DNA of 64,000 nucleotides from Bdellovibrio bacteriovorus (lineage in GTDB: Bacteria > Bdellovibrionota > Bdellovibrionia > Bdellovibrionales > Bdellovibrionaceae): assembly GCF_025558485.1 (NCBI RefSeq), contig NZ_CP102930.1, positions 1,550,001 through 1,614,000 on the forward strand, given 5' to 3'. A program made the position numbers and the translations under genes. The notes under the pieces are model-generated. The model ran no database searches. It was not told the DNA's origin and saw nothing but the letters and a program-made list of their open reading frames with translations. Shown here piece after piece: positions 1-64,000 of the stretch. The first letter of the stretch is position 1; every line of letters begins with the position of its first letter.

Positions 1-2
1 CC

Positions 3-569
3 CGCAACCTGGGGGCCGTTATGCATTGGAACCTGAAGGAAGAGGATTATACTCTGGCTGTTGGGTTTGCGCAGGATGGAAGGCAGTTACAAAGCGGCTG
101 GGCTTATTTTGCCAGCGTCGCTGTTGGAGATAATAAGATTTATGCAGATGATCCTTTTGTGCCACCTTCAGCGGCGACAAAGTTTGAACGTCTTGGCACC
201 TTGAAGGAACTGGATAGAAAATACGCTGGTGTCGGCGGTGCCTTGGGTGGAATCTGGGTGCACGGTCCGTGGTATCTGACGGGCTTTGCCGCGATCGGAC
301 CGTCCTGGCAAAAAGTGGTGGGCAGATTTTCGGGATCAGACGATTTTGACGAAAGCTTTGTCGGATTTTTTTCTGATGCGAAAGTGGGCGGAGGTTACAA
401 CGGGCAGATCCACGTTTTTGATATTCAGGTTCATTCCGATAATACCACCACGGATTTCTTGGGTGGGGCTGTGGACACCATCCAATTGGAAGCGCGCTTT
501 ACTTATTCTTATCGCATGTTAAACGTGGATATTCCGATTTTAAACTCGCTGTCATCTTTTCTTGATTAA
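3..569 (+). CDS. C-terminal part of an uncharacterised, probably outer-membrane protein (5' end outside window)
   Basis: The frame is open to the left edge of the window, so this is the tail of a longer gene; the internal ATG at 21 is probably not the real start. The visible ~188 residues are rich in alternating aromatic and polar residues and in glycine, with several segments that could form amphipathic beta strands. That fits a beta-barrel or a surface beta protein, but I recognise no family. It ends at a TAA and is followed within 20 bases by a two-way terminator shared with the convergent lpd gene. Function unknown. Confidence 0.6.
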   Translation, partial: RNLGAVMHWNLKEEDYTLAVGFAQDGRQLQSGWAYFASVAVGDNKIYADDPFVPPSAATKFERLGTLKELDRKYAGVGGALGGIWVHGPWYLTGFAAIGPSWQKVVGRFSGSDDFDESFVGFFSDAKVGGGYNGQIHVFDIQVHSDNTTTDFLGGAVDTIQLEARFTYSYRMLNVDIPILNSLSSFLD

Positions 570-583
570 GCGGGGGAAGAAAT

Positions 584-616
584 AAAAAAACCACAGCTTG
601 AGACTGTGGTTTTTAT
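584..616. terminator. Bidirectional terminator between the first gene and lpd
   Basis: The stem ccacag (591-596) pairs with ctgtgg (604-609). It has an A-run on the left and a T-run on the right, so it can end transcription from both convergent genes. Confidence 0.75.
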
Positions 617-654
617 TTTATTCTTTTGGGACCTGCCGGGGCAGGGCCGCAAGC

Positions 655-2064
655 TTACATTTGACGTTGGCGTTTTTCCACGGCCAGCGCCGCTTCGCGA
701 ACAACCTCTGACAGGGTCGGGTGGGCGTGGAAGGATCTTGCCAGATCTTCACTGCTGCCGCCGAACTCCATACAGACGATCACTTCGTGGATCAGCTCAG
801 ACACGCCCGGACCCACCATGTGGGCGCCAAGGATTTTGTCTGTTTTCTTATCCGCGATGATCTTCACAAAACCTTCTGTGTAACCTTTCGCACGTGCACG
901 GCCGTTGGCCATGAACGGGAATTTACCCACGTTGATCTCAAGGCCCTTTTCTTTGGCGTATTCTTCAGTGATGCCCACTGAAGCGATTTCCGGATGAGTG
1001 TAGATCACACCTGGAACCGTGTCGTAGTTCACGTGACCTGCGCCACCAGCCAGCATTTCTGCCAGTGCCACGCCTTCTTCTTCCGCTTTGTGCGCAAGCA
1101 TGGGGCCGGCAATAACGTCACCGATGGCATAAATGCCCGGAACGTTGGTTTGGTAGTGTTTATCCACGATGATACGACCCTGAGGATCTTTTTGAATGCC
1201 CACTTCCTCGCAACCCACACCGGTCGAGAAAGCTTTGCGTCCGGTGGAAACCAGAACAACATCTGCTTTCATGGAAGAAGATTTGCCGTCAGTTAGGGAC
1301 TCATAAGTCACTTCCACTCCGTCGTTACCGACTTTGGAGCCTGTGACCTTTGTGGAAAGTAGGAAGCTCATGCCTTCTTTTTCCAGGGATTTTTTAAGTA
1401 CATTCATGCAGTCCTGATCCATCGGGCCGCCCAAGCGGTTGGCATATTCGATCACAGTGACTTTTGCGCCCAAACGCTGCCATACAGAGCCCAGCTCCAA
1501 ACCGATCACACCACCACCGACAACGATCATGGATTTTGGAACCTGATCCAAAGCCAGAGCGCCCGTGTTGGAAACAATACGCTTTTCATCGTATTTCAGG
1601 AATGGAAGTTCAACAGGGACAGAACCCGTTGCAATACAGATGGATTTAGTCGTCAGAACTTGCGTGTTGCCGTCAGCGCCCTTCACTTCCACCTTGCCCG
1701 GAGCCACGATTTTTCCCATGCCGTTGAAAGGAGTGATCTTGTTCTTTTTGAACAGGAAGGCGATGCCTTCGGTGTTTTGTTTTACAACTTTATCCTTGCG
1801 AGCTTGCATAGTCGGAAGATCCAAATCCACTTTGGACACTTTCACACCGTGAGCCGCCAAATCATGCTGAGCCGCCTGATAGTGCTCCGAGCTTTCCAGA
1901 AGTGCCTTGGAAGGGATGCAACCCACGTTCAGGCATGTGCCACCGTAGGTCTTATCTTTTTCAATCACGGCTGTTTTAAGACCCAGCTGAGCTGCACGGA
2001 TGGCCCCCACATAACCGCCGGGACCGGAACCAATAATAATTAGATCAAATTGAGTGTCTGCCAT
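655..2064 (-). CDS. lpd: Dihydrolipoyl dehydrogenase (E3 of 2-oxoglutarate dehydrogenase)
   Basis: This 469-residue FAD/NAD flavoprotein reoxidises dihydrolipoamide on the E2 subunit of 2-oxo-acid dehydrogenases. An N-terminal FAD-binding GSGPGGY motif is present. The redox disulfide is Cys44/Cys49 in GGTCLNVGC. A second Rossmann glycine motif (VVGGGVIGLELG) binds NAD. The catalytic dyad His448/Glu453 lies in HPTLSE near the C-terminus. Length is normal for the family. It starts only 2 bases after the sucB stop, so it is the third gene of a sucA-sucB-lpd operon and probably serves mainly 2-oxoglutarate dehydrogenase. The same E3 could also serve pyruvate dehydrogenase if no other lpd exists. 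Confidence 0.96.
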   Translation of the reverse strand: MADTQFDLIIIGSGPGGYVGAIRAAQLGLKTAVIEKDKTYGGTCLNVGCIPSKALLESSEHYQAAQHDLAAHGVKVSKVDLDLPTMQARKDKVVKQNTEGIAFLFKKNKITPFNGMGKIVAPGKVEVKGADGNTQVLTTKSICIATGSVPVELPFLKYDEKRIVSNTGALALDQVPKSMIVVGGGVIGLELGSVWQRLGAKVTVIEYANRLGGPMDQDCMNVLKKSLEKEGMSFLLSTKVTGSKVGNDGVEVTYESLTDGKSSSMKADVVLVSTGRKAFSTGVGCEEVGIQKDPQGRIIVDKHYQTNVPGIYAIGDVIAGPMLAHKAEEEGVALAEMLAGGAGHVNYDTVPGVIYTHPEIASVGITEEYAKEKGLEINVGKFPFMANGRARAKGYTEGFVKIIADKKTDKILGAHMVGPGVSELIHEVIVCMEFGGSSEDLARSFHAHPTLSEVVREAALAVEKRQRQM

Positions 2065-2066
2065 GA

Positions 2067-3314
2067 TTATACCTCTAGAAGCAATCTTTCAGGATCTTCG
2101 ACAAGTTCTTTAATTTTCACAAGGAAGCTGACTGCTTCTTTGCCATCGATAATACGGTGATCGTAAGTCAAAGCCAGATACATCATCGGGCGAATTTCCA
2201 CTTTACCGTTGATCGCCATTGGACGATCCTGGATTTTGTGAAGGCCCAGAATAGCTGACTGTGGGAAGTTCAGGATTGGAGTTGAAAGCAGAGAACCGAA
2301 CACTCCGCCATTGGTGATTGAGAATGTGCCGCCGCCCAGATCGTTCGGTGTGATTTTACCATCACGACCTTTTGCAGCCAAATCACGGATTGCCAGTTCA
2401 ATACCAGCCAATGAAAGTGTATCAGCATCTTTCACATTCGGAACCATCAGGCCTCTTTCGGTCGATACCGCGATACCGATATTGTAGTAGTTGTGGTACT
2501 CGATATCGGTGCCGTTGATCCATGCGTTGACCGCAGGGAAGTCTTTCAGTGCTTCAACCACGGCTTTTACGAAGAAGCCATTGAAGCCCAGGTTCACACC
2601 GTACTTTTCTTTGAACTTGTCTTTGTATTTAGAACGAAGCTCCATCACTTTGCCCATGTCCACTTCGTTGAAGGTGGTCAAAAGAGCTGCCGTGTTTTGT
2701 GCTTCTTTCAGTTTTTCAGAAATACGTTTGCGGATGGTGGTCATCGGAACAAGCTTTTTATCTCCCTGCTTGGAAGGACCGCTAGCAACCGGAGTTACTG
2801 TCGCAGCAGGTTTTGCTGCAGGAGCAGGAGCCGCCGCTTTCGCCGCGGGCTGGGCATCAAGAACGTCACCTTTAGTCAGGCGGCCGTCTTTGCCTGTTCC
2901 AGAGATCGCAGAAGGATCCAGACCCTTTTCGGTTACGATTCTGTTAACAGCAGGGGACAAGTGCGCAGACGCGGCGGCAGCCGGAAGAGCTGCAGCACCG
3001 GCAGGTGCGGAAGCTGGAGCAGCTGCCTTTGGAGCTTCAGCCGCAGGAACTGCTGCGCCTGCAGCAGGTTTTGCATCTGTATCAAGAGTTGCAACCGTAG
3101 CACCGATTTGTACAACGGCACCGGCTTCGCAGCCCGGATTGATCGTCAATACACCGTCATTTTCAGCAACAACTTCCACGCTGGCTTTGTCGGTTTCAAG
3201 AAGCATAAGAACTTCATTGCGTTTTACAAAGTCGCCGGATTTTTTAGTCCAACTGCCGATGGTTGCTTCTGTGATGGATTCCCCAACCGCGGGAACTTTA
3301 ATCTCTTGTTTCAT
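2067..3314 (-). CDS. sucB: Dihydrolipoyllysine succinyltransferase (E2 of 2-oxoglutarate dehydrogenase)
   Basis: This is the 415-residue core subunit that transfers the succinyl group from lipoamide to CoA in the TCA cycle. In order it has one N-terminal lipoyl domain with lipoyl-lysine Lys43 (ETDKAS), an Ala/Pro-rich hinge (about residues 81-116), a peripheral subunit-binding domain (about 117-152), a second Ala/Pro linker and the catalytic acyltransferase domain. The active-site motif DHRIIDG carries His386 and Asp390. The start is supported by an AAAGGA ribosome-binding site upstream of the ATG. It is separated by 94 bases from sucA upstream and by 2 bases from lpd downstream. A single lipoyl domain and pairing with a SucA-type E1 favour succinyl- over acetyltransferase. 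Confidence 0.95.
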
Positions 3315-3408
3315 GGCAACGTCCTTTTTTAAATCTTTCTAAAAATCAAATTACTTACTACTTCAGCTTCTGCGGCATTCGCCGCGCCAGCTCTGTCGAT
3401 CCAGTTGA

Positions 3409-6114
3409 CTACTTACTGAACACGGCTTTTACGATTTCAGCTTGTTCGTTTCTGTGTCTGTAGATAGAGCCGGTCGCCGGAGAGGATCTCTCTGGACGGC
3501 CCACGTATTCAAAGCCCAGTTTCAGGCCGGCTTTGGATACGACATCAACAAACTTGAAATACACGTTTTGGAAGGCACCCATGTTCTTTGGTTCTTCCTG
3601 AGCCCAGATCAAAGTCTTCGCTTTCGGGTAAGACTTCAAAACCTCTGTCACTTGGGCCGCTGGGAATGGATAGATTTGTTCCAGACGAACCAGTGCGACG
3701 TTTTCTTTTTTGGACTTTTCTCGTTCTTCCAGAAGTTCGTAGTAAAGCTTACCAGAAACGAAAACGACCGTGTCCACTTTGGATTTATCAACAGTGTCAG
3801 CAATCACTTCCTGGAAGCGACCTTTTGCCAGCTCGTCAATTGTGGAAACAGCACGCGGGTGACGAAGTAAAGATTTTGGCGACATCACCACTAGCGGTTT
3901 GCGGAAGTCACGGCAAACTTGGCGGCGAAGAGCATGGTAGATTTGCGCCGGTGTCGTTAGATTCACAACCTGCATATTGTTCTGAGCACAAAGCTGCAGG
4001 AAACGTTCAAGACGGGCAGAGGAGTGTTCCGGGCCCTGGCCTTCGTAGCCGTGAGGCAGAAGAAGAACCAAGCCGCTCATTTGCTGCCATTTGGATTCGC
4101 CAGCCGCCAGATATTGGTCGATCACGATTTGAGCGCCATTCACGAAATCACCAAACTGGGCCTCCCACATAACCAACGGTTGTGGGTTGTGAACAGTGTA
4201 GCCGTATTCGTAACCCATAACGCCATATTCGGACAGAATACTTTCTGCCACCAGCAGTTGAGCTTTTGGATTCAAGTCAGCCAGTGGGAAGTAAGCTTTG
4301 CCGGTTTTGAAATCATACATGCCCGCGTGACGGTGAGTGAACGTGCCGCGCACGCAGTCTTCACCAGTCAGACGCACGTTGGTGCCTTCACTAAGCAGGG
4401 AACCGTAGGCCAGCATTTCGCCCATACCCCAGTCGATGTTTTCTTTTCCTGTGCCCATGGCTTTACGGGCTTCCAGAAGCTTGATCAGTTTTGGGTGAGG
4501 TGTGAAGTCCGCAGGGTAGCTGCCGATTTTTTCACCGATTTGTTTTAGCTTCGCCAGATCGAAAGTGGTGTCGGCGGGCTTTTCAAAATCAGAGTCCTTG
4601 GACTTGCGAAGACCTTTCCAGTTTCCTTCAAACTTGAAGTTTTTAAGTTTCGGAGGATTCTTTTTGGTGTCTTCATAGATTTTCTGCAAACGATCCATCG
4701 CCTGAGTGTAAAGGTCTTCAGACGTTTTTTGATCCACACTGCCTTCGGCAGCCAGTTTTTTTGCAAACAACTCACGAACAGTGGCGTGAGTTTTGATCAG
4801 CTCATACATTTGCGGCTGAGTGAACGCAGGTTCGTCACCTTCATTGTGACCGAATTTACGATAGCACAGAAGATTGATTACAACGTCCTTGCCGAATTCC
4901 TGACGATAGCGAAGGGCGATATCCATCGCGCGCACCGCACTTTCAACGTCGTCACCATTCACATGCAGAACAGGTGTGAAAGTCATCTTGGCCGCATCAG
5001 AAGCATAACGAGTGGAGCGGGTGTCTTTGCCGCTGGTCGTGAACCCCACCTGATTGTCGATGACGATATGCAGAGTTCCGCCTGTGGAGTGCGAATGAAC
5101 CCCTGCCATTTGCAGGGTTTCCTGTACGATGCCCTGACCGGCAAACGCCGCATCACCGTGGATCAAAACAGGAACGACATTCTTCTTGCCGGCAGCCCCG
5201 ATTTGATCCTGAGCCGAACGCGCCATACCCAGTGCCACCGCATTTACGGTTTCCAGGTGAGAAGGGTTGTAGGCCAGCGTGACCTTGCAAGTGCCTGTTG
5301 CGGTTTTCTTTTCCGTGACATAGCCCAAGTGGTACTTCACGTCGTTGTCGAAGTCCTCGATAGGTTCTGCCAGTTCCAATGGACCGTTGAAGTCACCAAA
5401 GACGTACTCTTCAGGTTTTCCGAAGAAGTTCACCAGAATGTTCACGCGACCACGGTGGGCCATGCCCACGTAAACTTCCTGAACTTGCTGAGCCGTGCCT
5501 TTGTTCACCAGGGCATCCATCATAGGCAGGATGGAGTCAGCCCCCTCCACAGAGAAACGTTTTGTGCCGACGTAGCGAGTGTGTACGAATTTTTCCAATG
5601 ACTCTGCCTTGGTCAAAGAAGCCAGTGCATTCTTCTTGTCTTCCAAGGAAAGTTTCGCAGGATTGCTTTCAAACTGCTGTGTCAGCCATTGCACTTCTTT
5701 GGGAGCCGCATCAGCCGCCTGTAAAGAAAGAGTTCCGCAGTATGTGGCTTTCAGATGATTGATGATATCACTTAACGTGGCATTGGCTTTGCCGATCACA
5801 GAGCCGATTTGGAATTTTGCTGTCAGATCTTTTTCTGTCAGACCGAAGCGTTTCAGCGAAAGAAGCTCACTGGCTTGCGGAGCATAGAGGGGATTCAGAT
5901 TGGCTTCAGTGTGTCCGTCAGCGCGATAGGCCTGGATCAGTTGGAAGACGGCAAGCTCTTTGTCGGACATTCCGAATTTACCACCCTGGGCAAACTCAAC
6001 ACCTTCAAAAAAACTTTTCCATTCAACTGCCAAAGAATCCGGATTCGCTTTGAAATCAGCATAGAGTTGTTCGATATATTCTAGATTCGCACTGTTGATG
6101 CCACTGTTGCTCAC
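3409..6114 (-). CDS. sucA: 2-oxoglutarate dehydrogenase E1 component
   Basis: This thiamine-diphosphate enzyme decarboxylates 2-oxoglutarate and passes the succinyl group to the lipoyl domain of SucB. The N-terminus carries the E2-binding helix typical of SucA (EYIEQLYADF). The body shows the E1 signatures YVGMAHRGRVN, HGDAAFAGQG and RKFGHNEGDEP. I chose a GTG start at 6114 because GAGG stands 5-6 bases upstream and the protein then begins like known SucA proteins, giving 901 residues. The in-frame upstream codon at 6156 would add 14 residues lying partly across the ribosome-binding site. It is the first gene of sucA-sucB-lpd; a long hairpin element lies directly upstream of its ribosome-binding site. 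Confidence 0.95.
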   Translation of the reverse strand: MSNSGINSANLEYIEQLYADFKANPDSLAVEWKSFFEGVEFAQGGKFGMSDKELAVFQLIQAYRADGHTEANLNPLYAPQASELLSLKRFGLTEKDLTAKFQIGSVIGKANATLSDIINHLKATYCGTLSLQAADAAPKEVQWLTQQFESNPAKLSLEDKKNALASLTKAESLEKFVHTRYVGTKRFSVEGADSILPMMDALVNKGTAQQVQEVYVGMAHRGRVNILVNFFGKPEEYVFGDFNGPLELAEPIEDFDNDVKYHLGYVTEKKTATGTCKVTLAYNPSHLETVNAVALGMARSAQDQIGAAGKKNVVPVLIHGDAAFAGQGIVQETLQMAGVHSHSTGGTLHIVIDNQVGFTTSGKDTRSTRYASDAAKMTFTPVLHVNGDDVESAVRAMDIALRYRQEFGKDVVINLLCYRKFGHNEGDEPAFTQPQMYELIKTHATVRELFAKKLAAEGSVDQKTSEDLYTQAMDRLQKIYEDTKKNPPKLKNFKFEGNWKGLRKSKDSDFEKPADTTFDLAKLKQIGEKIGSYPADFTPHPKLIKLLEARKAMGTGKENIDWGMGEMLAYGSLLSEGTNVRLTGEDCVRGTFTHRHAGMYDFKTGKAYFPLADLNPKAQLLVAESILSEYGVMGYEYGYTVHNPQPLVMWEAQFGDFVNGAQIVIDQYLAAGESKWQQMSGLVLLLPHGYEGQGPEHSSARLERFLQLCAQNNMQVVNLTTPAQIYHALRRQVCRDFRKPLVVMSPKSLLRHPRAVSTIDELAKGRFQEVIADTVDKSKVDTVVFVSGKLYYELLEEREKSKKENVALVRLEQIYPFPAAQVTEVLKSYPKAKTLIWAQEEPKNMGAFQNVYFKFVDVVSKAGLKLGFEYVGRPERSSPATGSIYRHRNEQAEIVKAVFSK

Positions 6115-6140
6115 GATTAACCTCAAACGTCGATTGTTGA

Positions 6141-6240
6141 GCGAACCGTTAGACAAATTAACTCCGCGTTGCTGCGTCGTCGATGTACAGGGAGTACGCC
6201 TTCCTCCATGCGCCTTGATTTAACTTGTCTAACGGTTCGC
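6141..6240. repeat. Long hairpin element, copy 1 (upstream of sucA and gpmA)
   Basis: The outer arms 6141-6161 and 6220-6240 are complementary at 20 of 21 positions. The one mismatch is A-C on the plus strand and therefore U-G on the minus strand. Between them is a GC-rich core with the pattern gctgcgtcgtcg, gtac, 5 bases, gtacgcc, ttcctcc, gcgccttg. The same core order recurs at 47.9 kb and 56.3 kb. It lies between the divergent sucA and gpmA genes, within about 30 bases of the sucA start codon. Confidence 0.8.
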
Positions 6241-6371
6241 TTGCGCTCGCTAATTTTTCAAAAAGTTGGGGATTTGACACGTCTTAATGCGCAGCAAAAC
6301 GCCAGCTTTTGATGTTATTTAAAGCCCTGTCATGATAGCTCTTTTTCTATCCAAAATGAAGGAGTTTAAAC

Positions 6372-7118
6372 GTGTATAAGTTGGTGCTAATTCGACACGG
6401 TGAAAGTGTGTGGAACCAGGAGAATCGCTTCACTGGCTGGCAGGACGTAGATCTTTCCGAAAAAGGTCGAGCGGAAGCTCTAAAGGGTGGCAAGGCTCTT
6501 CGTGAAAAAGGCTTCAATTTCGACGTCGCTTATACAAGCATGCTTAAAAGAGCGATTAAAACTCTGAATTTCGTACTCGATGAGGTTGATCAAGTGTGGC
6601 TTCCTGTCCACAAAGACTGGCGTTTGAACGAAAGACACTACGGAGCACTTCAAGGTTTGAATAAGGCCGAGACTGCGGCCCGTCATGGTGAGGAGCAGGT
6701 GAAGATCTGGCGCCGTAGTTACGACACTCCGCCACCTCCGATGGAGCTGAGTGATCCTCGTCACCCTAGTCACGACCCTCGATACAAGGATGTGGATGCT
6801 AAACTTTTGCCTAGCAACGAATCCCTGAAAGACACCGTTGCGCGCTTTTTGCCGCTGTGGAATAGCACGATTGCACCTGCTGTAAAATCAGGCAAAAAAG
6901 TGCTGATTGTGGCTCACGGGAACAGTTTGCGCGCCCTGATGCAGCATTTGGAAGGGATGACCCCGGACGAGATCATGGGCGTCAATATGCCAACAGGTAT
7001 TCCGATGATGTACGAACTGGATGCCAACTTGAAGGTTCTTAAGAAAGAATTCATCGGCGATCCGGAAGAAGTGAAGGCCGCTATCGAGGCCGTTGCCAAC
7101 CAAGGCAAGGCCAAATAA
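6372..7118 (+). CDS. gpmA: 2,3-bisphosphoglycerate-dependent phosphoglycerate mutase
   Basis: This cytoplasmic glycolytic/gluconeogenic enzyme interconverts 3- and 2-phosphoglycerate. The phospho-acceptor histidine is His9 in LIRHGES. Substrate-binding residues appear in [15 protein letters not shown], and Glu87 lies in [13 protein letters not shown]. The second histidine is in [11 protein letters not shown]. At 248 residues it has the usual length for the dPGM family. Translation starts at GTG (6372) behind an AAGGAG at 6359-6364. It is a single gene, divergent from sucA, and ends in a strong terminator. Confidence 0.96.
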
Positions 7119-7128
7119 GTGCTTCAAC

Positions 7129-7157
7129 AAAGGCTCCGAGAGGAGCCTTTCCTTTTT
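7129..7157 (+). terminator. Terminator after gpmA
   Basis: The stem aaaggctcc / ggagccttt is followed by ccttttt. It sits 10 bases after the gpmA stop codon. Confidence 0.85.
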
Positions 7158-7284
7158 GTCATACGGGAATGATACATAAAATGTTTTGAAGTGATACAAA
7201 ACCCCCGCGAATGAGTCACGTTTGCCCTGTCTTTTCTTAAGTTTGATACGATTAATGTCGATACAAGAGACAGGAGAAACCACC

Positions 7285-10074
7285 GTGAAATCAGTCCGTA
7301 AGGCACGTTCTGTCTTTAATAACAGGGGAAGCGCTTTCGTCCAGGCTCTTGTGGCCGTGGGTGTGGTCGGCGTTATGATCTACTTCCTTTCGCCGACGGT
7401 CATTAAGCACAAGACGCAGGTTACAAAGACAGCTTCGATCATCACAGCACGCCTGGCGTTACATTCCATGGTCGATTACACTTTATTTGGTATTCGCCAG
7501 CGCTGGTGTTTTTCAGAATCCTGGATGCAGGAAAGTTGCGGGAAGAGTGTCCCTGCGACGGCAGTTGAGCTGTTAAGCCATCCGCGTTCCGTCGAACGTA
7601 TCCTGATGAAAAAAGAAACGGTCGATTTCCTGCGTTTGATTGGGATTGCAAATCCGGAAAAAGTACCGGTTTCTAAAATCCATCAGAGAATTAATATTGA
7701 GTCCTTCTCGGCCCTGCACCCTGTTTACAAAATCGTAGCGGATCTTAAGGGTTATACAGTTGCTTCCATCGACGTTGAAATTTCACGCGACGTGCGAGCC
7801 TCCATTCCGGAATACGGTCGCGAAGTGTATTTGCGCATTGACGTTAGTTTGCTGGACCGCTCAGGCAAAGTGATCGAAGTGGGCTCCAGCACTTTGAAAA
7901 CGACTTCTTATGTCGGGGTTTATCCTCGTGAGGTTGGAAGTTTCGCCGTTATGGTGGCCGGTGATCTTTATCTGGATAAAACCTCCAACTCGACATCAGG
8001 CTTGAAAAAAGGCGACGCGCTTATCAAGCAGACGGGGTCTCGTCTGGCCAACATCAAATACCCGGGGCTGATCTTTGAAAGTCCGGTCTTTGTGAACGGC
8101 TCGATTCATCTGCCGATGGCTCCGGATTCCGGTGCTGATCTCACGGGGGGTGACACTGTTTATACTCCGGTAACTTTTAAAGACAAAGTGGTTCTGGGTG
8201 ATGGTCCGGTGATGCGCAATAATCAAGAATTTAAACCACGCTACGCCGGTCAACAGGACGATCAGTTCTGGGCTCAGATTCGTCAGTTCGGTGGCTTCCA
8301 AAAGGGTGTCGAAGTCGATGGGGCGCGGGATTTGGGGTTGGACTATCTTTCCGGGTTTGCCACGGGTGAAACTGTGAATGCGAGTTTGATGGCTCAGTGT
8401 TTGCGCCATGAAAAGATCAAATACGAGTTATCTAATACCGAGAACAGTCAGTTGACCGGGCAGTTGTTGGGGCAAAAGGGAAGCAAGTATAATTATCGTT
8501 TGGCCTTAACAGACGGGAATATGTTCACCGTTCAGAATAAGGACGTTGAAAAACCGAATTCTCCTGATAATTGGTGGGGCTTCCGTGATCTCTTGAAAGG
8601 TTTTTCTCTAAGTCAGGAGAAGTTGGCGGCTACAAGATATAATATCAAGTTCGGGAACATGTATCTTACCGGGGAAATTCCGGCAGAAGGCTCTGTAACT
8701 CTGGAGCCGAAGATCGACCTGCGCCCTCTGGAAAAGAGTTTGGAGCGCCAGACCAGTCAGGCGGAGTCTGATGTGAACAGCAGTCAGGCACGCTTGAATC
8801 AGGCGGCTCGTTCGGTGGAACGGGCTGCTCGTGATGTGAATGATGCTGAAAGTGCTGTGGATAGAGAAGAACGTCGTAACCCTGTTGATAAAGATCGTCT
8901 GGCTCGTGCGCGCTCTAATTTATACAGTGCCCGTAATGATTTGGCGCAGGCCAAACAATACAAGGACCGTATGGAAGCTGAGCTGGATGCGAACGAACGC
9001 AAACTCAGTGCGACGCGCGAACAGTTGCGTAAAGTCCGTGCCAGTATGGATATTCAGCCGAAGATCCATATCTCTATGAAAAAACCCCTGAAGCCAGGGG
9101 ATGATCCGGAAAAGAATAATTCTAATGCGTCCTTCCAGGACTTGGATATCAGTTTCGACAATGCCTCCATGTTGGTTAACTCCATGGGAGAGCGGCTGCC
9201 GGTTTCGTTGGAGCTGGTGGCTTATGATGTTGGTTATTATGATGGGCGAAATCTGAGAAAAAACTGGGCAGCAGGTAACAACAAAGGCTGGCTGGTGTTC
9301 GAACCAGATGGAGCGGATTTTAAGGTCGGTTCTCGTCTTCAGGACTCTTCCGGGCGTGCCAAGTCCGGCTATCCTGAGGATGTAGATCCTTATATCAATC
9401 TGGATAAAGCCTGTGAGGCTCTTGGTAAAAGCTCATCGGCCTTTGGCGGATCTGACTGGTCCCAGTCATTTGCATCATCGGCACGGCAGTCCTGGTCATT
9501 TACAGCGAAGTATGGCGAGGCTAAGGATTTTGTCTTCGACAGAAACAATGCTTACTGGGACAACAGCGGCGGCAGTACCGCAGCTTTCCAGGTCGTGTCT
9601 TTGGCAAAAACCTGTTACATCAAGTCCGACGCGAATTTTGTATCAGGCTTTATGAACTGTGAAAAACTGGTTATTGAGTCTCGTGATAAACCGTTAAGGA
9701 TTGTCGGCAGCTTCATTCTTTCACAGGGCATGTCCATCGATGACTCTGCTTATCGCAGCGGTATTCGTTGGAGCACTATCTATCATGCCATGGCGACTTA
9801 CGAACTTCGTAAGGCGGGTGTTCTTAAAGGGAACAATAGCGCTGATTGTTCTGTGATCAATCGTTATCCGGTATGGCATCCGTATCCAAGCATCACAGAT
9901 GTTTCCAATTTGTACAGATGTAATGCCATTTCCCTGCGTGCCAAGGCTGATCCGTTCCGATGGACCTCGGTGGACCCGGATTGTGGCTTTATTAAGAATG
10001 GTAACTCGACAGTTTGTAAAAACCGTCTGGTGCGATTCTATGTTTTGGAAATTTCACGGGAGTCCGGCATATGA
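7285..10074 (+). CDS. Large pseudopilin-like exported protein with central coiled coil
   Basis: This protein has 929 residues. The N-terminus looks like a prepilin: a short basic leader ending RG (Gly15), then a ~20-residue hydrophobic helix. The +5 residue, normally Glu, is Gln20. A coiled-coil stretch rich in Arg, Ala and Glu covers about residues 479-589. The rest is a large predicted extracytoplasmic part with no family I recognise. I chose GTG 7285 because AGGAG lies at 7272-7276; ATG 7255 and an earlier ATG at 7222 are in frame but lack a good ribosome-binding site. Its stop overlaps the next prepilin gene (ATGA), so it is the first gene of a minor-pseudopilin-type operon. A role in type II secretion or type IV pilus tip assembly is inferred from context only. 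Confidence 0.75.
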   Translation: MKSVRKARSVFNNRGSAFVQALVAVGVVGVMIYFLSPTVIKHKTQVTKTASIITARLALHSMVDYTLFGIRQRWCFSESWMQESCGKSVPATAVELLSHPRSVERILMKKETVDFLRLIGIANPEKVPVSKIHQRINIESFSALHPVYKIVADLKGYTVASIDVEISRDVRASIPEYGREVYLRIDVSLLDRSGKVIEVGSSTLKTTSYVGVYPREVGSFAVMVAGDLYLDKTSNSTSGLKKGDALIKQTGSRLANIKYPGLIFESPVFVNGSIHLPMAPDSGADLTGGDTVYTPVTFKDKVVLGDGPVMRNNQEFKPRYAGQQDDQFWAQIRQFGGFQKGVEVDGARDLGLDYLSGFATGETVNASLMAQCLRHEKIKYELSNTENSQLTGQLLGQKGSKYNYRLALTDGNMFTVQNKDVEKPNSPDNWWGFRDLLKGFSLSQEKLAATRYNIKFGNMYLTGEIPAEGSVTLEPKIDLRPLEKSLERQTSQAESDVNSSQARLNQAARSVERAARDVNDAESAVDREERRNPVDKDRLARARSNLYSARNDLAQAKQYKDRMEAELDANERKLSATREQLRKVRASMDIQPKIHISMKKPLKPGDDPEKNNSNASFQDLDISFDNASMLVNSMGERLPVSLELVAYDVGYYDGRNLRKNWAAGNNKGWLVFEPDGADFKVGSRLQDSSGRAKSGYPEDVDPYINLDKACEALGKSSSAFGGSDWSQSFASSARQSWSFTAKYGEAKDFVFDRNNAYWDNSGGSTAAFQVVSLAKTCYIKSDANFVSGFMNCEKLVIESRDKPLRIVGSFILSQGMSIDDSAYRSGIRWSTIYHAMATYELRKAGVLKGNNSADCSVINRYPVWHPYPSITDVSNLYRCNAISLRAKADPFRWTSVDPDCGFIKNGNSTVCKNRLVRFYVLEISRESGI

Positions 10075-10568
10075 AGTCGCTCATCCGCAATCAACAGGGT
10101 ATTTCGATTCTGGAAGTGTTACTGGGGCTTGCCATGCTGACGCTGGTGGGGTCCTTCTTTATCTCGGGTATTTTGAGTATGAAGAAAGTAGCCACGGAAA
10201 GTGGCGTGAAAAATTCCCTGTATAAGCAGATCAATGATGTTATCGAGAATATTCGTCCGAATGTTCGTATGTATCAGATCAACTACTTTACTTCTGATAA
10301 AGAGCGTGAAGCGGCTCTGGCTAAGGATCAACTACCTATGGCTTGGGGGAATGGTATGATGTCCACTGCCAAGGAATGTCCGGGGTGTCCAGGGCGCTAT
10401 GGCTTTACGATTCAGGCCTATCCCGGCATGAAGGGGCTGTATTTGGTAACAGTTCGTTTGACCCACAGAGATTGGGGGGATGGAACTGATAAAGACGGCA
10501 AGGCGGTTAAACCCACTCCAGCGAACTATGGTTCGGTGGACTATCAGTTTGTGGTGAATGCACAATGA
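10071..10568 (+). CDS. Prepilin-type N-terminal cleavage/methylation domain protein (PilV/GspI-like)
   Basis: This protein has 165 residues. The leader ends at Gly10, followed by ISILEVLLGLAMLTLVGSF with the required Glu at +5 (Glu15) and a hydrophobic helix, the classic substrate of prepilin peptidase. The rest is a small globular domain with a CPGCPG segment that could form a disulfide or bind metal. It overlaps the preceding gene by 4 bases and the following one by 4 bases, so the three are translationally coupled. It probably acts as a minor pseudopilin with its neighbours; the exact role is unknown. Confidence 0.85.
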   Translation: MKSLIRNQQGISILEVLLGLAMLTLVGSFFISGILSMKKVATESGVKNSLYKQINDVIENIRPNVRMYQINYFTSDKEREAALAKDQLPMAWGNGMMSTAKECPGCPGRYGFTIQAYPGMKGLYLVTVRLTHRDWGDGTDKDGKAVKPTPANYGSVDYQFVVNAQ

Positions 10569-11527
10569 TGAAGAATCAACGCGGTTTTACATTGGCAGAG
10601 ATGATCGTCGGCGTGGCCTTGATGGGAATCATGGGCATGGTGGCGGCATCGTTCTTTGTTTTTACTGCAAAAACAAAGACAGAGATTACCAACGAAATTG
10701 AAGACAAGGTGGATAGCATTCTGGCGGAACGCCTGATTCTGCGAGATCTTAAAGGCTCTGAGCCGTCATTTAATAATTTGAATGTGCTGGATGATTATGG
10801 TCGCCGTTTTTTTGACTATGTTTCGGATGCCAGCGAATCTGCAATCGACAATTCAGAGCGAATGCTGACGTTAGAAGCTGGTCGTCGTCACGAATTTATA
10901 TTTATTTCAGTGGCGGAAAGAAAAGGCGGAACGATTTTGTACACGCCAGCTTCTGCCTATGAGGTGGGAAATCCTCCGGCGGACCCAAGACAGGCGGCCT
11001 CTTTAAACTTTGTTTCTCTGAATCGAAATAACGAAGTGACCTTTGCCAATGACAAGATCTGGATTGGGGGCAACGTCGTGATGTTGGATACGCCAACAAC
11101 TGTGCGGGAAATGACCCCGACCGGACCGAATTATACCAAGCCTGCGCGCTCTCCGATTTTCCTGGGTGTGGTGGCGAACTCCGGAGCCAGCACTTTAGCG
11201 CGTATCAATCTGGCAAATTTGATCGACATGAGCAATCCCATGTATCCGAATGAGACAATTACCAACGAAGATAAGTTCTTAAGGGATATACCGCCAATGG
11301 GGGGAGCTGCTCCTCTTGTGCGCTTGAAAGTTGTTAATATAATCAAGTATTATTTAGCCAAGGATCAAAGCGGGAAGCAGATCAACTTGTGGCGATCGAT
11401 TTATGGGCTGCAAGGTTTTACTCAGCCTCAATTGTTTGCATATGATGTGCAAAAGGTGGAGTTCTCTCGAAAGGACGCGAAGGATTCCTTGATTTACTTC
11501 AAGATCGTTCGTCCTGAGAAGAAGTAG
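10565..11527 (+). CDS. Prepilin-type N-terminal cleavage/methylation domain protein (PilW/GspJ-like)
   Basis: This protein has 320 residues. The leader is very short (Gly7), then FTLAEMIVGVALMGIMGMV with Glu at +5, typical of type IV prepilins and type II secretion pseudopilins. The remaining ~285 residues are extracytoplasmic, with PilW-like length. Two consecutive ATGs (10565, 10568) are possible starts; the first overlaps the previous stop. It is the third prepilin-like gene of the operon, followed after 35 bases by the EF-hand protein. Confidence 0.85.
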   Translation: MMKNQRGFTLAEMIVGVALMGIMGMVAASFFVFTAKTKTEITNEIEDKVDSILAERLILRDLKGSEPSFNNLNVLDDYGRRFFDYVSDASESAIDNSERMLTLEAGRRHEFIFISVAERKGGTILYTPASAYEVGNPPADPRQAASLNFVSLNRNNEVTFANDKIWIGGNVVMLDTPTTVREMTPTGPNYTKPARSPIFLGVVANSGASTLARINLANLIDMSNPMYPNETITNEDKFLRDIPPMGGAAPLVRLKVVNIIKYYLAKDQSGKQINLWRSIYGLQGFTQPQLFAYDVQKVEFSRKDAKDSLIYFKIVRPEKK

Positions 11528-11562
11528 TTTTGAGTTTTTTAGGGGAATAAAAGGGGGCTTGT

Positions 11563-12705
11563 ATGTTTATGCGTAAAGGGCTTTGCGCCGCTGCGGTGCT
11601 ACTGGCATCGAATGTGGTATATGCTCAGAGCGAACAGCAACCGGCAGCTGTCAACTCCGGTGCGGGTGGTTCGGCTGGGTTTCAAGGGGTTGTACTTTCG
11701 GGGCAGGCGACTCGTGCCTCTTCTGACGGTGTGACTATCAATGTGGCCAATACGTGCTTCGGTACTAATCTTCGCCACGTATCGAACCCGATCTCACCAG
11801 CTTCTCAGGTTAAAATTAAAATCACGATGAATGTCAAAGGTGCGATGAAGACCTATGAGGTTCTTTATCCTGCCAACATTGTTATGAAGGCGGGCGAGAC
11901 GGATGTAGCCGTCATTAAGCATGATACGGTGAAAGCCAGTTATGCCGGAAACAACGTCAGGATTGTCCTGCCAATTAACTTCAATACGACCGTGGACGAG
12001 CAGGGCAATATTTCAGACGATTTTGAGGCCAAGCTTGAGGCAATTAAATTCGAGCAGGTTTTCGATGCCCGTCAAAAGCAGGAGTTTATGGGGTTCAACG
12101 GTGACCTCTCCGCCACCGTTTATACCAGCGGCTCCAAAGACGGCAGACAGTACAGTATCTCTGCCTTCTTCCCGGGTGAAAATGGCTATTGTGGCGGATA
12201 CTTCTCTCCGTTGATGGTCTTCTTCGATGATAAGTTGCCTCAGTTCTCTGCGGCTGTGGACTTCCCGTTGAATCCAACAGGTAAGACCATGTGGCCGGAA
12301 GCCGGTGCACCGGGGGCCTTTATTGCCGTGGATCGCAATGGTGATGGTTTGATCACGACCGAAGATGAACTGTTCGGTAATCAGGGCGACAAATATAAAA
12401 ACGGCTTTGAGGCCCTGCGCGAATTTGATTCCAACAAAGACGATGTGATCGACAAGAAGGATAAGGATTTTGCGAAGCTTCTGTTGTGGTTTGATAAAAA
12501 CGGCGATGGCAAAGTGCAAAAGGGCGAATTGGTGCCTTTGAAATCCCGCATCGAATCTGTTTCTTTGAAGTATGATGCTTCGGCGGTAAGCTCGGTTGCA
12601 GACCGTGCTGAAATTCGCGAGAAGAGCACATTTGTCTTCAAGGAAAAAGGCAAGAAGAAGGAAGGCCGCGTGATCGATATGTGGTTCTCTCCGAAGATGA
12701 AATAG
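11563..12705 (+). CDS. Exported protein with three EF-hand-like calcium-binding loops
   Basis: This protein has 380 residues. A signal peptide ends near VVYAQ (about residue 21). The N-terminal two thirds is of unknown fold. Then come three loops with EF-hand spacing of acidic residues: DRNGDGLITTED starting at residue 257, DSNKDDVIDKKD at 289, and DKNGDGKVQKGE at 311, the last being canonical with Glu at position 12. This suggests calcium binding outside the cytoplasm. It closes the pseudopilin-like operon and ends at a strong terminator, so it may be a secreted or pilus-associated partner, perhaps calcium-stabilised. ATG 11569 is an alternative start. Confidence 0.75.
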   Translation: MFMRKGLCAAAVLLASNVVYAQSEQQPAAVNSGAGGSAGFQGVVLSGQATRASSDGVTINVANTCFGTNLRHVSNPISPASQVKIKITMNVKGAMKTYEVLYPANIVMKAGETDVAVIKHDTVKASYAGNNVRIVLPINFNTTVDEQGNISDDFEAKLEAIKFEQVFDARQKQEFMGFNGDLSATVYTSGSKDGRQYSISAFFPGENGYCGGYFSPLMVFFDDKLPQFSAAVDFPLNPTGKTMWPEAGAPGAFIAVDRNGDGLITTEDELFGNQGDKYKNGFEALREFDSNKDDVIDKKDKDFAKLLLWFDKNGDGKVQKGELVPLKSRIESVSLKYDASAVSSVADRAEIREKSTFVFKEKGKKKEGRVIDMWFSPKMK

Positions 12706-12730
12706 TCCAGTTTTAAATGGCAATAAAAGA

Positions 12731-12770
12731 AGGCCGGAATGTGTGAAAGCATTCCGGCTTTTTAATTTTT
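12731..12770 (+). terminator. Terminator of the pseudopilin-like operon
   Basis: The stem gccggaatg (12733-12741) pairs with cattccggc (12750-12758), followed by tttttaattttt. Confidence 0.9.
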
Positions 12771-12791
12771 GACAGATCAATTCTCCTGACA

Positions 12792-12819
12792 TTGACCTAC
12801 TGAATGCGAGAGTCATAAT
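12792..12819 (+). promoter_or_regulatory. Possible sigma-70-type promoter of the hsp20 gene
   Basis: TTGACC at 12792-12797 and CATAAT at 12814-12819 are separated by 16 bases and lie about 32 bases upstream of the hsp20 start. No heat-shock operator (CIRCE) is visible. Confidence 0.4.
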
Positions 12820-12851
12820 TCGGATCAGCAATAAAATATCAGGAGGATATT

Positions 12852-13298
12852 ATGTCTATGCGTTCATTGGCGCCTTGGAACAGCCAGCGCCGCCTGGGGT
12901 CCTCGGACCTCTTTAATCAATTTGAAGATTTTATTAACGACTTTGACCGGGGCTTGGGATCAAGTCTGGCGCGATCCGGAATGGATTTTGCGCCTGCCGT
13001 GGATGTGGAGGAAAAGGACAATGTCTATCTGATCACGGCCGATCTGCCGGGTTTGAAAAAGAACGAAATCAAAGTGGACCTGTCGGACAATGTTTTGACG
13101 ATTTCAGGAGAGCGCACTCGTCAAAGCAAAGGGGAGGGGCGCTACACGGAAAGATCTTATGGCAGGTTCCTAAGATCCTTCACACTGCCAACGCAAGTGA
13201 ACTCTGAAAAGATCGAGGCTCACTTTGAAGACGGCGTGCTGCATATTTCGCTGCCAAAAGCAGAGGGCGCGCGCAGTCATACTATCAAGATTATGTAG
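12852..13298 (+). CDS. Small heat-shock protein (Hsp20/alpha-crystallin family)
   Basis: This 148-residue holdase chaperone binds unfolding proteins in the cytoplasm. A short N-terminal arm is followed by the alpha-crystallin domain from about residue 45, beginning FAPAVDVEEKDNVYLITADL, with the family signature VDLSDNVLTISGER. The end of the domain is FEDGVLHISLPKAEG. The usual C-terminal I-x-I anchor appears as HTIKIM. An AGGAGG ribosome-binding site precedes the ATG. It is probably transcribed alone, since a terminator stands upstream and hutI follows with little space but unrelated function. Confidence 0.93.
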   Translation: MSMRSLAPWNSQRRLGSSDLFNQFEDFINDFDRGLGSSLARSGMDFAPAVDVEEKDNVYLITADLPGLKKNEIKVDLSDNVLTISGERTRQSKGEGRYTERSYGRFLRSFTLPTQVNSEKIEAHFEDGVLHISLPKAEGARSHTIKIM

Positions 13299-13329
13299 GG
13301 CTAAGGTTTTAGCTTGATCCTCAGGACCC

Positions 13330-14592
13330 ATGTGCTTGAATAAGTGCATGGGTATTCTGCTTAAAAATATTTCGACATTGCTGACCTTGCAGGGCGCCGC
13401 CGCTAAAAGCGGCCGCCATATCAAAGAAGAGGATTTGGGCATTTTACACCAAGCCTCTGTCATTATGGATAAAGATAAAATCGCCTGGGTGGGGCCTCAC
13501 AAAAAACTTCCAAAAGAGTGGGCAAAGAAAAAGGGACTGCGCGAACTGGATATGAAAGGCAAAACTGTTTTGCCGGGGTTCGTGGAATGTCACACGCATT
13601 TGATCTTTGCCGGAGACCGCGCTGCGGAGTTTGAGATGCGCAATCAGGGCGTCAGTTATCAGGAGATCGCTGCCAAAGGCGGCGGGATCTTATCCACGAT
13701 GAAAGAAACACGGTCATCGTCTTTAAAAGATCTGGTTGCGACGGGGCAGAAGCGGGTGGACCACTTTCTATCTCAAGGTGTGACCACGCTGGAGGTTAAA
13801 TCCGGCTATGCTTTAAATCTGAAAGATGAAATCAAAGTTCTTCAGGCTGTTCAGGCTCTCAAAGGCCCCCGCACAGTCAGTACGTTCCTGGGGGCTCACG
13901 CCCTGCCACCGGAATACAAATCTTATGAAGAGTATTTGACCTTCCTGTCTGAAAAAGTTTTGCCTGTCGTCGCCAAAAAGAAATTGGCTCGCCGAGTGGA
14001 CGTATTTATCGAAAAAGGCTTCTTCCCGGTCGAGGCTTCTGAAAGGTATCTGCGTCGCGCGCAGGAGCTGGGTTTTGAAGTCTTAATCCATGCCGATCAA
14101 ATGTCCTTAAGTGGCGGCAGTGACGTGGCTGTGCGCATTGGAGCGCTGTCTGGCGACCATCTGCTTCAGGTTGAAGAAAAGGAAATTCGTAATCTGGCGA
14201 AATCGGAGGTGACGGGGGTTTTGCTTCCGACGGCGGATCTTTACACCAAAACAAAATATCCTCCGGCGCGAGCGATGATTGATGCGGGCGTGCGCGTGGC
14301 CTTGGCGACAGACTTCAATCCGGGAACATCGCCTACGCAGGATTTGAATCTTGTGGGACTCTTGGCTCGACTGGAAATGAAGATGAGCTTGCCGGAAGTC
14401 ATTGCGGCCTACACCGTCGGCGCAGCTCACGCTTTGAATCTTCACAAGGAAGTGGGTTCGATCGAAGTGGGCAAGTCTGCTGATATAATAGGCATTGATC
14501 AGGGGTGGTCCTGTCTGTTCTACAGTGTGGGAGAGGCTGCTGAGAAGGTTGTTTTCTCGAGAGGAAAGAAGGTTTTTGACTTCTTAAATTAA
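13330..14592 (+). CDS. hutI: Imidazolonepropionase
   Basis: This amidohydrolase hydrolyses imidazolone-5-propionate to formiminoglutamate in histidine degradation. Metal ligands His88/His90 lie in GFVECHTHLIFAGDR. Other family motifs are the substrate-binding stretch EFEMRNQGVSYQEIAAKGGG, LGAHALPPEY, HADQMS, and ATDFNPGTSPTQDLNL near the C-terminus. Length is 420 residues from ATG 13330 (AGGA upstream) or 414 from ATG 13348, which aligns better with the start of known HutI proteins. No hutH, hutU or hutG is visible next to it, so the pathway genes are either scattered or incomplete. Confidence 0.93.
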   Translation: MCLNKCMGILLKNISTLLTLQGAAAKSGRHIKEEDLGILHQASVIMDKDKIAWVGPHKKLPKEWAKKKGLRELDMKGKTVLPGFVECHTHLIFAGDRAAEFEMRNQGVSYQEIAAKGGGILSTMKETRSSSLKDLVATGQKRVDHFLSQGVTTLEVKSGYALNLKDEIKVLQAVQALKGPRTVSTFLGAHALPPEYKSYEEYLTFLSEKVLPVVAKKKLARRVDVFIEKGFFPVEASERYLRRAQELGFEVLIHADQMSLSGGSDVAVRIGALSGDHLLQVEEKEIRNLAKSEVTGVLLPTADLYTKTKYPPARAMIDAGVRVALATDFNPGTSPTQDLNLVGLLARLEMKMSLPEVIAAYTVGAAHALNLHKEVGSIEVGKSADIIGIDQGWSCLFYSVGEAAEKVVFSRGKKVFDFLN

Positions 14593-14693
14593 TCTGATGC
14601 GTCAGAAAATTTAAGATTCTTAAAATTTCCTTTGAATTAGGAAGGGTTTTCTTCCTAGTCTTGGGTTGTGTCTGTGGAGGGGGGAGCTACAAC

Positions 14694-15125
14694 ATGAGGT
14701 CGTCATACACCACTTTAATGCAGTCGAAGTATTTTAATCCTGCTTTTAATAGTGCCATCTTTGATGGTCCCGTGCGTATTTACTTCGCCCAGTTCCATGA
14801 GGCACTGGCGCTGAAGATTTACTTTCTAATTCAGCAAAAGCTCACTGCCGAAATGGTGAAAGCCAAGGATGCCTCGAAGGCCTCCGGAGCCAACATTCTG
14901 GTGATGATCTATCCGACAGAGGACAGCTTCCTGTTGTCTTTTGAAGATGCAGCCAAACACATCGGGCCTTTGGAAGTTGAAAAATGGCACGATGACGTGG
15001 TTATCGGCCTGCGTGGCCCTATTGAAGATGAAAACCTCGACCTTTTGGTTGAGACTTTGCGTCTCACAATGGAAAACTGGCGTCCAGCCCCAGTGGTGCG
15101 CACTACCTCTCCTGCGGAAGTGTGA
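14694..15125 (+). CDS. Uncharacterised 143-residue cytoplasmic protein
   Basis: I recognise no family. I chose ATG 14694 because GGAG lies 8 bases upstream; a TTG at 14661 would add 11 unlikely residues. There is no signal peptide or membrane helix. The sequence looks like a compact alpha/beta domain with a short Pro/Thr tail. It is followed 13 bases later by a tiny TadE/Flp-like gene on the same strand, so the two probably form a unit. A small hairpin (taggaag / cttccta) stands upstream at about 14636-14656. Confidence 0.65.
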   Translation: MRSSYTTLMQSKYFNPAFNSAIFDGPVRIYFAQFHEALALKIYFLIQQKLTAEMVKAKDASKASGANILVMIYPTEDSFLLSFEDAAKHIGPLEVEKWHDDVVIGLRGPIEDENLDLLVETLRLTMENWRPAPVVRTTSPAEV

Positions 15126-15138
15126 TACAATCTGAAAT

Positions 15139-15318
15139 ATGAATAACCGAGGTCAAATCGTGGTGGAGTATGTGCTCCTCCTCGTCCTAGCCGTGAGTCT
15201 TGCCGCTGTACTGGTCAGTCGACTGGTGAGCCGCAATGCCGATGACCCCGGCATCCTGGTCGCGAAATGGCATAATATCTTAGAAGTCATAGCCGACGAT
15301 CTTCCCGACGGAAAGTAG
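15139..15318 (+). CDS. 59-residue TadE/Flp-like prepilin-type small membrane protein
   Basis: This gene falls below common ORF size cut-offs. The start is MNNRGQIVVEYVLLL: a short basic leader ending Gly5, then Glu at +5 and Tyr at +6 (Glu10-Tyr11), followed by about 17 hydrophobic residues. The Gly cleavage site with the Glu-Tyr pair and hydrophobic helix is the hallmark of Flp pilins and TadE/TadF-type pseudopilins. The C-terminal ~30 residues are polar and end DDLPDGK. It starts 13 bases after the preceding gene and ends just before the convergent acyltransferase gene. No tad machinery is visible in the window, so where it acts is open. Confidence 0.65.
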   Translation: MNNRGQIVVEYVLLLVLAVSLAAVLVSRLVSRNADDPGILVAKWHNILEVIADDLPDGK

Positions 15319-15322
15319 CTTT

Positions 15323-16093
15323 TTAAAGGAAGGCGTTGCCGCGTTTTTGCAGTTCTTCTTCGATGGCTGTCTGCATTTTTTCCTGAATATCCTGAGCGAT
15401 CTCATTCATCAATTCAGAATCGTTAATGGCATCCGGCTTGTAAGGCAGGGCGATGGGCTCCAGAAAACGAATGCGCCACTTTGCGGGCAGGGGAATCACA
15501 TTTAAAGGTAAAGGAATCACGGTGCCTTTCAGGAACTTCGTGAATTTTAGCTTCTTTAAATTGATATGTGTTTCTTCCGCTCCCAGCACCACCACGGGCA
15601 CGATCGGGCATTGTGCTTCCAGAGCCATGCGCACAAAACCACGTTTGAACTCCTGAAGCTGATAGCGTTCCGAAGTCGGTTTGAAGTTTCCTTGCTCTCC
15701 TTCGGGGAAAAGAACGATGGCATTTCCCTTTTTAAGGGCATTGACGCCATTTTCATAAGTGGCCTCGGTAAAACCCATTTTATTGGCCGGGATTGCGGTC
15801 GTTTCGGTCAAAAACCAAAAGTGGTGAGTCAGAACACGCGGAACACGCTTGGCTTCCTGCTGGACAATATGTCCAAGCAAGATGGCATCAAATCCGGAAT
15901 AACCGGAATGATTCGGAGCCAGCACCACAGCCCCTCGGCGCGGGATGTTTTCGACGCCCTCAATCTCCAGACGGAAGTATTTGCGCATGATTTCCAGAAG
16001 AAAGCGCGGCAGCACGCGAAAAATTAAAGTGTCGCGATCCAGGGAGCGCAAGCCAAAAATTTTTTCGTTGGGTTTCTTCAGGAAATTCTTCAT
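15323..16093 (-). CDS. Lysophospholipid acyltransferase family protein (PlsC-like)
   Basis: This is probably a membrane-associated 1-acyl-glycerol-3-phosphate-type acyltransferase. The acceptor motif is APNHSGYSGFDA, in which His and Asp are six residues apart, the spacing seen in the NHSG-type subfamily rather than HX4D. The second motif is VLFPEGEQGNF and the third CPIVPVVVLGAE. I chose ATG 16093 (256 residues); a TTG at 16150 would run into the divergent glpK gene. There is no obvious strong ribosome-binding site. It is divergent from glpK, and the pair would link glycerol phosphorylation with phospholipid synthesis, which is inference. Confidence 0.85.
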   Translation of the reverse strand: MKNFLKKPNEKIFGLRSLDRDTLIFRVLPRFLLEIMRKYFRLEIEGVENIPRRGAVVLAPNHSGYSGFDAILLGHIVQQEAKRVPRVLTHHFWFLTETTAIPANKMGFTEATYENGVNALKKGNAIVLFPEGEQGNFKPTSERYQLQEFKRGFVRMALEAQCPIVPVVVLGAEETHINLKKLKFTKFLKGTVIPLPLNVIPLPAKWRIRFLEPIALPYKPDAINDSELMNEIAQDIQEKMQTAIEEELQKRGNAFL

Positions 16094-16120
16094 TATTAAT
16101 ACATCGATTGGAGAGTGTTT

Positions 16121-17602
16121 ATGTCTTCTTTTATCATGGCCATTGACCAAGGGACAACCAGCTCAAGAACCTGCATCATCAATCAAGCCGGAGGTCTTGT
16201 CGCAGAGGCACGTGAGGCCTTTAAACAGATTTTCCCCAAGCCCGGCTGGGTGGAGCATGACCCTGAAGACATCTGGTATTCCACGCAAAGATCCATGCGT
16301 CTGGCATTGGAAAAAGCCGGTCTTAAGGGCTCTCAGATCCGCGCCATTGGCATCACCAATCAACGTGAAACCGTCATGCTATGGGACTCTCAAAGTGGCA
16401 AGGCTTTGCATAACGCCATTGTGTGGCAGTGCCGCCGCACGCAGGAGCTCTGTGAAAAGTTGAAGAAAAACAAAAAAGAAAAAATGATCACGGCCAAAAC
16501 CGGTCTGGTTTTAGACCCATATTTTTCTGCAACCAAAATTCAGTGGCTGCTGAAGAATGTTCCCAATGCCGCCAAGAAGGCCCGTGAAGGGCGAGCTTTG
16601 GCCGGGACAGTGGATAGTTTCCTGCTGTGGAAGCTGACAGCCGGACAATCGCATAAGACAGACGTGAGCAATGCCTCGCGCACCATGCTGATGAACATCC
16701 ACACCGGGTGGTGGGATCAGGATCTTTTAAAGCTCTTTGGAATACCGGAAAGAATTTTGCCGGAAATTTGTCCGTCTAATTCTGATTTTGGCGTCACTCA
16801 AGGTCTGGGGTTTATGCCTGATGGAATTCCTGTCACCGGCATTGTTGGTGATCAGCAGGCGGCTTTATTCGGGCAAACTTGTTTCGATGTCGGGGATTCC
16901 AAGTGCACATTTGGTACCGGTAGTTTTTTACTTTTGAATACCGGAAAAAAAGCGGTGAAGTCCAAAAACAAACTCTTAACCACTATTGCATGGAAACTGA
17001 AAAATCAGGAAATGATTTACGCGCTGGAAGGGGGCGCATTTGTCTGCGGCGCTGCTGTTCAGTGGCTGCGTGACGGATTGGGCTTGATCCAGCAGTCCTC
17101 GGATATTGAAGCGCTGGCAAAGACAGTGCAAACCACCGAGGGTGTGGAGTTTGTTCCGGCACTGACGGGCTTGGGGGCTCCTCACTGGAAGCCTGAAGCG
17201 CGCGGTGTGATCTGCGGACTGACCCGGGGAAGTACCAAAGCCCATATTGCCCGGGCAACATTAGAGGCGATGGCGTTACAGAACGTGGATATCCTAAACA
17301 CCATGCAAAGAGATCTGGGTAAAAAATTGCGCGGAGTCCGTGTTGATGGCGGAGCCGCAGCCAACGATCTTCTGATGCAGATGCAGGCTGATTATTGTGG
17401 GGCCAATGTTGTTCGGCCCAAGAATCTGGAAACCACAGCTTTGGGAGCGGCTTTTATGGCAGGCTTGGGGGCTGGGGTGTGGAAAGATCTGAAGGAAATC
17501 AAGCGTGTTTGGAAAGTGGACAAGGAATTCAAAGTGAAGATGGCCACGAAAGAGCGCAAGGATCGTTTGCAAAAATGGGCACAGGCTTTGGAGAGAGTGT
17601 AA
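16121..17602 (+). CDS. glpK: Glycerol kinase
   Basis: This enzyme phosphorylates glycerol with ATP to sn-glycerol-3-phosphate. It belongs to the FGGY family: N-terminal MAIDQGTTSSRT phosphate-binding loop, ITNQRET, SNASRTMLMNIHTGWWD, and VGDQQAALFGQ. The C-terminal FGGY signature is around VRVDGGAAANDLLMQMQA. The 493-residue length is typical. I chose ATG 16121 because GGAG lies 7 bases upstream; an in-frame GTG six bases earlier is less likely. It is followed after 3 bases by a PilZ-domain gene, probably in one transcript. No glpF or glpD is nearby. Confidence 0.95.
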   Translation: MSSFIMAIDQGTTSSRTCIINQAGGLVAEAREAFKQIFPKPGWVEHDPEDIWYSTQRSMRLALEKAGLKGSQIRAIGITNQRETVMLWDSQSGKALHNAIVWQCRRTQELCEKLKKNKKEKMITAKTGLVLDPYFSATKIQWLLKNVPNAAKKAREGRALAGTVDSFLLWKLTAGQSHKTDVSNASRTMLMNIHTGWWDQDLLKLFGIPERILPEICPSNSDFGVTQGLGFMPDGIPVTGIVGDQQAALFGQTCFDVGDSKCTFGTGSFLLLNTGKKAVKSKNKLLTTIAWKLKNQEMIYALEGGAFVCGAAVQWLRDGLGLIQQSSDIEALAKTVQTTEGVEFVPALTGLGAPHWKPEARGVICGLTRGSTKAHIARATLEAMALQNVDILNTMQRDLGKKLRGVRVDGGAAANDLLMQMQADYCGANVVRPKNLETTALGAAFMAGLGAGVWKDLKEIKRVWKVDKEFKVKMATKERKDRLQKWAQALERV

Positions 17603-17605
17603 CGC

Positions 17606-18322
17606 ATGAACAGTCCGGCCGGTCCGCAGACTATTTTTAAAAAGGTGGCCTTGTCAGAAAAGAAGCTCCTTTTCCGTGAAATTGCGGACGACAAGCTTCA
17701 GTTGTCACTGAAGGGCTCTGTGAATGATGAGGTTTTTCATCTGATCGCCGTGCAAGTCGATAAGGATGAAACTTTGCTGTGTCATCATACGGCGGATTCA
17801 AAAGAGGTCACCACAGCTCAAAAAGTGGTGGTGAATTTTCCATTTAAAAGCGAGCGCTATTTTCTTCAGACCGAGCTGTCTTTTAGTGTTGGCTGGGCTG
17901 TTTTAAAAACGGATGTGGACCTGTTTCAACTGCAGCGTCGGGCCAATGCCCGTATTGATTTGCCGGCAAAGTACGAGGCGATTTTCAGTATCCTGAATCA
18001 TGGCAACCGGGTGTATTTTATTGAATCCCGGGTCAAGGACGTCAGTGCCGGGGGCCTGAAAATAGACTTTAAGGGGGCTTCACCGGAACTAAAAATCGGT
18101 GATCGTATCAAAGGCGCTCTGCGTCTTGGGAGTCGCCGGGCGATGGAGTTTGAGGTGGAGGTGCGTTTTGCCCAGAAACGTGATCAGGACGGAGAGATCA
18201 TTCAAACTGCCGGGTTGCAGTTCTTAAACATCAATCAGATGATGGAAACGCGTCTATTGAGTTTGATGATGGATTTGCAGCGAGAACTGTTCCTAAAATA
18301 CCCTAAAAAAGACGGACGGTAG
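17606..18322 (+). CDS. PilZ-domain protein, probable cyclic-di-GMP receptor
   Basis: This protein has 238 residues. The C-terminal half is a PilZ domain: the RxxxR arm is Arg112-Arg116 in QRRANARID and the D/NxSxxG motif is DVSAGG at 145-150. Both parts needed for c-di-GMP binding are intact. The N-terminal ~105 residues resemble a YcgR-N-like beta domain only in size and placement. It starts 3 bases after the glpK stop with GGAGAG upstream, so it is co-transcribed with glpK. It probably senses c-di-GMP in motility or host-interaction control; the target is unknown. Confidence 0.85.
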   Translation: MNSPAGPQTIFKKVALSEKKLLFREIADDKLQLSLKGSVNDEVFHLIAVQVDKDETLLCHHTADSKEVTTAQKVVVNFPFKSERYFLQTELSFSVGWAVLKTDVDLFQLQRRANARIDLPAKYEAIFSILNHGNRVYFIESRVKDVSAGGLKIDFKGASPELKIGDRIKGALRLGSRRAMEFEVEVRFAQKRDQDGEIIQTAGLQFLNINQMMETRLLSLMMDLQRELFLKYPKKDGR

Positions 18323-18403
18323 ATTTTACCATTCAAAGTTGGTGTCATTTTGTCCGGCACGCATCTTGGAAAGATTGTTGTGTCTGATTAAAAAGGAGCC
18401 TTT

Positions 18404-19132
18404 ATGAAACTACCATTAATGACAACTCTTTTGGCCGCAGCCGTTTTGCTGCAAAGCCCATTGGTGTCCGCGCAAGTTCGCCCGGATCGTGGCAATGATG
18501 ATCGTCGTGAAGACCGCCGCGGTGGAAACAATCCTCCGGAGCGCTATCGTGACGAAGATCGCAATGACAACCGCAACGACCATCGTGGCAACGTGCGCCC
18601 TGATAATGATCGTCGTGATGACCGTAACGACCGTGGCGGAATCCGTCCTCGTCCAGAACCTCGTCCACCAGTCAGACCGAATCCTCGTCCGGACCCGTAT
18701 CCACGTCCAAACCCACGTCCTGATCCATATCCAAATCCGTATCCTCCGCACAACCCAAATCCACCTCCAAGCAATCACTATGGTGAATCCAGTGTTCAGT
18801 TCTATGGTGTAAGCCGTCGCAGTGGTGGTGAATGGTTGCGTGTACAATTTAACTACGCAGCTTACGTGGATTATGTTCGTGTCAGTGTGTACCGTGCCGG
18901 AGTTCAATTGCATGAAACCTATGCAATCACTCAAAGCGGTCGCCGTGTTCAGTTGAATCGTTTGAGCTACACGGGAACATTCTACTCTGGCTTGACGTCT
19001 GAATATCTGATGGCTGGGGAAAGAATTGTGGCGATTGATATTCGCGCAGAATCCATGGGTGGCAATGCTGACTTGGATGTACGTGTGTCATCCAGCTACG
19101 GTGCGCCTTCTATTTACCCTGTTCGTTACTAG
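18404..19132 (+). CDS. Secreted protein with Arg/Asp-rich and Pro-rich low-complexity region
   Basis: This protein has 242 residues. A signal peptide ends at VSAQ (about residue 25). Residues ~26-85 are almost only Arg, Asp, Asn and Gly and should be disordered. Residues ~86-125 are Pro-rich with tandem RPDPYP/RPNP units. The C-terminal ~115 residues look like a compact beta domain, with alternating hydrophobics and many Val, Tyr and Arg. An AAGGAG ribosome-binding site precedes the ATG. No family is recognised. The charged tail could bind polyanions or cell wall, which is inference. Confidence 0.75.
   Translation: MKLPLMTTLLAAAVLLQSPLVSAQVRPDRGNDDRREDRRGGNNPPERYRDEDRNDNRNDHRGNVRPDNDRRDDRNDRGGIRPRPEPRPPVRPNPRPDPYPRPNPRPDPYPNPYPPHNPNPPPSNHYGESSVQFYGVSRRSGGEWLRVQFNYAAYVDYVRVSVYRAGVQLHETYAITQSGRRVQLNRLSYTGTFYSGLTSEYLMAGERIVAIDIRAESMGGNADLDVRVSSSYGAPSIYPVRY
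18650..18772 (+). repeat. Degenerate tandem repeat coding for RPDPYP/RPNP units
   Basis: This lies inside the secreted Arg/Asp/Pro-rich gene. Cgtcc-nnn-ccg units repeat with small changes and encode a run of Pro at every second or third residue. Confidence 0.6.
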
Positions 19133-19135
19133 TTC

Positions 19136-19169
19136 CTAAAAAGTCCGGGGGCCTTAGTGGCCTCCGGGA
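19136..19169 (-). terminator. Terminator overlapping the end of the substrate-binding protein gene
   Basis: Read on the minus strand, ccggaggcc and ggcccccgg form a 9-bp stem (one G-U pair) followed by actttttag. The stop codon of the minus-strand gene lies in the loop, so the last codons of the gene form one arm. Confidence 0.65.
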
Positions 19170-20206
19170 TACCAGATCTTCATATAAGAATCTTCAAATG
19201 GAATCCGGCCTTCCATCTCTTTTAAAGAGTGCTCATCCAAAGAAACCTTCGTGACTTCAATAGGATCACTGACATAACCGCTCGGGGAAAGTCCCGCAAA
19301 GGCCCGGTTTAGCTCGTCCGCGATTTGCCAGCCTTGTGCGCGTAAAGGTTCCGCAATCGTGGCCACCTGTTGTGACAGACCGGATTTGATGCGGGTCAGG
19401 GCTGTGACAGATCCATCACCTGCGGAAATATTCACGATCTCTTTCCTACCGATTTTTTTCAGCGGAAAATTCATGTGATCAAAATAAACGTCGTTGATCG
19501 CCAGTGTGTGGGTCCACTTCTTTCCATACTTTCGTTGCAGAGTCTCCACCGCCTTGGGGGCTTCATGATCCGCACGCGAGATGGAGAGATCCAGAGTTGT
19601 CAGGACGTTCACGTCTTTGGAGTCCTCCAGGATCTTTTTCATGCGCTCGGTTTTGGCCAGTGCAATGGCAAAGTTACTGTCGGTGATCAGCACCACACCT
19701 GCTTTGCTGGGGCCGAATTTTCTGACCATCAACGCGGATCTTTCAGCCACATCCAGAGGATCGGTGGTGATATTGGTGAAAAGAAGCTTTGAAGGGCCGG
19801 GTTTGGCTGAAGCATGCCAGCCCAGAATACGGATGCCGGCGGCTTGGGCGCGTTTGATTTCCTCGGGGTGATCTTCGGCATCGAAGCCACCTAACACAAG
19901 GCCGTCCACTTTTTGCGAAATTGAATGAAGCAGCTGTTGGCGTATCAAGGTCGGGTTGCCTTTGCCATCAAAAATCTGAGCTTGCCACTTCAGCACGCGC
20001 ACGGCGGACAGAAAGCTTTCGCTGATAGCGCTGGTGCCACCATTTTTTAAATCCGAGGCAATGAAATGGACGGTGCGAAAATCTTGAGCTTGAGGACCCG
20101 TTGTGGGGCCTGTCCATTTTATTCTGTCCAGGTGATGCGCTTGCGATGCCACGGGGGCCATCAGCAAAAGCACTGGCAGTGCAGAAAGGCAAAGAAGATA
20201 CTTCAT
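19154..20206 (-). CDS. Periplasmic sugar-type substrate-binding protein (orphan)
   Basis: This protein has 350 residues. A signal peptide ends near ASQAHH. The body has the type 1 periplasmic-binding fold order: an N-terminal domain opening with IASDLKNGGT, then LVLGGFDAEDHPEEIKRAQAAGI, AGVVLITDSNFAIAL, TLAINDVYFDH and ISAGDGSVTALTRIKSG, which match the Peripla_BP_4 group (ribose/AI-2 type). I chose ATG 20206 as the start nearest the signal peptide; an upstream in-frame ATG at 20215 is possible. No permease or ATPase gene is adjacent, so it may feed a transporter elsewhere or act as a sensor. Confidence 0.8.
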   Translation of the reverse strand: MKYLLCLSALPVLLLMAPVASQAHHLDRIKWTGPTTGPQAQDFRTVHFIASDLKNGGTSAISESFLSAVRVLKWQAQIFDGKGNPTLIRQQLLHSISQKVDGLVLGGFDAEDHPEEIKRAQAAGIRILGWHASAKPGPSKLLFTNITTDPLDVAERSALMVRKFGPSKAGVVLITDSNFAIALAKTERMKKILEDSKDVNVLTTLDLSISRADHEAPKAVETLQRKYGKKWTHTLAINDVYFDHMNFPLKKIGRKEIVNISAGDGSVTALTRIKSGLSQQVATIAEPLRAQGWQIADELNRAFAGLSPSGYVSDPIEVTKVSLDEHSLKEMEGRIPFEDSYMKIWYPGGH

Positions 20207-20299
20207 GTTACTAATCATTGGCCCCAGCATACATGGTCATAGGGTAAATAACCATTTCATTGAAGATTACAATGCGCTCAGGAAAGTGAGGATAATCCT

Positions 20300-20330
20300 T
20301 AAGAAACACCCTGAATAGGGGGTGTCTTTT
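20300..20330 (-). terminator. Terminator after the cNMP-binding gene
   Basis: The stem acaccc (20306-20311) pairs with gggtgt (20320-20325). On the minus strand it is followed by ttctt directly after the gene's stop codon. Confidence 0.6.
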
Positions 20331-20721
20331 AGGGATTGCGACGTTTGAACTGCTCCATTTCTCGTATTTTTTCAGTCATGTTTTGCAGTCGATCGGTGAA
20401 GGACTTCAGCATGCACTCGGCCCAGGTCGGAAGTTCCGCCAGAAGTTGTTGGTAACCTTCTTCAGACACCTTCACCAGAACCACATCGGTGGTTGCCTGG
20501 GCAGAGGCTGAACGTGGCATTTTGGAAATCAAGGCGAATTCACCAAAGGATTCCCCATCAGTGATATCACAGATATGAATGCGTTTTCCCATTTGATCTT
20601 TTGTGAAAATATTCACCACACCGGATTCGACGATATAGAAATGATTTTCGATATCGCCCTCAAAGAAGATGTAGTCTCCGGGTTGATAGCTTTCTTTTAC
20701 AATAGCGCTCTGAGCTTCCAT
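20329..20721 (-). CDS. Cyclic-nucleotide-binding-domain protein
   Basis: This protein has 130 residues, essentially a single cNMP-binding beta-roll. It opens with YQPGDYIFFEGD, and the phosphate-binding cassette is GESFGEFALISKMPRSASAQ, including the Glu and Arg that contact the ribose and phosphate. There is no DNA-binding HTH, so unlike Crp it must act through a partner protein. It lies 27 bases downstream of radA on the same strand, so it is probably co-transcribed. Whether it binds cAMP, cGMP or nothing cannot be told from sequence. Confidence 0.85.
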   Translation of the reverse strand: MEAQSAIVKESYQPGDYIFFEGDIENHFYIVESGVVNIFTKDQMGKRIHICDITDGESFGEFALISKMPRSASAQATTDVVLVKVSEEGYQQLLAELPTWAECMLKSFTDRLQNMTEKIREMEQFKRRNP

Positions 20722-20748
20722 GTCAGAATCCTCGCAGGGGAAAGTGAT

Positions 20749-22143
20749 CTATTTAATTATTCTATTCAGATCATGCACATTTTTGACAAATGAAATTTTC
20801 TTGTCCTTGGAAAGCTTTACGTCTTCCAGATGGCGTTTGTTTGAAAATGGAATCACAAAATGTTGGAATCCCAGCTTGTCGGCTTCGCGAATGCGCTGCT
20901 CGACAAAAGAAACACCACGAACTTCACCCGTCAAACCAATCTCGCCAAAGAAGCAGGTTTTGGAATCCAAATCCCGGCGTCCTTCTGTTGAAAGCACCGC
21001 CGCCGCCACAGCCAGATCAGAAGCGGGTTCCACCAGCTTCAAGCCACCCACGACATTGATAAAAATATCGCTGTGAGCCAGGCGAATATCCAAATGACGA
21101 TCCAGAACCGCCGTTAGCAAATGCAGACGGTTGATATCAATCCCCAGCGCCGTTCGGCGAGGCATTGCCATTGGACTGGATAAAGTCAGAGCCTGAACTT
21201 CACACAACAGGGGTCTTGTTCCTTCCATCGAGGCGAACACGGCGGAACCGATTAATTGATCCCCACGTTCTTCCAGGAACAGTTCGGAAGGGTTGGAGAC
21301 CTCTTCCAAGCCGCGTGAATTCATTTGGAAAACACCCAGTTCGTGAGCCGCACCAAAACGATTTTTCAGCGCACGCAAAAGACGGAAGTTATAGGAAACA
21401 TCGCCGTCGAAAGACAGCACGCAATCGACCATGTGCTCAAGCACCTTTGGACCGGCAATGCTGCCATCTTTGGTGACGTGGCCGATCAGGATCACGGTGA
21501 TGCCCTCTTGTTTGGCAAGACCCATCAGATGACCGGCACACTCACGCACCTGGGAAACTGATCCCGGGGCTGCCTGCAAATCCGGCAAGAACATGGTTTG
21601 AATGGAGTCCACCACCAGAACATCAGGCTTTTTGAAACGAGCCAGTTCCATCACGGTTTGCAAGTTGCTTTCGCAGCCAATTTCAATCAGTGGGGAGCGA
21701 ATATCCAAACGGTGAGCACGAGAGCCTGTTTGAGAAACACTTTCCTCGCCGGAAATATAAAGAACCTTATGCTTGTTTTTGGCTAAACCACCAGCCATTT
21801 GCAGCAAAAGAGTGGACTTGCCAATACCCGGAGATCCACCCAAAAGGACGAAGCTGCCCTTGGCAAGGCCGCCGCCAAGAACTCGATTGAGCTCTTCGAA
21901 GCTTGTATCAAAACGATCCAGTTTCACTTCCTCAAGTCTTTGGTCCAGGGTGACTGGTTTGGAAGCGGCAACATCCCTCTCCGGAGAGCCAGTGGACCAT
22001 CCTCGAGTTTTAACCTCAGGCATCTGCAATTCTTCAACGTAGGAATTCCACGCGCCGCAGTCAGAGCATTTTCCTTCCCACCTTGGTCTTTGGGCCCCAC
22101 AATTTTGACAGGTATAGATCGTTTTAGTTTTCGATTTTGCCAT
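20749..22143 (-). CDS. radA: DNA repair protein RadA
   Basis: RadA is a DnaB-like helicase that drives branch migration during recombination. In order it has an N-terminal zinc finger with Cys12, Cys15, Cys26 and Cys29, a RecA-like ATPase with Walker A GGSPGIGKST (Lys109), the RadA-specific KNRFG motif, and a C-terminal Lon-protease-like domain (MPRRTALGIDINRLHLLTA) that lacks protease residues. At 464 residues it has the usual length. It is followed at 27 bases by the cNMP-binding gene. Upstream it is divergent from the lytic transglycosylase operon. Confidence 0.95.
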   Translation of the reverse strand: MAKSKTKTIYTCQNCGAQRPRWEGKCSDCGAWNSYVEELQMPEVKTRGWSTGSPERDVAASKPVTLDQRLEEVKLDRFDTSFEELNRVLGGGLAKGSFVLLGGSPGIGKSTLLLQMAGGLAKNKHKVLYISGEESVSQTGSRAHRLDIRSPLIEIGCESNLQTVMELARFKKPDVLVVDSIQTMFLPDLQAAPGSVSQVRECAGHLMGLAKQEGITVILIGHVTKDGSIAGPKVLEHMVDCVLSFDGDVSYNFRLLRALKNRFGAAHELGVFQMNSRGLEEVSNPSELFLEERGDQLIGSAVFASMEGTRPLLCEVQALTLSSPMAMPRRTALGIDINRLHLLTAVLDRHLDIRLAHSDIFINVVGGLKLVEPASDLAVAAAVLSTEGRRDLDSKTCFFGEIGLTGEVRGVSFVEQRIREADKLGFQHFVIPFSNKRHLEDVKLSKDKKISFVKNVHDLNRIIK

Positions 22144-22247
22144 AGATATTCGGTATCATTATTAAATGACAGAAGCCACCTCTAAAATGACTGGGACGGG
22201 CTTCTTTTTACAAGGACTGTACAACTTTTCGTATTGGAGTGGCGGAC

Positions 22248-24629
22248 ATGAAAGTCTTCCTGAAATGCATTGTTTTTTCTTTATTGATGGGACCGTTGGC
22301 GTCTGCTCAAGCTTCCAAGAATGATCTGGAGCCTTTTAAAAAGGCGCTGGAACAGTTTCGCGCGGCCAAATATGAAGAGGCCATTCCGGCATTTCAGGAA
22401 ATCCTAAAAGACAAAACGGCGTTGGAAGAATATGTGCGTTTCTATCTGGGGCAGTCTTATATGAAAACCTCCAAGTGGGATGAGGCGGAAGGGGAGCTGA
22501 AAAAGGTTCTCGCACTTTCCCCCAATGTGAAGATGTCCATCGAAACTTCCAATCTGATGGGACAGATTGCCTTGGAAAAGAAAAACTTCAAACAGGCCAG
22601 CGTTCAGTTCCTGAAGCTGGAAAAACGCACGCGCAACACGGAAGATTATCCGGATGTGATCTACAATCTGGCGATCGCGGAAAAAGGTTTGAACCGCCAC
22701 GGCCCGATGTGCAAATGGCTGGTAAAACTTTACGAACGTCATCCGGCGTATCCGAAGGTGGCTGACTGGAGTGTGGACCTGGCCAGCAATGAATTCCAGG
22801 GTAAACCAACTGACTGTAAGGCCACGCCGGAGGACTTCCGCACACGCGTTCGTTATTTGTTGTGGGCTGGACAGGATCAAAAGGCTCAGGCTGAAATCAA
22901 CATCATGAAAAACAAACTGCCAAAGTCGGACAAGTACCTTTCCGATAAATTACAGGCGCAGTTTTTCCTGCAAGAAGGGGAAGTGGTTAAGGCCGTTGAA
23001 TTGTTGAAGCCTTATTACGAGGCCAATAAAAGAAACTTCGACTTCCTGATTCTCTTTGCCTCGGCGGCGGCTCGTGCTGGTGAGGTGCAGTTGGCTGTGG
23101 GTTCTTATTACTCCGCCTACAAGATGAGCCCGAAATCAAAAACCGGCCGTCAGGCGCTGTATCAGTCTGCGTTTCTTAGTTATCAGTTCCAGGATTATGA
23201 TGGTGCCGCCCGCCGCTTCCAGGAATTTATGAAGGCCTACCCTAAATCCGGTCTGAACCGCGATGCTCAGTGGCACCTGGCTTGGTTGAAGTATTTAAAG
23301 GGTGACTATCAGGGTTCTTACAAGGCTCTGGGAGCTTTGAATGCCGCGAAAAAGAAAAATAAAAAAGCCTGGAAGTCTTTCCCGGAAGACCGTGTGACTT
23401 ACTGGATGGCCATGAGCTTGTACCGTCAGGGGAAGGTTGATCAGGCGCGGACCATGATGTCCTCTTTGGCGAAGGACTCTTTGCTGGGGTACTATTCTAT
23501 TGCGGCCCAGGCACGGTTGAAAAAAATGGAAGAGGCCAAAACACCGCGTTTGGCAGAATCCAGTTTGCCGACTCAGCCGCGTGTGGTTTCCCGTTTTTCT
23601 GCGGGAGAGTTCCTGATGCCATTTTCTCAGGAAAGCTATCGTGGGGATGAAAGTGAATCTGAAGAAAATCTGATTCTGACTCAATACTCCGCCGATGATG
23701 AAAAAGGTGAAGAGGAAGAGGCTGAAGTCGTGGACAACCCGGATTTGAAATCCGTGGAAGTGGCTGATTCCGTGGAATCTTCCGATGAAGTGCCTGATGC
23801 CAGTGGTGAAAAAGTGGCGACTTTTTCAAACCCTGTGTTGATGAAGCGCTTTGAACGAGCTCGTGACATGATGATCATGGGTGAAAACGAATGGGCTCGC
23901 TGGGACTTGTACGATATCGAACGCAAGACGTCCAATCGTGAATATCTGCGCACGTTGATGAGCGAGTACAATACAGCAGGTCACTACAACCGCTCTTCTT
24001 ATATTGCACAGATTAATTTCGGCGCCCAGCGTGCAGCCCATGGAGTGGACGGCATCCGCTATTTGTGGGAGTTTGCATATCCCCGCGCGTATTCCGAACA
24101 TGTGGAAAAATTCACAAAGAAATTTGCCGTGCCTGAAGAACTGGTGTGGGGAATCATGCGCGCGGAAACGCATTATCGTCGCGACGCCATTTCTCCGGTC
24201 GGGGCGCTGGGCCTGATGCAGGTTATGCCGTTCACAGGCCACAAGGTTGCAACTTTGCTGAACGAAAAAGATTTTAAGGCGCCCATGTTGTTGCAGCCGG
24301 AAACATCTGTGAAGATTGGCTCCCGTTATTTGAAGCGTTTGATGGATCGTTTTGAAAATACGATTCCTTTGGTTGCGGCAGGATACAATGCCGGTCCTCA
24401 CCGGGTGAAAAACTGGCTGTCCAGCTTCGGCAATCTGGAAACGGATGAATTTATTGAACACATTCCGTTCCTGGAAACACGCAACTACGTGAAGCGTGTG
24501 GTTTCCAATGCGCATATATACTCACAATTGTACGGCAACAAAAAAGATCTTTTCCCTTATCTGGCAGGCTCTGTGCCGGTGAAGTTCACAGCCGAACTGG
24601 CGGGAAAAGAAAACTGGGATGACATTTGA
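22248..24629 (+). CDS. Soluble-type lytic murein transglycosylase with TPR-like N-terminus
   Basis: This periplasmic enzyme cleaves glycan strands of peptidoglycan to 1,6-anhydro products. It has 793 residues, with a signal peptide ending ASAQA. Helical TPR-like repeats cover about residues 25-440, then an acidic Glu/Asp/Ser linker (about 460-525). The C-terminal SLT domain has catalytic Glu640 in MRAETHYRRDA, GALGLMQVMPFTG and AGYNAGPHRVKNWL. It is Slt70-like in architecture but longer. ATG 22248 has TTGGAG 8 bases upstream; GTG 22239 is less likely. Its stop overlaps the start of the oppB-like gene, so wall cleavage is genetically coupled with an oligopeptide-type importer. Confidence 0.9.
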   Translation: MKVFLKCIVFSLLMGPLASAQASKNDLEPFKKALEQFRAAKYEEAIPAFQEILKDKTALEEYVRFYLGQSYMKTSKWDEAEGELKKVLALSPNVKMSIETSNLMGQIALEKKNFKQASVQFLKLEKRTRNTEDYPDVIYNLAIAEKGLNRHGPMCKWLVKLYERHPAYPKVADWSVDLASNEFQGKPTDCKATPEDFRTRVRYLLWAGQDQKAQAEINIMKNKLPKSDKYLSDKLQAQFFLQEGEVVKAVELLKPYYEANKRNFDFLILFASAAARAGEVQLAVGSYYSAYKMSPKSKTGRQALYQSAFLSYQFQDYDGAARRFQEFMKAYPKSGLNRDAQWHLAWLKYLKGDYQGSYKALGALNAAKKKNKKAWKSFPEDRVTYWMAMSLYRQGKVDQARTMMSSLAKDSLLGYYSIAAQARLKKMEEAKTPRLAESSLPTQPRVVSRFSAGEFLMPFSQESYRGDESESEENLILTQYSADDEKGEEEEAEVVDNPDLKSVEVADSVESSDEVPDASGEKVATFSNPVLMKRFERARDMMIMGENEWARWDLYDIERKTSNREYLRTLMSEYNTAGHYNRSSYIAQINFGAQRAAHGVDGIRYLWEFAYPRAYSEHVEKFTKKFAVPEELVWGIMRAETHYRRDAISPVGALGLMQVMPFTGHKVATLLNEKDFKAPMLLQPETSVKIGSRYLKRLMDRFENTIPLVAAGYNAGPHRVKNWLSSFGNLETDEFIEHIPFLETRNYVKRVVSNAHIYSQLYGNKKDLFPYLAGSVPVKFTAELAGKENWDDI

Positions 24630-25558
24630 GCGATACGGGATTTCGTTTTGTCTTAAAAAAATTATTTGAAATGATAGCGTCGCTGGTGGTCCTGGCGGCG
24701 CTGACGTTTTTTTTGCTGAAAGCTCTTCCCGGTGGTCCCTTTGATGAGGAAACCGCCTTAAATCCATTGGTAAAAGAAAAACTTTCAGAACACTGGGGTG
24801 TTCAGCGATCCGCACTGGGGCAGGTGACTGGGTATCTTGCAGCCGTGGCTCAGGGGGATTTGGGAATTTCCATGACAAAGCCGGACCGCACGGTGGCCGA
24901 GATCATCGCGCAAGGCGTGCGCAATACGCTGGCTTTAAACGGGATTGCCTTGTTGTGCATTTTAAGTGGTGCTTTTGTTATTGCCGTGGCGGCGGTTCGC
25001 TTCCGTGAAACGTGGGTTGAAGCCCTGATAGATCAAGTGGTGATTGCTTTTCTGTCTTTGCCCAGTTTGTTCTGGGGTCCACTTTTGATTTATCTGTTTG
25101 GTTTTTACTGGAATCTTTTGCCTGTGGCCTTTCTGACGTCGCCGATGCACTATGTGCTGCCGGTATTAACATTAATCCTGCGCCCGCTGGCCTCTTTGAT
25201 TCGCCTTTTGAAAAATTCTTTGAATGAAAATTTCCAGATGGACTATGTTCGCACTGCCAAAGCCAAAGGTATCGGGGTGTGGGGAATTTTGATTCAGCAT
25301 GTTTTAAAGAATTCGCTTGTACCATTTCTAAGTTATGTCGGTCCCTTGATTGTATCTTTGCTGTCAGGCTCATTTCTGGTTGAAGTGCTATTTGCGGTGC
25401 CGGGCCTGGGAACGGAATTTATCAGTGCTTTGAATGATCGGGATTACACCCTAATCGTGGGGCTGACACTTTTTTATGGCAGTCTGTTGATTGTGGTGAA
25501 CTCGCTGATTGATGTACTGCTACGGCTGGCAGATCCTCGTTTAAAGGAGCAGGCATGA
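24626..25558 (+). CDS. ABC transporter permease, OppB/DppB type
   Basis: This is an inner-membrane subunit of a peptide/nickel-type ABC importer. It has 310 residues, with an N-terminal helix followed by a periplasmic loop (GGPFDEETALNP), then five more helices. The cytoplasmic coupling motif is YVRTAKAKGIGVWGILIQH. The PGLGTEF motif near the end is typical of OppB. It starts at TTG 24626, overlapping the transglycosylase stop; ATG 24671 is an alternative but would cut the first helix. The next gene overlaps by 4 bases. No substrate-binding protein or ATPase gene is adjacent. Confidence 0.88.
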   Translation: MSDTGFRFVLKKLFEMIASLVVLAALTFFLLKALPGGPFDEETALNPLVKEKLSEHWGVQRSALGQVTGYLAAVAQGDLGISMTKPDRTVAEIIAQGVRNTLALNGIALLCILSGAFVIAVAAVRFRETWVEALIDQVVIAFLSLPSLFWGPLLIYLFGFYWNLLPVAFLTSPMHYVLPVLTLILRPLASLIRLLKNSLNENFQMDYVRTAKAKGIGVWGILIQHVLKNSLVPFLSYVGPLIVSLLSGSFLVEVLFAVPGLGTEFISALNDRDYTLIVGLTLFYGSLLIVVNSLIDVLLRLADPRLKEQA

Positions 25559-26370
25559 AAAAATCCCTGTTTGCTTTGGCCGTGGTCTTTTTGGGAGTTT
25601 TATTGTTTGCGACCATTTTTGGTCCCTGGTTGATTGCGACCACGGGACTGGAACAAAATGTCGAAAACATTCTTTTACCTGCGGGAAAAGAGCATCTGTT
25701 TGGAACAGACAGTCTGGGGCGGGACCTTTTTGCACGCGTGTTGTTGGGGGGCCGGATCTCTCTTGTTGTTGGCTTGGTGGGATCGCTTTTGGCTTTTGCA
25801 TTGGGGCTTTGTTACGGAGGTGTCGCGGGCTGGTCAGAAGGTCTGACCGATCGGGTGATGATGCGCTTCTGTGATATTCTGATGGCGATTCCCAGTTTTA
25901 TTCTGGTGTCGGTGCTGTGCTTAAGTTTGCAGTTGCTTTTGCCATTTGAGGAACCCCTGACGCGTTCCTTGATTAGTTTGTGTGTCAGTATTGCTGCAAC
26001 CCACTGGATGAGTCTGGCCCGTGTCACACGTGGGATGGTGCTGGAAATAAAACGCAAGCCCTTTGTAGAAGCTGCGATTGCTTTAGGTGGCAGTCGCAGT
26101 CATATTTTTGTGAAGCACATTCTGCCAAATATGCTGGGAACATTGTTGATTTTAGTAGCGATGCAAATCCCAACCAATATTCTTTATGAAAGCTTTATGA
26201 GCTTTATCGGCCTGGGAATCCATCCACCTTATACCAGTTGGGGGATTCTAGTGCGAGAAGGCTGGAAGACTCTATCCAGTTTCCCGCACCTGATCTTATT
26301 CCCCAGCCTCATCCTGTTCCTAACAGTCTGGAGCTTCCACATCATTCTTGATTATGTAAGAAGAAAATAG
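25555..26370 (+). CDS. ABC transporter permease, OppC/DppC type
   Basis: This is the second membrane subunit of the same importer, with 271 residues. After the first helix comes the OppC-type signature HLFGTDSLGRDLFARVLLGG. The coupling motif is FVEAAIALGGSRSHIFVKH, and the end carries SFIGLGIHPPYTSWGI. It overlaps the oppB-like gene by ATGA and ends directly at a 68-base perfect-stem hairpin. The two ATPases and the binding protein must be encoded elsewhere. Coupling to a lytic transglycosylase suggests uptake of cell-wall peptides or of peptides from prey, which is inference. Confidence 0.9.
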   Translation: MKKSLFALAVVFLGVLLFATIFGPWLIATTGLEQNVENILLPAGKEHLFGTDSLGRDLFARVLLGGRISLVVGLVGSLLAFALGLCYGGVAGWSEGLTDRVMMRFCDILMAIPSFILVSVLCLSLQLLLPFEEPLTRSLISLCVSIAATHWMSLARVTRGMVLEIKRKPFVEAAIALGGSRSHIFVKHILPNMLGTLLILVAMQIPTNILYESFMSFIGLGIHPPYTSWGILVREGWKTLSSFPHLILFPSLILFLTVWSFHIILDYVRRK

Positions 26371-26441
26371 GTACGGACTTACTTATGGTAGTGCATGCGC
26401 GTTAGCGCAGTTGCACAACCATAAGTAAGTCCGTACCTTTT
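26370..26441. terminator. Long two-way hairpin terminator filling the gap between convergent genes
   Basis: The arms 26370-26389 and 26418-26437 are perfectly complementary over 20 bp. The loop folds further (gtgca / tgcac and gcgc / gcgc). A T-run follows on the plus strand and aaaat precedes it. The left arm begins with the last base of the oppC stop codon and the right arm ends 2 bases before the amidase stop. Confidence 0.85.
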
Positions 26442-27909
26442 AGAGGTTTTTGGGAGGTTGCCAGCCGCCGAAGGTGGTTTCCAGGAATTCGGCGCAAGAT
26501 AAAGCCAGATGGTCCTTCATGTAAGGAGCCACGACTTGCACGCCTAATGGCAGACCGTCTTCGTTCAGTCCCATTGGTACGGAAGTCGCTGGATGTCCCA
26601 GCGTCACAAAGATCGCGGTATAAATGAAGTCAAATGGCGACCAGAGGGGTGCGCGATGTTTCGGAGCCACTCGTGGATGGGGAGGCAGAATCAACAGACC
26701 TTCTTCGCCGAGCTTGGCATCCAGCTCTGCACGCATTTGAGCTAGGGCCTGCATTTCTTCTGCGAAGTCTTTTTTGCCAGTGTCAAAAATTTCTGCCAGG
26801 GACACCAAAAGATTTGGCAGGGTGTAGTCACCTTTCCCAAATGTCAGTTTCAGGATTTCTTTTCCGACGGACAGGTGTTGGGTGGGCCCCATCAAAGTTT
26901 CATACAGATTGCGGCTTTTGGAGTTTTTCAAAGCAGCAAACCATAGTTCAACCGCGCGAACAAAGAAGCGCGGATCCAGTTCTTCAACCTCAGCCCCTAG
27001 TTCCCGGAAGAGCTTTCCGCAATTGCGCACGGCTTGTGCCATATCGTCATCGGTTCCGCGGGCACGGTGGAAGTTCGGAGTCGGGCAGATCAGAATTTTT
27101 CTGCCCGCCCATTCTTCTGTCAGATCTGACAAAGACGGGGATTTGACAGTCAACTGATCGACATCATCAGAACCCATCAAAACTTTCAGCATCGGGTAAA
27201 GATCGGCTGCTTTGCGGGTCATTGGTCCCATGGAGGTGTACGGATATTTCTCACCCAACAAAGTGGTGCGGAAATCATCTTCCACAAACGGAAAGTGACC
27301 CGTCAGAGGCAACAAATAACGAGAAGGCTTATGGCCAAAGACCCCGCAGAAGGTGGCAGGCATACGAATGCTGCCGCCAATATCACTGCCCAAACCTAGA
27401 GGAGTAGCCCCGGCACCAAGTAAAGCGCCTTCGCCACCGCTACTGCCACCGCAGGTGCGGCCCAGATCATAGGGATTGTTGGTACGGCCATAAACCGGGT
27501 TGTAACATTCAAACCAGAACCCCAATTCGGGAACATTGGTGGTTCCCATCGGAATGGCGCCGGCCTTTTTCATGCGGGCCACAACGGTGGCATCCCAGTT
27601 CATCACTTCGTTTTTACGATGGATGCTGCCACCTGTGCGTTTCATTCCCGCATAGGCGAACATTTCTTTGACGGTGAAAGGCACGCCGAAGAACACGGGT
27701 AAATTGGTGTTATCCTTGGCCAGTTGTTCAGTTTGCTCGTGCGCCAATTTTCTGGCACGAACGAAGTCATTTTCGACCATGGCATTTAAAGCGGGATTGA
27801 CCTGTTCAATACGGGCAATGTGCGCTTCCAGCACTTCGGTCGGAGAAACCTGTTTAGCGATAATTTTTTTATTAAGTTCAACAGCAGAAAGCTTCAGAAG
27901 TTCATTCAT
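26440..27909 (-). CDS. Amidase-signature-family enzyme (FAAH/GatA-like)
   Basis: This protein has 489 residues. The amidase-signature catalytic triad is visible: Lys in FFGVPFTVKEMF, the cis-Ser in GGSSGGEGALL, and the nucleophile Ser in GSDIGGSIRMPA. The C-terminal part (GHPATSVPMGLNEDGLPLGV) is also typical. It is likely a cytoplasmic amide or ester hydrolase of the fatty-acid-amide type rather than GatA, since no gatB/gatC is adjacent. ATG 27909 starts immediately behind the T-run of the upstream terminator with no ribosome-binding site, so initiation may be leaderless or the start may be further in. Confidence 0.9.
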   Translation of the reverse strand: MNELLKLSAVELNKKIIAKQVSPTEVLEAHIARIEQVNPALNAMVENDFVRARKLAHEQTEQLAKDNTNLPVFFGVPFTVKEMFAYAGMKRTGGSIHRKNEVMNWDATVVARMKKAGAIPMGTTNVPELGFWFECYNPVYGRTNNPYDLGRTCGGSSGGEGALLGAGATPLGLGSDIGGSIRMPATFCGVFGHKPSRYLLPLTGHFPFVEDDFRTTLLGEKYPYTSMGPMTRKAADLYPMLKVLMGSDDVDQLTVKSPSLSDLTEEWAGRKILICPTPNFHRARGTDDDMAQAVRNCGKLFRELGAEVEELDPRFFVRAVELWFAALKNSKSRNLYETLMGPTQHLSVGKEILKLTFGKGDYTLPNLLVSLAEIFDTGKKDFAEEMQALAQMRAELDAKLGEEGLLILPPHPRVAPKHRAPLWSPFDFIYTAIFVTLGHPATSVPMGLNEDGLPLGVQVVAPYMKDHLALSCAEFLETTFGGWQPPKNL

Positions 27910-27937
27910 AAAAAACAAAAGGGAGCTGCGAGCTCCC
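27910..27937 (-). terminator. Terminator after the ychF remnant
   Basis: On the minus strand, gggagct / agctccc (loop cgc) is followed by ttttgtttttt, which runs directly into the amidase ATG. Confidence 0.8.
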
Positions 27938-27960
27938 TTTCCTCTTCCTCTCGGAATTAA

Positions 27961-28365
27961 TTAAACGTTGAATTTGAAGAACAAGACGTCGCCGTCTTTA
28001 ACCACGTACTCTTTACCTTCGATGCGGTATTTACCGGCATCTTTGATGGCTTGTTCAGATTTATAGTTGAACAAGTCTTCACAGTGGTAAGTTTCAGCTT
28101 TGATAAAGCCACGTTCAAAGTCAGAGTGAATGACACCTGCTGCCTGCGGAGCTTTTGTGTTTGCACGGATCGTCCATGCACGCACTTCTGTCACACCGGC
28201 TGTGAAGTAGGTTTGCAGACCCAACAAGGTGTAAGCTTCGCGGATCAGACGGTTCAAGCCTGGTTCTTCCGCGCCCAATGCATCCAGGAAGTCCTTGCGT
28301 TCTTCTGGTGGCAACAAAGCGATCTCGGCTTCCATCGCAGAACAGATGTATTGATATGCAGACGT
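27961..28365 (-). pseudogene. ychF: 3' remnant of ychF (OLA1-family ATPase), GTPase half deleted
   Basis: The last ~134 codons read as the C-terminal part of Ych[72 protein letters not shown] and the terminal [15 protein letters not shown]. This is the TGS-containing end. A normal YchF has about 363 residues with an N-terminal G domain (GxxNVGKST, NxxE, coiled coil); all of that is missing. The frame upstream hits a TAG near 28420 and there is no start with a ribosome-binding site. The remnant overlaps, out of frame, the aberrant end of rplY. It is best explained by a deletion joining rplY to the end of ychF. Confidence 0.8.
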
Positions 28366-28985
28366 CTTAAATGGCGGGGACCGCGAACATAAAGATTCTC
28401 CTTCATCAATCCAAACCTACCAATTCCGTCGCCAACACCGACACCAACCGCAACAGTTTGCTCAGCGCCAGTGATCATTTTCACAGAGCCAGAAACTTTG
28501 ATGTCGGAAACGTGAAGAGCATCACCAACTGCCAAGTTAGAAACGTCAGCAGTGAAGAACTCAGGGATTTCAGTTGGCAAGCACTCAACCTCAACGGAAC
28601 GAAGAACAACGTTCAACAAACCGCCTTCAGAAAGACCGATTGCTTTACCTTCAAGACGAACTTCAACGTTAACGCGAACTGCTTTTTTAAGATCCAAAGC
28701 GAAGAAGTCAACGTGTTGAGGACGGCGAGTCAGTGGGTGTACATCAACGGATTTGATCAAAACAACGATACCGTTTGCTGTTTTGTCAGTGGATTTCAAG
28801 TTGAAAAGAGCATTTTCGTAAGCGCGAGTGTTGTACTTAACGATTTCTTTTTCACCAACGGAAACGTTAGTTGGAGTTACTGCTCCGTAGATAACAGCAG
28901 GAACGTTACGGCTAACGCGCAAGCCACGGCTGTTGTGTTTACCAGCTTCACGAGGTTCAACTGTAAGGTCGATTCTTGTTTTCAT
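28254..28985 (-). CDS. rplY: Ribosomal protein L25 (CTC type) with aberrant C-terminus
   Basis: This protein binds 5S rRNA in the large subunit. Residues 1-180 are a good L25/CTC protein, with a general-stress-type C-terminal domain ([48 protein letters not shown]). After about residue 180 (28446) the sequence stops resembling L25. The usual acidic or Ala/Pro tail is replaced by ~63 residues, of which the last ~33 are the wrong-frame reading of ychF. AAGGAT stands upstream of the ATG. It lies 59 bases after prs, in the classic prs-rplY-(pth)-ychF order. The L25 fold itself should be intact. Confidence 0.85.
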
Positions 28986-29044
28986 TTTTTATCCTTCTAG
29001 TCCGATAGAGGAAGTTAATAATATCCACCCGAAAGTGGGTTGTT

Positions 29045-29992
29045 TTAGTCAAATAAAGAACTGACAGAATCGTTGCCGTGGATACGCTTGATCGCTTCGG
29101 CCAGAACCGGAGCCACAGAAACCACTTCAATTTTTCCGCAGTTTTTCGCCGCTTCAGTCAGCGGAATCGTGTCAGTCACCCAGACTTTTTCGATCTGGCT
29201 TTCTTTTAAACGATTGATCGCGGGACCCGATAAAACGGGGTGCGTTGCAACGGCGAACACACGTTTTGCCCCATTCTTGTAGAGGCTGTCAACTGCTTGT
29301 GTAAGAGTTCCCGCCGTATCGATCATATCGTCCACGATAACGGCCGTTTTACCAGTCACATCCCCAATCAAATGCAGGGCTTTGGCCTCATTAGGCCCGG
29401 ATCGGCGTTTATCAATAATCGCCATGGAAGACTCGATCCTTTTGGCAAAAGCACGGGTTCTTTCGACCCCTCCGGCGTCTGGACTCACCGCGACAAACTC
29501 AGAGCCCTGGCCATAGGCTTCACGCCAGGCGCGAGCCAAAGTCGGAATCGCAAACAAGTGATCCACGGGAACATTGAAGAATCCTTGGATTTGGGCGGCG
29601 TGCAGGTCCACGGACACCACCCGGTCGGCTCCAGCAGTCGTCAGCAAATCCGCCATCAATTTGGCAGAGATGGGCGCGCGGGGAGCCACTTTACGGTCCT
29701 GACGGGCATAACCGTAATAGGGAATCACGGCCGTAATGGAAGCCGCAGACGCCCGGCGAAGGGCATCGAGCATCACAAAAAGCTCCATGTAGTTCTGATT
29801 CACCGGAGGGCAGGTGCTTTGGACGACAAAGACATGCTGTCCGCGAACGCTTTCATGGATTTCGACCTGAATTTCGCCATCAGCAAAGCTGCTGACTTCA
29901 CAGTATCCGAGCTCAACTCCAGCGGCTTCGGCGACTTTTTTGGCTAATTGGGGATTGGCATTGGCAGTAAAGATTTTTAGGCCCTTCATCAC
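29045..29992 (-). CDS. prs: Ribose-phosphate pyrophosphokinase (PRPP synthetase)
   Basis: This enzyme makes PRPP from ribose-5-phosphate and ATP for nucleotide, His and Trp synthesis. The family motifs are FADGEIQVEIHESVRG, the flexible-loop region YGYARQDRK, HAAQIQGFF, and the PRPP-binding VIVDDMIDTAGTL. At 315 residues it has the usual length; a second ATG three bases in (29989) is possible. GGAG lies upstream. The 5' leader contains a small hairpin (ctccgg / ccggag, about 30021-30037). It leads the prs-rplY-ychF remnant operon. Confidence 0.96.
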   Translation of the reverse strand: MMKGLKIFTANANPQLAKKVAEAAGVELGYCEVSSFADGEIQVEIHESVRGQHVFVVQSTCPPVNQNYMELFVMLDALRRASAASITAVIPYYGYARQDRKVAPRAPISAKLMADLLTTAGADRVVSVDLHAAQIQGFFNVPVDHLFAIPTLARAWREAYGQGSEFVAVSPDAGGVERTRAFAKRIESSMAIIDKRRSGPNEAKALHLIGDVTGKTAVIVDDMIDTAGTLTQAVDSLYKNGAKRVFAVATHPVLSGPAINRLKESQIEKVWVTDTIPLTEAAKNCGKIEVVSVAPVLAEAIKRIHGNDSVSSLFD

Positions 29993-30087
29993 TCGTAGTC
30001 TCCTGAGTTGACTTTATTCACTCCGGCAGGACCGGAGTAGGGTTTATGTTTGATCGAAGCTAACAAGGGGGGCTTATTTTGTCCACC

Positions 30088-30115
30088 CAAAAGGGGCCTT
30101 TTTAGGGGCCCCTTT
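30088..30115 (-). terminator. Terminator after rsgA
   Basis: The stem aaggggcc (30091-30098) pairs with ggcccctt (30107-30114). On the minus strand a short T-run follows. Confidence 0.7.
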
Positions 30116-30117
30116 CT

Positions 30118-31227
30118 CTATATTTCCCCTCTGGATTTGTGCTTTAGGCGCACGCGCAGATCCAGGGAAATTTTTTTCCACTTTTGACGCTCCTCCCGGG
30201 CGACTTCCGGATCGGATTTACGCTGAAAATAACGCAGTTCTCGATCCAAATTTTGAAAACTTTCCCATCTGTCTGTGGAAAGTTCCCCATTTTGCAAAGC
30301 CCGCAGGATGGCGCAGCCCGGTTCAGTTCTATGTTGGCAGTCAGAAAACCGACACTGGGTGGCCAGATCGACAATATCCTCGAACTGACTTTCGAAGCCG
30401 TCGCGATGATCCAGTAAGCCCAGTTCCCGCATCCCGGGGGTGTCCATCAGTAGGGCTCCCGAGGGAAGCTGGTACAGGGAGCGCGACGTCGTGGTGTGTT
30501 TTCCCTTGTCGTCGCTTTCGCGGATGTCCTGGGTCCTGAGCTGATCCTTTTCCAGAAGCACATTTCCCAAAGTGGACTTTCCAACTCCGGAAGACCCCAA
30601 GAGCACCAAACTTTTCCCTGGCGCCAGGTAGGGATTCAGTGTGAGCACCGTTTCCGGTTGGAAGGCGCTGACGGCGTGAACAGGGACGCCCATGTGCTGG
30701 GATTCGACGTCCAGAATCAGGCTGTCAATGTCGTCACAAAGATCTGCCTTCGTCAGAACAATGACAGGGGAGGCGTTGCTTTCCCACGCAAGACTCATAT
30801 AACGATCCAGGCGTTTGAGGTTAAAATCCTGATTCGTCGACATGGTCACAAAGATCGTATCCACGTTGGCGGCCACCACTTGCGCTCGGGCCCCGCTGCC
30901 GGGTTCTTTGCGATAGAAGCAGGATTTTCGTTCCAACACTTCATGGATCAGGGCCTGATCACCGTCCGAGTGCAGTTTGCAAATCACCCAGTCGCCGACG
31001 CCGGGGTATTCCAGGTTGATGTGCTCGTGTTCATAGCGAAACTTGCCGGTCAGTTGGGCTTGGGCTTTTTCAGCACCATCAGCGGTAAAATAAACCACCC
31101 GGTACATTTCGCGTTCTTGGTTGATAATTCGTGCGACCACTTCATCGTTGGCAAGCGGGCGCATTTCCAGTTGTGTCTGGAAAAATACATTCCATCCCCA
31201 TTCGAGGATGCTGTGATTAAAATTCAC
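30118..31227 (-). CDS. rsgA: Small-subunit ribosome biogenesis GTPase RsgA
   Basis: This circularly permuted GTPase helps final maturation of the 30S subunit. An N-terminal OB-fold is followed by the G domain in permuted order: TKADL (G4), then GSSGVGKSTLGN (G1), then DTPGMRELG (G3). The C-terminal zinc-binding part has CRFSDCQHRTEPGC. I chose GTG 31227 (369 residues) because GGAG lies 6 bases upstream. The ATG at 31239 is itself inside that region and directly follows an A/T run with no ribosome-binding site. A leader peptide and terminator-like hairpin precede it. Confidence 0.92.
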   Translation of the reverse strand: MNFNHSILEWGWNVFFQTQLEMRPLANDEVVARIINQEREMYRVVYFTADGAEKAQAQLTGKFRYEHEHINLEYPGVGDWVICKLHSDGDQALIHEVLERKSCFYRKEPGSGARAQVVAANVDTIFVTMSTNQDFNLKRLDRYMSLAWESNASPVIVLTKADLCDDIDSLILDVESQHMGVPVHAVSAFQPETVLTLNPYLAPGKSLVLLGSSGVGKSTLGNVLLEKDQLRTQDIRESDDKGKHTTTSRSLYQLPSGALLMDTPGMRELGLLDHRDGFESQFEDIVDLATQCRFSDCQHRTEPGCAILRALQNGELSTDRWESFQNLDRELRYFQRKSDPEVAREERQKWKKISLDLRVRLKHKSRGEI

Positions 31228-31245
31228 GGATGACTCCATTTAGTT

Positions 31246-31317
31246 AAAAATAAAAAAAAGGAGCTCTCGTGGGGCGAATTTGAAATTTAAATTGAATTAA
31301 ACAGCCGCAGGAGAGCC
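31246..31317 (-). promoter_or_regulatory. Possible attenuator hairpin upstream of rsgA
   Basis: On the minus strand ggctctc (31311-31317) can pair with gagagct (31262-31268), followed by cc and eight T. The left arm lies within the last codons of a 16-codon leader peptide whose stop is in the hairpin loop. This geometry fits translation-controlled termination. The 7-bp stem with its ~40-base loop is modest. Confidence 0.45.
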
Positions 31318-31347
31318 AGCAAATTTGATAGAAGATAGAACAATCAT
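31297..31347 (-). CDS. 16-residue putative leader peptide of rsgA
   Basis: It encodes MIVLSSIKFAGSPAAV, preceded by AAAGGAGGG with 4 bases to the ATG, the strongest ribosome-binding site near rsgA. The last third of the reading frame forms one arm of a terminator-like hairpin. There is no run of a single regulatory amino acid, so if it regulates, it senses translation in general rather than one tRNA. Confidence 0.45.
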   Translation of the reverse strand: MIVLSSIKFAGSPAAV

Positions 31348-31423
31348 CAGCCCTCCTTTGTTTGGGTGTTTCTAAAGTATTCTCTATATCTGGAAATTAT
31401 GCAAGTCCCTGGTGCAAAAGAGG

Positions 31424-34400
31424 TCAGTCTGGCAGGAAGTATTCTGCCACACCATAGAATCCGGAAGAATACACCGCGAATATGACCGAGTTGCGCTCGG
31501 GATGATAGAGCAGTCGACGAGCTGAGTCTACACATGACAGGCCTGGCTGGGACCAGCTTAACTGTGATTCTGAGTCAGTTTTCATATCGTATTGGTAAAG
31601 CTTGTTGTTGTTGCAATAGAAGAATCGTTCACGAGTGGCATCGTGGACCTTATTGTCCCAAGCAAAGCCAGTCATGCTTCTAGGGAAGTTCTTATAGGGA
31701 GAAATATCTCCGCCTCGGGTGACCGAATAGATGGTGGAGCTAAACGGAGTCAGCAGCCAACTGTTTGCGGTGGAAGGGTAGGCGCCAGAGAGTCCCCCAT
31801 AGGAGGGAAGGTAGGCCGTAGCGGCAGGGGTTGTCGTTGTTGGGAAAGGCCCATTGGTTCCGGTCACGCCGGCAACATGATACTGTTTGTAAGAGCTGCT
31901 GCTGTCATAGATTTTCAACATGGCATCAACGGTCCCCGAGTTCCAACGGGATTTATGCTGTAACACATCTTTTCCGTCCCAGGCCAGAACCTGGCCGTTG
32001 TAGGCAATGCTGGCCCCGGCGGTGAAGCTGATACTGGCGCCATTAGTTCCATCCGCTGCGGTCGTGAAGGCAGTACCTCCGCCACCGGCAACCAGATTCG
32101 AAGCAAGAGTGCTGTAATCAAGGCGATAAAGCCCGCCTGAATTGCCCCAGAAAATATCGCCAGTGGCAGGATCTGAGGCGAAGTTATAAAGTCCGCCATA
32201 GCCGATATATCGGATGCTGCCACCCAGTTGGAATTCACGAATCGAGTAGTTACCCCAGTCGATGATATAGAACCGATCGCGGGCACCGCCAATGTTTTTA
32301 CCAAACTCAAGGTCCATAATTGAACTGATACGAGCATTGGTGGAGCGATCGCCATCACCAGAGGTGAGGCCCTGACCAAACACTGTCAGGATTTTGTTGT
32401 CACTATCTATGGTGCGGATCAAACCTTTTTCCATAAAGAAGATCTGTCCGGTTTTGGAAATGAAGACATCGTTGAGCATAAGCGCACAACTTGTTTTGGG
32501 CGTTCCATCGGGACAGATGGCCCTTGAGCCGCTGGTGGTGCCTAATAGCAATGTGAGCGAGTTCGTGTCTGGATCCCATGAATAAAGTCCACTACGGTCG
32601 TGCGCCACCACATAGAATTTGCCATCCATCCCGGTCATCAACCACGGGTGGTAAGGGAAGGCAATGTCATAAGGGGCCATAGTGGAGTAAGTTTGATTAT
32701 GACTTCCATTCAGGAAATCCAAGCGGGCGTAACTTTGCTGATCGTTCCCCAGCACCAGATAGTAAATCATGGCCAGCATGTGCTCGACGGCTGAGGTTGT
32801 TGGGTTGAATTTTACGTGAATAGCTCTGGGATAGCGAGTGTAACCACCCTGAGGGGTCCACGGCGCGCTGGCATTGGTGTCAAAGCCCGGCCCTTGAGTC
32901 TGGATACGCTCTACCTTCTGAGTTGCTGCAACATAATGCTGGAAGATGCCATTGCCGCTGCTGGAAGCGCGGAGGTACATGTCACCGTTGGGAAGCACGG
33001 TCCAGCCAACGGTGGCATCATCATAGGCCGCAAGCTTTATCTGATTCCAGTCGACTTGTGTCTCCATCGGATCAGTACTTGCTCCACCGCCAAGAATGGT
33101 GGTGATAGTATTGGTGTTAAGATCCACGCGACGAATGCGATCAGAGTCCCAGATCAGCAGTCCGTTGTTGTAATCAAGCCTCAAGGCTTCTGGGTATTTC
33201 AAAGTTGCAGAGGTGGCTGGGCCCCCATCGCCACTGGATGTTCCAGTTGTTGGAATGAATTTATCAATGACTCCCGTGGCCGGATTGATCCACAACAGTC
33301 CATCGACTTGATCCCGAACAAAGACACGTCCGTCATCAGCAAAAATCAAACCGCCTGAATCCAGGGTGTAGCCCGATGTTTGGCTGCCGGTTCTGAAGGT
33401 GTAACCCATGGCGCTGCCTTTGAGTCCGGAGCCGATATTGCCGGCGATAATCTGCAGATTGTCGTCATTGAAGCCGGAGGAACGCGCAAAGGTTTTTAGT
33501 CCCAAGGTATCCTTTGCCGTCACACGAATCGAAAAGTATCCCGTAGTCGGCGCATTCGTCCATGTGTAACACCCGGTGGAGGAGTCTTGATTGGTGCAAC
33601 CTCCATTGATGGCATTCGGAAGATTCTGGGCGCCAGTGATATCAATGAAATTCACTTCATCTGTCGTATAAGACAGCGAAATTGGATTGGCGGCCAGTCC
33701 TTCAAGGTCGGAGGCGTTCCAGCGGATATAGACGGTTTTCTGACTGACGCTGGTTTTAAGTTGTGACTTCAGCGGTGGAGACGATGGAACATCGACATTC
33801 GCGGCAATGACGTCCTTAACCACGGGCGGTGTGCCGGGATCAAAGTAAATTGATTTTTTATCGACGCCGTCACTGCCACTGTTTGCAGAGATGTTGCCGG
33901 CTTCATCCATCACCCAGACGTAGACAGTGTAGGATTGCTTCGTGAAACCCAAAAGATAGTAGATTCCGTCAGCCGGAGTGATTGAGACTGTTTGTGATTG
34001 CAGCCCCGTTGCCAAAGTCGTCCAGCAGGGGGCGTTGTCCGCAGGTGTGGCCGGAGTTCCAATACTGGAGCTAAGGAAGCACACGCGATTCACTTTGCTG
34101 AAAGAATCTGCAGCATTAAGGCTGATTTGAACGTTGTTGTTCGAGGTGTTGGCAGCACCATTGTTCAGATTAAAGCTGCTGATAGTTGGCTTGGAGTTGT
34201 CAATTTTGAATGTCCAGACCGCACTGGCGGAGTTCCCGGCAAGATCAGTGAAGGAGACTCGGACTTTGGCTGCGGCCTGGGACACATTGGGCAGACTTAA
34301 GCTGGTATTAAAAGGTCTGTTGCTCAGAGGACCATTGGCTGCAGAAACCGCGGGTTGAGCAGCATAGTTGCTACCATCAGAGGCCAGTTCAATGACAAAG

Positions 34401-37400
34401 TTCTGGGAACTGGAAGTGTTTTGTTCGGTGAGAAGCCAAGAGAAGGTGGCTGAACTGTTACCCTGGAAAATGGATGCTGAGCTGAAAGTAAAAGATGGTG
34501 CCACTGTATCCAGTGTGAAAGTGGCAGGTGCACTCACGGCACTGACGTTGCCGACGGCATCCATAGCAAAAGCATAAACTGTCTTCAGACCATCCCCGAT
34601 GCTGGTTGTAAATACTTTGCTGGCAGCGCAAGGGGTCCAGCTAGGATCGTTCGCTAAGGGCACGGTGGCACTTTCAGAGAAAAGCATTTTAACCGCATCA
34701 CCGCTGCATCCGGCAATGTTCATCGTAATTGAGTTTGCATTGCTATAAGCATTGCTGGTGCGAGTGAGCACAAGCGAGCCAGGAGCTGTGGAGTCGACAG
34801 TCAGATTGGAACTGGAGGCGGCAGAGTTGCTCCAGCCTGCTGAGTCGATGGCTGAAACACGAATTTTAACCTGGGAGGAGTTGATAGTGCTCGGTATTGT
34901 CCAGGCATAGGTCCCAGATGCAGAACGAGCTGTGGCAATACTGTTCCAACTGGTGCCACCGTCAGTGGTGTAGTCAATGCTGACAGGAGAACCTGCCAAA
35001 GAAATATTGTCAGAAGAACTCCAGCTGATGCTTTGAAGCGAGCCGCCTTGATATGTTCCCGAGTTCATCGAAGTCAGATTGACTGATGGAACCGTGTTGT
35101 CCACGGTGAAGGCCAGGGTGGAGAGCGTCTGACTGAAGTTGCCAACGGCATCGTAAGCAGACAGTCGAACCAGCATGGTGGAGGAGTCAAGGGAAGGCAG
35201 CGTCCAAGCATAGCAGCCACTGCTTCCGCCGGGTATGCTGCAGCCACCGGTGGAGCCATTGATTGCGCCGGAGGAGAGTGTTGTCCAGGTGCTGCCGTTG
35301 TTGGAGCTGTATTCAATAGCTACGGGGCTTCCGGCAAGAGCAAAGTTGTCAGAGGAGTTCCAGGCGATAGCCTCGCTGCTGCCAGCTTTGAAAATCCCAA
35401 AGTTAAAGTTACTCAGTGAAATTGTCGGCGCCGCTGAGTCGATAACCAGCGCGGCAGAGGAGGTTGCAGTTTTACTATTACCAGAACTGTCAGTGGCCTT
35501 GGCGCGAACCAGGACTTGGTTTGAGTTTATCAGGGGTAAAGTCCATGAATAACATCCACTGCTACCACCGGGAACCACACACGCGTCGTTGGCTGCGTTA
35601 TCAAGAGTGTTTGCAATGGAATTCCAGGTCAGGCCGTTGTCGCTGGAATAGTCAAGGCTGATGGCTCCGCTATTGAGGCCGACATCATCCGAAGCATTCC
35701 ATGTGATCGCCTGGACGGAGCCTCCTTTAAAGCTGCCGCTGTTAAACGAGGTCAGAGAAAGAGTCGGGGCATTGCTGTCGATGCCAAAAGCGGCAGAGGT
35801 GATCGAGGAAGAGTTCCCGGCCATATCAATTGCAATGAGTCTTATTTTTGAACCCGCGGTATTGACGGCGGGCGGAGTCCAAAGATAACTGGTACTTCCA
35901 GCGGCGGGTGTGGCGATGTCCGTAAAAGTTAATCCATCTTGGGCAAACTGCAATGTTAATGAAGAAATATTGTTGGTATCACTGGCTGAAAATTGCAGAT
36001 TGAAAGGGGTGGCACCCTGGATAGTGGCTGGCAGATTGGTCAGGGATAATGTTGGCACAGTGGAGTCCACAGTCAGACTTCCCGACGAGACAGATGAGGC
36101 CGCCAAGCCGACTTTGTCGGTGGCCGTAACACGAACTTTGACTGTGTTGGAGTCAATACTTGGAACTGTCCAGAGATATACGCCTGAGTTGCTAAGGCCT
36201 GAGGCGATGGAGGTCCAAGAGCTGCCGTTATTGGTAGAGTATTCCAAGGCAATAGGAGAACTGCTCAGTCCTCCCGCATCGCTGGCTGTCCAAGAGAACG
36301 TTTGGGTCGATCCACCTTTGTAAAGGCCGCTGTTCAGCGAGGTCAGTGCCACGACGGGCACAACAGTGTCATGGGTGAACTCCACTAAAGAATATGACGA
36401 AATATTCCCGGCCAGATCTCGCAGCCAGCCATAGATATTGTGAGTTCCCTGGTTTGCGGGGATTGTGTAGGTGTGGGTGCCTCCCGCAGTGCAGGTCTGC
36501 CAACGGCTGTCACCAAGGCCAGGCTGCAGAGTGGAGTCTGTGAAAATGATCTGAGACGCGGCCTTATTGCAGTTTTGGTTGGTTAAAGAAACGCTGGTGG
36601 ACTGAGACGGAGTCACAGTATTTAAGGAAAGTACGGGAGGGTTTGGAGCCGTGCTAGAGATATTAAAGGCTGCACTTGTTGAAGTGTTGATATTGCCAGC
36701 ATTGTCGATGGCGACCAGTCGGATTTTGACTCCGCTGGCGTCCAGAGTTGGAACCCGCCATTGATAAGAGGTTGCTGAAGAAGCAAGTGTTGCGACATCC
36801 GTGAAGGTGCTGCCGTCTTCGGCAATTTGCAAGGTGAGCGAGGCAATTCCATAAGAATCGGTGGCGGAATAGGTAAGATCCACCAAAGAATTTCCCTGCA
36901 GGTTGGCCGAGCTTAATGCTGTCAGAGAGACCGCCGGAGCTTGTCGATCCAGCGTGAAGGTCACTTGGGTTGGGAAGGTGGAGATCGTCTTGCTGGCATC
37001 CAGGGCCCACAGTTTCAGGATGATCGGACCATCTTCGGAAGTCAGAGTATAGTTGACGGTTTGAGTCCCTGCGGTGTTGCAGATGATGTTGTAAGCAGAC
37101 TCGTTGGTCGGTGCAATGGCAGCATTTTCCGTCAGCGCTAGTGACGAAAACGACTCGCAGTTGGTTAAAGAGGCGCCTGTATTGAGATTTAGGACGACAT
37201 TTGCTGAGTTGACAAACGCCCCTGTTGGCGTGGCTTTGGTGAAGGTCGGGGAGGTTGGTGGAATTGTGTTGTCAACTTGTACGTTAAAAGTGCGAGTCCA
37301 AATAGGTTTTGTCGTGTCAACTTTTCCGGAGCCGTCATCACGACCCAGGGTGATCTTCATGGTGTGCGAACCTTGGAAGTTGGCCGAAAGGACCTTGCTG

Positions 37401-38182
37401 AAGGAGGGAGCGCTGGTATGGGAGACCACTTGACCATCCAGTTCCCACTTGTAGATTGTCAGATAGTTTGAAGACCAGTGCTGAGTTTCCACTATCGGGG
37501 CCAGCGTTTGTCCCTCACCGAAGCTCGAGGTTACTGTCATTTTTTTGATATCAGGAGTGATGTCTTCAACTTTTTCAACGTTAAAGCCAAAGACCTTCAA
37601 AAACTCGGCAGAAAGGGCTGGGGAGTTTTTGATTTCGAGGTAGGTGCCCTCCAGAGATGGCAGACCATATTCACTTTCAATCGTTTGCAGGCGTGCGACA
37701 AAATTTCCCAGTGCCGTCTTGTCAATAACACTTTTGGAGATACCATGGAAGGCTGCTACCGCCAGAGCTTGCTCGGTGAGTTCGCTTCCGAGTGAAATGT
37801 TTTGATTCTCCATGCCCGTCAAGGGGCGACTGAAGCTGGAGTCACAATTGTTCATCACAGCTTTGTATTGAAGACTTCCATTTTTCAAACTGTCTCGGTC
37901 TGCTTCGCTGATGCTGAATGAATAGTTTCCGTTGCTTGAAACAGAAACGGTCTGCAGGGCTGCCGGATTGTCACCGCGATAGAGTGAGACGCTAGCGGAG
38001 CATCCAAGACCAATGTAGGAACCTAGGTTTTTTAGAATGCCGGTGGAAAATTGACTTTCAGGAAGAATGATCTTTCCAGAGATTATCGAAGGGGAAATAT
38101 CGGTCAGCGTCGCCTGAATATTACACGCTGTTTGGCTCAAGATGAGACAAATTATGATTAAAAAACGTCCCAGAATTTCCAT
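31424..38182 (-). CDS. Giant lipoprotein with repeated Ig-like domains and a C-terminal NHL-type propeller
   Basis: This protein has 2252 residues. It starts MEILGRFLIIICLILS with a lipobox ending QTAC, so it is exported and lipid-anchored. After ~200 unique residues come roughly ten to twelve ~90-residue Ig-like repeats, recognised by recurring phrases such as VDSTVPTLSLT, IRLIAIDMAGN, YSTNNGSSWTSI and GSSGCYSWTLP. The last ~650 residues contain NHL/propeller-like repeats (GTSSGDGGPATSATLKYPEA, GDGDRSTNARISSIMDLEFG). ATG 38182 places the start right before the lipobox signal; a TTG 81 bases upstream is unlikely. Probably a surface adhesin or stalk; the function in prey contact is inference. 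Confidence 0.85.
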   Translation of the reverse strand: MEILGRFLIIICLILSQTACNIQATLTDISPSIISGKIILPESQFSTGILKNLGSYIGLGCSASVSLYRGDNPAALQTVSVSSNGNYSFSISEADRDSLKNGSLQYKAVMNNCDSSFSRPLTGMENQNISLGSELTEQALAVAAFHGISKSVIDKTALGNFVARLQTIESEYGLPSLEGTYLEIKNSPALSAEFLKVFGFNVEKVEDITPDIKKMTVTSSFGEGQTLAPIVETQHWSSNYLTIYKWELDGQVVSHTSAPSFSKVLSANFQGSHTMKITLGRDDGSGKVDTTKPIWTRTFNVQVDNTIPPTSPTFTKATPTGAFVNSANVVLNLNTGASLTNCESFSSLALTENAAIAPTNESAYNIICNTAGTQTVNYTLTSEDGPIILKLWALDASKTISTFPTQVTFTLDRQAPAVSLTALSSANLQGNSLVDLTYSATDSYGIASLTLQIAEDGSTFTDVATLASSATSYQWRVPTLDASGVKIRLVAIDNAGNINTSTSAAFNISSTAPNPPVLSLNTVTPSQSTSVSLTNQNCNKAASQIIFTDSTLQPGLGDSRWQTCTAGGTHTYTIPANQGTHNIYGWLRDLAGNISSYSLVEFTHDTVVPVVALTSLNSGLYKGGSTQTFSWTASDAGGLSSSPIALEYSTNNGSSWTSIASGLSNSGVYLWTVPSIDSNTVKVRVTATDKVGLAASSVSSGSLTVDSTVPTLSLTNLPATIQGATPFNLQFSASDTNNISSLTLQFAQDGLTFTDIATPAAGSTSYLWTPPAVNTAGSKIRLIAIDMAGNSSSITSAAFGIDSNAPTLSLTSFNSGSFKGGSVQAITWNASDDVGLNSGAISLDYSSDNGLTWNSIANTLDNAANDACVVPGGSSGCYSWTLPLINSNQVLVRAKATDSSGNSKTATSSAALVIDSAAPTISLSNFNFGIFKAGSSEAIAWNSSDNFALAGSPVAIEYSSNNGSTWTTLSSGAINGSTGGCSIPGGSSGCYAWTLPSLDSSTMLVRLSAYDAVGNFSQTLSTLAFTVDNTVPSVNLTSMNSGTYQGGSLQSISWSSSDNISLAGSPVSIDYTTDGGTSWNSIATARSASGTYAWTIPSTINSSQVKIRVSAIDSAGWSNSAASSSNLTVDSTAPGSLVLTRTSNAYSNANSITMNIAGCSGDAVKMLFSESATVPLANDPSWTPCAASKVFTTSIGDGLKTVYAFAMDAVGNVSAVSAPATFTLDTVAPSFTFSSASIFQGNSSATFSWLLTEQNTSSSQNFVIELASDGSNYAAQPAVSAANGPLSNRPFNTSLSLPNVSQAAAKVRVSFTDLAGNSASAVWTFKIDNSKPTISSFNLNNGAANTSNNNVQISLNAADSFSKVNRVCFLSSSIGTPATPADNAPCWTTLATGLQSQTVSITPADGIYYLLGFTKQSYTVYVWVMDEAGNISANSGSDGVDKKSIYFDPGTPPVVKDVIAANVDVPSSPPLKSQLKTSVSQKTVYIRWNASDLEGLAANPISLSYTTDEVNFIDITGAQNLPNAINGGCTNQDSSTGCYTWTNAPTTGYFSIRVTAKDTLGLKTFARSSGFNDDNLQIIAGNIGSGLKGSAMGYTFRTGSQTSGYTLDSGGLIFADDGRVFVRDQVDGLLWINPATGVIDKFIPTTGTSSGDGGPATSATLKYPEALRLDYNNGLLIWDSDRIRRVDLNTNTITTILGGGASTDPMETQVDWNQIKLAAYDDATVGWTVLPNGDMYLRASSSGNGIFQHYVAATQKVERIQTQGPGFDTNASAPWTPQGGYTRYPRAIHVKFNPTTSAVEHMLAMIYYLVLGNDQQSYARLDFLNGSHNQTYSTMAPYDIAFPYHPWLMTGMDGKFYVVAHDRSGLYSWDPDTNSLTLLLGTTSGSRAICPDGTPKTSCALMLNDVFISKTGQIFFMEKGLIRTIDSDNKILTVFGQGLTSGDGDRSTNARISSIMDLEFGKNIGGARDRFYIIDWGNYSIREFQLGGSIRYIGYGGLYNFASDPATGDIFWGNSGGLYRLDYSTLASNLVAGGGGTAFTTAADGTNGASISFTAGASIAYNGQVLAWDGKDVLQHKSRWNSGTVDAMLKIYDSSSSYKQYHVAGVTGTNGPFPTTTTPAATAYLPSYGGLSGAYPSTANSWLLTPFSSTIYSVTRGGDISPYKNFPRSMTGFAWDNKVHDATRERFFYCNNNKLYQYDMKTDSESQLSWSQPGLSCVDSARRLLYHPERNSVIFAVYSSGFYGVAEYFLPD

Positions 38183-38553
38183 GACGAAGTTATCGGCAGC
38201 AAAGAAGAAGTGCTGAAGGTTTATTGGATTAAGATGAAGATATCTCCAGAGAAGGCTTCGCAAATGTGTTCTATCTTATTCCGTGAAGAGTGTAATACCT
38301 GCGCCCAGGTCTTGCGACCAGCGTCCCAGAAATGTCCCTAGCTTAAAAAAGCGTAAAAAAGTTGAGCTGTGGCACATACGCAAGCCACACCTCAAGGTGC
38401 GCCAGTTCGGGGTTAATGTCCTTGAGCTGCGATTTAGTGTGACTGGACGGGGATTGGATAGGAGTGGCACTGAAGCTGCAAGACCTCACTTTGTCAGCAG
38501 ACTAAGTAAAAAGTTAACCATCGGCGAAAGCCAAATGAACAAAGGATAATCTT
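38183..38553. other. Intergenic region between divergent genes, no convincing gene
   Basis: This 371-base stretch separates the giant lipoprotein from a small exported protein and should hold both promoters. It contains a GC-rich middle part (about 38360-38470) with ORFs on both strands, of which neither has a ribosome-binding site or a recognisable family. I see no tRNA, repeat or clear promoter. Confidence 0.5.
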
Positions 38554-38970
38554 ATGAAAATGAAGTCAGCTATCACAATGGCAATTCTTGCGATCTCGGC
38601 CTTTTCTCCACTTGCCCAGGCGGGAACGGAGTGGCGCTGCAGTTATGAATACGATAATACAGCCCAGTTACTAACACTTGAATACAGAGGCAATCGTTAT
38701 GGCGATGGGCAGTTGAGACCCTTTATGCGCCACCGCGATAACAAAGTGGGTGATACTGATTTGAAGTTTGGAACCAATGAAATTGAATTCCAGGTTTCGG
38801 GCAACGACAAGCGAATGCAAAATTGGATCTACGTTGAAGCTTACAGTGACATCGCAGAACGCACCTTTCAGTTGGACTTGAAGAAAGGTACCATCACGAT
38901 CATCAAGAACGGGCGAACTATTTTGAATAAGAGCCCGCTGGATTGCAAGCTGACGATGGGTGGCGAATAG
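38554..38970 (+). CDS. Small exported protein of unknown function
   Basis: This protein has 138 residues. A signal peptide ends at PLAQA (about residue 24), giving a mature domain of ~114 residues. Two cysteines (in WRCSYEY and LDCKLTM) near the two ends could form a disulfide. The body alternates charged and hydrophobic residues as in a beta sandwich. AAAGGA stands upstream of the ATG; a second ATG two codons in is possible. It is transcribed alone and ends at a strong two-way terminator. No family recognised. Confidence 0.8.
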   Translation: MKMKSAITMAILAISAFSPLAQAGTEWRCSYEYDNTAQLLTLEYRGNRYGDGQLRPFMRHRDNKVGDTDLKFGTNEIEFQVSGNDKRMQNWIYVEAYSDIAERTFQLDLKKGTITIIKNGRTILNKSPLDCKLTMGGE

Positions 38971-38987
38971 ATTGAAAGCAGAGAATT

Positions 38988-39033
38988 TAAAAAAAAGACC
39001 CCATGATCCTTCAGATTATGGGGTCTTTTTTTT
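38988..39033. terminator. Bidirectional terminator between the small exported protein and rdgB
   Basis: The stem agaccccat / atggggtct carries a long A-run on the left and a nine-base T-run on the right, serving both convergent genes. Confidence 0.9.
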
Positions 39034-39631
39034 AAGGGTTTACAGTTTGAAGCTTTTCCAGGAAAGCCTTTAAAGCCATCGCTCTGTGGGACAGCAGGCT
39101 CTTGTAGCCCGTGCCCAGTTCTGCCAGAGTCTGAGTCTGTCCTTCCGGGATGAATACCGGATCATAACCAAAGCCATGCAAGCCCGCGGGTTTAGAGGCA
39201 ATCGTGCCTTTCATTTCACCGGTAAAGATCCACTCTTCACCCGTCGGTGTATAGACCACTGTGGTGCAGACGAACTTCGCGTTTTTGTTGGGCATGGGTT
39301 TTAAAGTGATCATCTTTAAAAGCTTCGCCACGTTTTCGCTGTCCGACGCTTTGGGGCCTGCATAACGGGCCGAGTGAATGCCTGGCAGTCCATTAAGGCC
39401 TTCCACCACAAGGCCCGCATCTTCACCCAAAACCCAGACATTGTTTTTCACTGCACGCAATGTTTTGGCTTTGATGCGAGCATTGTCTTCGAAAGTCTTT
39501 CCGTCTTCAGGGCGGGGAGTGAAAGAGGGAATGTCGCCTTGTGAAAAGACTTTTAAGTCCGGTAGTTCTCGCAGCAGTTGTTTGTATTCAGCAAGTTTTC
39601 CTTTGTTTCCAGTCGCAATCCACAATTCCAT
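39032..39631 (-). CDS. rdgB: XTP/dITP pyrophosphatase (RdgB/HAM1)
   Basis: This house-cleaning enzyme hydrolyses non-canonical purine triphosphates (dITP, XTP) to monophosphates. The start is MELWIATGNKGKLAEYKQLL with the substrate-binding TGNKGK motif. The metal/base region is LGEDAGLVVEGLNGLPGIHS, and FGYDPVFIPEG follows in the C-terminal part, then LSHRAMAL. At 199 residues it has the usual length. It begins 2 bases after rph, a very common bacterial pair. Confidence 0.95.
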   Translation of the reverse strand: MELWIATGNKGKLAEYKQLLRELPDLKVFSQGDIPSFTPRPEDGKTFEDNARIKAKTLRAVKNNVWVLGEDAGLVVEGLNGLPGIHSARYAGPKASDSENVAKLLKMITLKPMPNKNAKFVCTTVVYTPTGEEWIFTGEMKGTIASKPAGLHGFGYDPVFIPEGQTQTLAELGTGYKSLLSHRAMALKAFLEKLQTVNP

Positions 39632-39633
39632 CT

Positions 39634-40365
39634 TTAAACTCCCGCAATTTTATAGATTTCGCCCATAACAGCGGCTTGGTGAATGAAAAGTTCACGACAG
39701 CCTTTTTCAGCCACGTCCATCATTTTGAACAACTGATCGCGCGTAAAGGGCAAGTGTTCAGCCGTTCCTTGGACTTCGACGAATTGGCCTTTGTCAGTCA
39801 TGACAAAGTTCATATCAGTTCCGATGGCAGAATCTTCATCATAGTTCAGATCCAGCAAAATTTGACCTTCATGCAGACCCACGCTGATGGCAGACACATA
39901 GTTCGTCAAAGGCATGGATTTGATTTCACTGACAGCGTGCAATTTTTTAAGAGCCAGAGCCAATGCCACAAAACCGCCAGTAACAGACGCTGTGCGAGTG
40001 CCCCCGTCAGCGTTCAGAACATCGCAATCCACGATGATCTGTTTTTCACCAAGTTGTTTCAAATCCACAGCAGCACGCAGGGAACGCCCGATCAGGCGAG
40101 AGATTTCTTGAGTGCGTCCACCCGTCATGGACTTTTCACGCTTGATACGTGTGTGGGTGGAGCGAGGAAGCATGCCGTATTCAGCCGTCACCCAGCCAGC
40201 CCCAGTGCCCACCAACCAAGAGGGCGCTTTGGCTTCATAGGTCGCTGTGCAAAGAACTTTGGTGCGACCAAATTCCACCAGTGCCGAACCTTCAGCATAT
40301 TCAGAAACATTTGGTGTGATTTTGATATTTCGTAGTTGATCAAATAAGCGGCCATCAGCGCGCAT
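39634..40365 (-). CDS. rph: Ribonuclease PH
   Basis: This phosphorolytic 3'-5' exoribonuclease trims the 3' ends of tRNA precursors. The protein starts MRADGR and has the RNase PH motifs GSALVEFGRTKVLCTA, EYGMLPRSTHTR, GRTQEISRLIGRSLRA and DCDVLNADGGTRTASVTGG. I chose ATG 40365 (243 residues) because AGGAG lies 5 bases upstream. The frame is open to 40437, but those 24 residues are not family-like. It is the middle gene of amidase-rph-rdgB. Confidence 0.95.
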   Translation of the reverse strand: MRADGRLFDQLRNIKITPNVSEYAEGSALVEFGRTKVLCTATYEAKAPSWLVGTGAGWVTAEYGMLPRSTHTRIKREKSMTGGRTQEISRLIGRSLRAAVDLKQLGEKQIIVDCDVLNADGGTRTASVTGGFVALALALKKLHAVSEIKSMPLTNYVSAISVGLHEGQILLDLNYDEDSAIGTDMNFVMTDKGQFVEVQGTAEHLPFTRDQLFKMMDVAEKGCRELFIHQAAVMGEIYKIAGV

Positions 40366-40476
40366 AAAAACTCCTGCGACTGTCAAGATTGGTCCGTCCG
40401 ATGCGTAGTCGTGCGGTGGCTTTGCCTTGCGGCGCAACCTTTTGAACAGTCTTAAATTGGGGGTGGTAAGACTTGT

Positions 40477-41265
40477 CTAATTTAGGGTTTTTGCGTTGTG
40501 GTTGTCCATCTTTTCTTTGTAGGACTGGAGGGCGTTGTATATTTTTTGAGCAAGGTCGCTTTGATAATTCGCGCTGACCAGCTTTTTAACCTCTTTGGGA
40601 TTTGTGAGGAATCCTATCTCAATCAAAACTGAGGGCATGGAGGTTTTTGAAATCACGTAAAAGGGTGCTTGTTTGATCGTGGCTTGCGCCGCAGAAGAAT
40701 CCCGCTCCCACACCTGAGTGAGTGTTTGCGTCAGGCGCAGGCTGCTGGTCATGCGACTTTGGCGTTGTAAGTCTTCAACGATGGCGGCCACATCACCTTT
40801 CTTGGAAAGTTCATCGCCGCCTGAAATTTCCTGCAATTCGCGACGATTCAAGACCATTTGATTTTCCTGGCTGGCCAAGAAAAGAGCATCTTCATCTGGA
40901 GGCAGATTGTTCTGGAAAAAGAACTCAACACCTTTGGCGCGCTGATCAGCCGCCGCATTGGCGTGCAGGCTGACGAACAGATCGACTTTGGAGTTTTCGG
41001 CCATTTTGACTCGTTCAGGCAGCCCCAGATTGCGATCACTGGTACGAGTCATGCTGACGGTGAACTGGCTGTCTTTTTCCAGCAGGGTTTGCAGCTTTTG
41101 GGCAACTTTTAAGACGAGATCCGCTTCTTTAGCGCCGCTGTAAACAGCTCCTGTATCCACGCCCCCATGCCCGGGATCGAGCATGACATGCAAAGCGCTG
41201 GCAGCAGGGGAGGCGCACAGAATAAGCAAAGCCCCGAGGCTTTGTTTTAGAAACGGACTGTTCAT
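40477..41265 (-). CDS. N-acetylmuramoyl-L-alanine amidase (AmiC-type, Amidase_3)
   Basis: This zinc amidase cuts the bond between MurNAc and the stem peptide. It has 262 residues. A signal peptide ends near PAASA, and the catalytic domain starts at once: first zinc ligand in LDPGHGGVDTG, conserved Glu in AKEAD, second His in FVSLHANAAAD, and catalytic Glu in SVLIEIGFLTN. There is no AMIN or SPOR domain, so it is a minimal form. It lies 111 bases upstream of rph on the same strand. It may serve cell division or prey-wall remodelling. Confidence 0.92.
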   Translation of the reverse strand: MNSPFLKQSLGALLILCASPAASALHVMLDPGHGGVDTGAVYSGAKEADLVLKVAQKLQTLLEKDSQFTVSMTRTSDRNLGLPERVKMAENSKVDLFVSLHANAAADQRAKGVEFFFQNNLPPDEDALFLASQENQMVLNRRELQEISGGDELSKKGDVAAIVEDLQRQSRMTSSLRLTQTLTQVWERDSSAAQATIKQAPFYVISKTSMPSVLIEIGFLTNPKEVKKLVSANYQSDLAQKIYNALQSYKEKMDNHNAKTLN

Positions 41266-41377
41266 AAAATCAGAATAAGAAAGAACTAGAAGGTGTGTCG
41301 AGTCCAGAGCCTGAATCGGCTGGAACCTAGCCGTGGGTCAAGGAGAGGAGCCTGCGAAGATGCAGGCTCCAAAAGTC

Positions 41378-41896
41378 TTACTGAATACAGAAGGAAGGGG
41401 AAGCTTTTACTGGAACGGATGGAATATCGCCTTCGGTCATGCGGGAGTAAGCTGGGGAGTAGTCGAAGTCAGTGCAACGTGTTTCAGGTTCACTGCCACA
41501 TTCACCTTCGGCGATGTAGAGCTTTTCTGACTCAAGCTTCGCCGTTAGGTAAGTTGTTGTAGTGCATCTTGTAGAATTGAGCTCTACCGTCCAAGGAGAT
41601 TGAGATACAATATTGCCAACTTCAACAGTGTTGGTGCCAAGATTATCAATGCTAAACACATCGCCGCTACAATCAACACTTGAGTAGTTTACGCGGAAGA
41701 GGTTTTGAGTCCCTTCTTCATCTAGTTGGAAATAGTCATAGTTACTGCCGATAGCCAAAAGAGTAGGTGCCGCCTGGCATTCGGTTCTCCAGTATCCAGT
41801 AAGATCCGGTTCGGTAGAGCCTGGATTGGATTTTTTGCTGTCAGAGCAGGAGACTGTCGCCAGAAGGGAGGCTGCAAGTACGATGTTTAGACTCAT
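41378..41896 (-). CDS. Small lipoprotein of unknown function
   Basis: This protein has 172 residues. The signal peptide ends in LLATVSC, a plausible lipobox, followed by a Ser/Lys linker. The body starts LTGYWRTEC and has eight cysteines in total, several paired closely, with a lipocalin-like opening (xGxW) typical of small secreted beta barrels. ATG 41896 is chosen because it places the signal peptide first; the frame is open further upstream without export signals. No homolog recognised. Confidence 0.7.
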   Translation of the reverse strand: MSLNIVLAASLLATVSCSDSKKSNPGSTEPDLTGYWRTECQAAPTLLAIGSNYDYFQLDEEGTQNLFRVNYSSVDCSGDVFSIDNLGTNTVEVGNIVSQSPWTVELNSTRCTTTTYLTAKLESEKLYIAEGECGSEPETRCTDFDYSPAYSRMTEGDIPSVPVKASPSFCIQ

Positions 41897-42073
41897 TCTT
41901 AAGTGCTTCACTTGTTTTGTTATCCTTTCAAAACATGGGGTTGTTGCTTCACACTGAGGCATTGAATCAAGTTTGGGGATCGCACGGATAAGCGATACGG
42001 TGGAGTTTTGATGGATTTCCGGACCTGCGTCAGATGAAATCGGGCTCACTTTGAGACAATCGGACTAAAAAAA

Positions 42074-42250
42074 ATGGGTGATACTGAACTGGCGAACGTC
42101 GAGGTAGAGCCTCCCACAAAGAAACGTTTATGTGAAACTTCGGTCCGACAATTGTCGTTTTCTGTCAAAAACCTCGACATAGGATTTGCATCGGCTGCGA
42201 GTTTAATCGGATCTGGCAAAGTAGTAGGCATGGCACCGCCGTTGCTTTAG
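42074..42250 (+). CDS. Possible 58-residue small protein
   Basis: This ORF runs from ATG to TAG and starts MGDTELANVEVEPPTKKRL; it ends GKVVGMAPPLL. It has no Shine-Dalgarno (an A-run precedes the ATG), so translation is uncertain. Its best support is the strong terminator 22 bases downstream, which needs a transcript to terminate. The transcript may instead be a non-coding RNA. No family recognised. Confidence 0.35.
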   Translation: MGDTELANVEVEPPTKKRLCETSVRQLSFSVKNLDIGFASAASLIGSGKVVGMAPPLL

Positions 42251-42271
42251 TACAAGTCAACCCCCCATGGC

Positions 42272-42313
42272 GGCCAGGACCCCTCCCCCCCCAATCCTGG
42301 TCGCTTTTTTTTT
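42272..42313 (+). terminator. Strong plus-strand terminator with no obvious upstream gene
   Basis: The stem ccagga (42274-42279) pairs with tcctgg (42295-42300), extended by a G-T and a G-C pair, then gc and nine T. The loop is C-rich. Confidence 0.75.
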
Positions 42314-42376
42314 GCCCAAAATCCCTTTATCCTAATTGCTATTGAACATCGATTGAAACATCGAAGGAGACATTCA

Positions 42377-43585
42377 ATGCAGTTAAAACCCCTTGGGACT
42401 CTTCTGTTGGCAGCTCTAATGGCCTCAACCATGCCCCTGACAGCAACAGCGCAGGTGGACAGTTCGCAGATTGAAGCTGAAGAAGCCACTGCGGATGCCG
42501 AAGCCGCGAAAGCCGAGGCAAATGAAGCCAAGAAGCGGGCTGAAGAGGATCGCAAGCGCCGGGACAAGGTGCGTGCGGAATCGCAATCGGCCATCAATAA
42601 AGCCCGTTCATTGGAAAGTGACGCCAAGAAAGAACAGGCCGAATCCGAACGCGAATCCGCCAAGTTAAAAGCTGAAGCAGCAGAGCATGATCGTGCCCAG
42701 AAGGCGGCGGAAAAAGAGCAGGCCACGGCGCAGGCCCGTATTAAAGCCGCTCAAGAGAAAACTCAAAAAGCCCAGCAGGCTCGTGATGAAGCGCAAGGAA
42801 AGCGCAAACAATCTGAAGCCAAAGCCAAAGAACTGAGTGACGAAGCTAAAGAGCAGGAAAAGCTTGCTGGCAAAGCCACGGAAGAAGGCATGAAGGCTTC
42901 TCAGGAGGCAGAGGTTGCCAAAGCTGAAACGATGAAGGCCGAACAAAATCTGTCCAAGGCTAAACTGCTGACACAAAAAGCAGTGGCTGAGGCCAAAGCG
43001 CGTGAAGCCAAGGCCAAGCAGGAGATCGCGCGTGCGGAAGCGGATCGCGCTCGTGCCGAGGCGGAGATGACGCGCTTAAAAGCTCAGGATGAACAGTCCA
43101 AGGCCATGATTGAAAAAGTGGATGGTGAACTGAAGGCGGCACTGGAAGCCTCCAAGAAGGCCAAGGAAGATGCCGAGGTTGAGCGCAAGAAGGTGACTGA
43201 AACAAAATCTCAGGAAGAGAAGTTGAAGCAGTCCGCGGCCAAGGCCCGTCAGGAACTGGAAGGCAATCGTAATAATCTTCGTAAAGAACAGGCGACTGCG
43301 AATCTGGAAATTGCCCGCGCTAAAAAAGCCATTGCTGAATACGAGGCGGAAATCGCACGTTCAGAAGGCGAGTTGAAGCGCTTGACGGAAGAGGCGGAAA
43401 AAGCCGAGAAAGAACGCGAAAAACTTGAAAGCAAACTGGATTCTGTGAAAAACACCGCTGAAGAGTCGCGCATCAAAGTGGCAACTGTGAAGGCGGATGC
43501 GGAAGCTGAACAGATGAGGCTGGAAGCGATTAAGATCCGCATGGAAGCCGGTCTGACCAGTAAAGCTAATAAGAAGAAAAAATAA
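42377..43585 (+). CDS. Exported coiled-coil protein rich in Ala, Lys and Glu
   Basis: This protein has 402 residues. A signal peptide ends TATAQ (about residue 26). Almost all of the remainder is a heptad-patterned helix of Ala, Glu, Lys, Gln and Arg with no Pro or Gly breaks, so it should form a very long periplasmic coiled coil. It resembles the central part of TolA in composition only. ATG 42377 has AAGGAG upstream; the frame is open from 42353 but those codons precede the ribosome-binding site. A structural or spacer role in the periplasm is inference. Confidence 0.8.
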   Translation: MQLKPLGTLLLAALMASTMPLTATAQVDSSQIEAEEATADAEAAKAEANEAKKRAEEDRKRRDKVRAESQSAINKARSLESDAKKEQAESERESAKLKAEAAEHDRAQKAAEKEQATAQARIKAAQEKTQKAQQARDEAQGKRKQSEAKAKELSDEAKEQEKLAGKATEEGMKASQEAEVAKAETMKAEQNLSKAKLLTQKAVAEAKAREAKAKQEIARAEADRARAEAEMTRLKAQDEQSKAMIEKVDGELKAALEASKKAKEDAEVERKKVTETKSQEEKLKQSAAKARQELEGNRNNLRKEQATANLEIARAKKAIAEYEAEIARSEGELKRLTEEAEKAEKEREKLESKLDSVKNTAEESRIKVATVKADAEAEQMRLEAIKIRMEAGLTSKANKKKK

Positions 43586-43606
43586 TTGTTCAACAGAACA
43601 AAAATC

Positions 43607-43634
43607 AAAAGCCCCGATTCCCGGGGCTTTTTTT
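43607..43634. terminator. Bidirectional terminator between the coiled-coil and STAS genes
   Basis: The stem gccccg (43611-43616) pairs with cggggc (43622-43627), with an A-run before and seven T after. Confidence 0.88.
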
Positions 43635-44124
43635 ATTTCATCTTTTCCAGGAAGCGGAAGTACCGTTCCGGCTGAATATCCACGGACATCAACTGGCCGT
43701 TGCTGTCGTGAACTTCTGGGAAGGAAAATTTCCAGTGGCCTTCATACAGATAGAAGTTAATTCCAATGGAAAACAACACAGGTGTTTCCTCGCCAGTGGA
43801 TTCGGAATAGTAGGGTACAGAGAAGCTGCGCACACGGGCTTGTTTGGGTAAAAAGCCGTCCACCATGTTCACCTGATCGATAAAACACTTGGGCGCATCG
43901 TAAATCAGGATCTTGGTGTTTTTCACTGTGGACATCCAGTTTACAAAAGCCCGAACGCCCAAAGAGTTGATTCCGCGCAACTGATCCAGATGCAGGTGTA
44001 AATCCAGGGCTTCTGGAATGTGCAAAGTTGACAGAGATTTTTCGTCATTTTCAAGCAAACCGCCCAGGCTGACCTTGGCGACATTCTGCTCTTTTAAAAT
44101 AACGAAATCCAATTTTACTGACAT
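43633..44124 (-). CDS. STAS-like domain protein
   Basis: This protein has 163 residues. Residues ~35-95 look like a STAS domain: ALDLHLHLDQLRGINSLGVR has the central acidic, Asn-Ser-Gly pattern at the phosphorylation site of anti-sigma antagonists, with Ser in INSLG, followed by KILIYDAP and a helix. The remaining C-terminal ~65 residues are an extra domain with many aromatics. It lies 12 bases after the mscS gene in an uppP-mscS-STAS operon. It could be a regulator or an MlaB-like lipid-transport subunit; the context does not decide. Confidence 0.65.
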   Translation of the reverse strand: MSVKLDFVILKEQNVAKVSLGGLLENDEKSLSTLHIPEALDLHLHLDQLRGINSLGVRAFVNWMSTVKNTKILIYDAPKCFIDQVNMVDGFLPKQARVRSFSVPYYSESTGEETPVLFSIGINFYLYEGHWKFSFPEVHDSNGQLMSVDIQPERYFRFLEKMK

Positions 44125-44136
44125 CGGGCCTGAGTC

Positions 44137-45285
44137 CTATTGTTGGGGTGCAGGGGTCATGTGATACACTGTCTGCGTTGGATATGCAAAATCGACCTTC
44201 ATATCGGCAGCAATCTTCAGAATCTCAATAAAGATTTTCTGTTGATGGGCCAGCTCTTCCGGTCCAGTGTACACCTTTAAGTGGAAATTGACGAGCACAT
44301 CCAAAGACGAGGCATTGTAGTTGTTGAAATGGACCGTGACCGTTTCAGAAACCACCTTTTCATCGGTCTTGATATGATAGCGAACGCGATCACAGAATTC
44401 CTCAATTTTTGCCGGAGGAGTTTCATAAGTCAGACCCAGGACCTGACGAACGCGGCGGGCAGGTCGAACACCCATATTGTCCACAGTCTCTTTGGCCATC
44501 ATGGCATTGGGGATGGTAATCAAAGAATTGTAGAAAGTACGGACGCGAGTCGAGCGGAAGCCGATTTCTTCCACGGTTCCTTCCATGTCTTTGATTTTCA
44601 CCCAGTCGCCAACCTGAAACGGACGATCAAACAAAATGGTGATAGAGCCAAACAAATTTGCGGCCGTGTCTTGTGCAGCCAGGGCCAGCGCCAAACCTCC
44701 CAGCCCCAGACCGGCCAGCAATGACATGACATTTAAGCCAAAACTTTGCAGAACAATCAAAAAGCCCATGACAACGACAAAGATTTTCGCTGCCTTGGAG
44801 GCAAACGGAACCAACTGGTCGTCAAAAGTGCTTGGAGTTTGGGAAGTGTAGTCGGCAAGAACGGAACAGCCCGAATCCACCAGATAGTAGATCAGGCGAA
44901 TGATAAAGATCGCAATCAGGCCACGCAGGAAGTGATCATAATAATTGGCAAACTTTCCGCTGAGTTCGGCGGCGTCTCCGGCAGCAAACCACAGCAGGAT
45001 CACCAAAATCCAGGCCAAGGGGCGATCTGTGTCGGATTTTAGATAATAACCCCAGAAGCTTTTGGGGTACTTTTTAACGATCGGGTTGTGTTTTTTTAGT
45101 TCCTTGATAATGAAATGGAACAGGGGACGCAGCACGAAGATCCCCACGGCGAACGCAATTCCCAGAAAAGCCCATTTCCAGGTCGGCATAACAAAGACCG
45201 TGGATTTTAAAAACTCGCTCATTTCGGCAGAGAACCACTGAGAGTCCTCGAACAGAAACTTTTCCATGCCAGACAATTCTTTCAT
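44137..45285 (-). CDS. MscS-family mechanosensitive ion channel
   Basis: This is an inner-membrane tension-gated channel protecting against osmotic downshock. It has 382 residues with four or five membrane helices. The pore-lining TM3 is the Gly/Ala-rich LAGLGLGGLALALAAQDTAA, followed by the beta domain (FDRPFQVGDWVKIKDMEGTV, EEIGFRSTRVRT, IPNAMMA). It is longer than E. coli MscS (286) because of extra N-terminal helices. It starts 1 base after uppP, so the two are coupled. AGGTGATG inside the end of uppP may act as ribosome-binding site. Confidence 0.93.
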   Translation of the reverse strand: MKELSGMEKFLFEDSQWFSAEMSEFLKSTVFVMPTWKWAFLGIAFAVGIFVLRPLFHFIIKELKKHNPIVKKYPKSFWGYYLKSDTDRPLAWILVILLWFAAGDAAELSGKFANYYDHFLRGLIAIFIIRLIYYLVDSGCSVLADYTSQTPSTFDDQLVPFASKAAKIFVVVMGFLIVLQSFGLNVMSLLAGLGLGGLALALAAQDTAANLFGSITILFDRPFQVGDWVKIKDMEGTVEEIGFRSTRVRTFYNSLITIPNAMMAKETVDNMGVRPARRVRQVLGLTYETPPAKIEEFCDRVRYHIKTDEKVVSETVTVHFNNYNASSLDVLVNFHLKVYTGPEELAHQQKIFIEILKIAADMKVDFAYPTQTVYHMTPAPQQ

Positions 45286-45286
45286 T

Positions 45287-46078
45287 TTACATCACCTGCA
45301 GATTGTGACCCGTATAAAGTAGTACAAGTAAAATGACGCCCAGGATGATTCGGTAATATCCAAACCCTCGGAAGCCATAGCGAGACACTATACCGATAAA
45401 GAACTTGATCGCAAGCATGGCGACAAGAAACGCCACCACGCAACCGACCAGCAGAACGTTGATTTGTGCAGGCTCAATGGTCTTATAGATTTTCAACAAT
45501 TTATATAATGTCGCTGCGGCCATTGTTGGGACCGCTAAAAAAAATGAAAACTCAGCTGCCTCTTTTTTATTCATGCCAAGTGTCAATCCGCCCATGATAG
45601 TGGCTGCGGACCGCGAGACTCCCGGGATCATGGCGATGGATTGGAAGAGCCCCAATTTGACCGAGTCCTTATATGTCAGATCATCTGTTTTTCGGCCCAT
45701 CATCGTCAGGTGTGCAAAGATCTTGTCGGACCAGACCAGAATCACGCCGCCGATGATCAGCGACCATGCGACAACATGCACGCTGCCCAAAAGATGCTCG
45801 ACGACATCTTTAATAATGAAGCCAATGATTGCCGTGGGGAGGAATGCCACAAAAAGCTTTTTATAGAATCCCCATTGGGGCAGGAAGCGCTTCCAGTACA
45901 AAACCAGCACGGACATAATAGCGCCAAATTGAATGATCACTTCAAAAGCTTTGGTGAACGTGCTGTCTTCGATTCCCATCATGGAGCTGGCAATAATCAT
46001 ATGCCCGGTGGAGGAAATTGGCAGAAACTCGGTGATACCTTCGACGATGCCGAGGATGATGGCGTGGAGAAAACTCAT
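45287..46078 (-). CDS. uppP: Undecaprenyl-diphosphatase
   Basis: This multi-pass membrane enzyme recycles undecaprenyl pyrophosphate to the monophosphate carrier for peptidoglycan synthesis and gives bacitracin resistance. Motif 1 is EGITEFLPISSTGHM and motif 2 is PGVSRSAATIMGG. ATG 46078 gives 263 residues, the usual length, with GAGAG upstream; the frame is open from 46117 but without sense. It is the first gene of the uppP-mscS-STAS operon, divergent from the subtilase gene. Confidence 0.95.
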   Translation of the reverse strand: MSFLHAIILGIVEGITEFLPISSTGHMIIASSMMGIEDSTFTKAFEVIIQFGAIMSVLVLYWKRFLPQWGFYKKLFVAFLPTAIIGFIIKDVVEHLLGSVHVVAWSLIIGGVILVWSDKIFAHLTMMGRKTDDLTYKDSVKLGLFQSIAMIPGVSRSAATIMGGLTLGMNKKEAAEFSFFLAVPTMAAATLYKLLKIYKTIEPAQINVLLVGCVVAFLVAMLAIKFFIGIVSRYGFRGFGYYRIILGVILLVLLYTGHNLQVM

Positions 46079-46250
46079 GATGAAACTCTCTTTCGCTGCG
46101 TAAAAACAGTCGCCCACATCATTGAAAAGAAGCGTTGTGGGTTCAATATTCGATGGGTTGTGTCAAAAGATTTTAAGATTTGTTTAAGATTTTTGTATTC
46201 AACGCAGAAGAAAGGTGAATATGATTTTTTCACCACGGAGGGGGTTTAAT

Positions 46251-47795
46251 ATGAAACGTGCATTACTAGTTGGTGCGGTTCTGTTCGGTTCTCAGGCGTT
46301 CGCAGGCGAATACCTGGTGAAGTACACGAACACACGCGCATTCAACATGCTGAATACGATGACGACATCCAAGGTGTCCACGGTCCAAATGATGGATCAC
46401 AACGACACTGCAAGCTTGGTGCTTGTAGATATCGCGAAAAATCACGAAGCTCAGGCTTTGGCTTCTCTTTTGGGACAGCCAGGAGTTGAGTATATCGTTC
46501 CTAACTTCAAAATCAGAGCTTTCGCTGCTCCAGTTGATGCTGCAGCTTTGAAAGAACAATGGTCTATCGCTAAAGTTCAAGCTGAGAAGGCTTGGCAGCG
46601 CGCGGGTAACAAAGGTAGCAAAAACGTGATCGTAGCGGTTATCGATACGGGCGTTGACTACACTCACCCGGCTTTGGCTCCGAACATGATCGCGGGTTAT
46701 GACTTCCGTGATAATGATTCCGATCCAATGGATATCACTGGCTTCCAAAACCCAGGCCACGGTACACACTGTGCGGGTGCGGTTGGTGCGACTGGTTTGA
46801 TCGACGGCGGTATCGTAGGTCTTTCTCCGGAAGTTTCCATGATGCCACTTCGTTTCTTGGGTGCTGACGGCTCTGGTGACCTGAACAACGCGATCAAGTC
46901 TATTGATTATGCGATTGAAAAAGGTGCTCACGTGATCTCTGCATCTTGGGGTGCGGCGGTTCCTCGTGCTCAAGCAGCTCCGCTTCTTGAGGCAGTTAAG
47001 CGTGCTGATGATAAAGGTATCATCTTTGTTGCAGCAGCGGCGAACGATGGTAAAAACAACGATAAAACTGAAATGTTCCCGGCGAACAACGGTTATCCTA
47101 ATTCCATCACAGTTGCGGCTTCCGGTCCTTCTGATGCAAAACCATCATGGTCTAACTACGGTACTGCAACAGTTCACGTGGCAGCTCCTGGTGAAAACAT
47201 CATGAGCACTTTGCCTAAGAACAAATACGGTAACCTTTCCGGTACATCCATGGCGACTCCGCTAGTGTCTGGTTTGGTGGCTTTGATGAAAGCTCAAGAT
47301 CCTTCTCTGACTGGTGCGCAAATCCGCGCGATCATGCAGACGACTGGTACTAAAGTTTCCATTGAAACTGCATGTAACTGCCGTGTGGACGCTTACGAAG
47401 CTGTAGAAGCCGTTATGTCCAAAAAAATGGTTGTTGTTCCATCTGCAGCGACAATTAAAACTTCTGAGACTCTTCCGCTTTCTGTATTGAACGGTAAGGC
47501 TCCATTCAAGTTTGCTTCCAGCAACGCTTCTGTAGCCACTGTATCTGACAACGGTACAATGACTGCTGTAGCGAACGGTTCCACTGTTATTACAGTGACT
47601 GATGCTGACGGTAAAACTGCTTCCACTTTGAACATGCACGTTGGTGCTTCTTCTGGTGGTGGTAACAATCCAGCTCCTCCAGATGACGGTGGTGGTTTGC
47701 CATCTCCTGGCGAACCGGGTGAATGCCCACTGGGCGATCCAGCGATTTGTCAGATCATCTGCCAAATCAAACCAGATCTTCCATTCTGTCAGTAA
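46251..47795 (+). CDS. Secreted subtilisin-like serine protease with Ig-like (BIG2-type) C-terminus
   Basis: This protein has 514 residues. A signal peptide ends SQAFA, then an I9-type propeptide, then an S8 domain with the complete triad Asp132 (VIDTGVD), His170 (GHGTHCAG) and Ser333 (LSGTSMATP). Residues ~400-470 form a BIG2-like Ig domain (SSNASVATVSDNGTMTAVAN). The tail is Pro/Gly-rich and ends with six cysteines in the last 25 residues (CPLGDPAICQIICQ). ATG 46251 follows GGAGGGGG. Codons are strongly optimised compared with neighbours, suggesting high expression. A hairpin (ggtgaa / ttcacc, 46214-46234) lies directly before the ribosome-binding site. Likely a secreted degradative enzyme. 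Confidence 0.94.
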   Translation: MKRALLVGAVLFGSQAFAGEYLVKYTNTRAFNMLNTMTTSKVSTVQMMDHNDTASLVLVDIAKNHEAQALASLLGQPGVEYIVPNFKIRAFAAPVDAAALKEQWSIAKVQAEKAWQRAGNKGSKNVIVAVIDTGVDYTHPALAPNMIAGYDFRDNDSDPMDITGFQNPGHGTHCAGAVGATGLIDGGIVGLSPEVSMMPLRFLGADGSGDLNNAIKSIDYAIEKGAHVISASWGAAVPRAQAAPLLEAVKRADDKGIIFVAAAANDGKNNDKTEMFPANNGYPNSITVAASGPSDAKPSWSNYGTATVHVAAPGENIMSTLPKNKYGNLSGTSMATPLVSGLVALMKAQDPSLTGAQIRAIMQTTGTKVSIETACNCRVDAYEAVEAVMSKKMVVVPSAATIKTSETLPLSVLNGKAPFKFASSNASVATVSDNGTMTAVANGSTVITVTDADGKTASTLNMHVGASSGGGNNPAPPDDGGGLPSPGEPGECPLGDPAICQIICQIKPDLPFCQ

Positions 47796-47800
47796 TTAAG

Positions 47801-47827
47801 AAGGCTCCCGATAAGGGAGCCTTTTTT
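47801..47827 (+). terminator. Terminator after the subtilase gene
   Basis: The stem aaggctccc (47801-47809) pairs with gggagcctt (47815-47823), followed by tttt. Confidence 0.92.
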
Positions 47828-47838
47828 CGTTTCTACCC

Positions 47839-47940
47839 GAAGCCGCCCTTGAAACGCCAACTGCTGCGTTGGTCGGCGTCGACGTACCAGTGGTACGCCT
47901 CCTTCTTCCGCCTTGCATTTGACATTTCAATGACGGCTTC
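47839..47940. repeat. Long hairpin element, copy 2 (between subtilase and enoyl-CoA hydratase)
   Basis: The outer arms 47839-47860 and 47919-47940 are complementary at 18 of 22 positions; three of the four mismatches are C-A on plus, that is G-U on minus. The core contains ctgctgcgttgg, gtcgacgtac, gtacgcc, tcc and cgccttg, in the same order and orientation as copies 1 and 3. The arm sequence is unrelated to those of the other copies. It lies upstream of the hydratase start, after the subtilase terminator. Confidence 0.8.
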
Positions 47941-48020
47941 TGCTTTCTCGGGCTCACGTTTGGGGATGTGGGGTTGCATATTTTTTTTGGCTTCAGTAGT
48001 CTGGATTTGTGGGGGACTTG

Positions 48021-48836
48021 ATGTCTTTTTATTCTCAGGAATTTACTCATCTTTCTGTTTTGCTTAAAAATCATGTGCTTTGGGTGACGCTTCATAATCC
48101 TGAGCAGAGTAATGCGATTTCTTTGGAGATGGTGGATTCTTTGGTTCGGGTTTTGAAGTTTGCAGATTTTGACCCTGAGGTTCGTGTGATTGTGCTTAAG
48201 GGCGAAGGGACTTCGTTCTGTGCCGGTGGTGATATTAAGGCCATGCAGAATAAAACAGGCATGTTTGCCGGGGAAAGCAATGAGCTTCGCATGCGCTATA
48301 TTCATGGGATTCAGCAGATTCCTAAGTGTATCGAGGAACTTTCCACACCTGTTGTTGCTATGGTGAATGGTCCTGCCATTGGGGCTGGGTGTGATCTGGC
48401 GATGATGTGTGATCTGCGTATTGGTTCTGCTAAATCCAAATTCGGTGAAACATTTGTGAAATTGGGCCTTGTGCCGGGGGATGGGGGAACCTTCTTCCTG
48501 CAAAGAATTATTGGCTATAGCAAGGCCATGCAGATGTCTTTGACTGGCGATCTGGTATCTGGCGAAGAAGCTTTGAAATGGGGCTTGTTGAATTACCTGG
48601 TCGATGAAGCTTCGTTGGAAGCAGAAACTGAAATGCTGGCATCGCGAATCGCGGCGAATCCTCCGGTGGCGGTGCAGATGACCAAAAAGGCGATGAAGAT
48701 GGCTTACTTGAATGATCTTTCGACCATTTTGGATGTTTCAGCGGCTTATCAGGGAATTACTCAACGCACGGAAGATCATTTCCTTGCATTGCAGGCGATG
48801 AAAGATAAAAAATCTGTGGACTATCAAGGGCGCTGA
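48021..48836 (+). CDS. Enoyl-CoA hydratase/isomerase family protein
   Basis: This is a crotonase-fold enzyme of fatty-acid or amino-acid degradation, with 271 residues. The oxyanion-hole region is GTSFCAGGDIKAM. The second signature is NGPAIGAGCDLAMMCDLRIG and continues FGETFVKLGLVPGDGGTFFL. The exact reaction (hydratase, isomerase or other crotonase) cannot be fixed. I chose ATG 48021 with GGGGGA upstream; an in-frame GTG lies 12 bases earlier. It overlaps tail-to-tail by 13 bases with the convergent lipoprotein gene and shares no terminator with it. Confidence 0.88.
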   Translation: MSFYSQEFTHLSVLLKNHVLWVTLHNPEQSNAISLEMVDSLVRVLKFADFDPEVRVIVLKGEGTSFCAGGDIKAMQNKTGMFAGESNELRMRYIHGIQQIPKCIEELSTPVVAMVNGPAIGAGCDLAMMCDLRIGSAKSKFGETFVKLGLVPGDGGTFFLQRIIGYSKAMQMSLTGDLVSGEEALKWGLLNYLVDEASLEAETEMLASRIAANPPVAVQMTKKAMKMAYLNDLSTILDVSAAYQGITQRTEDHFLALQAMKDKKSVDYQGR

Positions 48837-49654
48837 GCAATTTTTTCCAGATCCTCGGCGCGAGCGATTAGATTTTCCTGAAGGTTTTCTTTTTGTTCCG
48901 GGCTGAGACCCTTCCAGAATTTTTCAGCCAAAAAGATTTGAAAGGCATACTTGTGTGCATTTAAGGCGTCTGTGAATTCGGGCAGGCGGCTGGATTCATA
49001 GTCAGTGTAGTAATCCAAAACAAATTTTTTCAAAGCTTCGGGGTTTTGCCGGGAATCCAGGAATAATTTTAAACTGTATTCACGGCTTTTGTTTTGCAGA
49101 TCCCAAGGATAGGGATGGGCTTTTAGAAAGCTTTCCAGTTCCTCTTGTTGTTTGGCGGAAATACCGCCGATCCAGAATTCCACTGAACGGCGATAGCGCT
49201 TGTAGGTCGTGCGCAGAGCTTTGTCTGCCGTGTCGTTGTCTTGTTTGGATTCTTCAATGTCAGCGCGGACTTTCGTGGCAAAGTAAGTGAATTGATCTTT
49301 TTTAAGCTGAGCTGCTGTTTTTGCTGCTGTGTTTTTAAAATAAGCAGCGCCTTTTTTTAAGTAATCCTGTACCAGCATAAAGTTTTTTGCCAGCAGGGCC
49401 GGATTCATGTGACCGTTTTTAATTTCCGGCTCAAGTTCCCGCAGGGATTTTGCGACCTCTGGCAGAAGTTCTTTGCGCAGTCGGTTGATATCTTGTTGCA
49501 GGTCTTTCTTAAGCTCTTTTTCCTGTGCGCTGGTCAGATCAAAATATTTATCTGCGCGGGATACGGCGGTAACATCGGCCCATCGGGCAACCATATCCAG
49601 ACGGCTGCATCCCAAAGACGCCAAAATAAGAGCAAAAAGAAAAATCTTTTTCAT
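48824..49654 (-). CDS. Helical lipoprotein (DUF6279-like)
   Basis: This protein has 276 residues. A short signal peptide ends in the lipobox SLGC. The rest is predicted nearly all-helical with charged heptads, starting RWADVTAVSRADKYFDLTSA, which matches the layout of DUF6279 lipoproteins (helix, Leu-x-x-Gln, long bundle) as I remember them. It starts 1 base after the YciB-like gene, so it is the last gene of pyrC-yciB-lipoprotein. Its end overlaps the convergent hydratase gene by 13 bases. Confidence 0.72.
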   Translation of the reverse strand: MKKIFLFALILASLGCSRLDMVARWADVTAVSRADKYFDLTSAQEKELKKDLQQDINRLRKELLPEVAKSLRELEPEIKNGHMNPALLAKNFMLVQDYLKKGAAYFKNTAAKTAAQLKKDQFTYFATKVRADIEESKQDNDTADKALRTTYKRYRRSVEFWIGGISAKQQEELESFLKAHPYPWDLQNKSREYSLKLFLDSRQNPEALKKFVLDYYTDYESSRLPEFTDALNAHKYAFQIFLAEKFWKGLSPEQKENLQENLIARAEDLEKIAQRP

Positions 49655-49655
49655 C

Positions 49656-50228
49656 CTATCTTTGTTTTAAAATGGCCCGTCGTAACAGCAAAGCCTCTAT
49701 GACAAGATACAGGATAAAACTGACGGTCAAGCCGACGCCTTTTAACAGGGCCCAGTTGGTGGTGCTCCACTTTAGGGCGGCCCAAGTTGCCAGAAGCGCA
49801 TGGAGAGCAAAGAAAATCCCTACACGCAATGTGATGCCGTTCATGCGGGATTTGATTTCTGCCGGGAAGGTCTGTCCCTGCTGTTCAGCAAGATAAACCA
49901 GCAAAGGCTTTTTCACAATTAACGAGCCCCATAACACCAGGGCGAAGGCGCCCTCCATCAGGGCTGGTTGCAACTTGAACCAAATGCCTTCAGACGAGAT
50001 CAAAGAAATCCCACCCAAAGCAAGTAACATTCCGTTTCCGATCCAGGTAATTTTTTGAACTTTCTTGTGACGATAAAGCTCCCAGATGATTTCGCCCACA
50101 CCGAAGATCATCCCGGCAATCAGCCCCGGAATGATCCCGTAATATTCCTCGATAAATGTAAAAGCGATAACCGGAAGAAGACCGCCAAAGAACAGACCGG
50201 CGGCCGTTTTTTTAGGAGTCGGGTTCAT
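49656..50228 (-). CDS. YciB/IspZ-family inner membrane protein (septation protein A homolog)
   Basis: This protein has 190 residues and about six hydrophobic helices. The opening LFFGGLLPVIAFTFIEEYYG, the central Trp-rich stretch (WFKLQPALMEGAFALVLW) and KKPLLVYLAEQQG follow the YciB pattern. E. coli YciB supports cell-envelope synthesis and division. Its start overlaps the pyrC stop by 4 bases (ATGA), so the genes are translationally coupled. Confidence 0.75.
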   Translation of the reverse strand: MNPTPKKTAAGLFFGGLLPVIAFTFIEEYYGIIPGLIAGMIFGVGEIIWELYRHKKVQKITWIGNGMLLALGGISLISSEGIWFKLQPALMEGAFALVLWGSLIVKKPLLVYLAEQQGQTFPAEIKSRMNGITLRVGIFFALHALLATWAALKWSTTNWALLKGVGLTVSFILYLVIEALLLRRAILKQR

Positions 50229-51583
50229 GGAGTCTTATCCAAAAAATCAACCGGCTGACCTTGCGAAGGCAATACCACCTGGTCGTTTTCCATCACAAGT
50301 TTTCCGCTGACAATGGTGTGCGTCGGCCAACCTGTGACCTTCATGCCATGGAACGGAGTCCATCCGCAGCGGCTGGCGATCCAGGAATTATCAATTGTCG
50401 TTTCTTTTTTTAAATCCACGATGGTGATGTCGGCATCAAATCCCTGACGTAAGCGGCCTTTGTTTTTGACGCCAAAGACGCGGCAGGGATTTTCGGTCAC
50501 GAGTTCTGTGAACTTGCGCAGGCTTAAACGTCCTTCATGAACATGGTTTAGCATGATCGGCACCAGCGTTTGCACGCCGGGAACCCCTGAAGGGCTTTGC
50601 GGATAAGGTTTTTCTTTTTCTTCGCGTGTGTGCGGGGCGTGGTCAGAGCCGATCACATCCACAGTTCCGTCTTGCAGGGCTTTCCAGATGCGGTCCAAGT
50701 GACGCTTTTCCCGGATCGGAGGATTCTGCTGGGCATAGGTGCCAAGCTTGTCATAGCAGTCAGGAGCATACAAGGTCAGGTGCTGCGGCAGCACTTCGAC
50801 AGTGGCGATGTCTTTGGCGTCTTTTAGAAGGTCCATTTCTTCGCCTGTGGATACATGCAGAACGTGAATCTTACGTCCGGTTTTGCGCGCCAGACGCAGC
50901 AGTCGAGTGGTGGAGTTCACGGCTGTTTCAACGTCCCGCCAAACCGGGTGATAATGAGGATCGGCCATATCAACAGCGATATGACGTCGTTCCCGCAGGC
51001 GCATTTCGTCTTCGCTATGGAAGATAATGCGGCGATGGCCTTGCATCAGGATTTTTTCTAGGGTCTCATCGTCCTCGACCAGCAGATTCCCGGTCGAGCT
51101 TCCCATAAAGATTTTAATCCCCGAGCAATGGGGAAGCAGCTCCAGTTCGGCAATGTGGGCCACGTTGTCGTGGGCGCCGCCGATAAAAAAGGCGTAGTTG
51201 GCGTGGCAGCGGTTTTTGGCGCGGTTGAGTTTGTCTTCGAAGGCCTCTTTAGTCGTGGTCGAGGGGTTGGTGTTGGGCATTTCAAAAATACTCGTAACCC
51301 CACCCAAGATGGCTGCGCGAGTGCCGGTTTCAAGGTCCTCTTTATGAACCAGTCCGGGTTCGCGGAAGTGAACTTGGCTGTCGATCACCCCGGGCAGGAC
51401 GTGCAGTCCGTGGGCTTTAATGATTTTCAGTGCGGGTTCGTTGATGGATTCCCGGATTTTTTCGATGCGTCCATCCAGGATGGCAATGTCGGCCTGCTGT
51501 TCGATCAGGCCCGTTTCGGAAGGATGGGGCAGCAGGCAGGTGCCGCCTTGAATGATCAGATCGTAGGGACGTGGCTGAGACAT
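50225..51583 (-). CDS. pyrC: Dihydroorotase
   Basis: This amidohydrolase closes the pyrimidine ring (carbamoyl aspartate to dihydroorotate), with 452 residues. Type I layout: VIDSQVHFREPGLVHKEDLE, where the first His of the usual HxH pair is Gln, then EMPNTNPST, KIFMGSSTGNLL, HVLHVSTGEE and the C-terminal Asp motif GSDHAPHTREEK with SGVPGVQT. From memory the Gln variant is shared by other DHOases, such as those of Bacteroidetes, so it need not mean loss of activity. It is the first gene of the pyrC-yciB-lipoprotein operon. Confidence 0.88.
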   Translation of the reverse strand: MSQPRPYDLIIQGGTCLLPHPSETGLIEQQADIAILDGRIEKIRESINEPALKIIKAHGLHVLPGVIDSQVHFREPGLVHKEDLETGTRAAILGGVTSIFEMPNTNPSTTTKEAFEDKLNRAKNRCHANYAFFIGGAHDNVAHIAELELLPHCSGIKIFMGSSTGNLLVEDDETLEKILMQGHRRIIFHSEDEMRLRERRHIAVDMADPHYHPVWRDVETAVNSTTRLLRLARKTGRKIHVLHVSTGEEMDLLKDAKDIATVEVLPQHLTLYAPDCYDKLGTYAQQNPPIREKRHLDRIWKALQDGTVDVIGSDHAPHTREEKEKPYPQSPSGVPGVQTLVPIMLNHVHEGRLSLRKFTELVTENPCRVFGVKNKGRLRQGFDADITIVDLKKETTIDNSWIASRCGWTPFHGMKVTGWPTHTIVSGKLVMENDQVVLPSQGQPVDFLDKTP

Positions 51584-51673
51584 GTATCACCTCGGAATGA
51601 CTTCAAGCTATCATTAGATACCTTCGAAGGTCCAGCGTTGACGAGACCTCTGGGATAGGTGAGAATTTGAATT

Positions 51674-52645
51674 GTGACAGTTGAAAAATTCCTCTCCTTT
51701 TGGGACCAGCACAATACCGCTATCATTGAAGGCCTCGTTGCCCTCATTATTCTTATTTCATTGCTTCTGGCCTATCGCGCTTTCTTTGCGAAGAAAGACA
51801 AAGGTGGCGCGGACGTTGGGAACGGGTCTTTAGACGCTGCTCAGCTGGAAAAGACTTTGCAAAAAATCCTGGATAATCAACAGGCCTCTGGGAAGTCATC
51901 GCGCAGTGCCGCTGCGTCAGAAGATTTCGGTGTGGATGTGGAGATGGATGATTCTCCGGCGCCTGTGCGTGGACAGGCGACTCCGGCAGCCGCCGCCACG
52001 GCGAGTGCTGCTGAGGTCAGTGCTGCCATTGAAGGGGCGAAAGAGTCTGCTGCGGAAGTGGCACAGCTTCGTTTGTCCTTATCTGAGGGGCATCAGAAAA
52101 TTGCCGAATTGCAGGCGCAATTGCAGGCGGCTCAAGCCACAGAACAGGCCTCACCAACTGACGGGGCGGCGGCAGAAGGCGGAATGTCATCTGCGGAAAA
52201 AGAAGAACTTAACGGCAAGCTTCGTGATTTGGAAGCTCGCTTGGCGGAATACGAAATCATCAGTGAAGATATTGCGGATCTTTCCCGCTATCGTGATGAA
52301 AACGAAGATCTGAAAAAGCAGCTGGATGCCTTGAAGGCAGGTGGGGCAGTGGCATCAGCGCCAGAAGCAGCGGCAAGCGAGCCAGCTCCCGCACCAGCGG
52401 AGGCTCCGGCGGCAGAACCAGCACCTGACGTGGCACCGCCCGCAGAAGCGACCCCGGCCGAGGGTGGATCTGACTTGATTGATGATGATTTGATGAAAGA
52501 ATTTGCAGCAGCTGTGGAAGGTCAAAGAGCTTTGGACAAGGCTGCTGAAAAAGCCGGGGACGGCAGTGACGAGTCTGCGAAAGCCGGTGATGAAACCAAT
52601 CAGTTGATGAGTGAGTTTGAAAACTTCGTTTCCAAAAAGAGTTAA
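51674..52645 (+). CDS. Single-pass membrane protein with coiled coil and Ala/Pro-rich linker
   Basis: This protein has 323 residues and starts at GTG. One N-terminal membrane helix (IIEGLVALIILISLLLAY) is followed by a basic stop-transfer stretch. A coiled coil runs over about residues 115-220, then a Glu/Ala/Pro linker, and an acidic helix-forming end. The layout is like a membrane-anchored spacer protein. It lies 5 bases upstream of the HEAT-repeat gene and is divergent from pyrC. No family recognised. Confidence 0.75.
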   Translation: MTVEKFLSFWDQHNTAIIEGLVALIILISLLLAYRAFFAKKDKGGADVGNGSLDAAQLEKTLQKILDNQQASGKSSRSAAASEDFGVDVEMDDSPAPVRGQATPAAAATASAAEVSAAIEGAKESAAEVAQLRLSLSEGHQKIAELQAQLQAAQATEQASPTDGAAAEGGMSSAEKEELNGKLRDLEARLAEYEIISEDIADLSRYRDENEDLKKQLDALKAGGAVASAPEAAASEPAPAPAEAPAAEPAPDVAPPAEATPAEGGSDLIDDDLMKEFAAAVEGQRALDKAAEKAGDGSDESAKAGDETNQLMSEFENFVSKKS

Positions 52646-52650
52646 AAGCT

Positions 52651-53373
52651 ATGAATAAGTTTCTTTTGGCCTCTGTTTTGTTTGCGGGACTTTCTTCAAG
52701 TGCTTTGGCGGCAGGGACTAAACCTTCATCCAGCACTTTAACTTCAGCCCTTGAGTTGTTGAAACTTCCCGGTGAAAACCGTCGCATGGTAGTCCAGGTT
52801 CAGGGCGAAAAACATTATAAGAATTTTATCGCGTTGGCATTTAGTGAAGCGCAACCCATGGGGCTGCGTTGGCGCGCACTGATGGCAGCTGCTGAAGCTC
52901 GTGGGGCAAAAGCGACTCCGGATCTGGTAAAAGCGGGGGCCAACAGTCAGTGGTTCATGCGCAATGCCGCTTTGATTGCATTGGCTGAAGTCAATCCGAC
53001 GGAAGCTGAAAAGCTGGCTAAGAAGCTGATCAAAGATAAAGCCTTGGTGGTCCGTTCTGCTGCGGTAGAGACTTTGGAAAAAAGCGGGTCTTTGGATCGT
53101 GAGCTTTTATGGGAAGAGCTGAATCAGGATTATAACTTCAAGAATCGTCAAAGTTTATGGATTCGCCATCAGATCGTCGAAGCTTTGGCAAAAAAACCGA
53201 TGGACCGGGAAATGTCCTCTTTTGCCGGTTTGTTGACGGACAAAGATGCCAGAGTTCATATGCCTGCGGTGCGGGGGCTTGAGCGCCTGACCGGAGTACG
53301 GCTGAACGACAAGCCGATGAAACAGACGGCCTTGGTGGATCTTTGGAAAGACTATATAAAGAAAAATAACTAA
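52651..53373 (+). CDS. Exported HEAT-repeat-like protein
   Basis: This protein has 240 residues. A signal peptide ends SALAA. The mature part is made of repeated helical pairs such as WRALMAAAEARG, FMRNAALIALAEVNP, VVRSAAVETLEK and RVHMPAVRGLERL, typical of HEAT repeats. This suggests a protein-binding scaffold in the periplasm. It starts 5 bases after the coiled-coil membrane protein gene and is probably its partner. A strong terminator follows. Confidence 0.82.
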   Translation: MNKFLLASVLFAGLSSSALAAGTKPSSSTLTSALELLKLPGENRRMVVQVQGEKHYKNFIALAFSEAQPMGLRWRALMAAAEARGAKATPDLVKAGANSQWFMRNAALIALAEVNPTEAEKLAKKLIKDKALVVRSAAVETLEKSGSLDRELLWEELNQDYNFKNRQSLWIRHQIVEALAKKPMDREMSSFAGLLTDKDARVHMPAVRGLERLTGVRLNDKPMKQTALVDLWKDYIKKNN

Positions 53374-53402
53374 AAAAGAGGCCGGGGCAACCCGGCTTTT
53401 TT
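53372..53402. terminator. Bidirectional terminator
   Basis: The stem gccggg (53381-53386) pairs with cccggc (53391-53396), with an A-run before and six T after. Confidence 0.9.
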
Positions 53403-53404
53403 AG

Positions 53405-53872
53405 TTATTCAGGATCTGGGGTGTTCTCAGTTTGATTTTCTGTTGGGCCGTCAGTCTGCTCGTTCGTGTCGGTATCTTCGATGTCTTCTTCTGCTGGAAG
53501 TTCAGGTTTGGCGCTTGTCAGTGCCTCGTTTACAGAAGATGGGGTTTTAGCCAATACGGTGTTGCAGGAGGCTTTAACTCGGAAGAAATGTTTCCACATT
53601 TCTCCGTCGATTTTTCCTTTGATCTCGGGGCTTTGAAGTTCTGAGCCCATGTAAGAGCTGGCTTTGGAAAGTTCTTTCAGTCGTTTCAGGCGGGGAATTT
53701 TACGTTCTCCGTCACATTCGCCTTGGGAGGCTTTGCCGCCTTCGGCAATAAAACTATAGGCTTTTGGTGGAGTTCTTCTTTTTGCAAAAGCCGCAGAACC
53801 GGGATTCATCATCGGCTGAAGAAGGAAAATGCAGGCAGCGACCATTACTTTTTTTAGCTTAGTATTCGACAT
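53405..53872 (-). CDS. Exported protein with acidic Glu/Thr-rich tail, unknown function
   Basis: This protein has 155 residues. The N-terminus is a signal peptide-like helix ending GSAAFA. Two cysteines (GECDG, ASCNTV) may pair. The last ~35 residues are almost only Glu, Asp, Thr, Asn and Pro and should be disordered. I chose ATG 53872; the frame is open to 53893 with a TTG. No strong ribosome-binding site is seen and no family is recognised. Confidence 0.65.
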   Translation of the reverse strand: MSNTKLKKVMVAACIFLLQPMMNPGSAAFAKRRTPPKAYSFIAEGGKASQGECDGERKIPRLKRLKELSKASSYMGSELQSPEIKGKIDGEMWKHFFRVKASCNTVLAKTPSSVNEALTSAKPELPAEEDIEDTDTNEQTDGPTENQTENTPDPE

Positions 53873-53946
53873 ATGCAAAAATGCTAACAGCAAGGGCGCC
53901 CTCAGGAAAAGGACTTTTCCAAAAAATCTCTGAAGCGCCCGTCCGG

Positions 53947-54312
53947 TTACTTTTTATTATTGGTCACCAGAACTTTAAACTTACCCACTGAGAACCGTTT
54001 CATGGAGAAGATCTCTTCCATCTCTCCGCCCATTTCCTGGAACTCTTTGTGGACTTTCTTGTTCACCTGATTGCAGTGAGATTTGGACTTATAGACGATG
54101 AAGGCAAAAATGACGGTTTCGTCTTTCTTTAGCTTGCACAGTTTTGTAAAGGGAATGCCATAGGGTAGATCCAGTTGGTCACCAACGCACTCGTAGTAAT
54201 CCAGGGCTCCGTGTTTCATCCAGGTCTTCATTCCCAGAGTGGCCATTTTCTTATACTTTTTTAAATTCTTCTTGGGGATCGGGATTAGAAATCCATCTAC
54301 ATAACGAGCCAT
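53947..54312 (-). CDS. DUF1428 family protein (YbaA-like)
   Basis: This protein has 121 residues and starts YVDGFLIPIPKKNLKKYKKM, the hallmark opening of DUF1428, a small ferredoxin-like dimeric alpha/beta protein. Further family-like stretches are HGALDYYECVGDQL and FAFIVYKSKSHCNQVNKKV. The molecular function of the family is not established. It lies 26 bases downstream of the preceding lipoprotein gene on the same strand. Confidence 0.82.
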   Translation of the reverse strand: MARYVDGFLIPIPKKNLKKYKKMATLGMKTWMKHGALDYYECVGDQLDLPYGIPFTKLCKLKKDETVIFAFIVYKSKSHCNQVNKKVHKEFQEMGGEMEEIFSMKRFSVGKFKVLVTNNKK

Positions 54313-54338
54313 TATTGCCTCCAGTGTTGTTGGACGGT

Positions 54339-54854
54339 CTAGAAGCCTGCTTTTTTCAAGGCTTCACTAATAATCAATTCACGTTCGATGCGATAGAAGA
54401 TGATTTTTTCCTCTAAACCGTCGGTTTCCATGGTTTCAGGTTCAGAGAAGAAATCTTTTAAAATCTCCATGCGCTTTTCAATAGTCACGCGCGTGGATTC
54501 TCGTCCTTCGGTTTTTCCGCGGGCAAAGATCAGGGTCAATTTATAACGAATGCCACCGGATGGACGCTCCGTTTGCCCTGGCGGCTGCCAGCCGTCAATG
54601 CCTTTGATGTATTCAGTTTCAATGACGCCAGTGTCTTGGTTTTCCTGAGCGATGGGGTATTTAAGGACCGCATGAGCGGCTCTCCAGACATTGTCGTAAG
54701 GAGCGAAGAAGACTTTTTGTTTATTGATCTGGCCCATACGCTGATGGGCGGAAGGCTTTTTATCGAACAGGCTGCACCCAAATAGAGAGCAGCCTGTGAT
54801 AATCACAAGTCCAAGAAGGATTTTTCTAGAAAGAGACTGAGCTGTGTGTGACAT
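54339..54854 (-). CDS. Lipoprotein of unknown function
   Basis: This protein has 171 residues. The signal peptide ends in the lipobox LFGC, followed by a short linker. The mature part opens FAPYDNVWRAAHAVL and shows a two-layer alpha/beta pattern as in BamC-like or other small outer-membrane lipoproteins; similarity is only in layout. ATG 54854 lies inside the end of the upstream lipoprotein gene, overlapping it by 29 bases, which suggests translational coupling. A longer start at 54869 is open. Confidence 0.7.
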   Translation of the reverse strand: MSHTAQSLSRKILLGLVIITGCSLFGCSLFDKKPSAHQRMGQINKQKVFFAPYDNVWRAAHAVLKYPIAQENQDTGVIETEYIKGIDGWQPPGQTERPSGGIRYKLTLIFARGKTEGRESTRVTIEKRMEILKDFFSEPETMETDGLEEKIIFYRIERELIISEALKKAGF

Positions 54855-56265
54855 GTGTTGCAGCTTCAATCATAGCAGGACCCAGGGCCGCTTGTGAAGC
54901 AGTTTGGCTGCCCACGAAGTTCACTTCCCAACGTTTTTTGCCAGTGATCGCGGAATCGTTCGGCCATTGAGGCAATTTCACGCGCTCTGCCCAGTTTTGA
55001 GAGTACACTTCCCATTGTGGGTTTAGGATTTTCACCTTTGCAGAACCTTGAACCACTTCTTCTTCCTTGGAAAGAACAGAGTAGGTGGCAATTGGATTGA
55101 CGCCATCAATCGTGTTGAACTTAGGCATCAAAAGCTCGCCTGCCTGCAGCGTCGGATCTGGGATCAGAGGCAACATCTGCGGAGTCGTACCTGCGTTGAA
55201 CGGAAGCAATGTTGCACTCATGCGGTCGCCACCGGATTTAAGCTCTGCCGTTTTCTTAAGCACGCCCAGAACCATCGCAGGGGAGCCCGGAAGAACGTTC
55301 AAGCCCATTTTTTTGCCATTCTGAACAGATTTAACGTCTGTCGGGATCAGGTAACCGGATTGGTTCGCAACACCCACGGCGATAAACATCTCGTCAGAGC
55401 GGAAACCAGGGGCACCGACTTCTTTTTTCTCTGTGAAGTTCAGCTCGCGTGTAGGCATATCCAAACGGGTGCTGCCGGATTTCACTTCGATATCGCGAAC
55501 CGCGCCACCGTTGATGGTGAAGGAGTTGATCAGTTCATAGAACTCAGCTCCGCCGCGAAGGGCATCCACTGTGGATTTGAATGGGAATCTGCCGCGAGCT
55601 GCGAAGACGCGGTTCACGCCGGAGTTTCCGTAGTAAATACGATAAGTCGGTTTATCCAGATTGATCGTGAACAGACCATATTTTTCACTTTGATCCGGGA
55701 CAGAGATGTTCGCCGGAATGTCGATGTCCTGACCCATCGCTGTGATGCGATCATATTGTGGGCTGATTACATTATTAATGTCGAAAGCCAGAAGATCCAT
55801 TTTAGAGAACGCTGGCATCACCAAACCGAAGTCGACGTAACCGTCTTTGTTTTGGATCGGAAGACCCGAGGTCACACCTTTGACTTCATACTGAGTCTTG
55901 GTCGCTTGTGCACGAAGTTTGATCGTGAGGGCACCGGGTTCTTGATTCATGTACGTGCTGCGCAGGAAGCCAGGAGCTTGCACGGTCACCGGAAGGCCAG
56001 TGTTCCAGGCTGCGGGGATTTCGACCTGACCGTTATCATCTGTTGTCAGGAAGTTGCCAGCAAACGGGGAGTTTAGGGCATCACCGATCAGGATTTGAGC
56101 GCCTTTAACGGGTTTGTCATCAAAAGTGCGGATAGAGATGATGTTTGTGGATTGCTGCCAGAACAGACCGGCGAAACCATTTGTGTCGGTTTTTTGAGTG
56201 CCTTTGTGGTCCGAACAGCCTGCAAGGAAAGCCGGGACGGCCAAGGCCATCACTAGTTTTTTCAT
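54826..56265 (-). CDS. Large lipoprotein with carboxypeptidase-regulatory-like N-terminal domain
   Basis: This protein has 479 residues. The lipobox is AGC after a short signal peptide. Residues ~40-120 look like a carboxypeptidase-regulatory/CNA-B-like beta sandwich (IRTFDDKPVKGAQILIGDAL, TTDDNGQVEIPAAW, TVQAPGF). The remaining ~350 residues are a large beta-rich part of unknown family. GGAGGG stands upstream of the ATG. A long hairpin element lies 22 bases upstream of the start. Surface-exposed location is inferred. Confidence 0.75.
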   Translation of the reverse strand: MKKLVMALAVPAFLAGCSDHKGTQKTDTNGFAGLFWQQSTNIISIRTFDDKPVKGAQILIGDALNSPFAGNFLTTDDNGQVEIPAAWNTGLPVTVQAPGFLRSTYMNQEPGALTIKLRAQATKTQYEVKGVTSGLPIQNKDGYVDFGLVMPAFSKMDLLAFDINNVISPQYDRITAMGQDIDIPANISVPDQSEKYGLFTINLDKPTYRIYYGNSGVNRVFAARGRFPFKSTVDALRGGAEFYELINSFTINGGAVRDIEVKSGSTRLDMPTRELNFTEKKEVGAPGFRSDEMFIAVGVANQSGYLIPTDVKSVQNGKKMGLNVLPGSPAMVLGVLKKTAELKSGGDRMSATLLPFNAGTTPQMLPLIPDPTLQAGELLMPKFNTIDGVNPIATYSVLSKEEEVVQGSAKVKILNPQWEVYSQNWAERVKLPQWPNDSAITGKKRWEVNFVGSQTASQAALGPAMIEAATHVTHSSVSF

Positions 56266-56286
56266 ATAAATTTCCCTCCGTGGTGG

Positions 56287-56391
56287 GGGCCTTTAAGCTA
56301 AGGGCCCAATTGCTTTGTTGCTCGTCGTCGCGGTACAAGCTGTACAGCTTCCTCCTCGCGTCGCGCACTTGGACCCTTATCTTAAAGGCCC
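56287..56391. repeat. Long hairpin element, copy 3 (upstream of a lipoprotein gene)
   Basis: The outer arms 56287-56309 and 56369-56391 are complementary at 21 of 23 positions; one of the two mismatches is C-A on plus (G-U on minus). The core has tgctttgttgctcgtcgtcg, gtac, 5 bases, gtac, cttcctcc and cgcgcacttg, in the same orientation as copies 1 and 2. Confidence 0.8.
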
Positions 56392-56499
56392 AAAATCTGT
56401 CACAGTCTGTAATTGCATTGCGGAAAAGCCACAGGGTCAAGACCTAAGGCGAGGAATCTTAGAAATTTTAAGGAATCTGATTTAACGCAAAGCCCATTA

Positions 56500-56528
56500 T
56501 TGACTTCCTGCGTGTTCACAACTAAAAA
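56500..56528 (+). promoter_or_regulatory. Possible promoter of the CAU tRNA
   Basis: TTGACT at 56500-56505 and TAAAAA at 56523-56528 are spaced by 17 bases. This is about 50 bases upstream of the mature tRNA 5' end, which allows a short 5' leader. Confidence 0.45.
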
Positions 56529-56583
56529 TCTTGCTTCACGCACTTCCAATAGGGCTTCGTCCCTGTCGGGTGTGTTACTGTGT

Positions 56584-56660
<77 letters not shown>

Positions 56661-56667
56661 ATTTTTT

Positions 56668-56695
56668 AAAACCCGCGTAACTGCGGGTTTTTTTG
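56668..56695 (+). terminator. Terminator after the tRNA
   Basis: The stem acccgc (56671-56676) pairs with gcgggt (56683-56688), followed by a run of seven T. Confidence 0.9.
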
Positions 56696-56848
56696 TGTCT
56701 GGGCCAGACACCTCCCTTTCACGGAGGATACAGGAGCCTCGAGTGCTATCTGAATCGGTTTCCTTTGGACAGATTGTGCTTGATACAGAGTAGCTGGATA
56801 TTTTTGGCTCTCTTCTAGTAAAGAAAAGTAGCTTTAATTTATCAGAGG

Positions 56849-56878
56849 GCAGTCAAGCAGCGGCTACTGCTTGACTGC
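56849..56878. repeat. 12-bp inverted repeat downstream of the nuclease-like gene
   Basis: The arms gcagtcaagcag (56849-56860) and ctgcttgactgc (56867-56878) are perfectly complementary with a six-base loop. There is no T-run on either side. It lies between the tRNA and the stop codon of the HsdR-N-like gene and could be a factor-dependent end or a border of the islet. Confidence 0.6.
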
Positions 56879-56885
56879 GGTCGGC

Positions 56886-57800
56886 TTAAGAAGCGGTTTT
56901 GTTCTCTGGCATTTCGGGTTGAGTTGCTGGAACAGAAGACTCTGGTTGTGATTGGCAAACACTCTCTGTCACCGGCTCATGACTTTTTCTTGTTCTTTTT
57001 GTCTTACGCGAAGCTCTCTTTTGCGATTTTACGAACTTATGAATTTCCGCGGCCTTGGTGTCATTCCATCCTTTGATGGCATCGTTCAAACCTTGCTCCA
57101 ATAGCCAATATAATCGGTCAGTCAAAATCTCATGATTCGCTTTGAATTCATGTTCACCCCGTACATACTTGGCGACGTATTTAACAACATCGACTGACAA
57201 GATGGCTTTTGCCAAAGACTCCGGAGAAAAGGCCATGGCTTCTTTAGAAAGCTCGGGCCACATCGAAGTAGTATAAGAGCTTTCATGGAAGTCGAAGAAC
57301 TCGTAAGCTTGCTCTTCCACGGCTTTCTTGGATACTTCAATTGCATCTTCGGACTTTAAATCGAAGTTTGCGATTTCGATGCCGCCATACTCAGGCAGGG
57401 AGAAGTCATAGAGCTTCCATTCACAACCGTTTGTGAGAATGCCCCAACGAACATCACCGATCAGGCTAAGATATTCCTTCAATTGAACTTTGCCACAACG
57501 GAAGTCAGATTTGTTTAGATCAAAACCCATTTTTTTTACTTCGACTACGAAGATAGGCTTATCCTGGTAAAGAACAATGAGGTCGGGACGCATTTTACCT
57601 TTGGTTTCTTGGGCACGAATTGAATAGCCGGCAGTAGCGGAATATCCCAGACAATTTCTTAGGAAGCTTTGAGCCCAGCGCTCGACATCTAGCTCTTTTG
57701 TATTGGGATTAGAGTCCAAACTTTTTAGTTCGTGCAGATGTTCTGTAGTTTGATCAAGTAGGTTGCGAATGATTCTGTCTTGTTTGGTTTCTCTGGACAT
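56886..57800 (-). CDS. Stand-alone HsdR N-terminal-type PD-(D/E)XK nuclease-like protein
   Basis: This protein has 304 residues. Residues ~40-150 match the N-terminal nuclease domain of type I restriction HsdR subunits: Asp73 in RPDLIVLYQ, Glu87 and Lys89 in FVVEVKKMG, and Gln106 in GKVQLKEYL, followed by WGILTNGCEWKLYDF. All residues of a PD-(D/E)XK active site are present. There is no helicase motor. The C-terminal ~60 residues are Lys/Arg-rich then Ser/Pro/Glu-rich and may bind nucleic acid. No hsdM or hsdS is nearby. It is probably a defence or nucleic-acid-processing nuclease; whether it cuts is unproven. Confidence 0.8.
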   Translation of the reverse strand: MSRETKQDRIIRNLLDQTTEHLHELKSLDSNPNTKELDVERWAQSFLRNCLGYSATAGYSIRAQETKGKMRPDLIVLYQDKPIFVVEVKKMGFDLNKSDFRCGKVQLKEYLSLIGDVRWGILTNGCEWKLYDFSLPEYGGIEIANFDLKSEDAIEVSKKAVEEQAYEFFDFHESSYTTSMWPELSKEAMAFSPESLAKAILSVDVVKYVAKYVRGEHEFKANHEILTDRLYWLLEQGLNDAIKGWNDTKAAEIHKFVKSQKRASRKTKRTRKSHEPVTESVCQSQPESSVPATQPEMPENKTAS

Positions 57801-57931
57801 GGTGACTCCTTATGTGGGGTCTATTTCGGCTTGTTTAGGCAAAAGTTTAGGCATGGCTAAATATAAAGCACATGCTGTTTTGACTGAATTTTAACGAACC
57901 GATAGGTAAACTATTTTATATTTTCACCGAT

Positions 57932-58246
57932 ATGTTGTGGATGAGTCTTCATACCGTTGCTGCGGTCATCTTGATTGCACTAGTACCCCTTCAAGCGTTC
58001 TCAGAATCAGACGATGTTATTCGCGATAAAATTATCTTGGCCTCTATCACTGACTATAGAAGTAATTGTCCATGTCCTGATTTTAAAGATAGAGTGGGCC
58101 GACGTTGCGGAAAAAGAAGTGCCTACTCGAAAGCAGGCGGTGCCTCGCCTCTATGCTATCGTTCTGATGTCACTCTAGAAATGATTCGAAAGTATAAACA
58201 AAAAAAGGCCGCGATGAATCGCGGGCCAGTCCCCGTAGAAGACTGA
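57932..58246 (+). CDS. Small exported Cys-rich protein
   Basis: This protein has 104 residues. A signal peptide ends AFSES. The mature part opens IILASITDYRSNCPCPDF and continues RRCGKRSAYSKAGGASPLCY, four closely placed cysteines with a conserved core that I know from short hypothetical proteins scattered in mobile and accessory regions of many proteobacteria. Function unknown. ATG 57941 is an alternative start. No clear ribosome-binding site. It is convergent with the following lipoprotein gene, 13 bases away. Confidence 0.75.
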   Translation: MLWMSLHTVAAVILIALVPLQAFSESDDVIRDKIILASITDYRSNCPCPDFKDRVGRRCGKRSAYSKAGGASPLCYRSDVTLEMIRKYKQKKAAMNRGPVPVED

Positions 58247-58259
58247 CCCCTGCAAAAAA

Positions 58260-58718
58260 CTATTCCGGCAAAGAAGATACACTGCGACCTGTAGAATTAT
58301 CCTCTGCGATATTAGATTTTTCAGAATCCATACAAAGTGGGCTTAGGTTAAATGTCGCTGGTGGATCGTAGGTTTTGTTATTAAAGGAATCGATACCCAT
58401 GCCAATAATTCCACCAAAGACAATATTTCCCAATATTCCGGCAACGGCATCGTATTTTGTTTGTATAACACCATCCCGAGTTTCATTATTGCAGGTCACT
58501 GAGATTGGAATGTCTGTTTTAGACCTGGAGACTAGCACAGTGGTCTGTCCGTTTTTTAAGCTGTATTGTCCATCGGGTAGGTTGACTTGAGTATCTCCCG
58601 ACTTCAGCCCTCCGATAAACCGAACAGGTGTTTTTTCTGACTTAACTATACTTGCGCATCCGCACATTAGTATCAGAGTCCCCACTCCAAGAGCCGCTGT
58701 AAAAGTATTTTTGGACAT
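58260..58718 (-). CDS. Small lipoprotein with Gly-rich membrane-inserting segment
   Basis: This protein has 152 residues. The lipobox is CGC after a hydrophobic signal peptide. A short beta-rich domain follows (VNLPDGQYSLKNGQTTVLVS), then a Gly/Ile-rich hydrophobic stretch (AVAGILGNIVFGGIIGMGID) that could insert in the membrane. Three cysteines occur in the mature protein (Cys at the lipobox, SVTCNNE, SPLCMDS). No exact family named; similar small lipoproteins occur in accessory DNA. Confidence 0.7.
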   Translation of the reverse strand: MSKNTFTAALGVGTLILMCGCASIVKSEKTPVRFIGGLKSGDTQVNLPDGQYSLKNGQTTVLVSRSKTDIPISVTCNNETRDGVIQTKYDAVAGILGNIVFGGIIGMGIDSFNNKTYDPPATFNLSPLCMDSEKSNIAEDNSTGRSVSSLPE

Positions 58719-58960
58719 TATATCTCCCTTAAACGTTATTTTGGCAAAAACAATTTTGTGTTTTACCTATTCGGAAACTCTTAGCGAAGATTTAAGGGAT
58801 AAAAATAAATTTAATAATTTTTGAAATTGTGGAAGGTTGCGAAGTCTTCCACTTCAAGAAAGACTCAAGGGCATAATGTCTGGTTAAGATAAATTGTTTA
58901 AACATAAAATTATTTTATGTCGTTTTAGGAGAATCAGAGTTCAAACATAAGGAGAATTTT

Positions 58961-59365
58961 GTGGAGCCTATTTATAAGGATCATCTTGTCATCGTAACAA
59001 ATTCGTTAGTTCAAGTTTCGGACGGAACAAGTTATCAAATACGCCAGATCAACTCTACGAAGTTGACGTATGAAGACCCCTCTAAAATCGGACCAGCGCT
59101 TGGCGGGTTCTTCGTAGGTGCTATCGTTGGGGTGATCTTCAATGCAATGGTAGTGAATGTGCCTGTTCTGAAATATCTTGGAATGGCCATGCCTTGGATT
59201 TTAGGTCTTGGAGTCGCCTATAAAGTATGGACAGGATTAAAACGCAAACATTTTATCGAGCTGAGTACCAGTTCGGGTGAAGTTAAGGCATTCCATTCGT
59301 TCGATAGAGATTGGGTTCATCGCGTAAATAACGCTATTCTTGAGGCAATGTCCAAGGCAGCTTAA
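58961..59365 (+). CDS. Small membrane protein (DUF6232-like)
   Basis: This protein has 134 residues from GTG 58961, behind AAGGAGAA. The layout is an N-terminal beta part (VIVTNSLVQVSDGTSYQIRQ), two adjacent membrane helices (ALGGFFVGAIVGVIFNAMVV; LGMAMPWILGLGVAYKVW) and a C-terminal beta/helix part (FIELSTSSGEVKAFHSFD). This order matches DUF6232 proteins as I remember them, of unknown function. The 240 bases upstream are AT-rich and include a palindrome at 58904-58920 that could be an operator. Confidence 0.65.
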   Translation: MEPIYKDHLVIVTNSLVQVSDGTSYQIRQINSTKLTYEDPSKIGPALGGFFVGAIVGVIFNAMVVNVPVLKYLGMAMPWILGLGVAYKVWTGLKRKHFIELSTSSGEVKAFHSFDRDWVHRVNNAILEAMSKAA

Positions 59366-59394
59366 AAAACAAGATAAGTTTTAATATGGAAGGC

Positions 59395-59428
59395 GGGCGA
59401 CGGAGATGCCGGTCGCCCTTTGTCTTCA
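59395..59428 (+). terminator. Terminator after the DUF6232-like gene
   Basis: The stem gggcgac (59395-59401) pairs with gtcgccc (59412-59418), followed by tttgtctt. Confidence 0.6.
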
Positions 59429-59482
59429 ATAGCTGTCCATTTTATTCAAATCGCTATCATCAATGTGATCGAACGCTCCTGC
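59429..59482 (+). pseudogene. Degenerate ycaQ-like fragment
   Basis: In one frame 59444-59479 reads IQIAIINVIERS, matching VQIDTINVIERS of the intact YcaQ-like protein (60841-60876). The 20 bases 59459-59478 equal 60856-60875 except one. Differences in several codons are at third positions (caa/cag, atc/att, gaa/gag, tcc/tcg), as expected of diverged coding DNA. No start or further frame remains. Confidence 0.45.
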
Positions 59483-59483
59483 T

Positions 59484-60467
59484 TCACCAAGCAAAAACAT
59501 TCCCATACCTAGTATTAAAGATCTTCGGGGTATCTTCCCCATAAACCTCTATGACTTCTTTAACACTCGGAAGCTCTGCCCGAGAATTCTTGAAAGCCTC
59601 TTCAAATCTCTTGTCGATTTCACCCTGAATTCTCGGGTCATAATCCGAACGGTTAATAGCCTCATCCCAAGCCGGGTTGACATAGGTCGCCCAGTCGAAT
59701 TTGCGGGCTTGATACCATCTGCCGTTGGTGTCACGCTTAACATAAGGATTCGGGCCGTCAGTCAGCTCGGACCAGAACTTGAAGCCTTCCACGTTGGCGG
59801 CCATATCCGCCCAGGATTTTGCCAATGGGCCGGTCATTCCCCAGGAGCCATTTTCTTCAAAGTCGCTGTATTCAATCGCTAGTTGAAGCCCCGTGGACTG
59901 CGCACGATCGCGGAACTTTTTGTCTCCCGTAAGGCGGTCAGCCATGCGAATATGGAAAGGGCGAACGTCTTTGAATTTGGGATTATCCTGTACTTCATTG
60001 GCCAGATACATACTGTAGCCCAGCTGCAAGAAGTGGCCTAACTTATCTGCACCAAAGACGACGTTATCCATTTTGTAGATGCCAGGCGAATAATAAGATT
60101 TAAACTTGATTAGTTTTCTTAAGAAACTGCTGTCTCCACGAACATTGCCGACATCGCGGAAGATCGAGTCTTCAAACTTCACATGCTCGGCCGGAGATCC
60201 CGGTTCATCCGCCCATTTTTCAATTTTTGCCCAGAACAGTCCTCCTAAGGACTTGAAAAGTTTCTTGTGAACTGAATAGGAATTTTTGGGGTTCGCCTTC
60301 ATCGCTGCTTCTTCGATGGCGTCATTCATTCGTTGGTTTAACCATTCTCGCGCGTCCGTTTTCAGATTGCGATGGGTGATATTGTCTGTTTCCGAAGCCA
60401 AGGCCGTTGTGCTAAGGGCTGACAACAACAAGACTTGCGAAAGAAGGCAAAGCAGATTTTTCGGCAT
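59484..60467 (-). CDS. Exported protein of unknown function
   Basis: This protein has 327 residues. A signal peptide ends TTALA. The mature part is helical and rich in aromatics, with notable stretches GADKLGHFLQLGYSMYLANE, FEENGSWGMTGPLAKSWADM and DGPNPYVKRDTNGRWYQ. The His in DKLGH resembles membrane-associated or hydrolase-like families but is not enough for assignment. ATG 60467 is chosen because GGGAGA lies 6-11 bases upstream; an earlier ATG (60485) lies before the ribosome-binding site. It is flanked by a ycaQ fragment and the ycaQ-like gene. Confidence 0.75.
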   Translation of the reverse strand: MPKNLLCLLSQVLLLSALSTTALASETDNITHRNLKTDAREWLNQRMNDAIEEAAMKANPKNSYSVHKKLFKSLGGLFWAKIEKWADEPGSPAEHVKFEDSIFRDVGNVRGDSSFLRKLIKFKSYYSPGIYKMDNVVFGADKLGHFLQLGYSMYLANEVQDNPKFKDVRPFHIRMADRLTGDKKFRDRAQSTGLQLAIEYSDFEENGSWGMTGPLAKSWADMAANVEGFKFWSELTDGPNPYVKRDTNGRWYQARKFDWATYVNPAWDEAINRSDYDPRIQGEIDKRFEEAFKNSRAELPSVKEVIEVYGEDTPKIFNTRYGNVFAW

Positions 60468-60714
60468 ACAATTCTCCCGTCTCATAATGAGACACCACAG
60501 ATGATCCGTATATTCAAGCCTCTACATTGCCAGAGCTATGCCATACCAACCCTCGCTATGATGCTATTGGTTTGTTCGGAAGACGGGCTGTCTGTTGATG
60601 GATTGGACAGGGCGCAAGAGTGGCGTTTAGAGGCTTGCCACACCGTTGGCCCATATCCTACGATTTGGTACGGAAAACTTTACGATCTGCTTCCCCAAAA
60701 AAAGAGGGCCAAAC

Positions 60715-61857
60715 TTGAAACATAAAATTTCAAAATCCCAAACGCGCGCGCTCTGGTTAAAATCTCAAGGACTTGATCAGCTGAAACCCTTTGGCGGCGG
60801 TCCTAAGGCCACGGTCAAAGCGATCCAGCACTTGGGGTATGTTCAGATTGACACTATCAATGTGATCGAGCGCTCGCATCATCATATTTTGTATTCCCGT
60901 ATTCCAGACTACAAGCGATCCCACCTGCATAAAGCCCAAAGCAAAGATAAGACTGTCTTTGAATATTGGACTCACGCGCTGGCCTATGTTGCCACGGATG
61001 ACTTCAAATACTTCATGAATGACATGAAACGCCGCAGGCAGAATCCGTCGCAGTGGTATTCCTCTGTCACTGAAGCCGATGTCAGAAAGATGTTAGCGAC
61101 AGTTAAAAAACTGGGTCCTATCTCGATTCGCGATGTAACGGACGATGTCTTGGAAGAAAAGAAACATCCTTGGGGTAGCAAAAAACCATCAAAGAAATTC
61201 CTGCAATGCGGTTTCAATGGTGGGGAACTGGTTATTGCCGAGCGGCTGGGTATGCTAAAAAAATACGAACTGACCGATCGTCATTTCGACTGGGAAAAAA
61301 GACCCAAAGCTGCAACCTTGAAAGATGTCACTGAATACAAAATTGATCGGGCCTTAAAATCGCAAGGGGTGATTGGTTTGGATTCCGCTGCCTATATGGA
61401 AAAAGCGGCGCCCAAAAAAGAAATCCTTAAAGCTATTGAAGTTCGCGTGCGCAAGGGAACCCTGATTCCGGTTCAAGTCAAAGACCTTGAGCGAATTCAC
61501 TTTTGGGCCGAGCCGGAACTGCTGGAAGCATCCGCAGATGCTGTCAGCAATCTGACACACATCCTGTCGCCGTTTGACCCTCTGGTTATTCAGCGAAAGC
61601 GTTTTCATATGTTCTTTGATTATGACCATCGTTTTGAGGCCTATGTGCCGAAAGAAAAACGCAAGTACGGCTACTTCGCTTTGCCCGTGACCATCGGTGA
61701 TCAGGCCGTAGCCGTTTTGGATTTAAAAACGGACCGGCAGAATCAAAAGCTCTTGATCCAACAATGGAGCTGGCTGGGAAAACACAAGTCAAAAGAGCAC
61801 AAGCAATTGATCGAGCAGGAATTAGCGAGATTTGAAAAATTCCAGTTGGAAAAGTAG
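60715..61857 (+). CDS. YcaQ-like winged-helix DNA glycosylase family protein
   Basis: This belongs to the HTH_42/YcaQ (AlkX) family, whose studied members unhook DNA interstrand crosslinks and remove bulky alkyl bases. It has 380 residues. The family's QxD catalytic motif is present: Gln44-Ile-Asp46 in YVQIDTINVIERSHH. Further family-like parts are FEYWTHALAYV and LSPFDPLVIQRKRFHMFFDY near the C-terminus. I chose TTG 60715 with AGAGGG upstream; a TTG at 60646 would add 23 residues unlike the family. It is divergent from the exported-protein gene. Confidence 0.88.
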   Translation: MKHKISKSQTRALWLKSQGLDQLKPFGGGPKATVKAIQHLGYVQIDTINVIERSHHHILYSRIPDYKRSHLHKAQSKDKTVFEYWTHALAYVATDDFKYFMNDMKRRRQNPSQWYSSVTEADVRKMLATVKKLGPISIRDVTDDVLEEKKHPWGSKKPSKKFLQCGFNGGELVIAERLGMLKKYELTDRHFDWEKRPKAATLKDVTEYKIDRALKSQGVIGLDSAAYMEKAAPKKEILKAIEVRVRKGTLIPVQVKDLERIHFWAEPELLEASADAVSNLTHILSPFDPLVIQRKRFHMFFDYDHRFEAYVPKEKRKYGYFALPVTIGDQAVAVLDLKTDRQNQKLLIQQWSWLGKHKSKEHKQLIEQELARFEKFQLEK

Positions 61858-61877
61858 GGGAAGACAAGGCCGTCGCT

Positions 61878-63104
61878 TTACGCAAACGCTCCAGCATCAG
61901 AGAGCACCTGTAAAGAGCGAAGATCTTCTTTCAAGCCAGCACCTTTTAAGGCGGTCCCAACTAAGCACTCATCCCCGGCGTTCAACGCCTGCACCAGCTT
62001 CAGCAGCCCGCCAGAATTTTTACTGACAACAGTCGCACCACCAAAGCTGAAGTAAACGACCCCTTTTCCTGTCAAACCATGTTGCCATAGGATCAAAGAC
62101 TTCTTACTGCGCAGGCGGATCCTGGACTTTGCTGAAATCTTCACACCAGCACCCGGAACAATTTTAAACCCTTGCGAGGAAATATGCTGCATCCAAGACT
62201 TTAAGAACGTCTCTTGCAGCTCTTCGGCGGTCAGATTTTTTAGTAACTCGATGGCTTGCACATAAGAATCAGGAAGCTCACGAACTTCCCCGGTTTCACT
62301 GTGCAAACTTTTAAAGGCCGTGGCAACCTTAGCGCCTGTCGTTCCGAGCTTTCCATCCAGAAGGCCTTTTAAAGATCCGGCAACCATGTTCTTGTGGGGC
62401 TGATCCACCCAAACCCCCAGGCTCCATGTCGCGCTGAACGATCCGTCGGATTCAGCAATGTGCCACGCTGATGAAGGCCAATAGGTCATATCACCCGGGC
62501 GTGCTTCTAAGAGCTCGGAAGCTTTTTTGTGTTTTTCATATTTAAACGCACGATCCAGAGAAGGATTCTTTTTCACGTACTCGGGCTTCCACAAACGGAA
62601 GCGTTTGACGCCAGCTACAGGGAAACTAAAGACCCCGCAGGAATCCACATGCACTCCGAACGGAGTTTTACGGTAATTCCCCAAATACAAGCCCATTTCA
62701 GAAAAGCGATTGGGGAAGCCAACATGGCGATACAGTTCGTCAGTAAATTCGGTCAGCAGATGTTGTTTTTTGTGATTCACCTGCAAAAGCTCATCGCAGA
62801 CCAGGCAGTAATCCGGAAAAAGCGCCTTCATACGCGCATGATAACCCAAAAGGGATTGGTCCTCTTTCTCCGGCAGGACTTGCAGAACGTCCTCTTCTTC
62901 GGCCTTAAAGCCATCAATGAAAAATTTAAACCCGGAAGGGTCATTCAGCTTGCGACAGTGATCTGCATACAAGACAAGCAAATCAAAAATTTCGGCATCG
63001 GTCATTTCCAGCAGACCGGATTTGACGTTTTTAAGAGCCAACGTCTTTTTCTCCCAGATATTCCGGGCGAAATGTCGCCAAAATTTTTGATCAAGAGTAT
63101 TCAT
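61878..63104 (-). CDS. JmjC/cupin-like Fe(II)/2-oxoglutarate oxygenase-type protein
   Basis: This protein has 408 residues. The iron-binding facial triad is visible: His152-x-Asp154 in FGVHVDSCGVF and a distal His215 in YWPSSAWHIAES, with the strand FPVAGVKRFRLW and the family-like RPGDMTYWP between them. This is the layout of cupin_4/JmjC proteins such as ribosomal oxygenases, but the C-terminal ~170 residues are unlike YcfD/RoxA. Target unknown. I chose ATG 63104; the frame is open to 63149. The gene is convergent with ycaQ at 20 bases. Confidence 0.82.
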   Translation of the reverse strand: MNTLDQKFWRHFARNIWEKKTLALKNVKSGLLEMTDAEIFDLLVLYADHCRKLNDPSGFKFFIDGFKAEEEDVLQVLPEKEDQSLLGYHARMKALFPDYCLVCDELLQVNHKKQHLLTEFTDELYRHVGFPNRFSEMGLYLGNYRKTPFGVHVDSCGVFSFPVAGVKRFRLWKPEYVKKNPSLDRAFKYEKHKKASELLEARPGDMTYWPSSAWHIAESDGSFSATWSLGVWVDQPHKNMVAGSLKGLLDGKLGTTGAKVATAFKSLHSETGEVRELPDSYVQAIELLKNLTAEELQETFLKSWMQHISSQGFKIVPGAGVKISAKSRIRLRSKKSLILWQHGLTGKGVVYFSFGGATVVSKNSGGLLKLVQALNAGDECLVGTALKGAGLKEDLRSLQVLSDAGAFA

Positions 63105-63271
63105 GCCCGGCAGAGTCGTTGAGATCACCGCGAGAGTCAAATAAAGCACCGTAAAAACTTCCGCTCCAGTGAGGGGCTTGTAAATTTGACCCGCGTCCCG
63201 TCGTGGGCTGCATAACCCCTTGTGATTACCTAGGATTTATCATAAAAAGGCCCCTCTGGAGAAACCCCGCC

Positions 63272-64000
63272 ATGAATGCAGCCCCTGTTACCTTTGAAGA
63301 TCCCATTTTGACCATCGAGCTGAAGCGGGACGTGACCAAGCACCTAAAACAGGGCCATCGCTGGATTTTCGCCAACTGCTTTGAAGAACGTCGTCCGATC
63401 AAATCAGGCATTCATATTTTAAACTACAAGGGCGAGCCTTTGGCTTTGGGCATTTGGCAGGGGGACACGCAACTGCGTTTCCGCGTACTGGTGCTGGCTG
63501 AAGAGCCCATTTTCCGTCGCAACAACATGAAGCGCACGCTGGAACTTTATTTTGAAAGCCAGTGGCGTAAAGCCGTGGAAATCCGCAAGACCTTCGATCT
63601 TTCCGTCACCAATTCCTTCCGTTTAATTAACGGGGAGGGCGATGGCTTCCCGGGGCTGGTGATTGACGTTTATAACGACACGGCTGTGATCAAACACGAT
63701 CACGCCATTATGGAAAAGACCTGGAACGCCAAAGTGATCGCAGAAAAAATCCAGGCTGATTTTCCTCAAGTTACCTGTGTGTATCTGAAGCGCCGTAACG
63801 ACGCAGATGAAAAAGGCACCAACATCGTAGGCACCCTGGCGCCCGAGGTTCAATTCCTGGAAAATGGAGTGCTTTTTGCCTCGAATATCCGTGATGCGGC
63901 AAAAACGGGTTTTTTCCTGGATCAACGTGACAATCGTAAGATGATTCAGAACTTTGCCAAAGGTAAAACGGTCTTGAATCTGTTCAGCTATACCGGTGGT
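63272..64000 (+). CDS. Class I SAM-dependent rRNA methyltransferase, RlmI/RlmK-like (3' end outside window)
   Basis: The visible 243 codons start MNAAPVTFEDPILTIELKRD, with GGAG upstream of the ATG. An N-terminal PUA-type RNA-binding part (HRWIFANCFEE, GIWQGDTQLRFRVL) is followed by a linker domain (FRLINGEGDGFPGLVIDVYN) and the start of the Rossmann methyltransferase domain: KTGFFLDQRDNRKM and VLNLFSYTGG, which hold SAM-binding residues. This is the RlmI (23S rRNA m5C1962) layout. The catalytic Cys region lies beyond the window. Confidence 0.9.
   Translation, partial: MNAAPVTFEDPILTIELKRDVTKHLKQGHRWIFANCFEERRPIKSGIHILNYKGEPLALGIWQGDTQLRFRVLVLAEEPIFRRNNMKRTLELYFESQWRKAVEIRKTFDLSVTNSFRLINGEGDGFPGLVIDVYNDTAVIKHDHAIMEKTWNAKVIAEKIQADFPQVTCVYLKRRNDADEKGTNIVGTLAPEVQFLENGVLFASNIRDAAKTGFFLDQRDNRKMIQNFAKGKTVLNLFSYTGG

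Follow-up and report, generated by a model that had tools for sequence, protein, structure and literature searches.

The stretch of Bdellovibrio bacteriovorus DNA analysed here (64,000 nucleotides, hereafter the window) contains a short open reading frame and a potential hairpin between rsgA, the gene for a ribosome-assembly GTPase, and its likely promoter. This arrangement raises the question of whether rsgA expression responds to translation and, if so, by which mechanism and in which direction. The original prediction had proposed a leader-peptide attenuator that ties rsgA expression to translation, and the conservation of the leader in relatives supports such a link. According to our analysis, the rsgA leader is probably a ribosome-controlled translational attenuator of the erm type.

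The gene itself (30118-31227, minus strand) encodes a member of the RsgA/YjeQ/EngC family of GTPases (PF03193, E 9.5e-52), which act in the maturation of the 30S subunit. Its translation carries GSSGVGKS as the G1 motif (GxxGVGKS), DTPGMRE (DTPG) and the Cys/His zinc site CRFSDCQHRTEPGC. Judged by conservation, rsgA starts with the GTG at 31227-31225, behind the GGAG at 31237-31234; an ATG at 31239, 12 nt 5' of this GTG, is not conserved and is absent in L006-L013. Within the lineage of the window, rsgA is the sole RsgA gene in the genome. A full-length match to it is absent from the near-complete genus genomes G004, G010, G012, G013, G022, G024 and G025, and the ribosome-assembly GTPase is thus dispensable in this lineage.

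The predicted leader open reading frame with a good ribosome-binding site is indeed present upstream of rsgA. On the minus strand at 31347-31297, the sequence ATGATTGTTCTATCTTCTATCAAATTTGCTGGCTCTCCTGCGGCTGTTTAA encodes the peptide MIVLSSIKFAGSPAAV in 16 codons followed by TAA, preceded by the strong Shine-Dalgarno sequence AAAGGAGGG; its assignment as a leader is based on the sequence together with the leader reading frames of relatives. The promoter expected upstream of it is likely the site at 31404-31376 of the same strand, in which TTGCAT (31404-31399) and AATACT (31381-31376) are separated by 17 nt. Read by eye, L002-L004 have TTGCAT-N17-CATACT or TTGCTT-N17-GATACT at the same place. The gene upstream, which ends at 31424, 77 nt before the leader, is a 2279-aa putative lipoprotein-like reading frame on the strand of the leader (31424-38263) and combines repeated Ig-like domains with a propeller of the NHL type.

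Four segments of the leader transcript, all on the minus strand, can form alternative pairs. Segment 1 is the leader Shine-Dalgarno sequence AGGAGGGCU (31357-31349), which pairs with segment 2 in 9 pairs (-15.4 kcal/mol) that covary between clades. Segment 2, the left arm GGCTCTCCTGCGGC at 31317-31304, lies within the leader reading frame and can pair with segment 1 or with segment 3, the right arm (GCC..CC..GAGAGCUCC) at 31275-31260. The latter can alternatively pair with segment 4 (31237-31229), which consists of the GGAG of rsgA (31237-31234) and its flank. A run of eight T follows segment 3 (31259-31252) and is located within the loop of the helix between segments 3 and 4. Folded alone, a 136-nt region of the window is no better than its shuffled versions (z -0.49), so that the case for these structures rests on comparison. 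The window contains, on both strands, seven reading frames of 12 to 22 codons preceded by a Shine-Dalgarno sequence, and the rsgA leader alone among them reaches both -13 kcal/mol or lower for the helix between segments 1 and 2 (1:2) and -15 kcal/mol or lower for that between segments 2 and 3 (2:3). Likewise, the rsgA leader was the single place in the window genome matched by a covariance model of the leader.

For the comparison, rsgA was fetched from the family and the order, and 62 upstream regions were inspected. Conservation in related species had been suggested as a check of the leader and the hairpin, and both are present in all 17 gene-bearing genomes of the genus. Across the order, a leader reading frame of 12-22 codons with Shine-Dalgarno sequence and arms was found in 33/62 upstream regions, a number from which three more leaders of similar look (L029, L030 and L050) were left out; such a leader is missing in 26/62. 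The covariance model of the genus leaders gave a single match per genome, located at rsgA, and none in genus members lacking the gene; the divergent leaders L019, L023 and L026 of G015, G017 and G007 were missed by the model and counted by eye. When the same lineage was searched for other genes using the leader, the model gave only rsgA leaders above noise. Weak extra matches in G098 and G076 were dismissed, as their surroundings are unrelated. At the Rfam gathering threshold there was no match at the window leader or at the leaders of L003, L019 and L064, nor did Rfam match the five Bacilli leaders L077, L098, L104, L031 and L039. In the relative that carries L019, a purine riboswitch (RF00167, 47.7 bits; L019 166-263) lies about 1 kb 5' of the rsgA leader.

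The three helices 1:2, 2:3 and 3:4 are mutually exclusive, and all of them recur across the leaders. Their covariation was assessed by clade-wise permutation, in which one representative per clade with non-overlapping segments was used and own arms were compared with arms of other clades in 5000 permutations. Own arms gave -13.5 against -10.9 for permuted arms in helix 1:2 and -17.5 against -12.1 in helix 2:3 (0/5000 in both cases; the window helix 2:3 has -18.9). Helix 3:4 is the most weakly supported of the three, with -10.1 against -8.5 (p 0.014), and was not better than shuffles at the 5% level in 13 of 29 leaders. The arms vary by clade with pairing kept, as in GGAGGGCU/AGCUCUCC, GGAGGUCUUU/AAGGGCCUUC, GGAGGGCC/GGUCCUCU, GGAGGUCAC/GUGAUCUCU, GGAGAGC/GCUCUCC, GGAGGCUCU/AGGGCCUCU and GGAGGAC/GUCCUCC; in the pair GAGGGCUGC/GCAGCUCUC of L014, GC is inserted and pairing is likewise kept. 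At position +5 from the first G of the Shine-Dalgarno sequence, which is itself not part of that motif, helix 1:2 shows six pair types (G-C, G-U, U-G, A-U, C-G and U-A), although this census counts formed pairs only and the permutation is the real test. Up to 11 nucleotides of arm 2 are common to helices 1:2 and 2:3 across the leaders, and 8 in the window. Between segments 3 and 4 an A/U hairpin is often seen by eye, whose sequence varies by clade (CUCUGA/UCAGAG in L005, UUUCA/UGAAA in L017, UUAUC/GAUAA in L020). An outlying clade (L059, L060, L067 and L075), in which arm 3 also lies inside the leader reading frame, is not covered by this simple model.

How ribosomes might act on these structures was modelled by constrained folding of 33 leaders, in which either the leader start, corresponding to a held ribosome, or the leader stop was masked. 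Masking of the start raised the expected number of 2:3 pairs from a mean of 9.2 to 14.9 (32/33 leaders) and lowered the pairing of segment 3 with the rsgA Shine-Dalgarno sequence from 0.62 to 0.42 (28/33). With the stop masked, 2:3 amounted to 0.8 pairs and the pairing of segment 3 with the Shine-Dalgarno sequence to 0.71, higher than in the start-masked state in 27 of the 33 leaders. The calculated opening of the Shine-Dalgarno sequence is modest: its mean unpaired value is 0.22 in the start-masked state, compared with 0.15 and 0.16 for the two others. These folds suggest that a leader with a ribosome held at its start is open, and that an empty leader or one through which ribosomes run is closed.

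The direction of control that we infer from this modelling would be as follows. In a leader without a ribosome, the leader Shine-Dalgarno sequence would pair with arm 2, leaving arm 3 to pair with the rsgA Shine-Dalgarno sequence, so that rsgA would be closed. Ribosomes running freely to the leader stop would cover arm 2, and helix 3:4 would shut rsgA again. Only a ribosome arrested on the start or the first codons of the leader would mask arm 1 and free arm 2, whereupon 2:3 would form and the rsgA Shine-Dalgarno sequence would open. Slow initiation or slow early elongation would thus lead to the synthesis of RsgA. The original prediction, in which a ribosome at the leader stop turns rsgA on, probably had the sign reversed, since stop-masked folding favours a closed Shine-Dalgarno sequence. 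The physiological signal would be translation stress, caused by an antibiotic or by defective 30S subunits.

A similar layout was found in distant relatives. Bacilli orthologues of the window RsgA are about 45% identical to it and are second RsgA genes, as a canonical RsgA of about 290-332 aa is also present in 6/6 Bacilli genomes searched. In the tree, a single FastTree run with several weak internal supports, the clade of the window's RsgA includes the Bacilli paralogues, with the canonical RsgA of Bacilli placed far outside it (branch 1.95). The paralogue is present in 110 of 151 sampled genomes from the family of Cytobacillus oceanisediminis. Its leaders have about 18-24 codons and the same layout of four segments: helix 1:2 joins the leader Shine-Dalgarno sequence GGGUGAAGUG with CAC.AGCCC, helix 2:3 (CACAGCCCA with UGGGCUGUG) forms an antiterminator, and helix 3:4 (CCAUGGGC...GCCUAUGG), followed by U6, forms a terminator. 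The computed pairings of L031, L033, L080 and L100, which started from an incorrect upstream ATG, were left out of this comparison. Read by eye, arm 3 GUAUCCUUCC of Bacillus sp. 165 (L031) lies opposite the Shine-Dalgarno sequence GGGAGGAUAC and not in a terminator. Leaders also precede a Brevibacillus plasmid copy (L153; 1:2 and 2:3 supported) and a Listeria copy (L156; 2:3 and 3:4 supported). No convincing leader was seen in Vibrio, Pseudoalteromonas, Roseomonas and Gemmatirosa. Plasmid-borne relatives in Leptolyngbya, Peptoclostridium and Streptomyces have leaders, most pairings of which were no better than shuffles; these leaders were not counted as evidence. As judged from the sequences, the layout appears to go with this branch of RsgA, and the output module, a block of the Shine-Dalgarno sequence or a terminator, appears to be exchanged.

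Some further observations were made on these relatives. A conserved leader-peptide transcription attenuator precedes the second RsgA of Bacillaceae (L077-L106 and L031-L043). The Listeria monocytogenes copy (L156 798-1838), labelled as plasmid, adjoins pnp and has an 18-codon leader (MAIVKMENLIINTGVFYL) together with an arm capable of pairing with the rsgA Shine-Dalgarno sequence; given the pnp neighbour, the record looks like a piece of chromosome. The plasmid-borne paralogues L154 (1898-2323) and L155 (1897-2322) lie directly before a fosfomycin-resistance gene of the fosB/fosM type. A fosfomycin-resistance gene next to a plasmid copy in Lysinibacillus is a possible lead to function. L155, a Stenotrophomonas record, resembles Bacilli in its leader and gene, and its assembly may be mislabelled or contaminated.

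The erm and cat attenuators (ermC, ermB) share with the rsgA leader a short leader reading frame with a strong Shine-Dalgarno sequence and the exclusive helices 1:2, 2:3 and 3:4. Segment 4 is in each case the Shine-Dalgarno sequence of the downstream gene, which an early-held ribosome would open. Segment 1 of erm consists of leader codons, whereas that of the rsgA leader is the leader's own Shine-Dalgarno sequence. Furthermore, and unlike erm, the rsgA leader has a GTPase of the RsgA family as its target, lacks a conserved peptide stall motif and belongs to a lineage that is not a Gram-positive pathogen. For ermC, translation attenuation has been described to control access to the ribosome-binding site (PMC6310831). 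HflXr (Listeria lmo0762), a ribosome-associated GTPase present as a second copy, is preceded by a 14-aa leader with alternative RNA structures, is induced by lincomycin and erythromycin and gives resistance (PMC6310831). The plan of this transcription attenuator is matched by the Bacilli rsgA paralogues with a terminator; in contrast to HflXr, rsgA is present as a single copy in the lineage of the window and its predicted control is translational. The VmlR, MsrD and BmrCD leaders attenuate genes for ribosome protection or drug transport in a ribosome-mediated manner (PMC9226507, PMC10314930, PMC4191407); genes and leaders differ from those of rsgA, and the inducer is known there. In Streptomyces, the mRNA of an RsgA/EngC paralogue (SCO6149, as opposed to SCO5211) increases with tetracycline in a WblC-dependent manner (PMC7157823). 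SCO6149, at most a candidate member of the window's RsgA subfamily, is controlled by a transcription factor, unlike the predicted leader control of rsgA.

The same switch might also respond to another signal, namely the 30S pool. Immature 30S subunits that sit on the leader Shine-Dalgarno sequence without advancing would free arm 2 and raise RsgA, resulting in a homeostatic feedback rather than drug induction. As segment 1 is the leader Shine-Dalgarno sequence, a bound, non-elongating 30S subunit should suffice; the established role of the family in 30S maturation and the presence of only one RsgA in the genomes of this lineage also fit. We nevertheless consider this reading rather unlikely, because the genus members without rsgA argue against an essential homeostat, and the leader of Bacilli is found on the second and not on the housekeeping RsgA.

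The original prediction had taken helix 2:3 and the eight T for an intrinsic terminator that a ribosome at the leader stop would prevent from forming, so that active translation of the leader would switch rsgA on. Pairing of GGCTCTCCTGCGGC with GCCCCACGAGAGCTCC, after which eight T follow, is possible as described, and the stem of -18.9 is stable; however, its loop of about 28 nt is long and A/T-rich, and a terminator-like site was looked for at this hairpin and not found. Only in the window species is the stem directly followed by CC and eight T. The nearest relatives keep the arms and differ at the T tract (GAGAGCTCCTGAATTTTAATTTT, GAGAGCTCCGCTTTATTTTT, GAATTTTAATTTT, GCTTTATTTTT, ATTTTTCTATT), which makes a terminator unlikely at the window locus. 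True terminators, with a GC-rich hairpin and a conserved U tract, do occur at the corresponding place in the Bacilli orthologues, but there 2:3 is the antiterminator. Nor would a terminator account for why arm 3 covaries with the rsgA Shine-Dalgarno sequence. We therefore regard transcription termination in the window as improbable, and pairing of arm 3 with the rsgA Shine-Dalgarno sequence takes its place in the erm-type reading.

Sensing of a specific amino acid or of a nascent-peptide effector, as in trp-type or arrest-peptide attenuation, is considerably less probable still. Many leaders begin with MIV, which could hint at sequence-specific stalling, but the peptides are otherwise unrelated (MIVTFFKSNNSSLGFKS, MSHQSVIKGLLSHLN, MIVKIKECVISLFRSLI, MNVNTLNRRMALRLLNS), there is no run of a single amino acid, and a single clade has MSHQSV, MHILSV, MNMFKF and MKNLKS. 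The reading frame of arm 2 also differs between leaders, for example between L001 and L002. A protein-stall reading was rejected in view of these differences in peptides and frames, which indicate that translation of the leader matters and not the peptide. Under the erm-type reading, selection appears to maintain translation of the leader and the pairing of its arms, whatever the peptide sequence. Finally, a spurious, non-regulatory reading frame that happens to cover the terminator and 3' end of the preceding gene has hardly any chance of being correct: that gene stops just 77 nt before the leader, but the sequence upstream differs among relatives (in L003 a separate terminator, GGGAACCCGCAAGGTTCCCTTTTTT, lies 5' of the promoter) while the leader and the covarying arms stay.

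In agreement with the original prediction, no attenuation of rsgA was found in the open-access literature, the scope of our search. As far as checked, the class of mechanism is known; not described before are its target gene, the role of the leader Shine-Dalgarno sequence as segment 1 and an association of this kind across phyla. The anatomy of the leader, the precedent of HflXr and the tetracycline-induced Streptomyces paralogue point, by analogy, to a subfamily of RsgA that may be inducible by translation stress. We tentatively extend this to a widespread RsgA subfamily that is distinct from the housekeeping enzyme and might be induced in response to inhibited early translation. This subfamily, a 30S counterpart to HflXr, would be controlled by leader-peptide attenuators in different phyla; in the lineage of the window, the leader Shine-Dalgarno sequence might sense a 30S subunit or 70S ribosome that does not advance from the start codon, whatever the peptide. 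With a Shine-Dalgarno sequence as its sensor, the switch would respond to initiation itself.

The rsgA leader would be a compact attenuator supported by covariation outside the Gram-positive pathogens in which this class is usually studied; comparable switches precede inducible antibiotic-resistance genes and, in distant bacteria, a related gene. If our reading is right, this branch of RsgA would be induced when ribosomes stall at start codons, and it could then be tested whether the RsgA paralogues help cells to survive antibiotics that target the ribosome or serve to repair 30S subunits.
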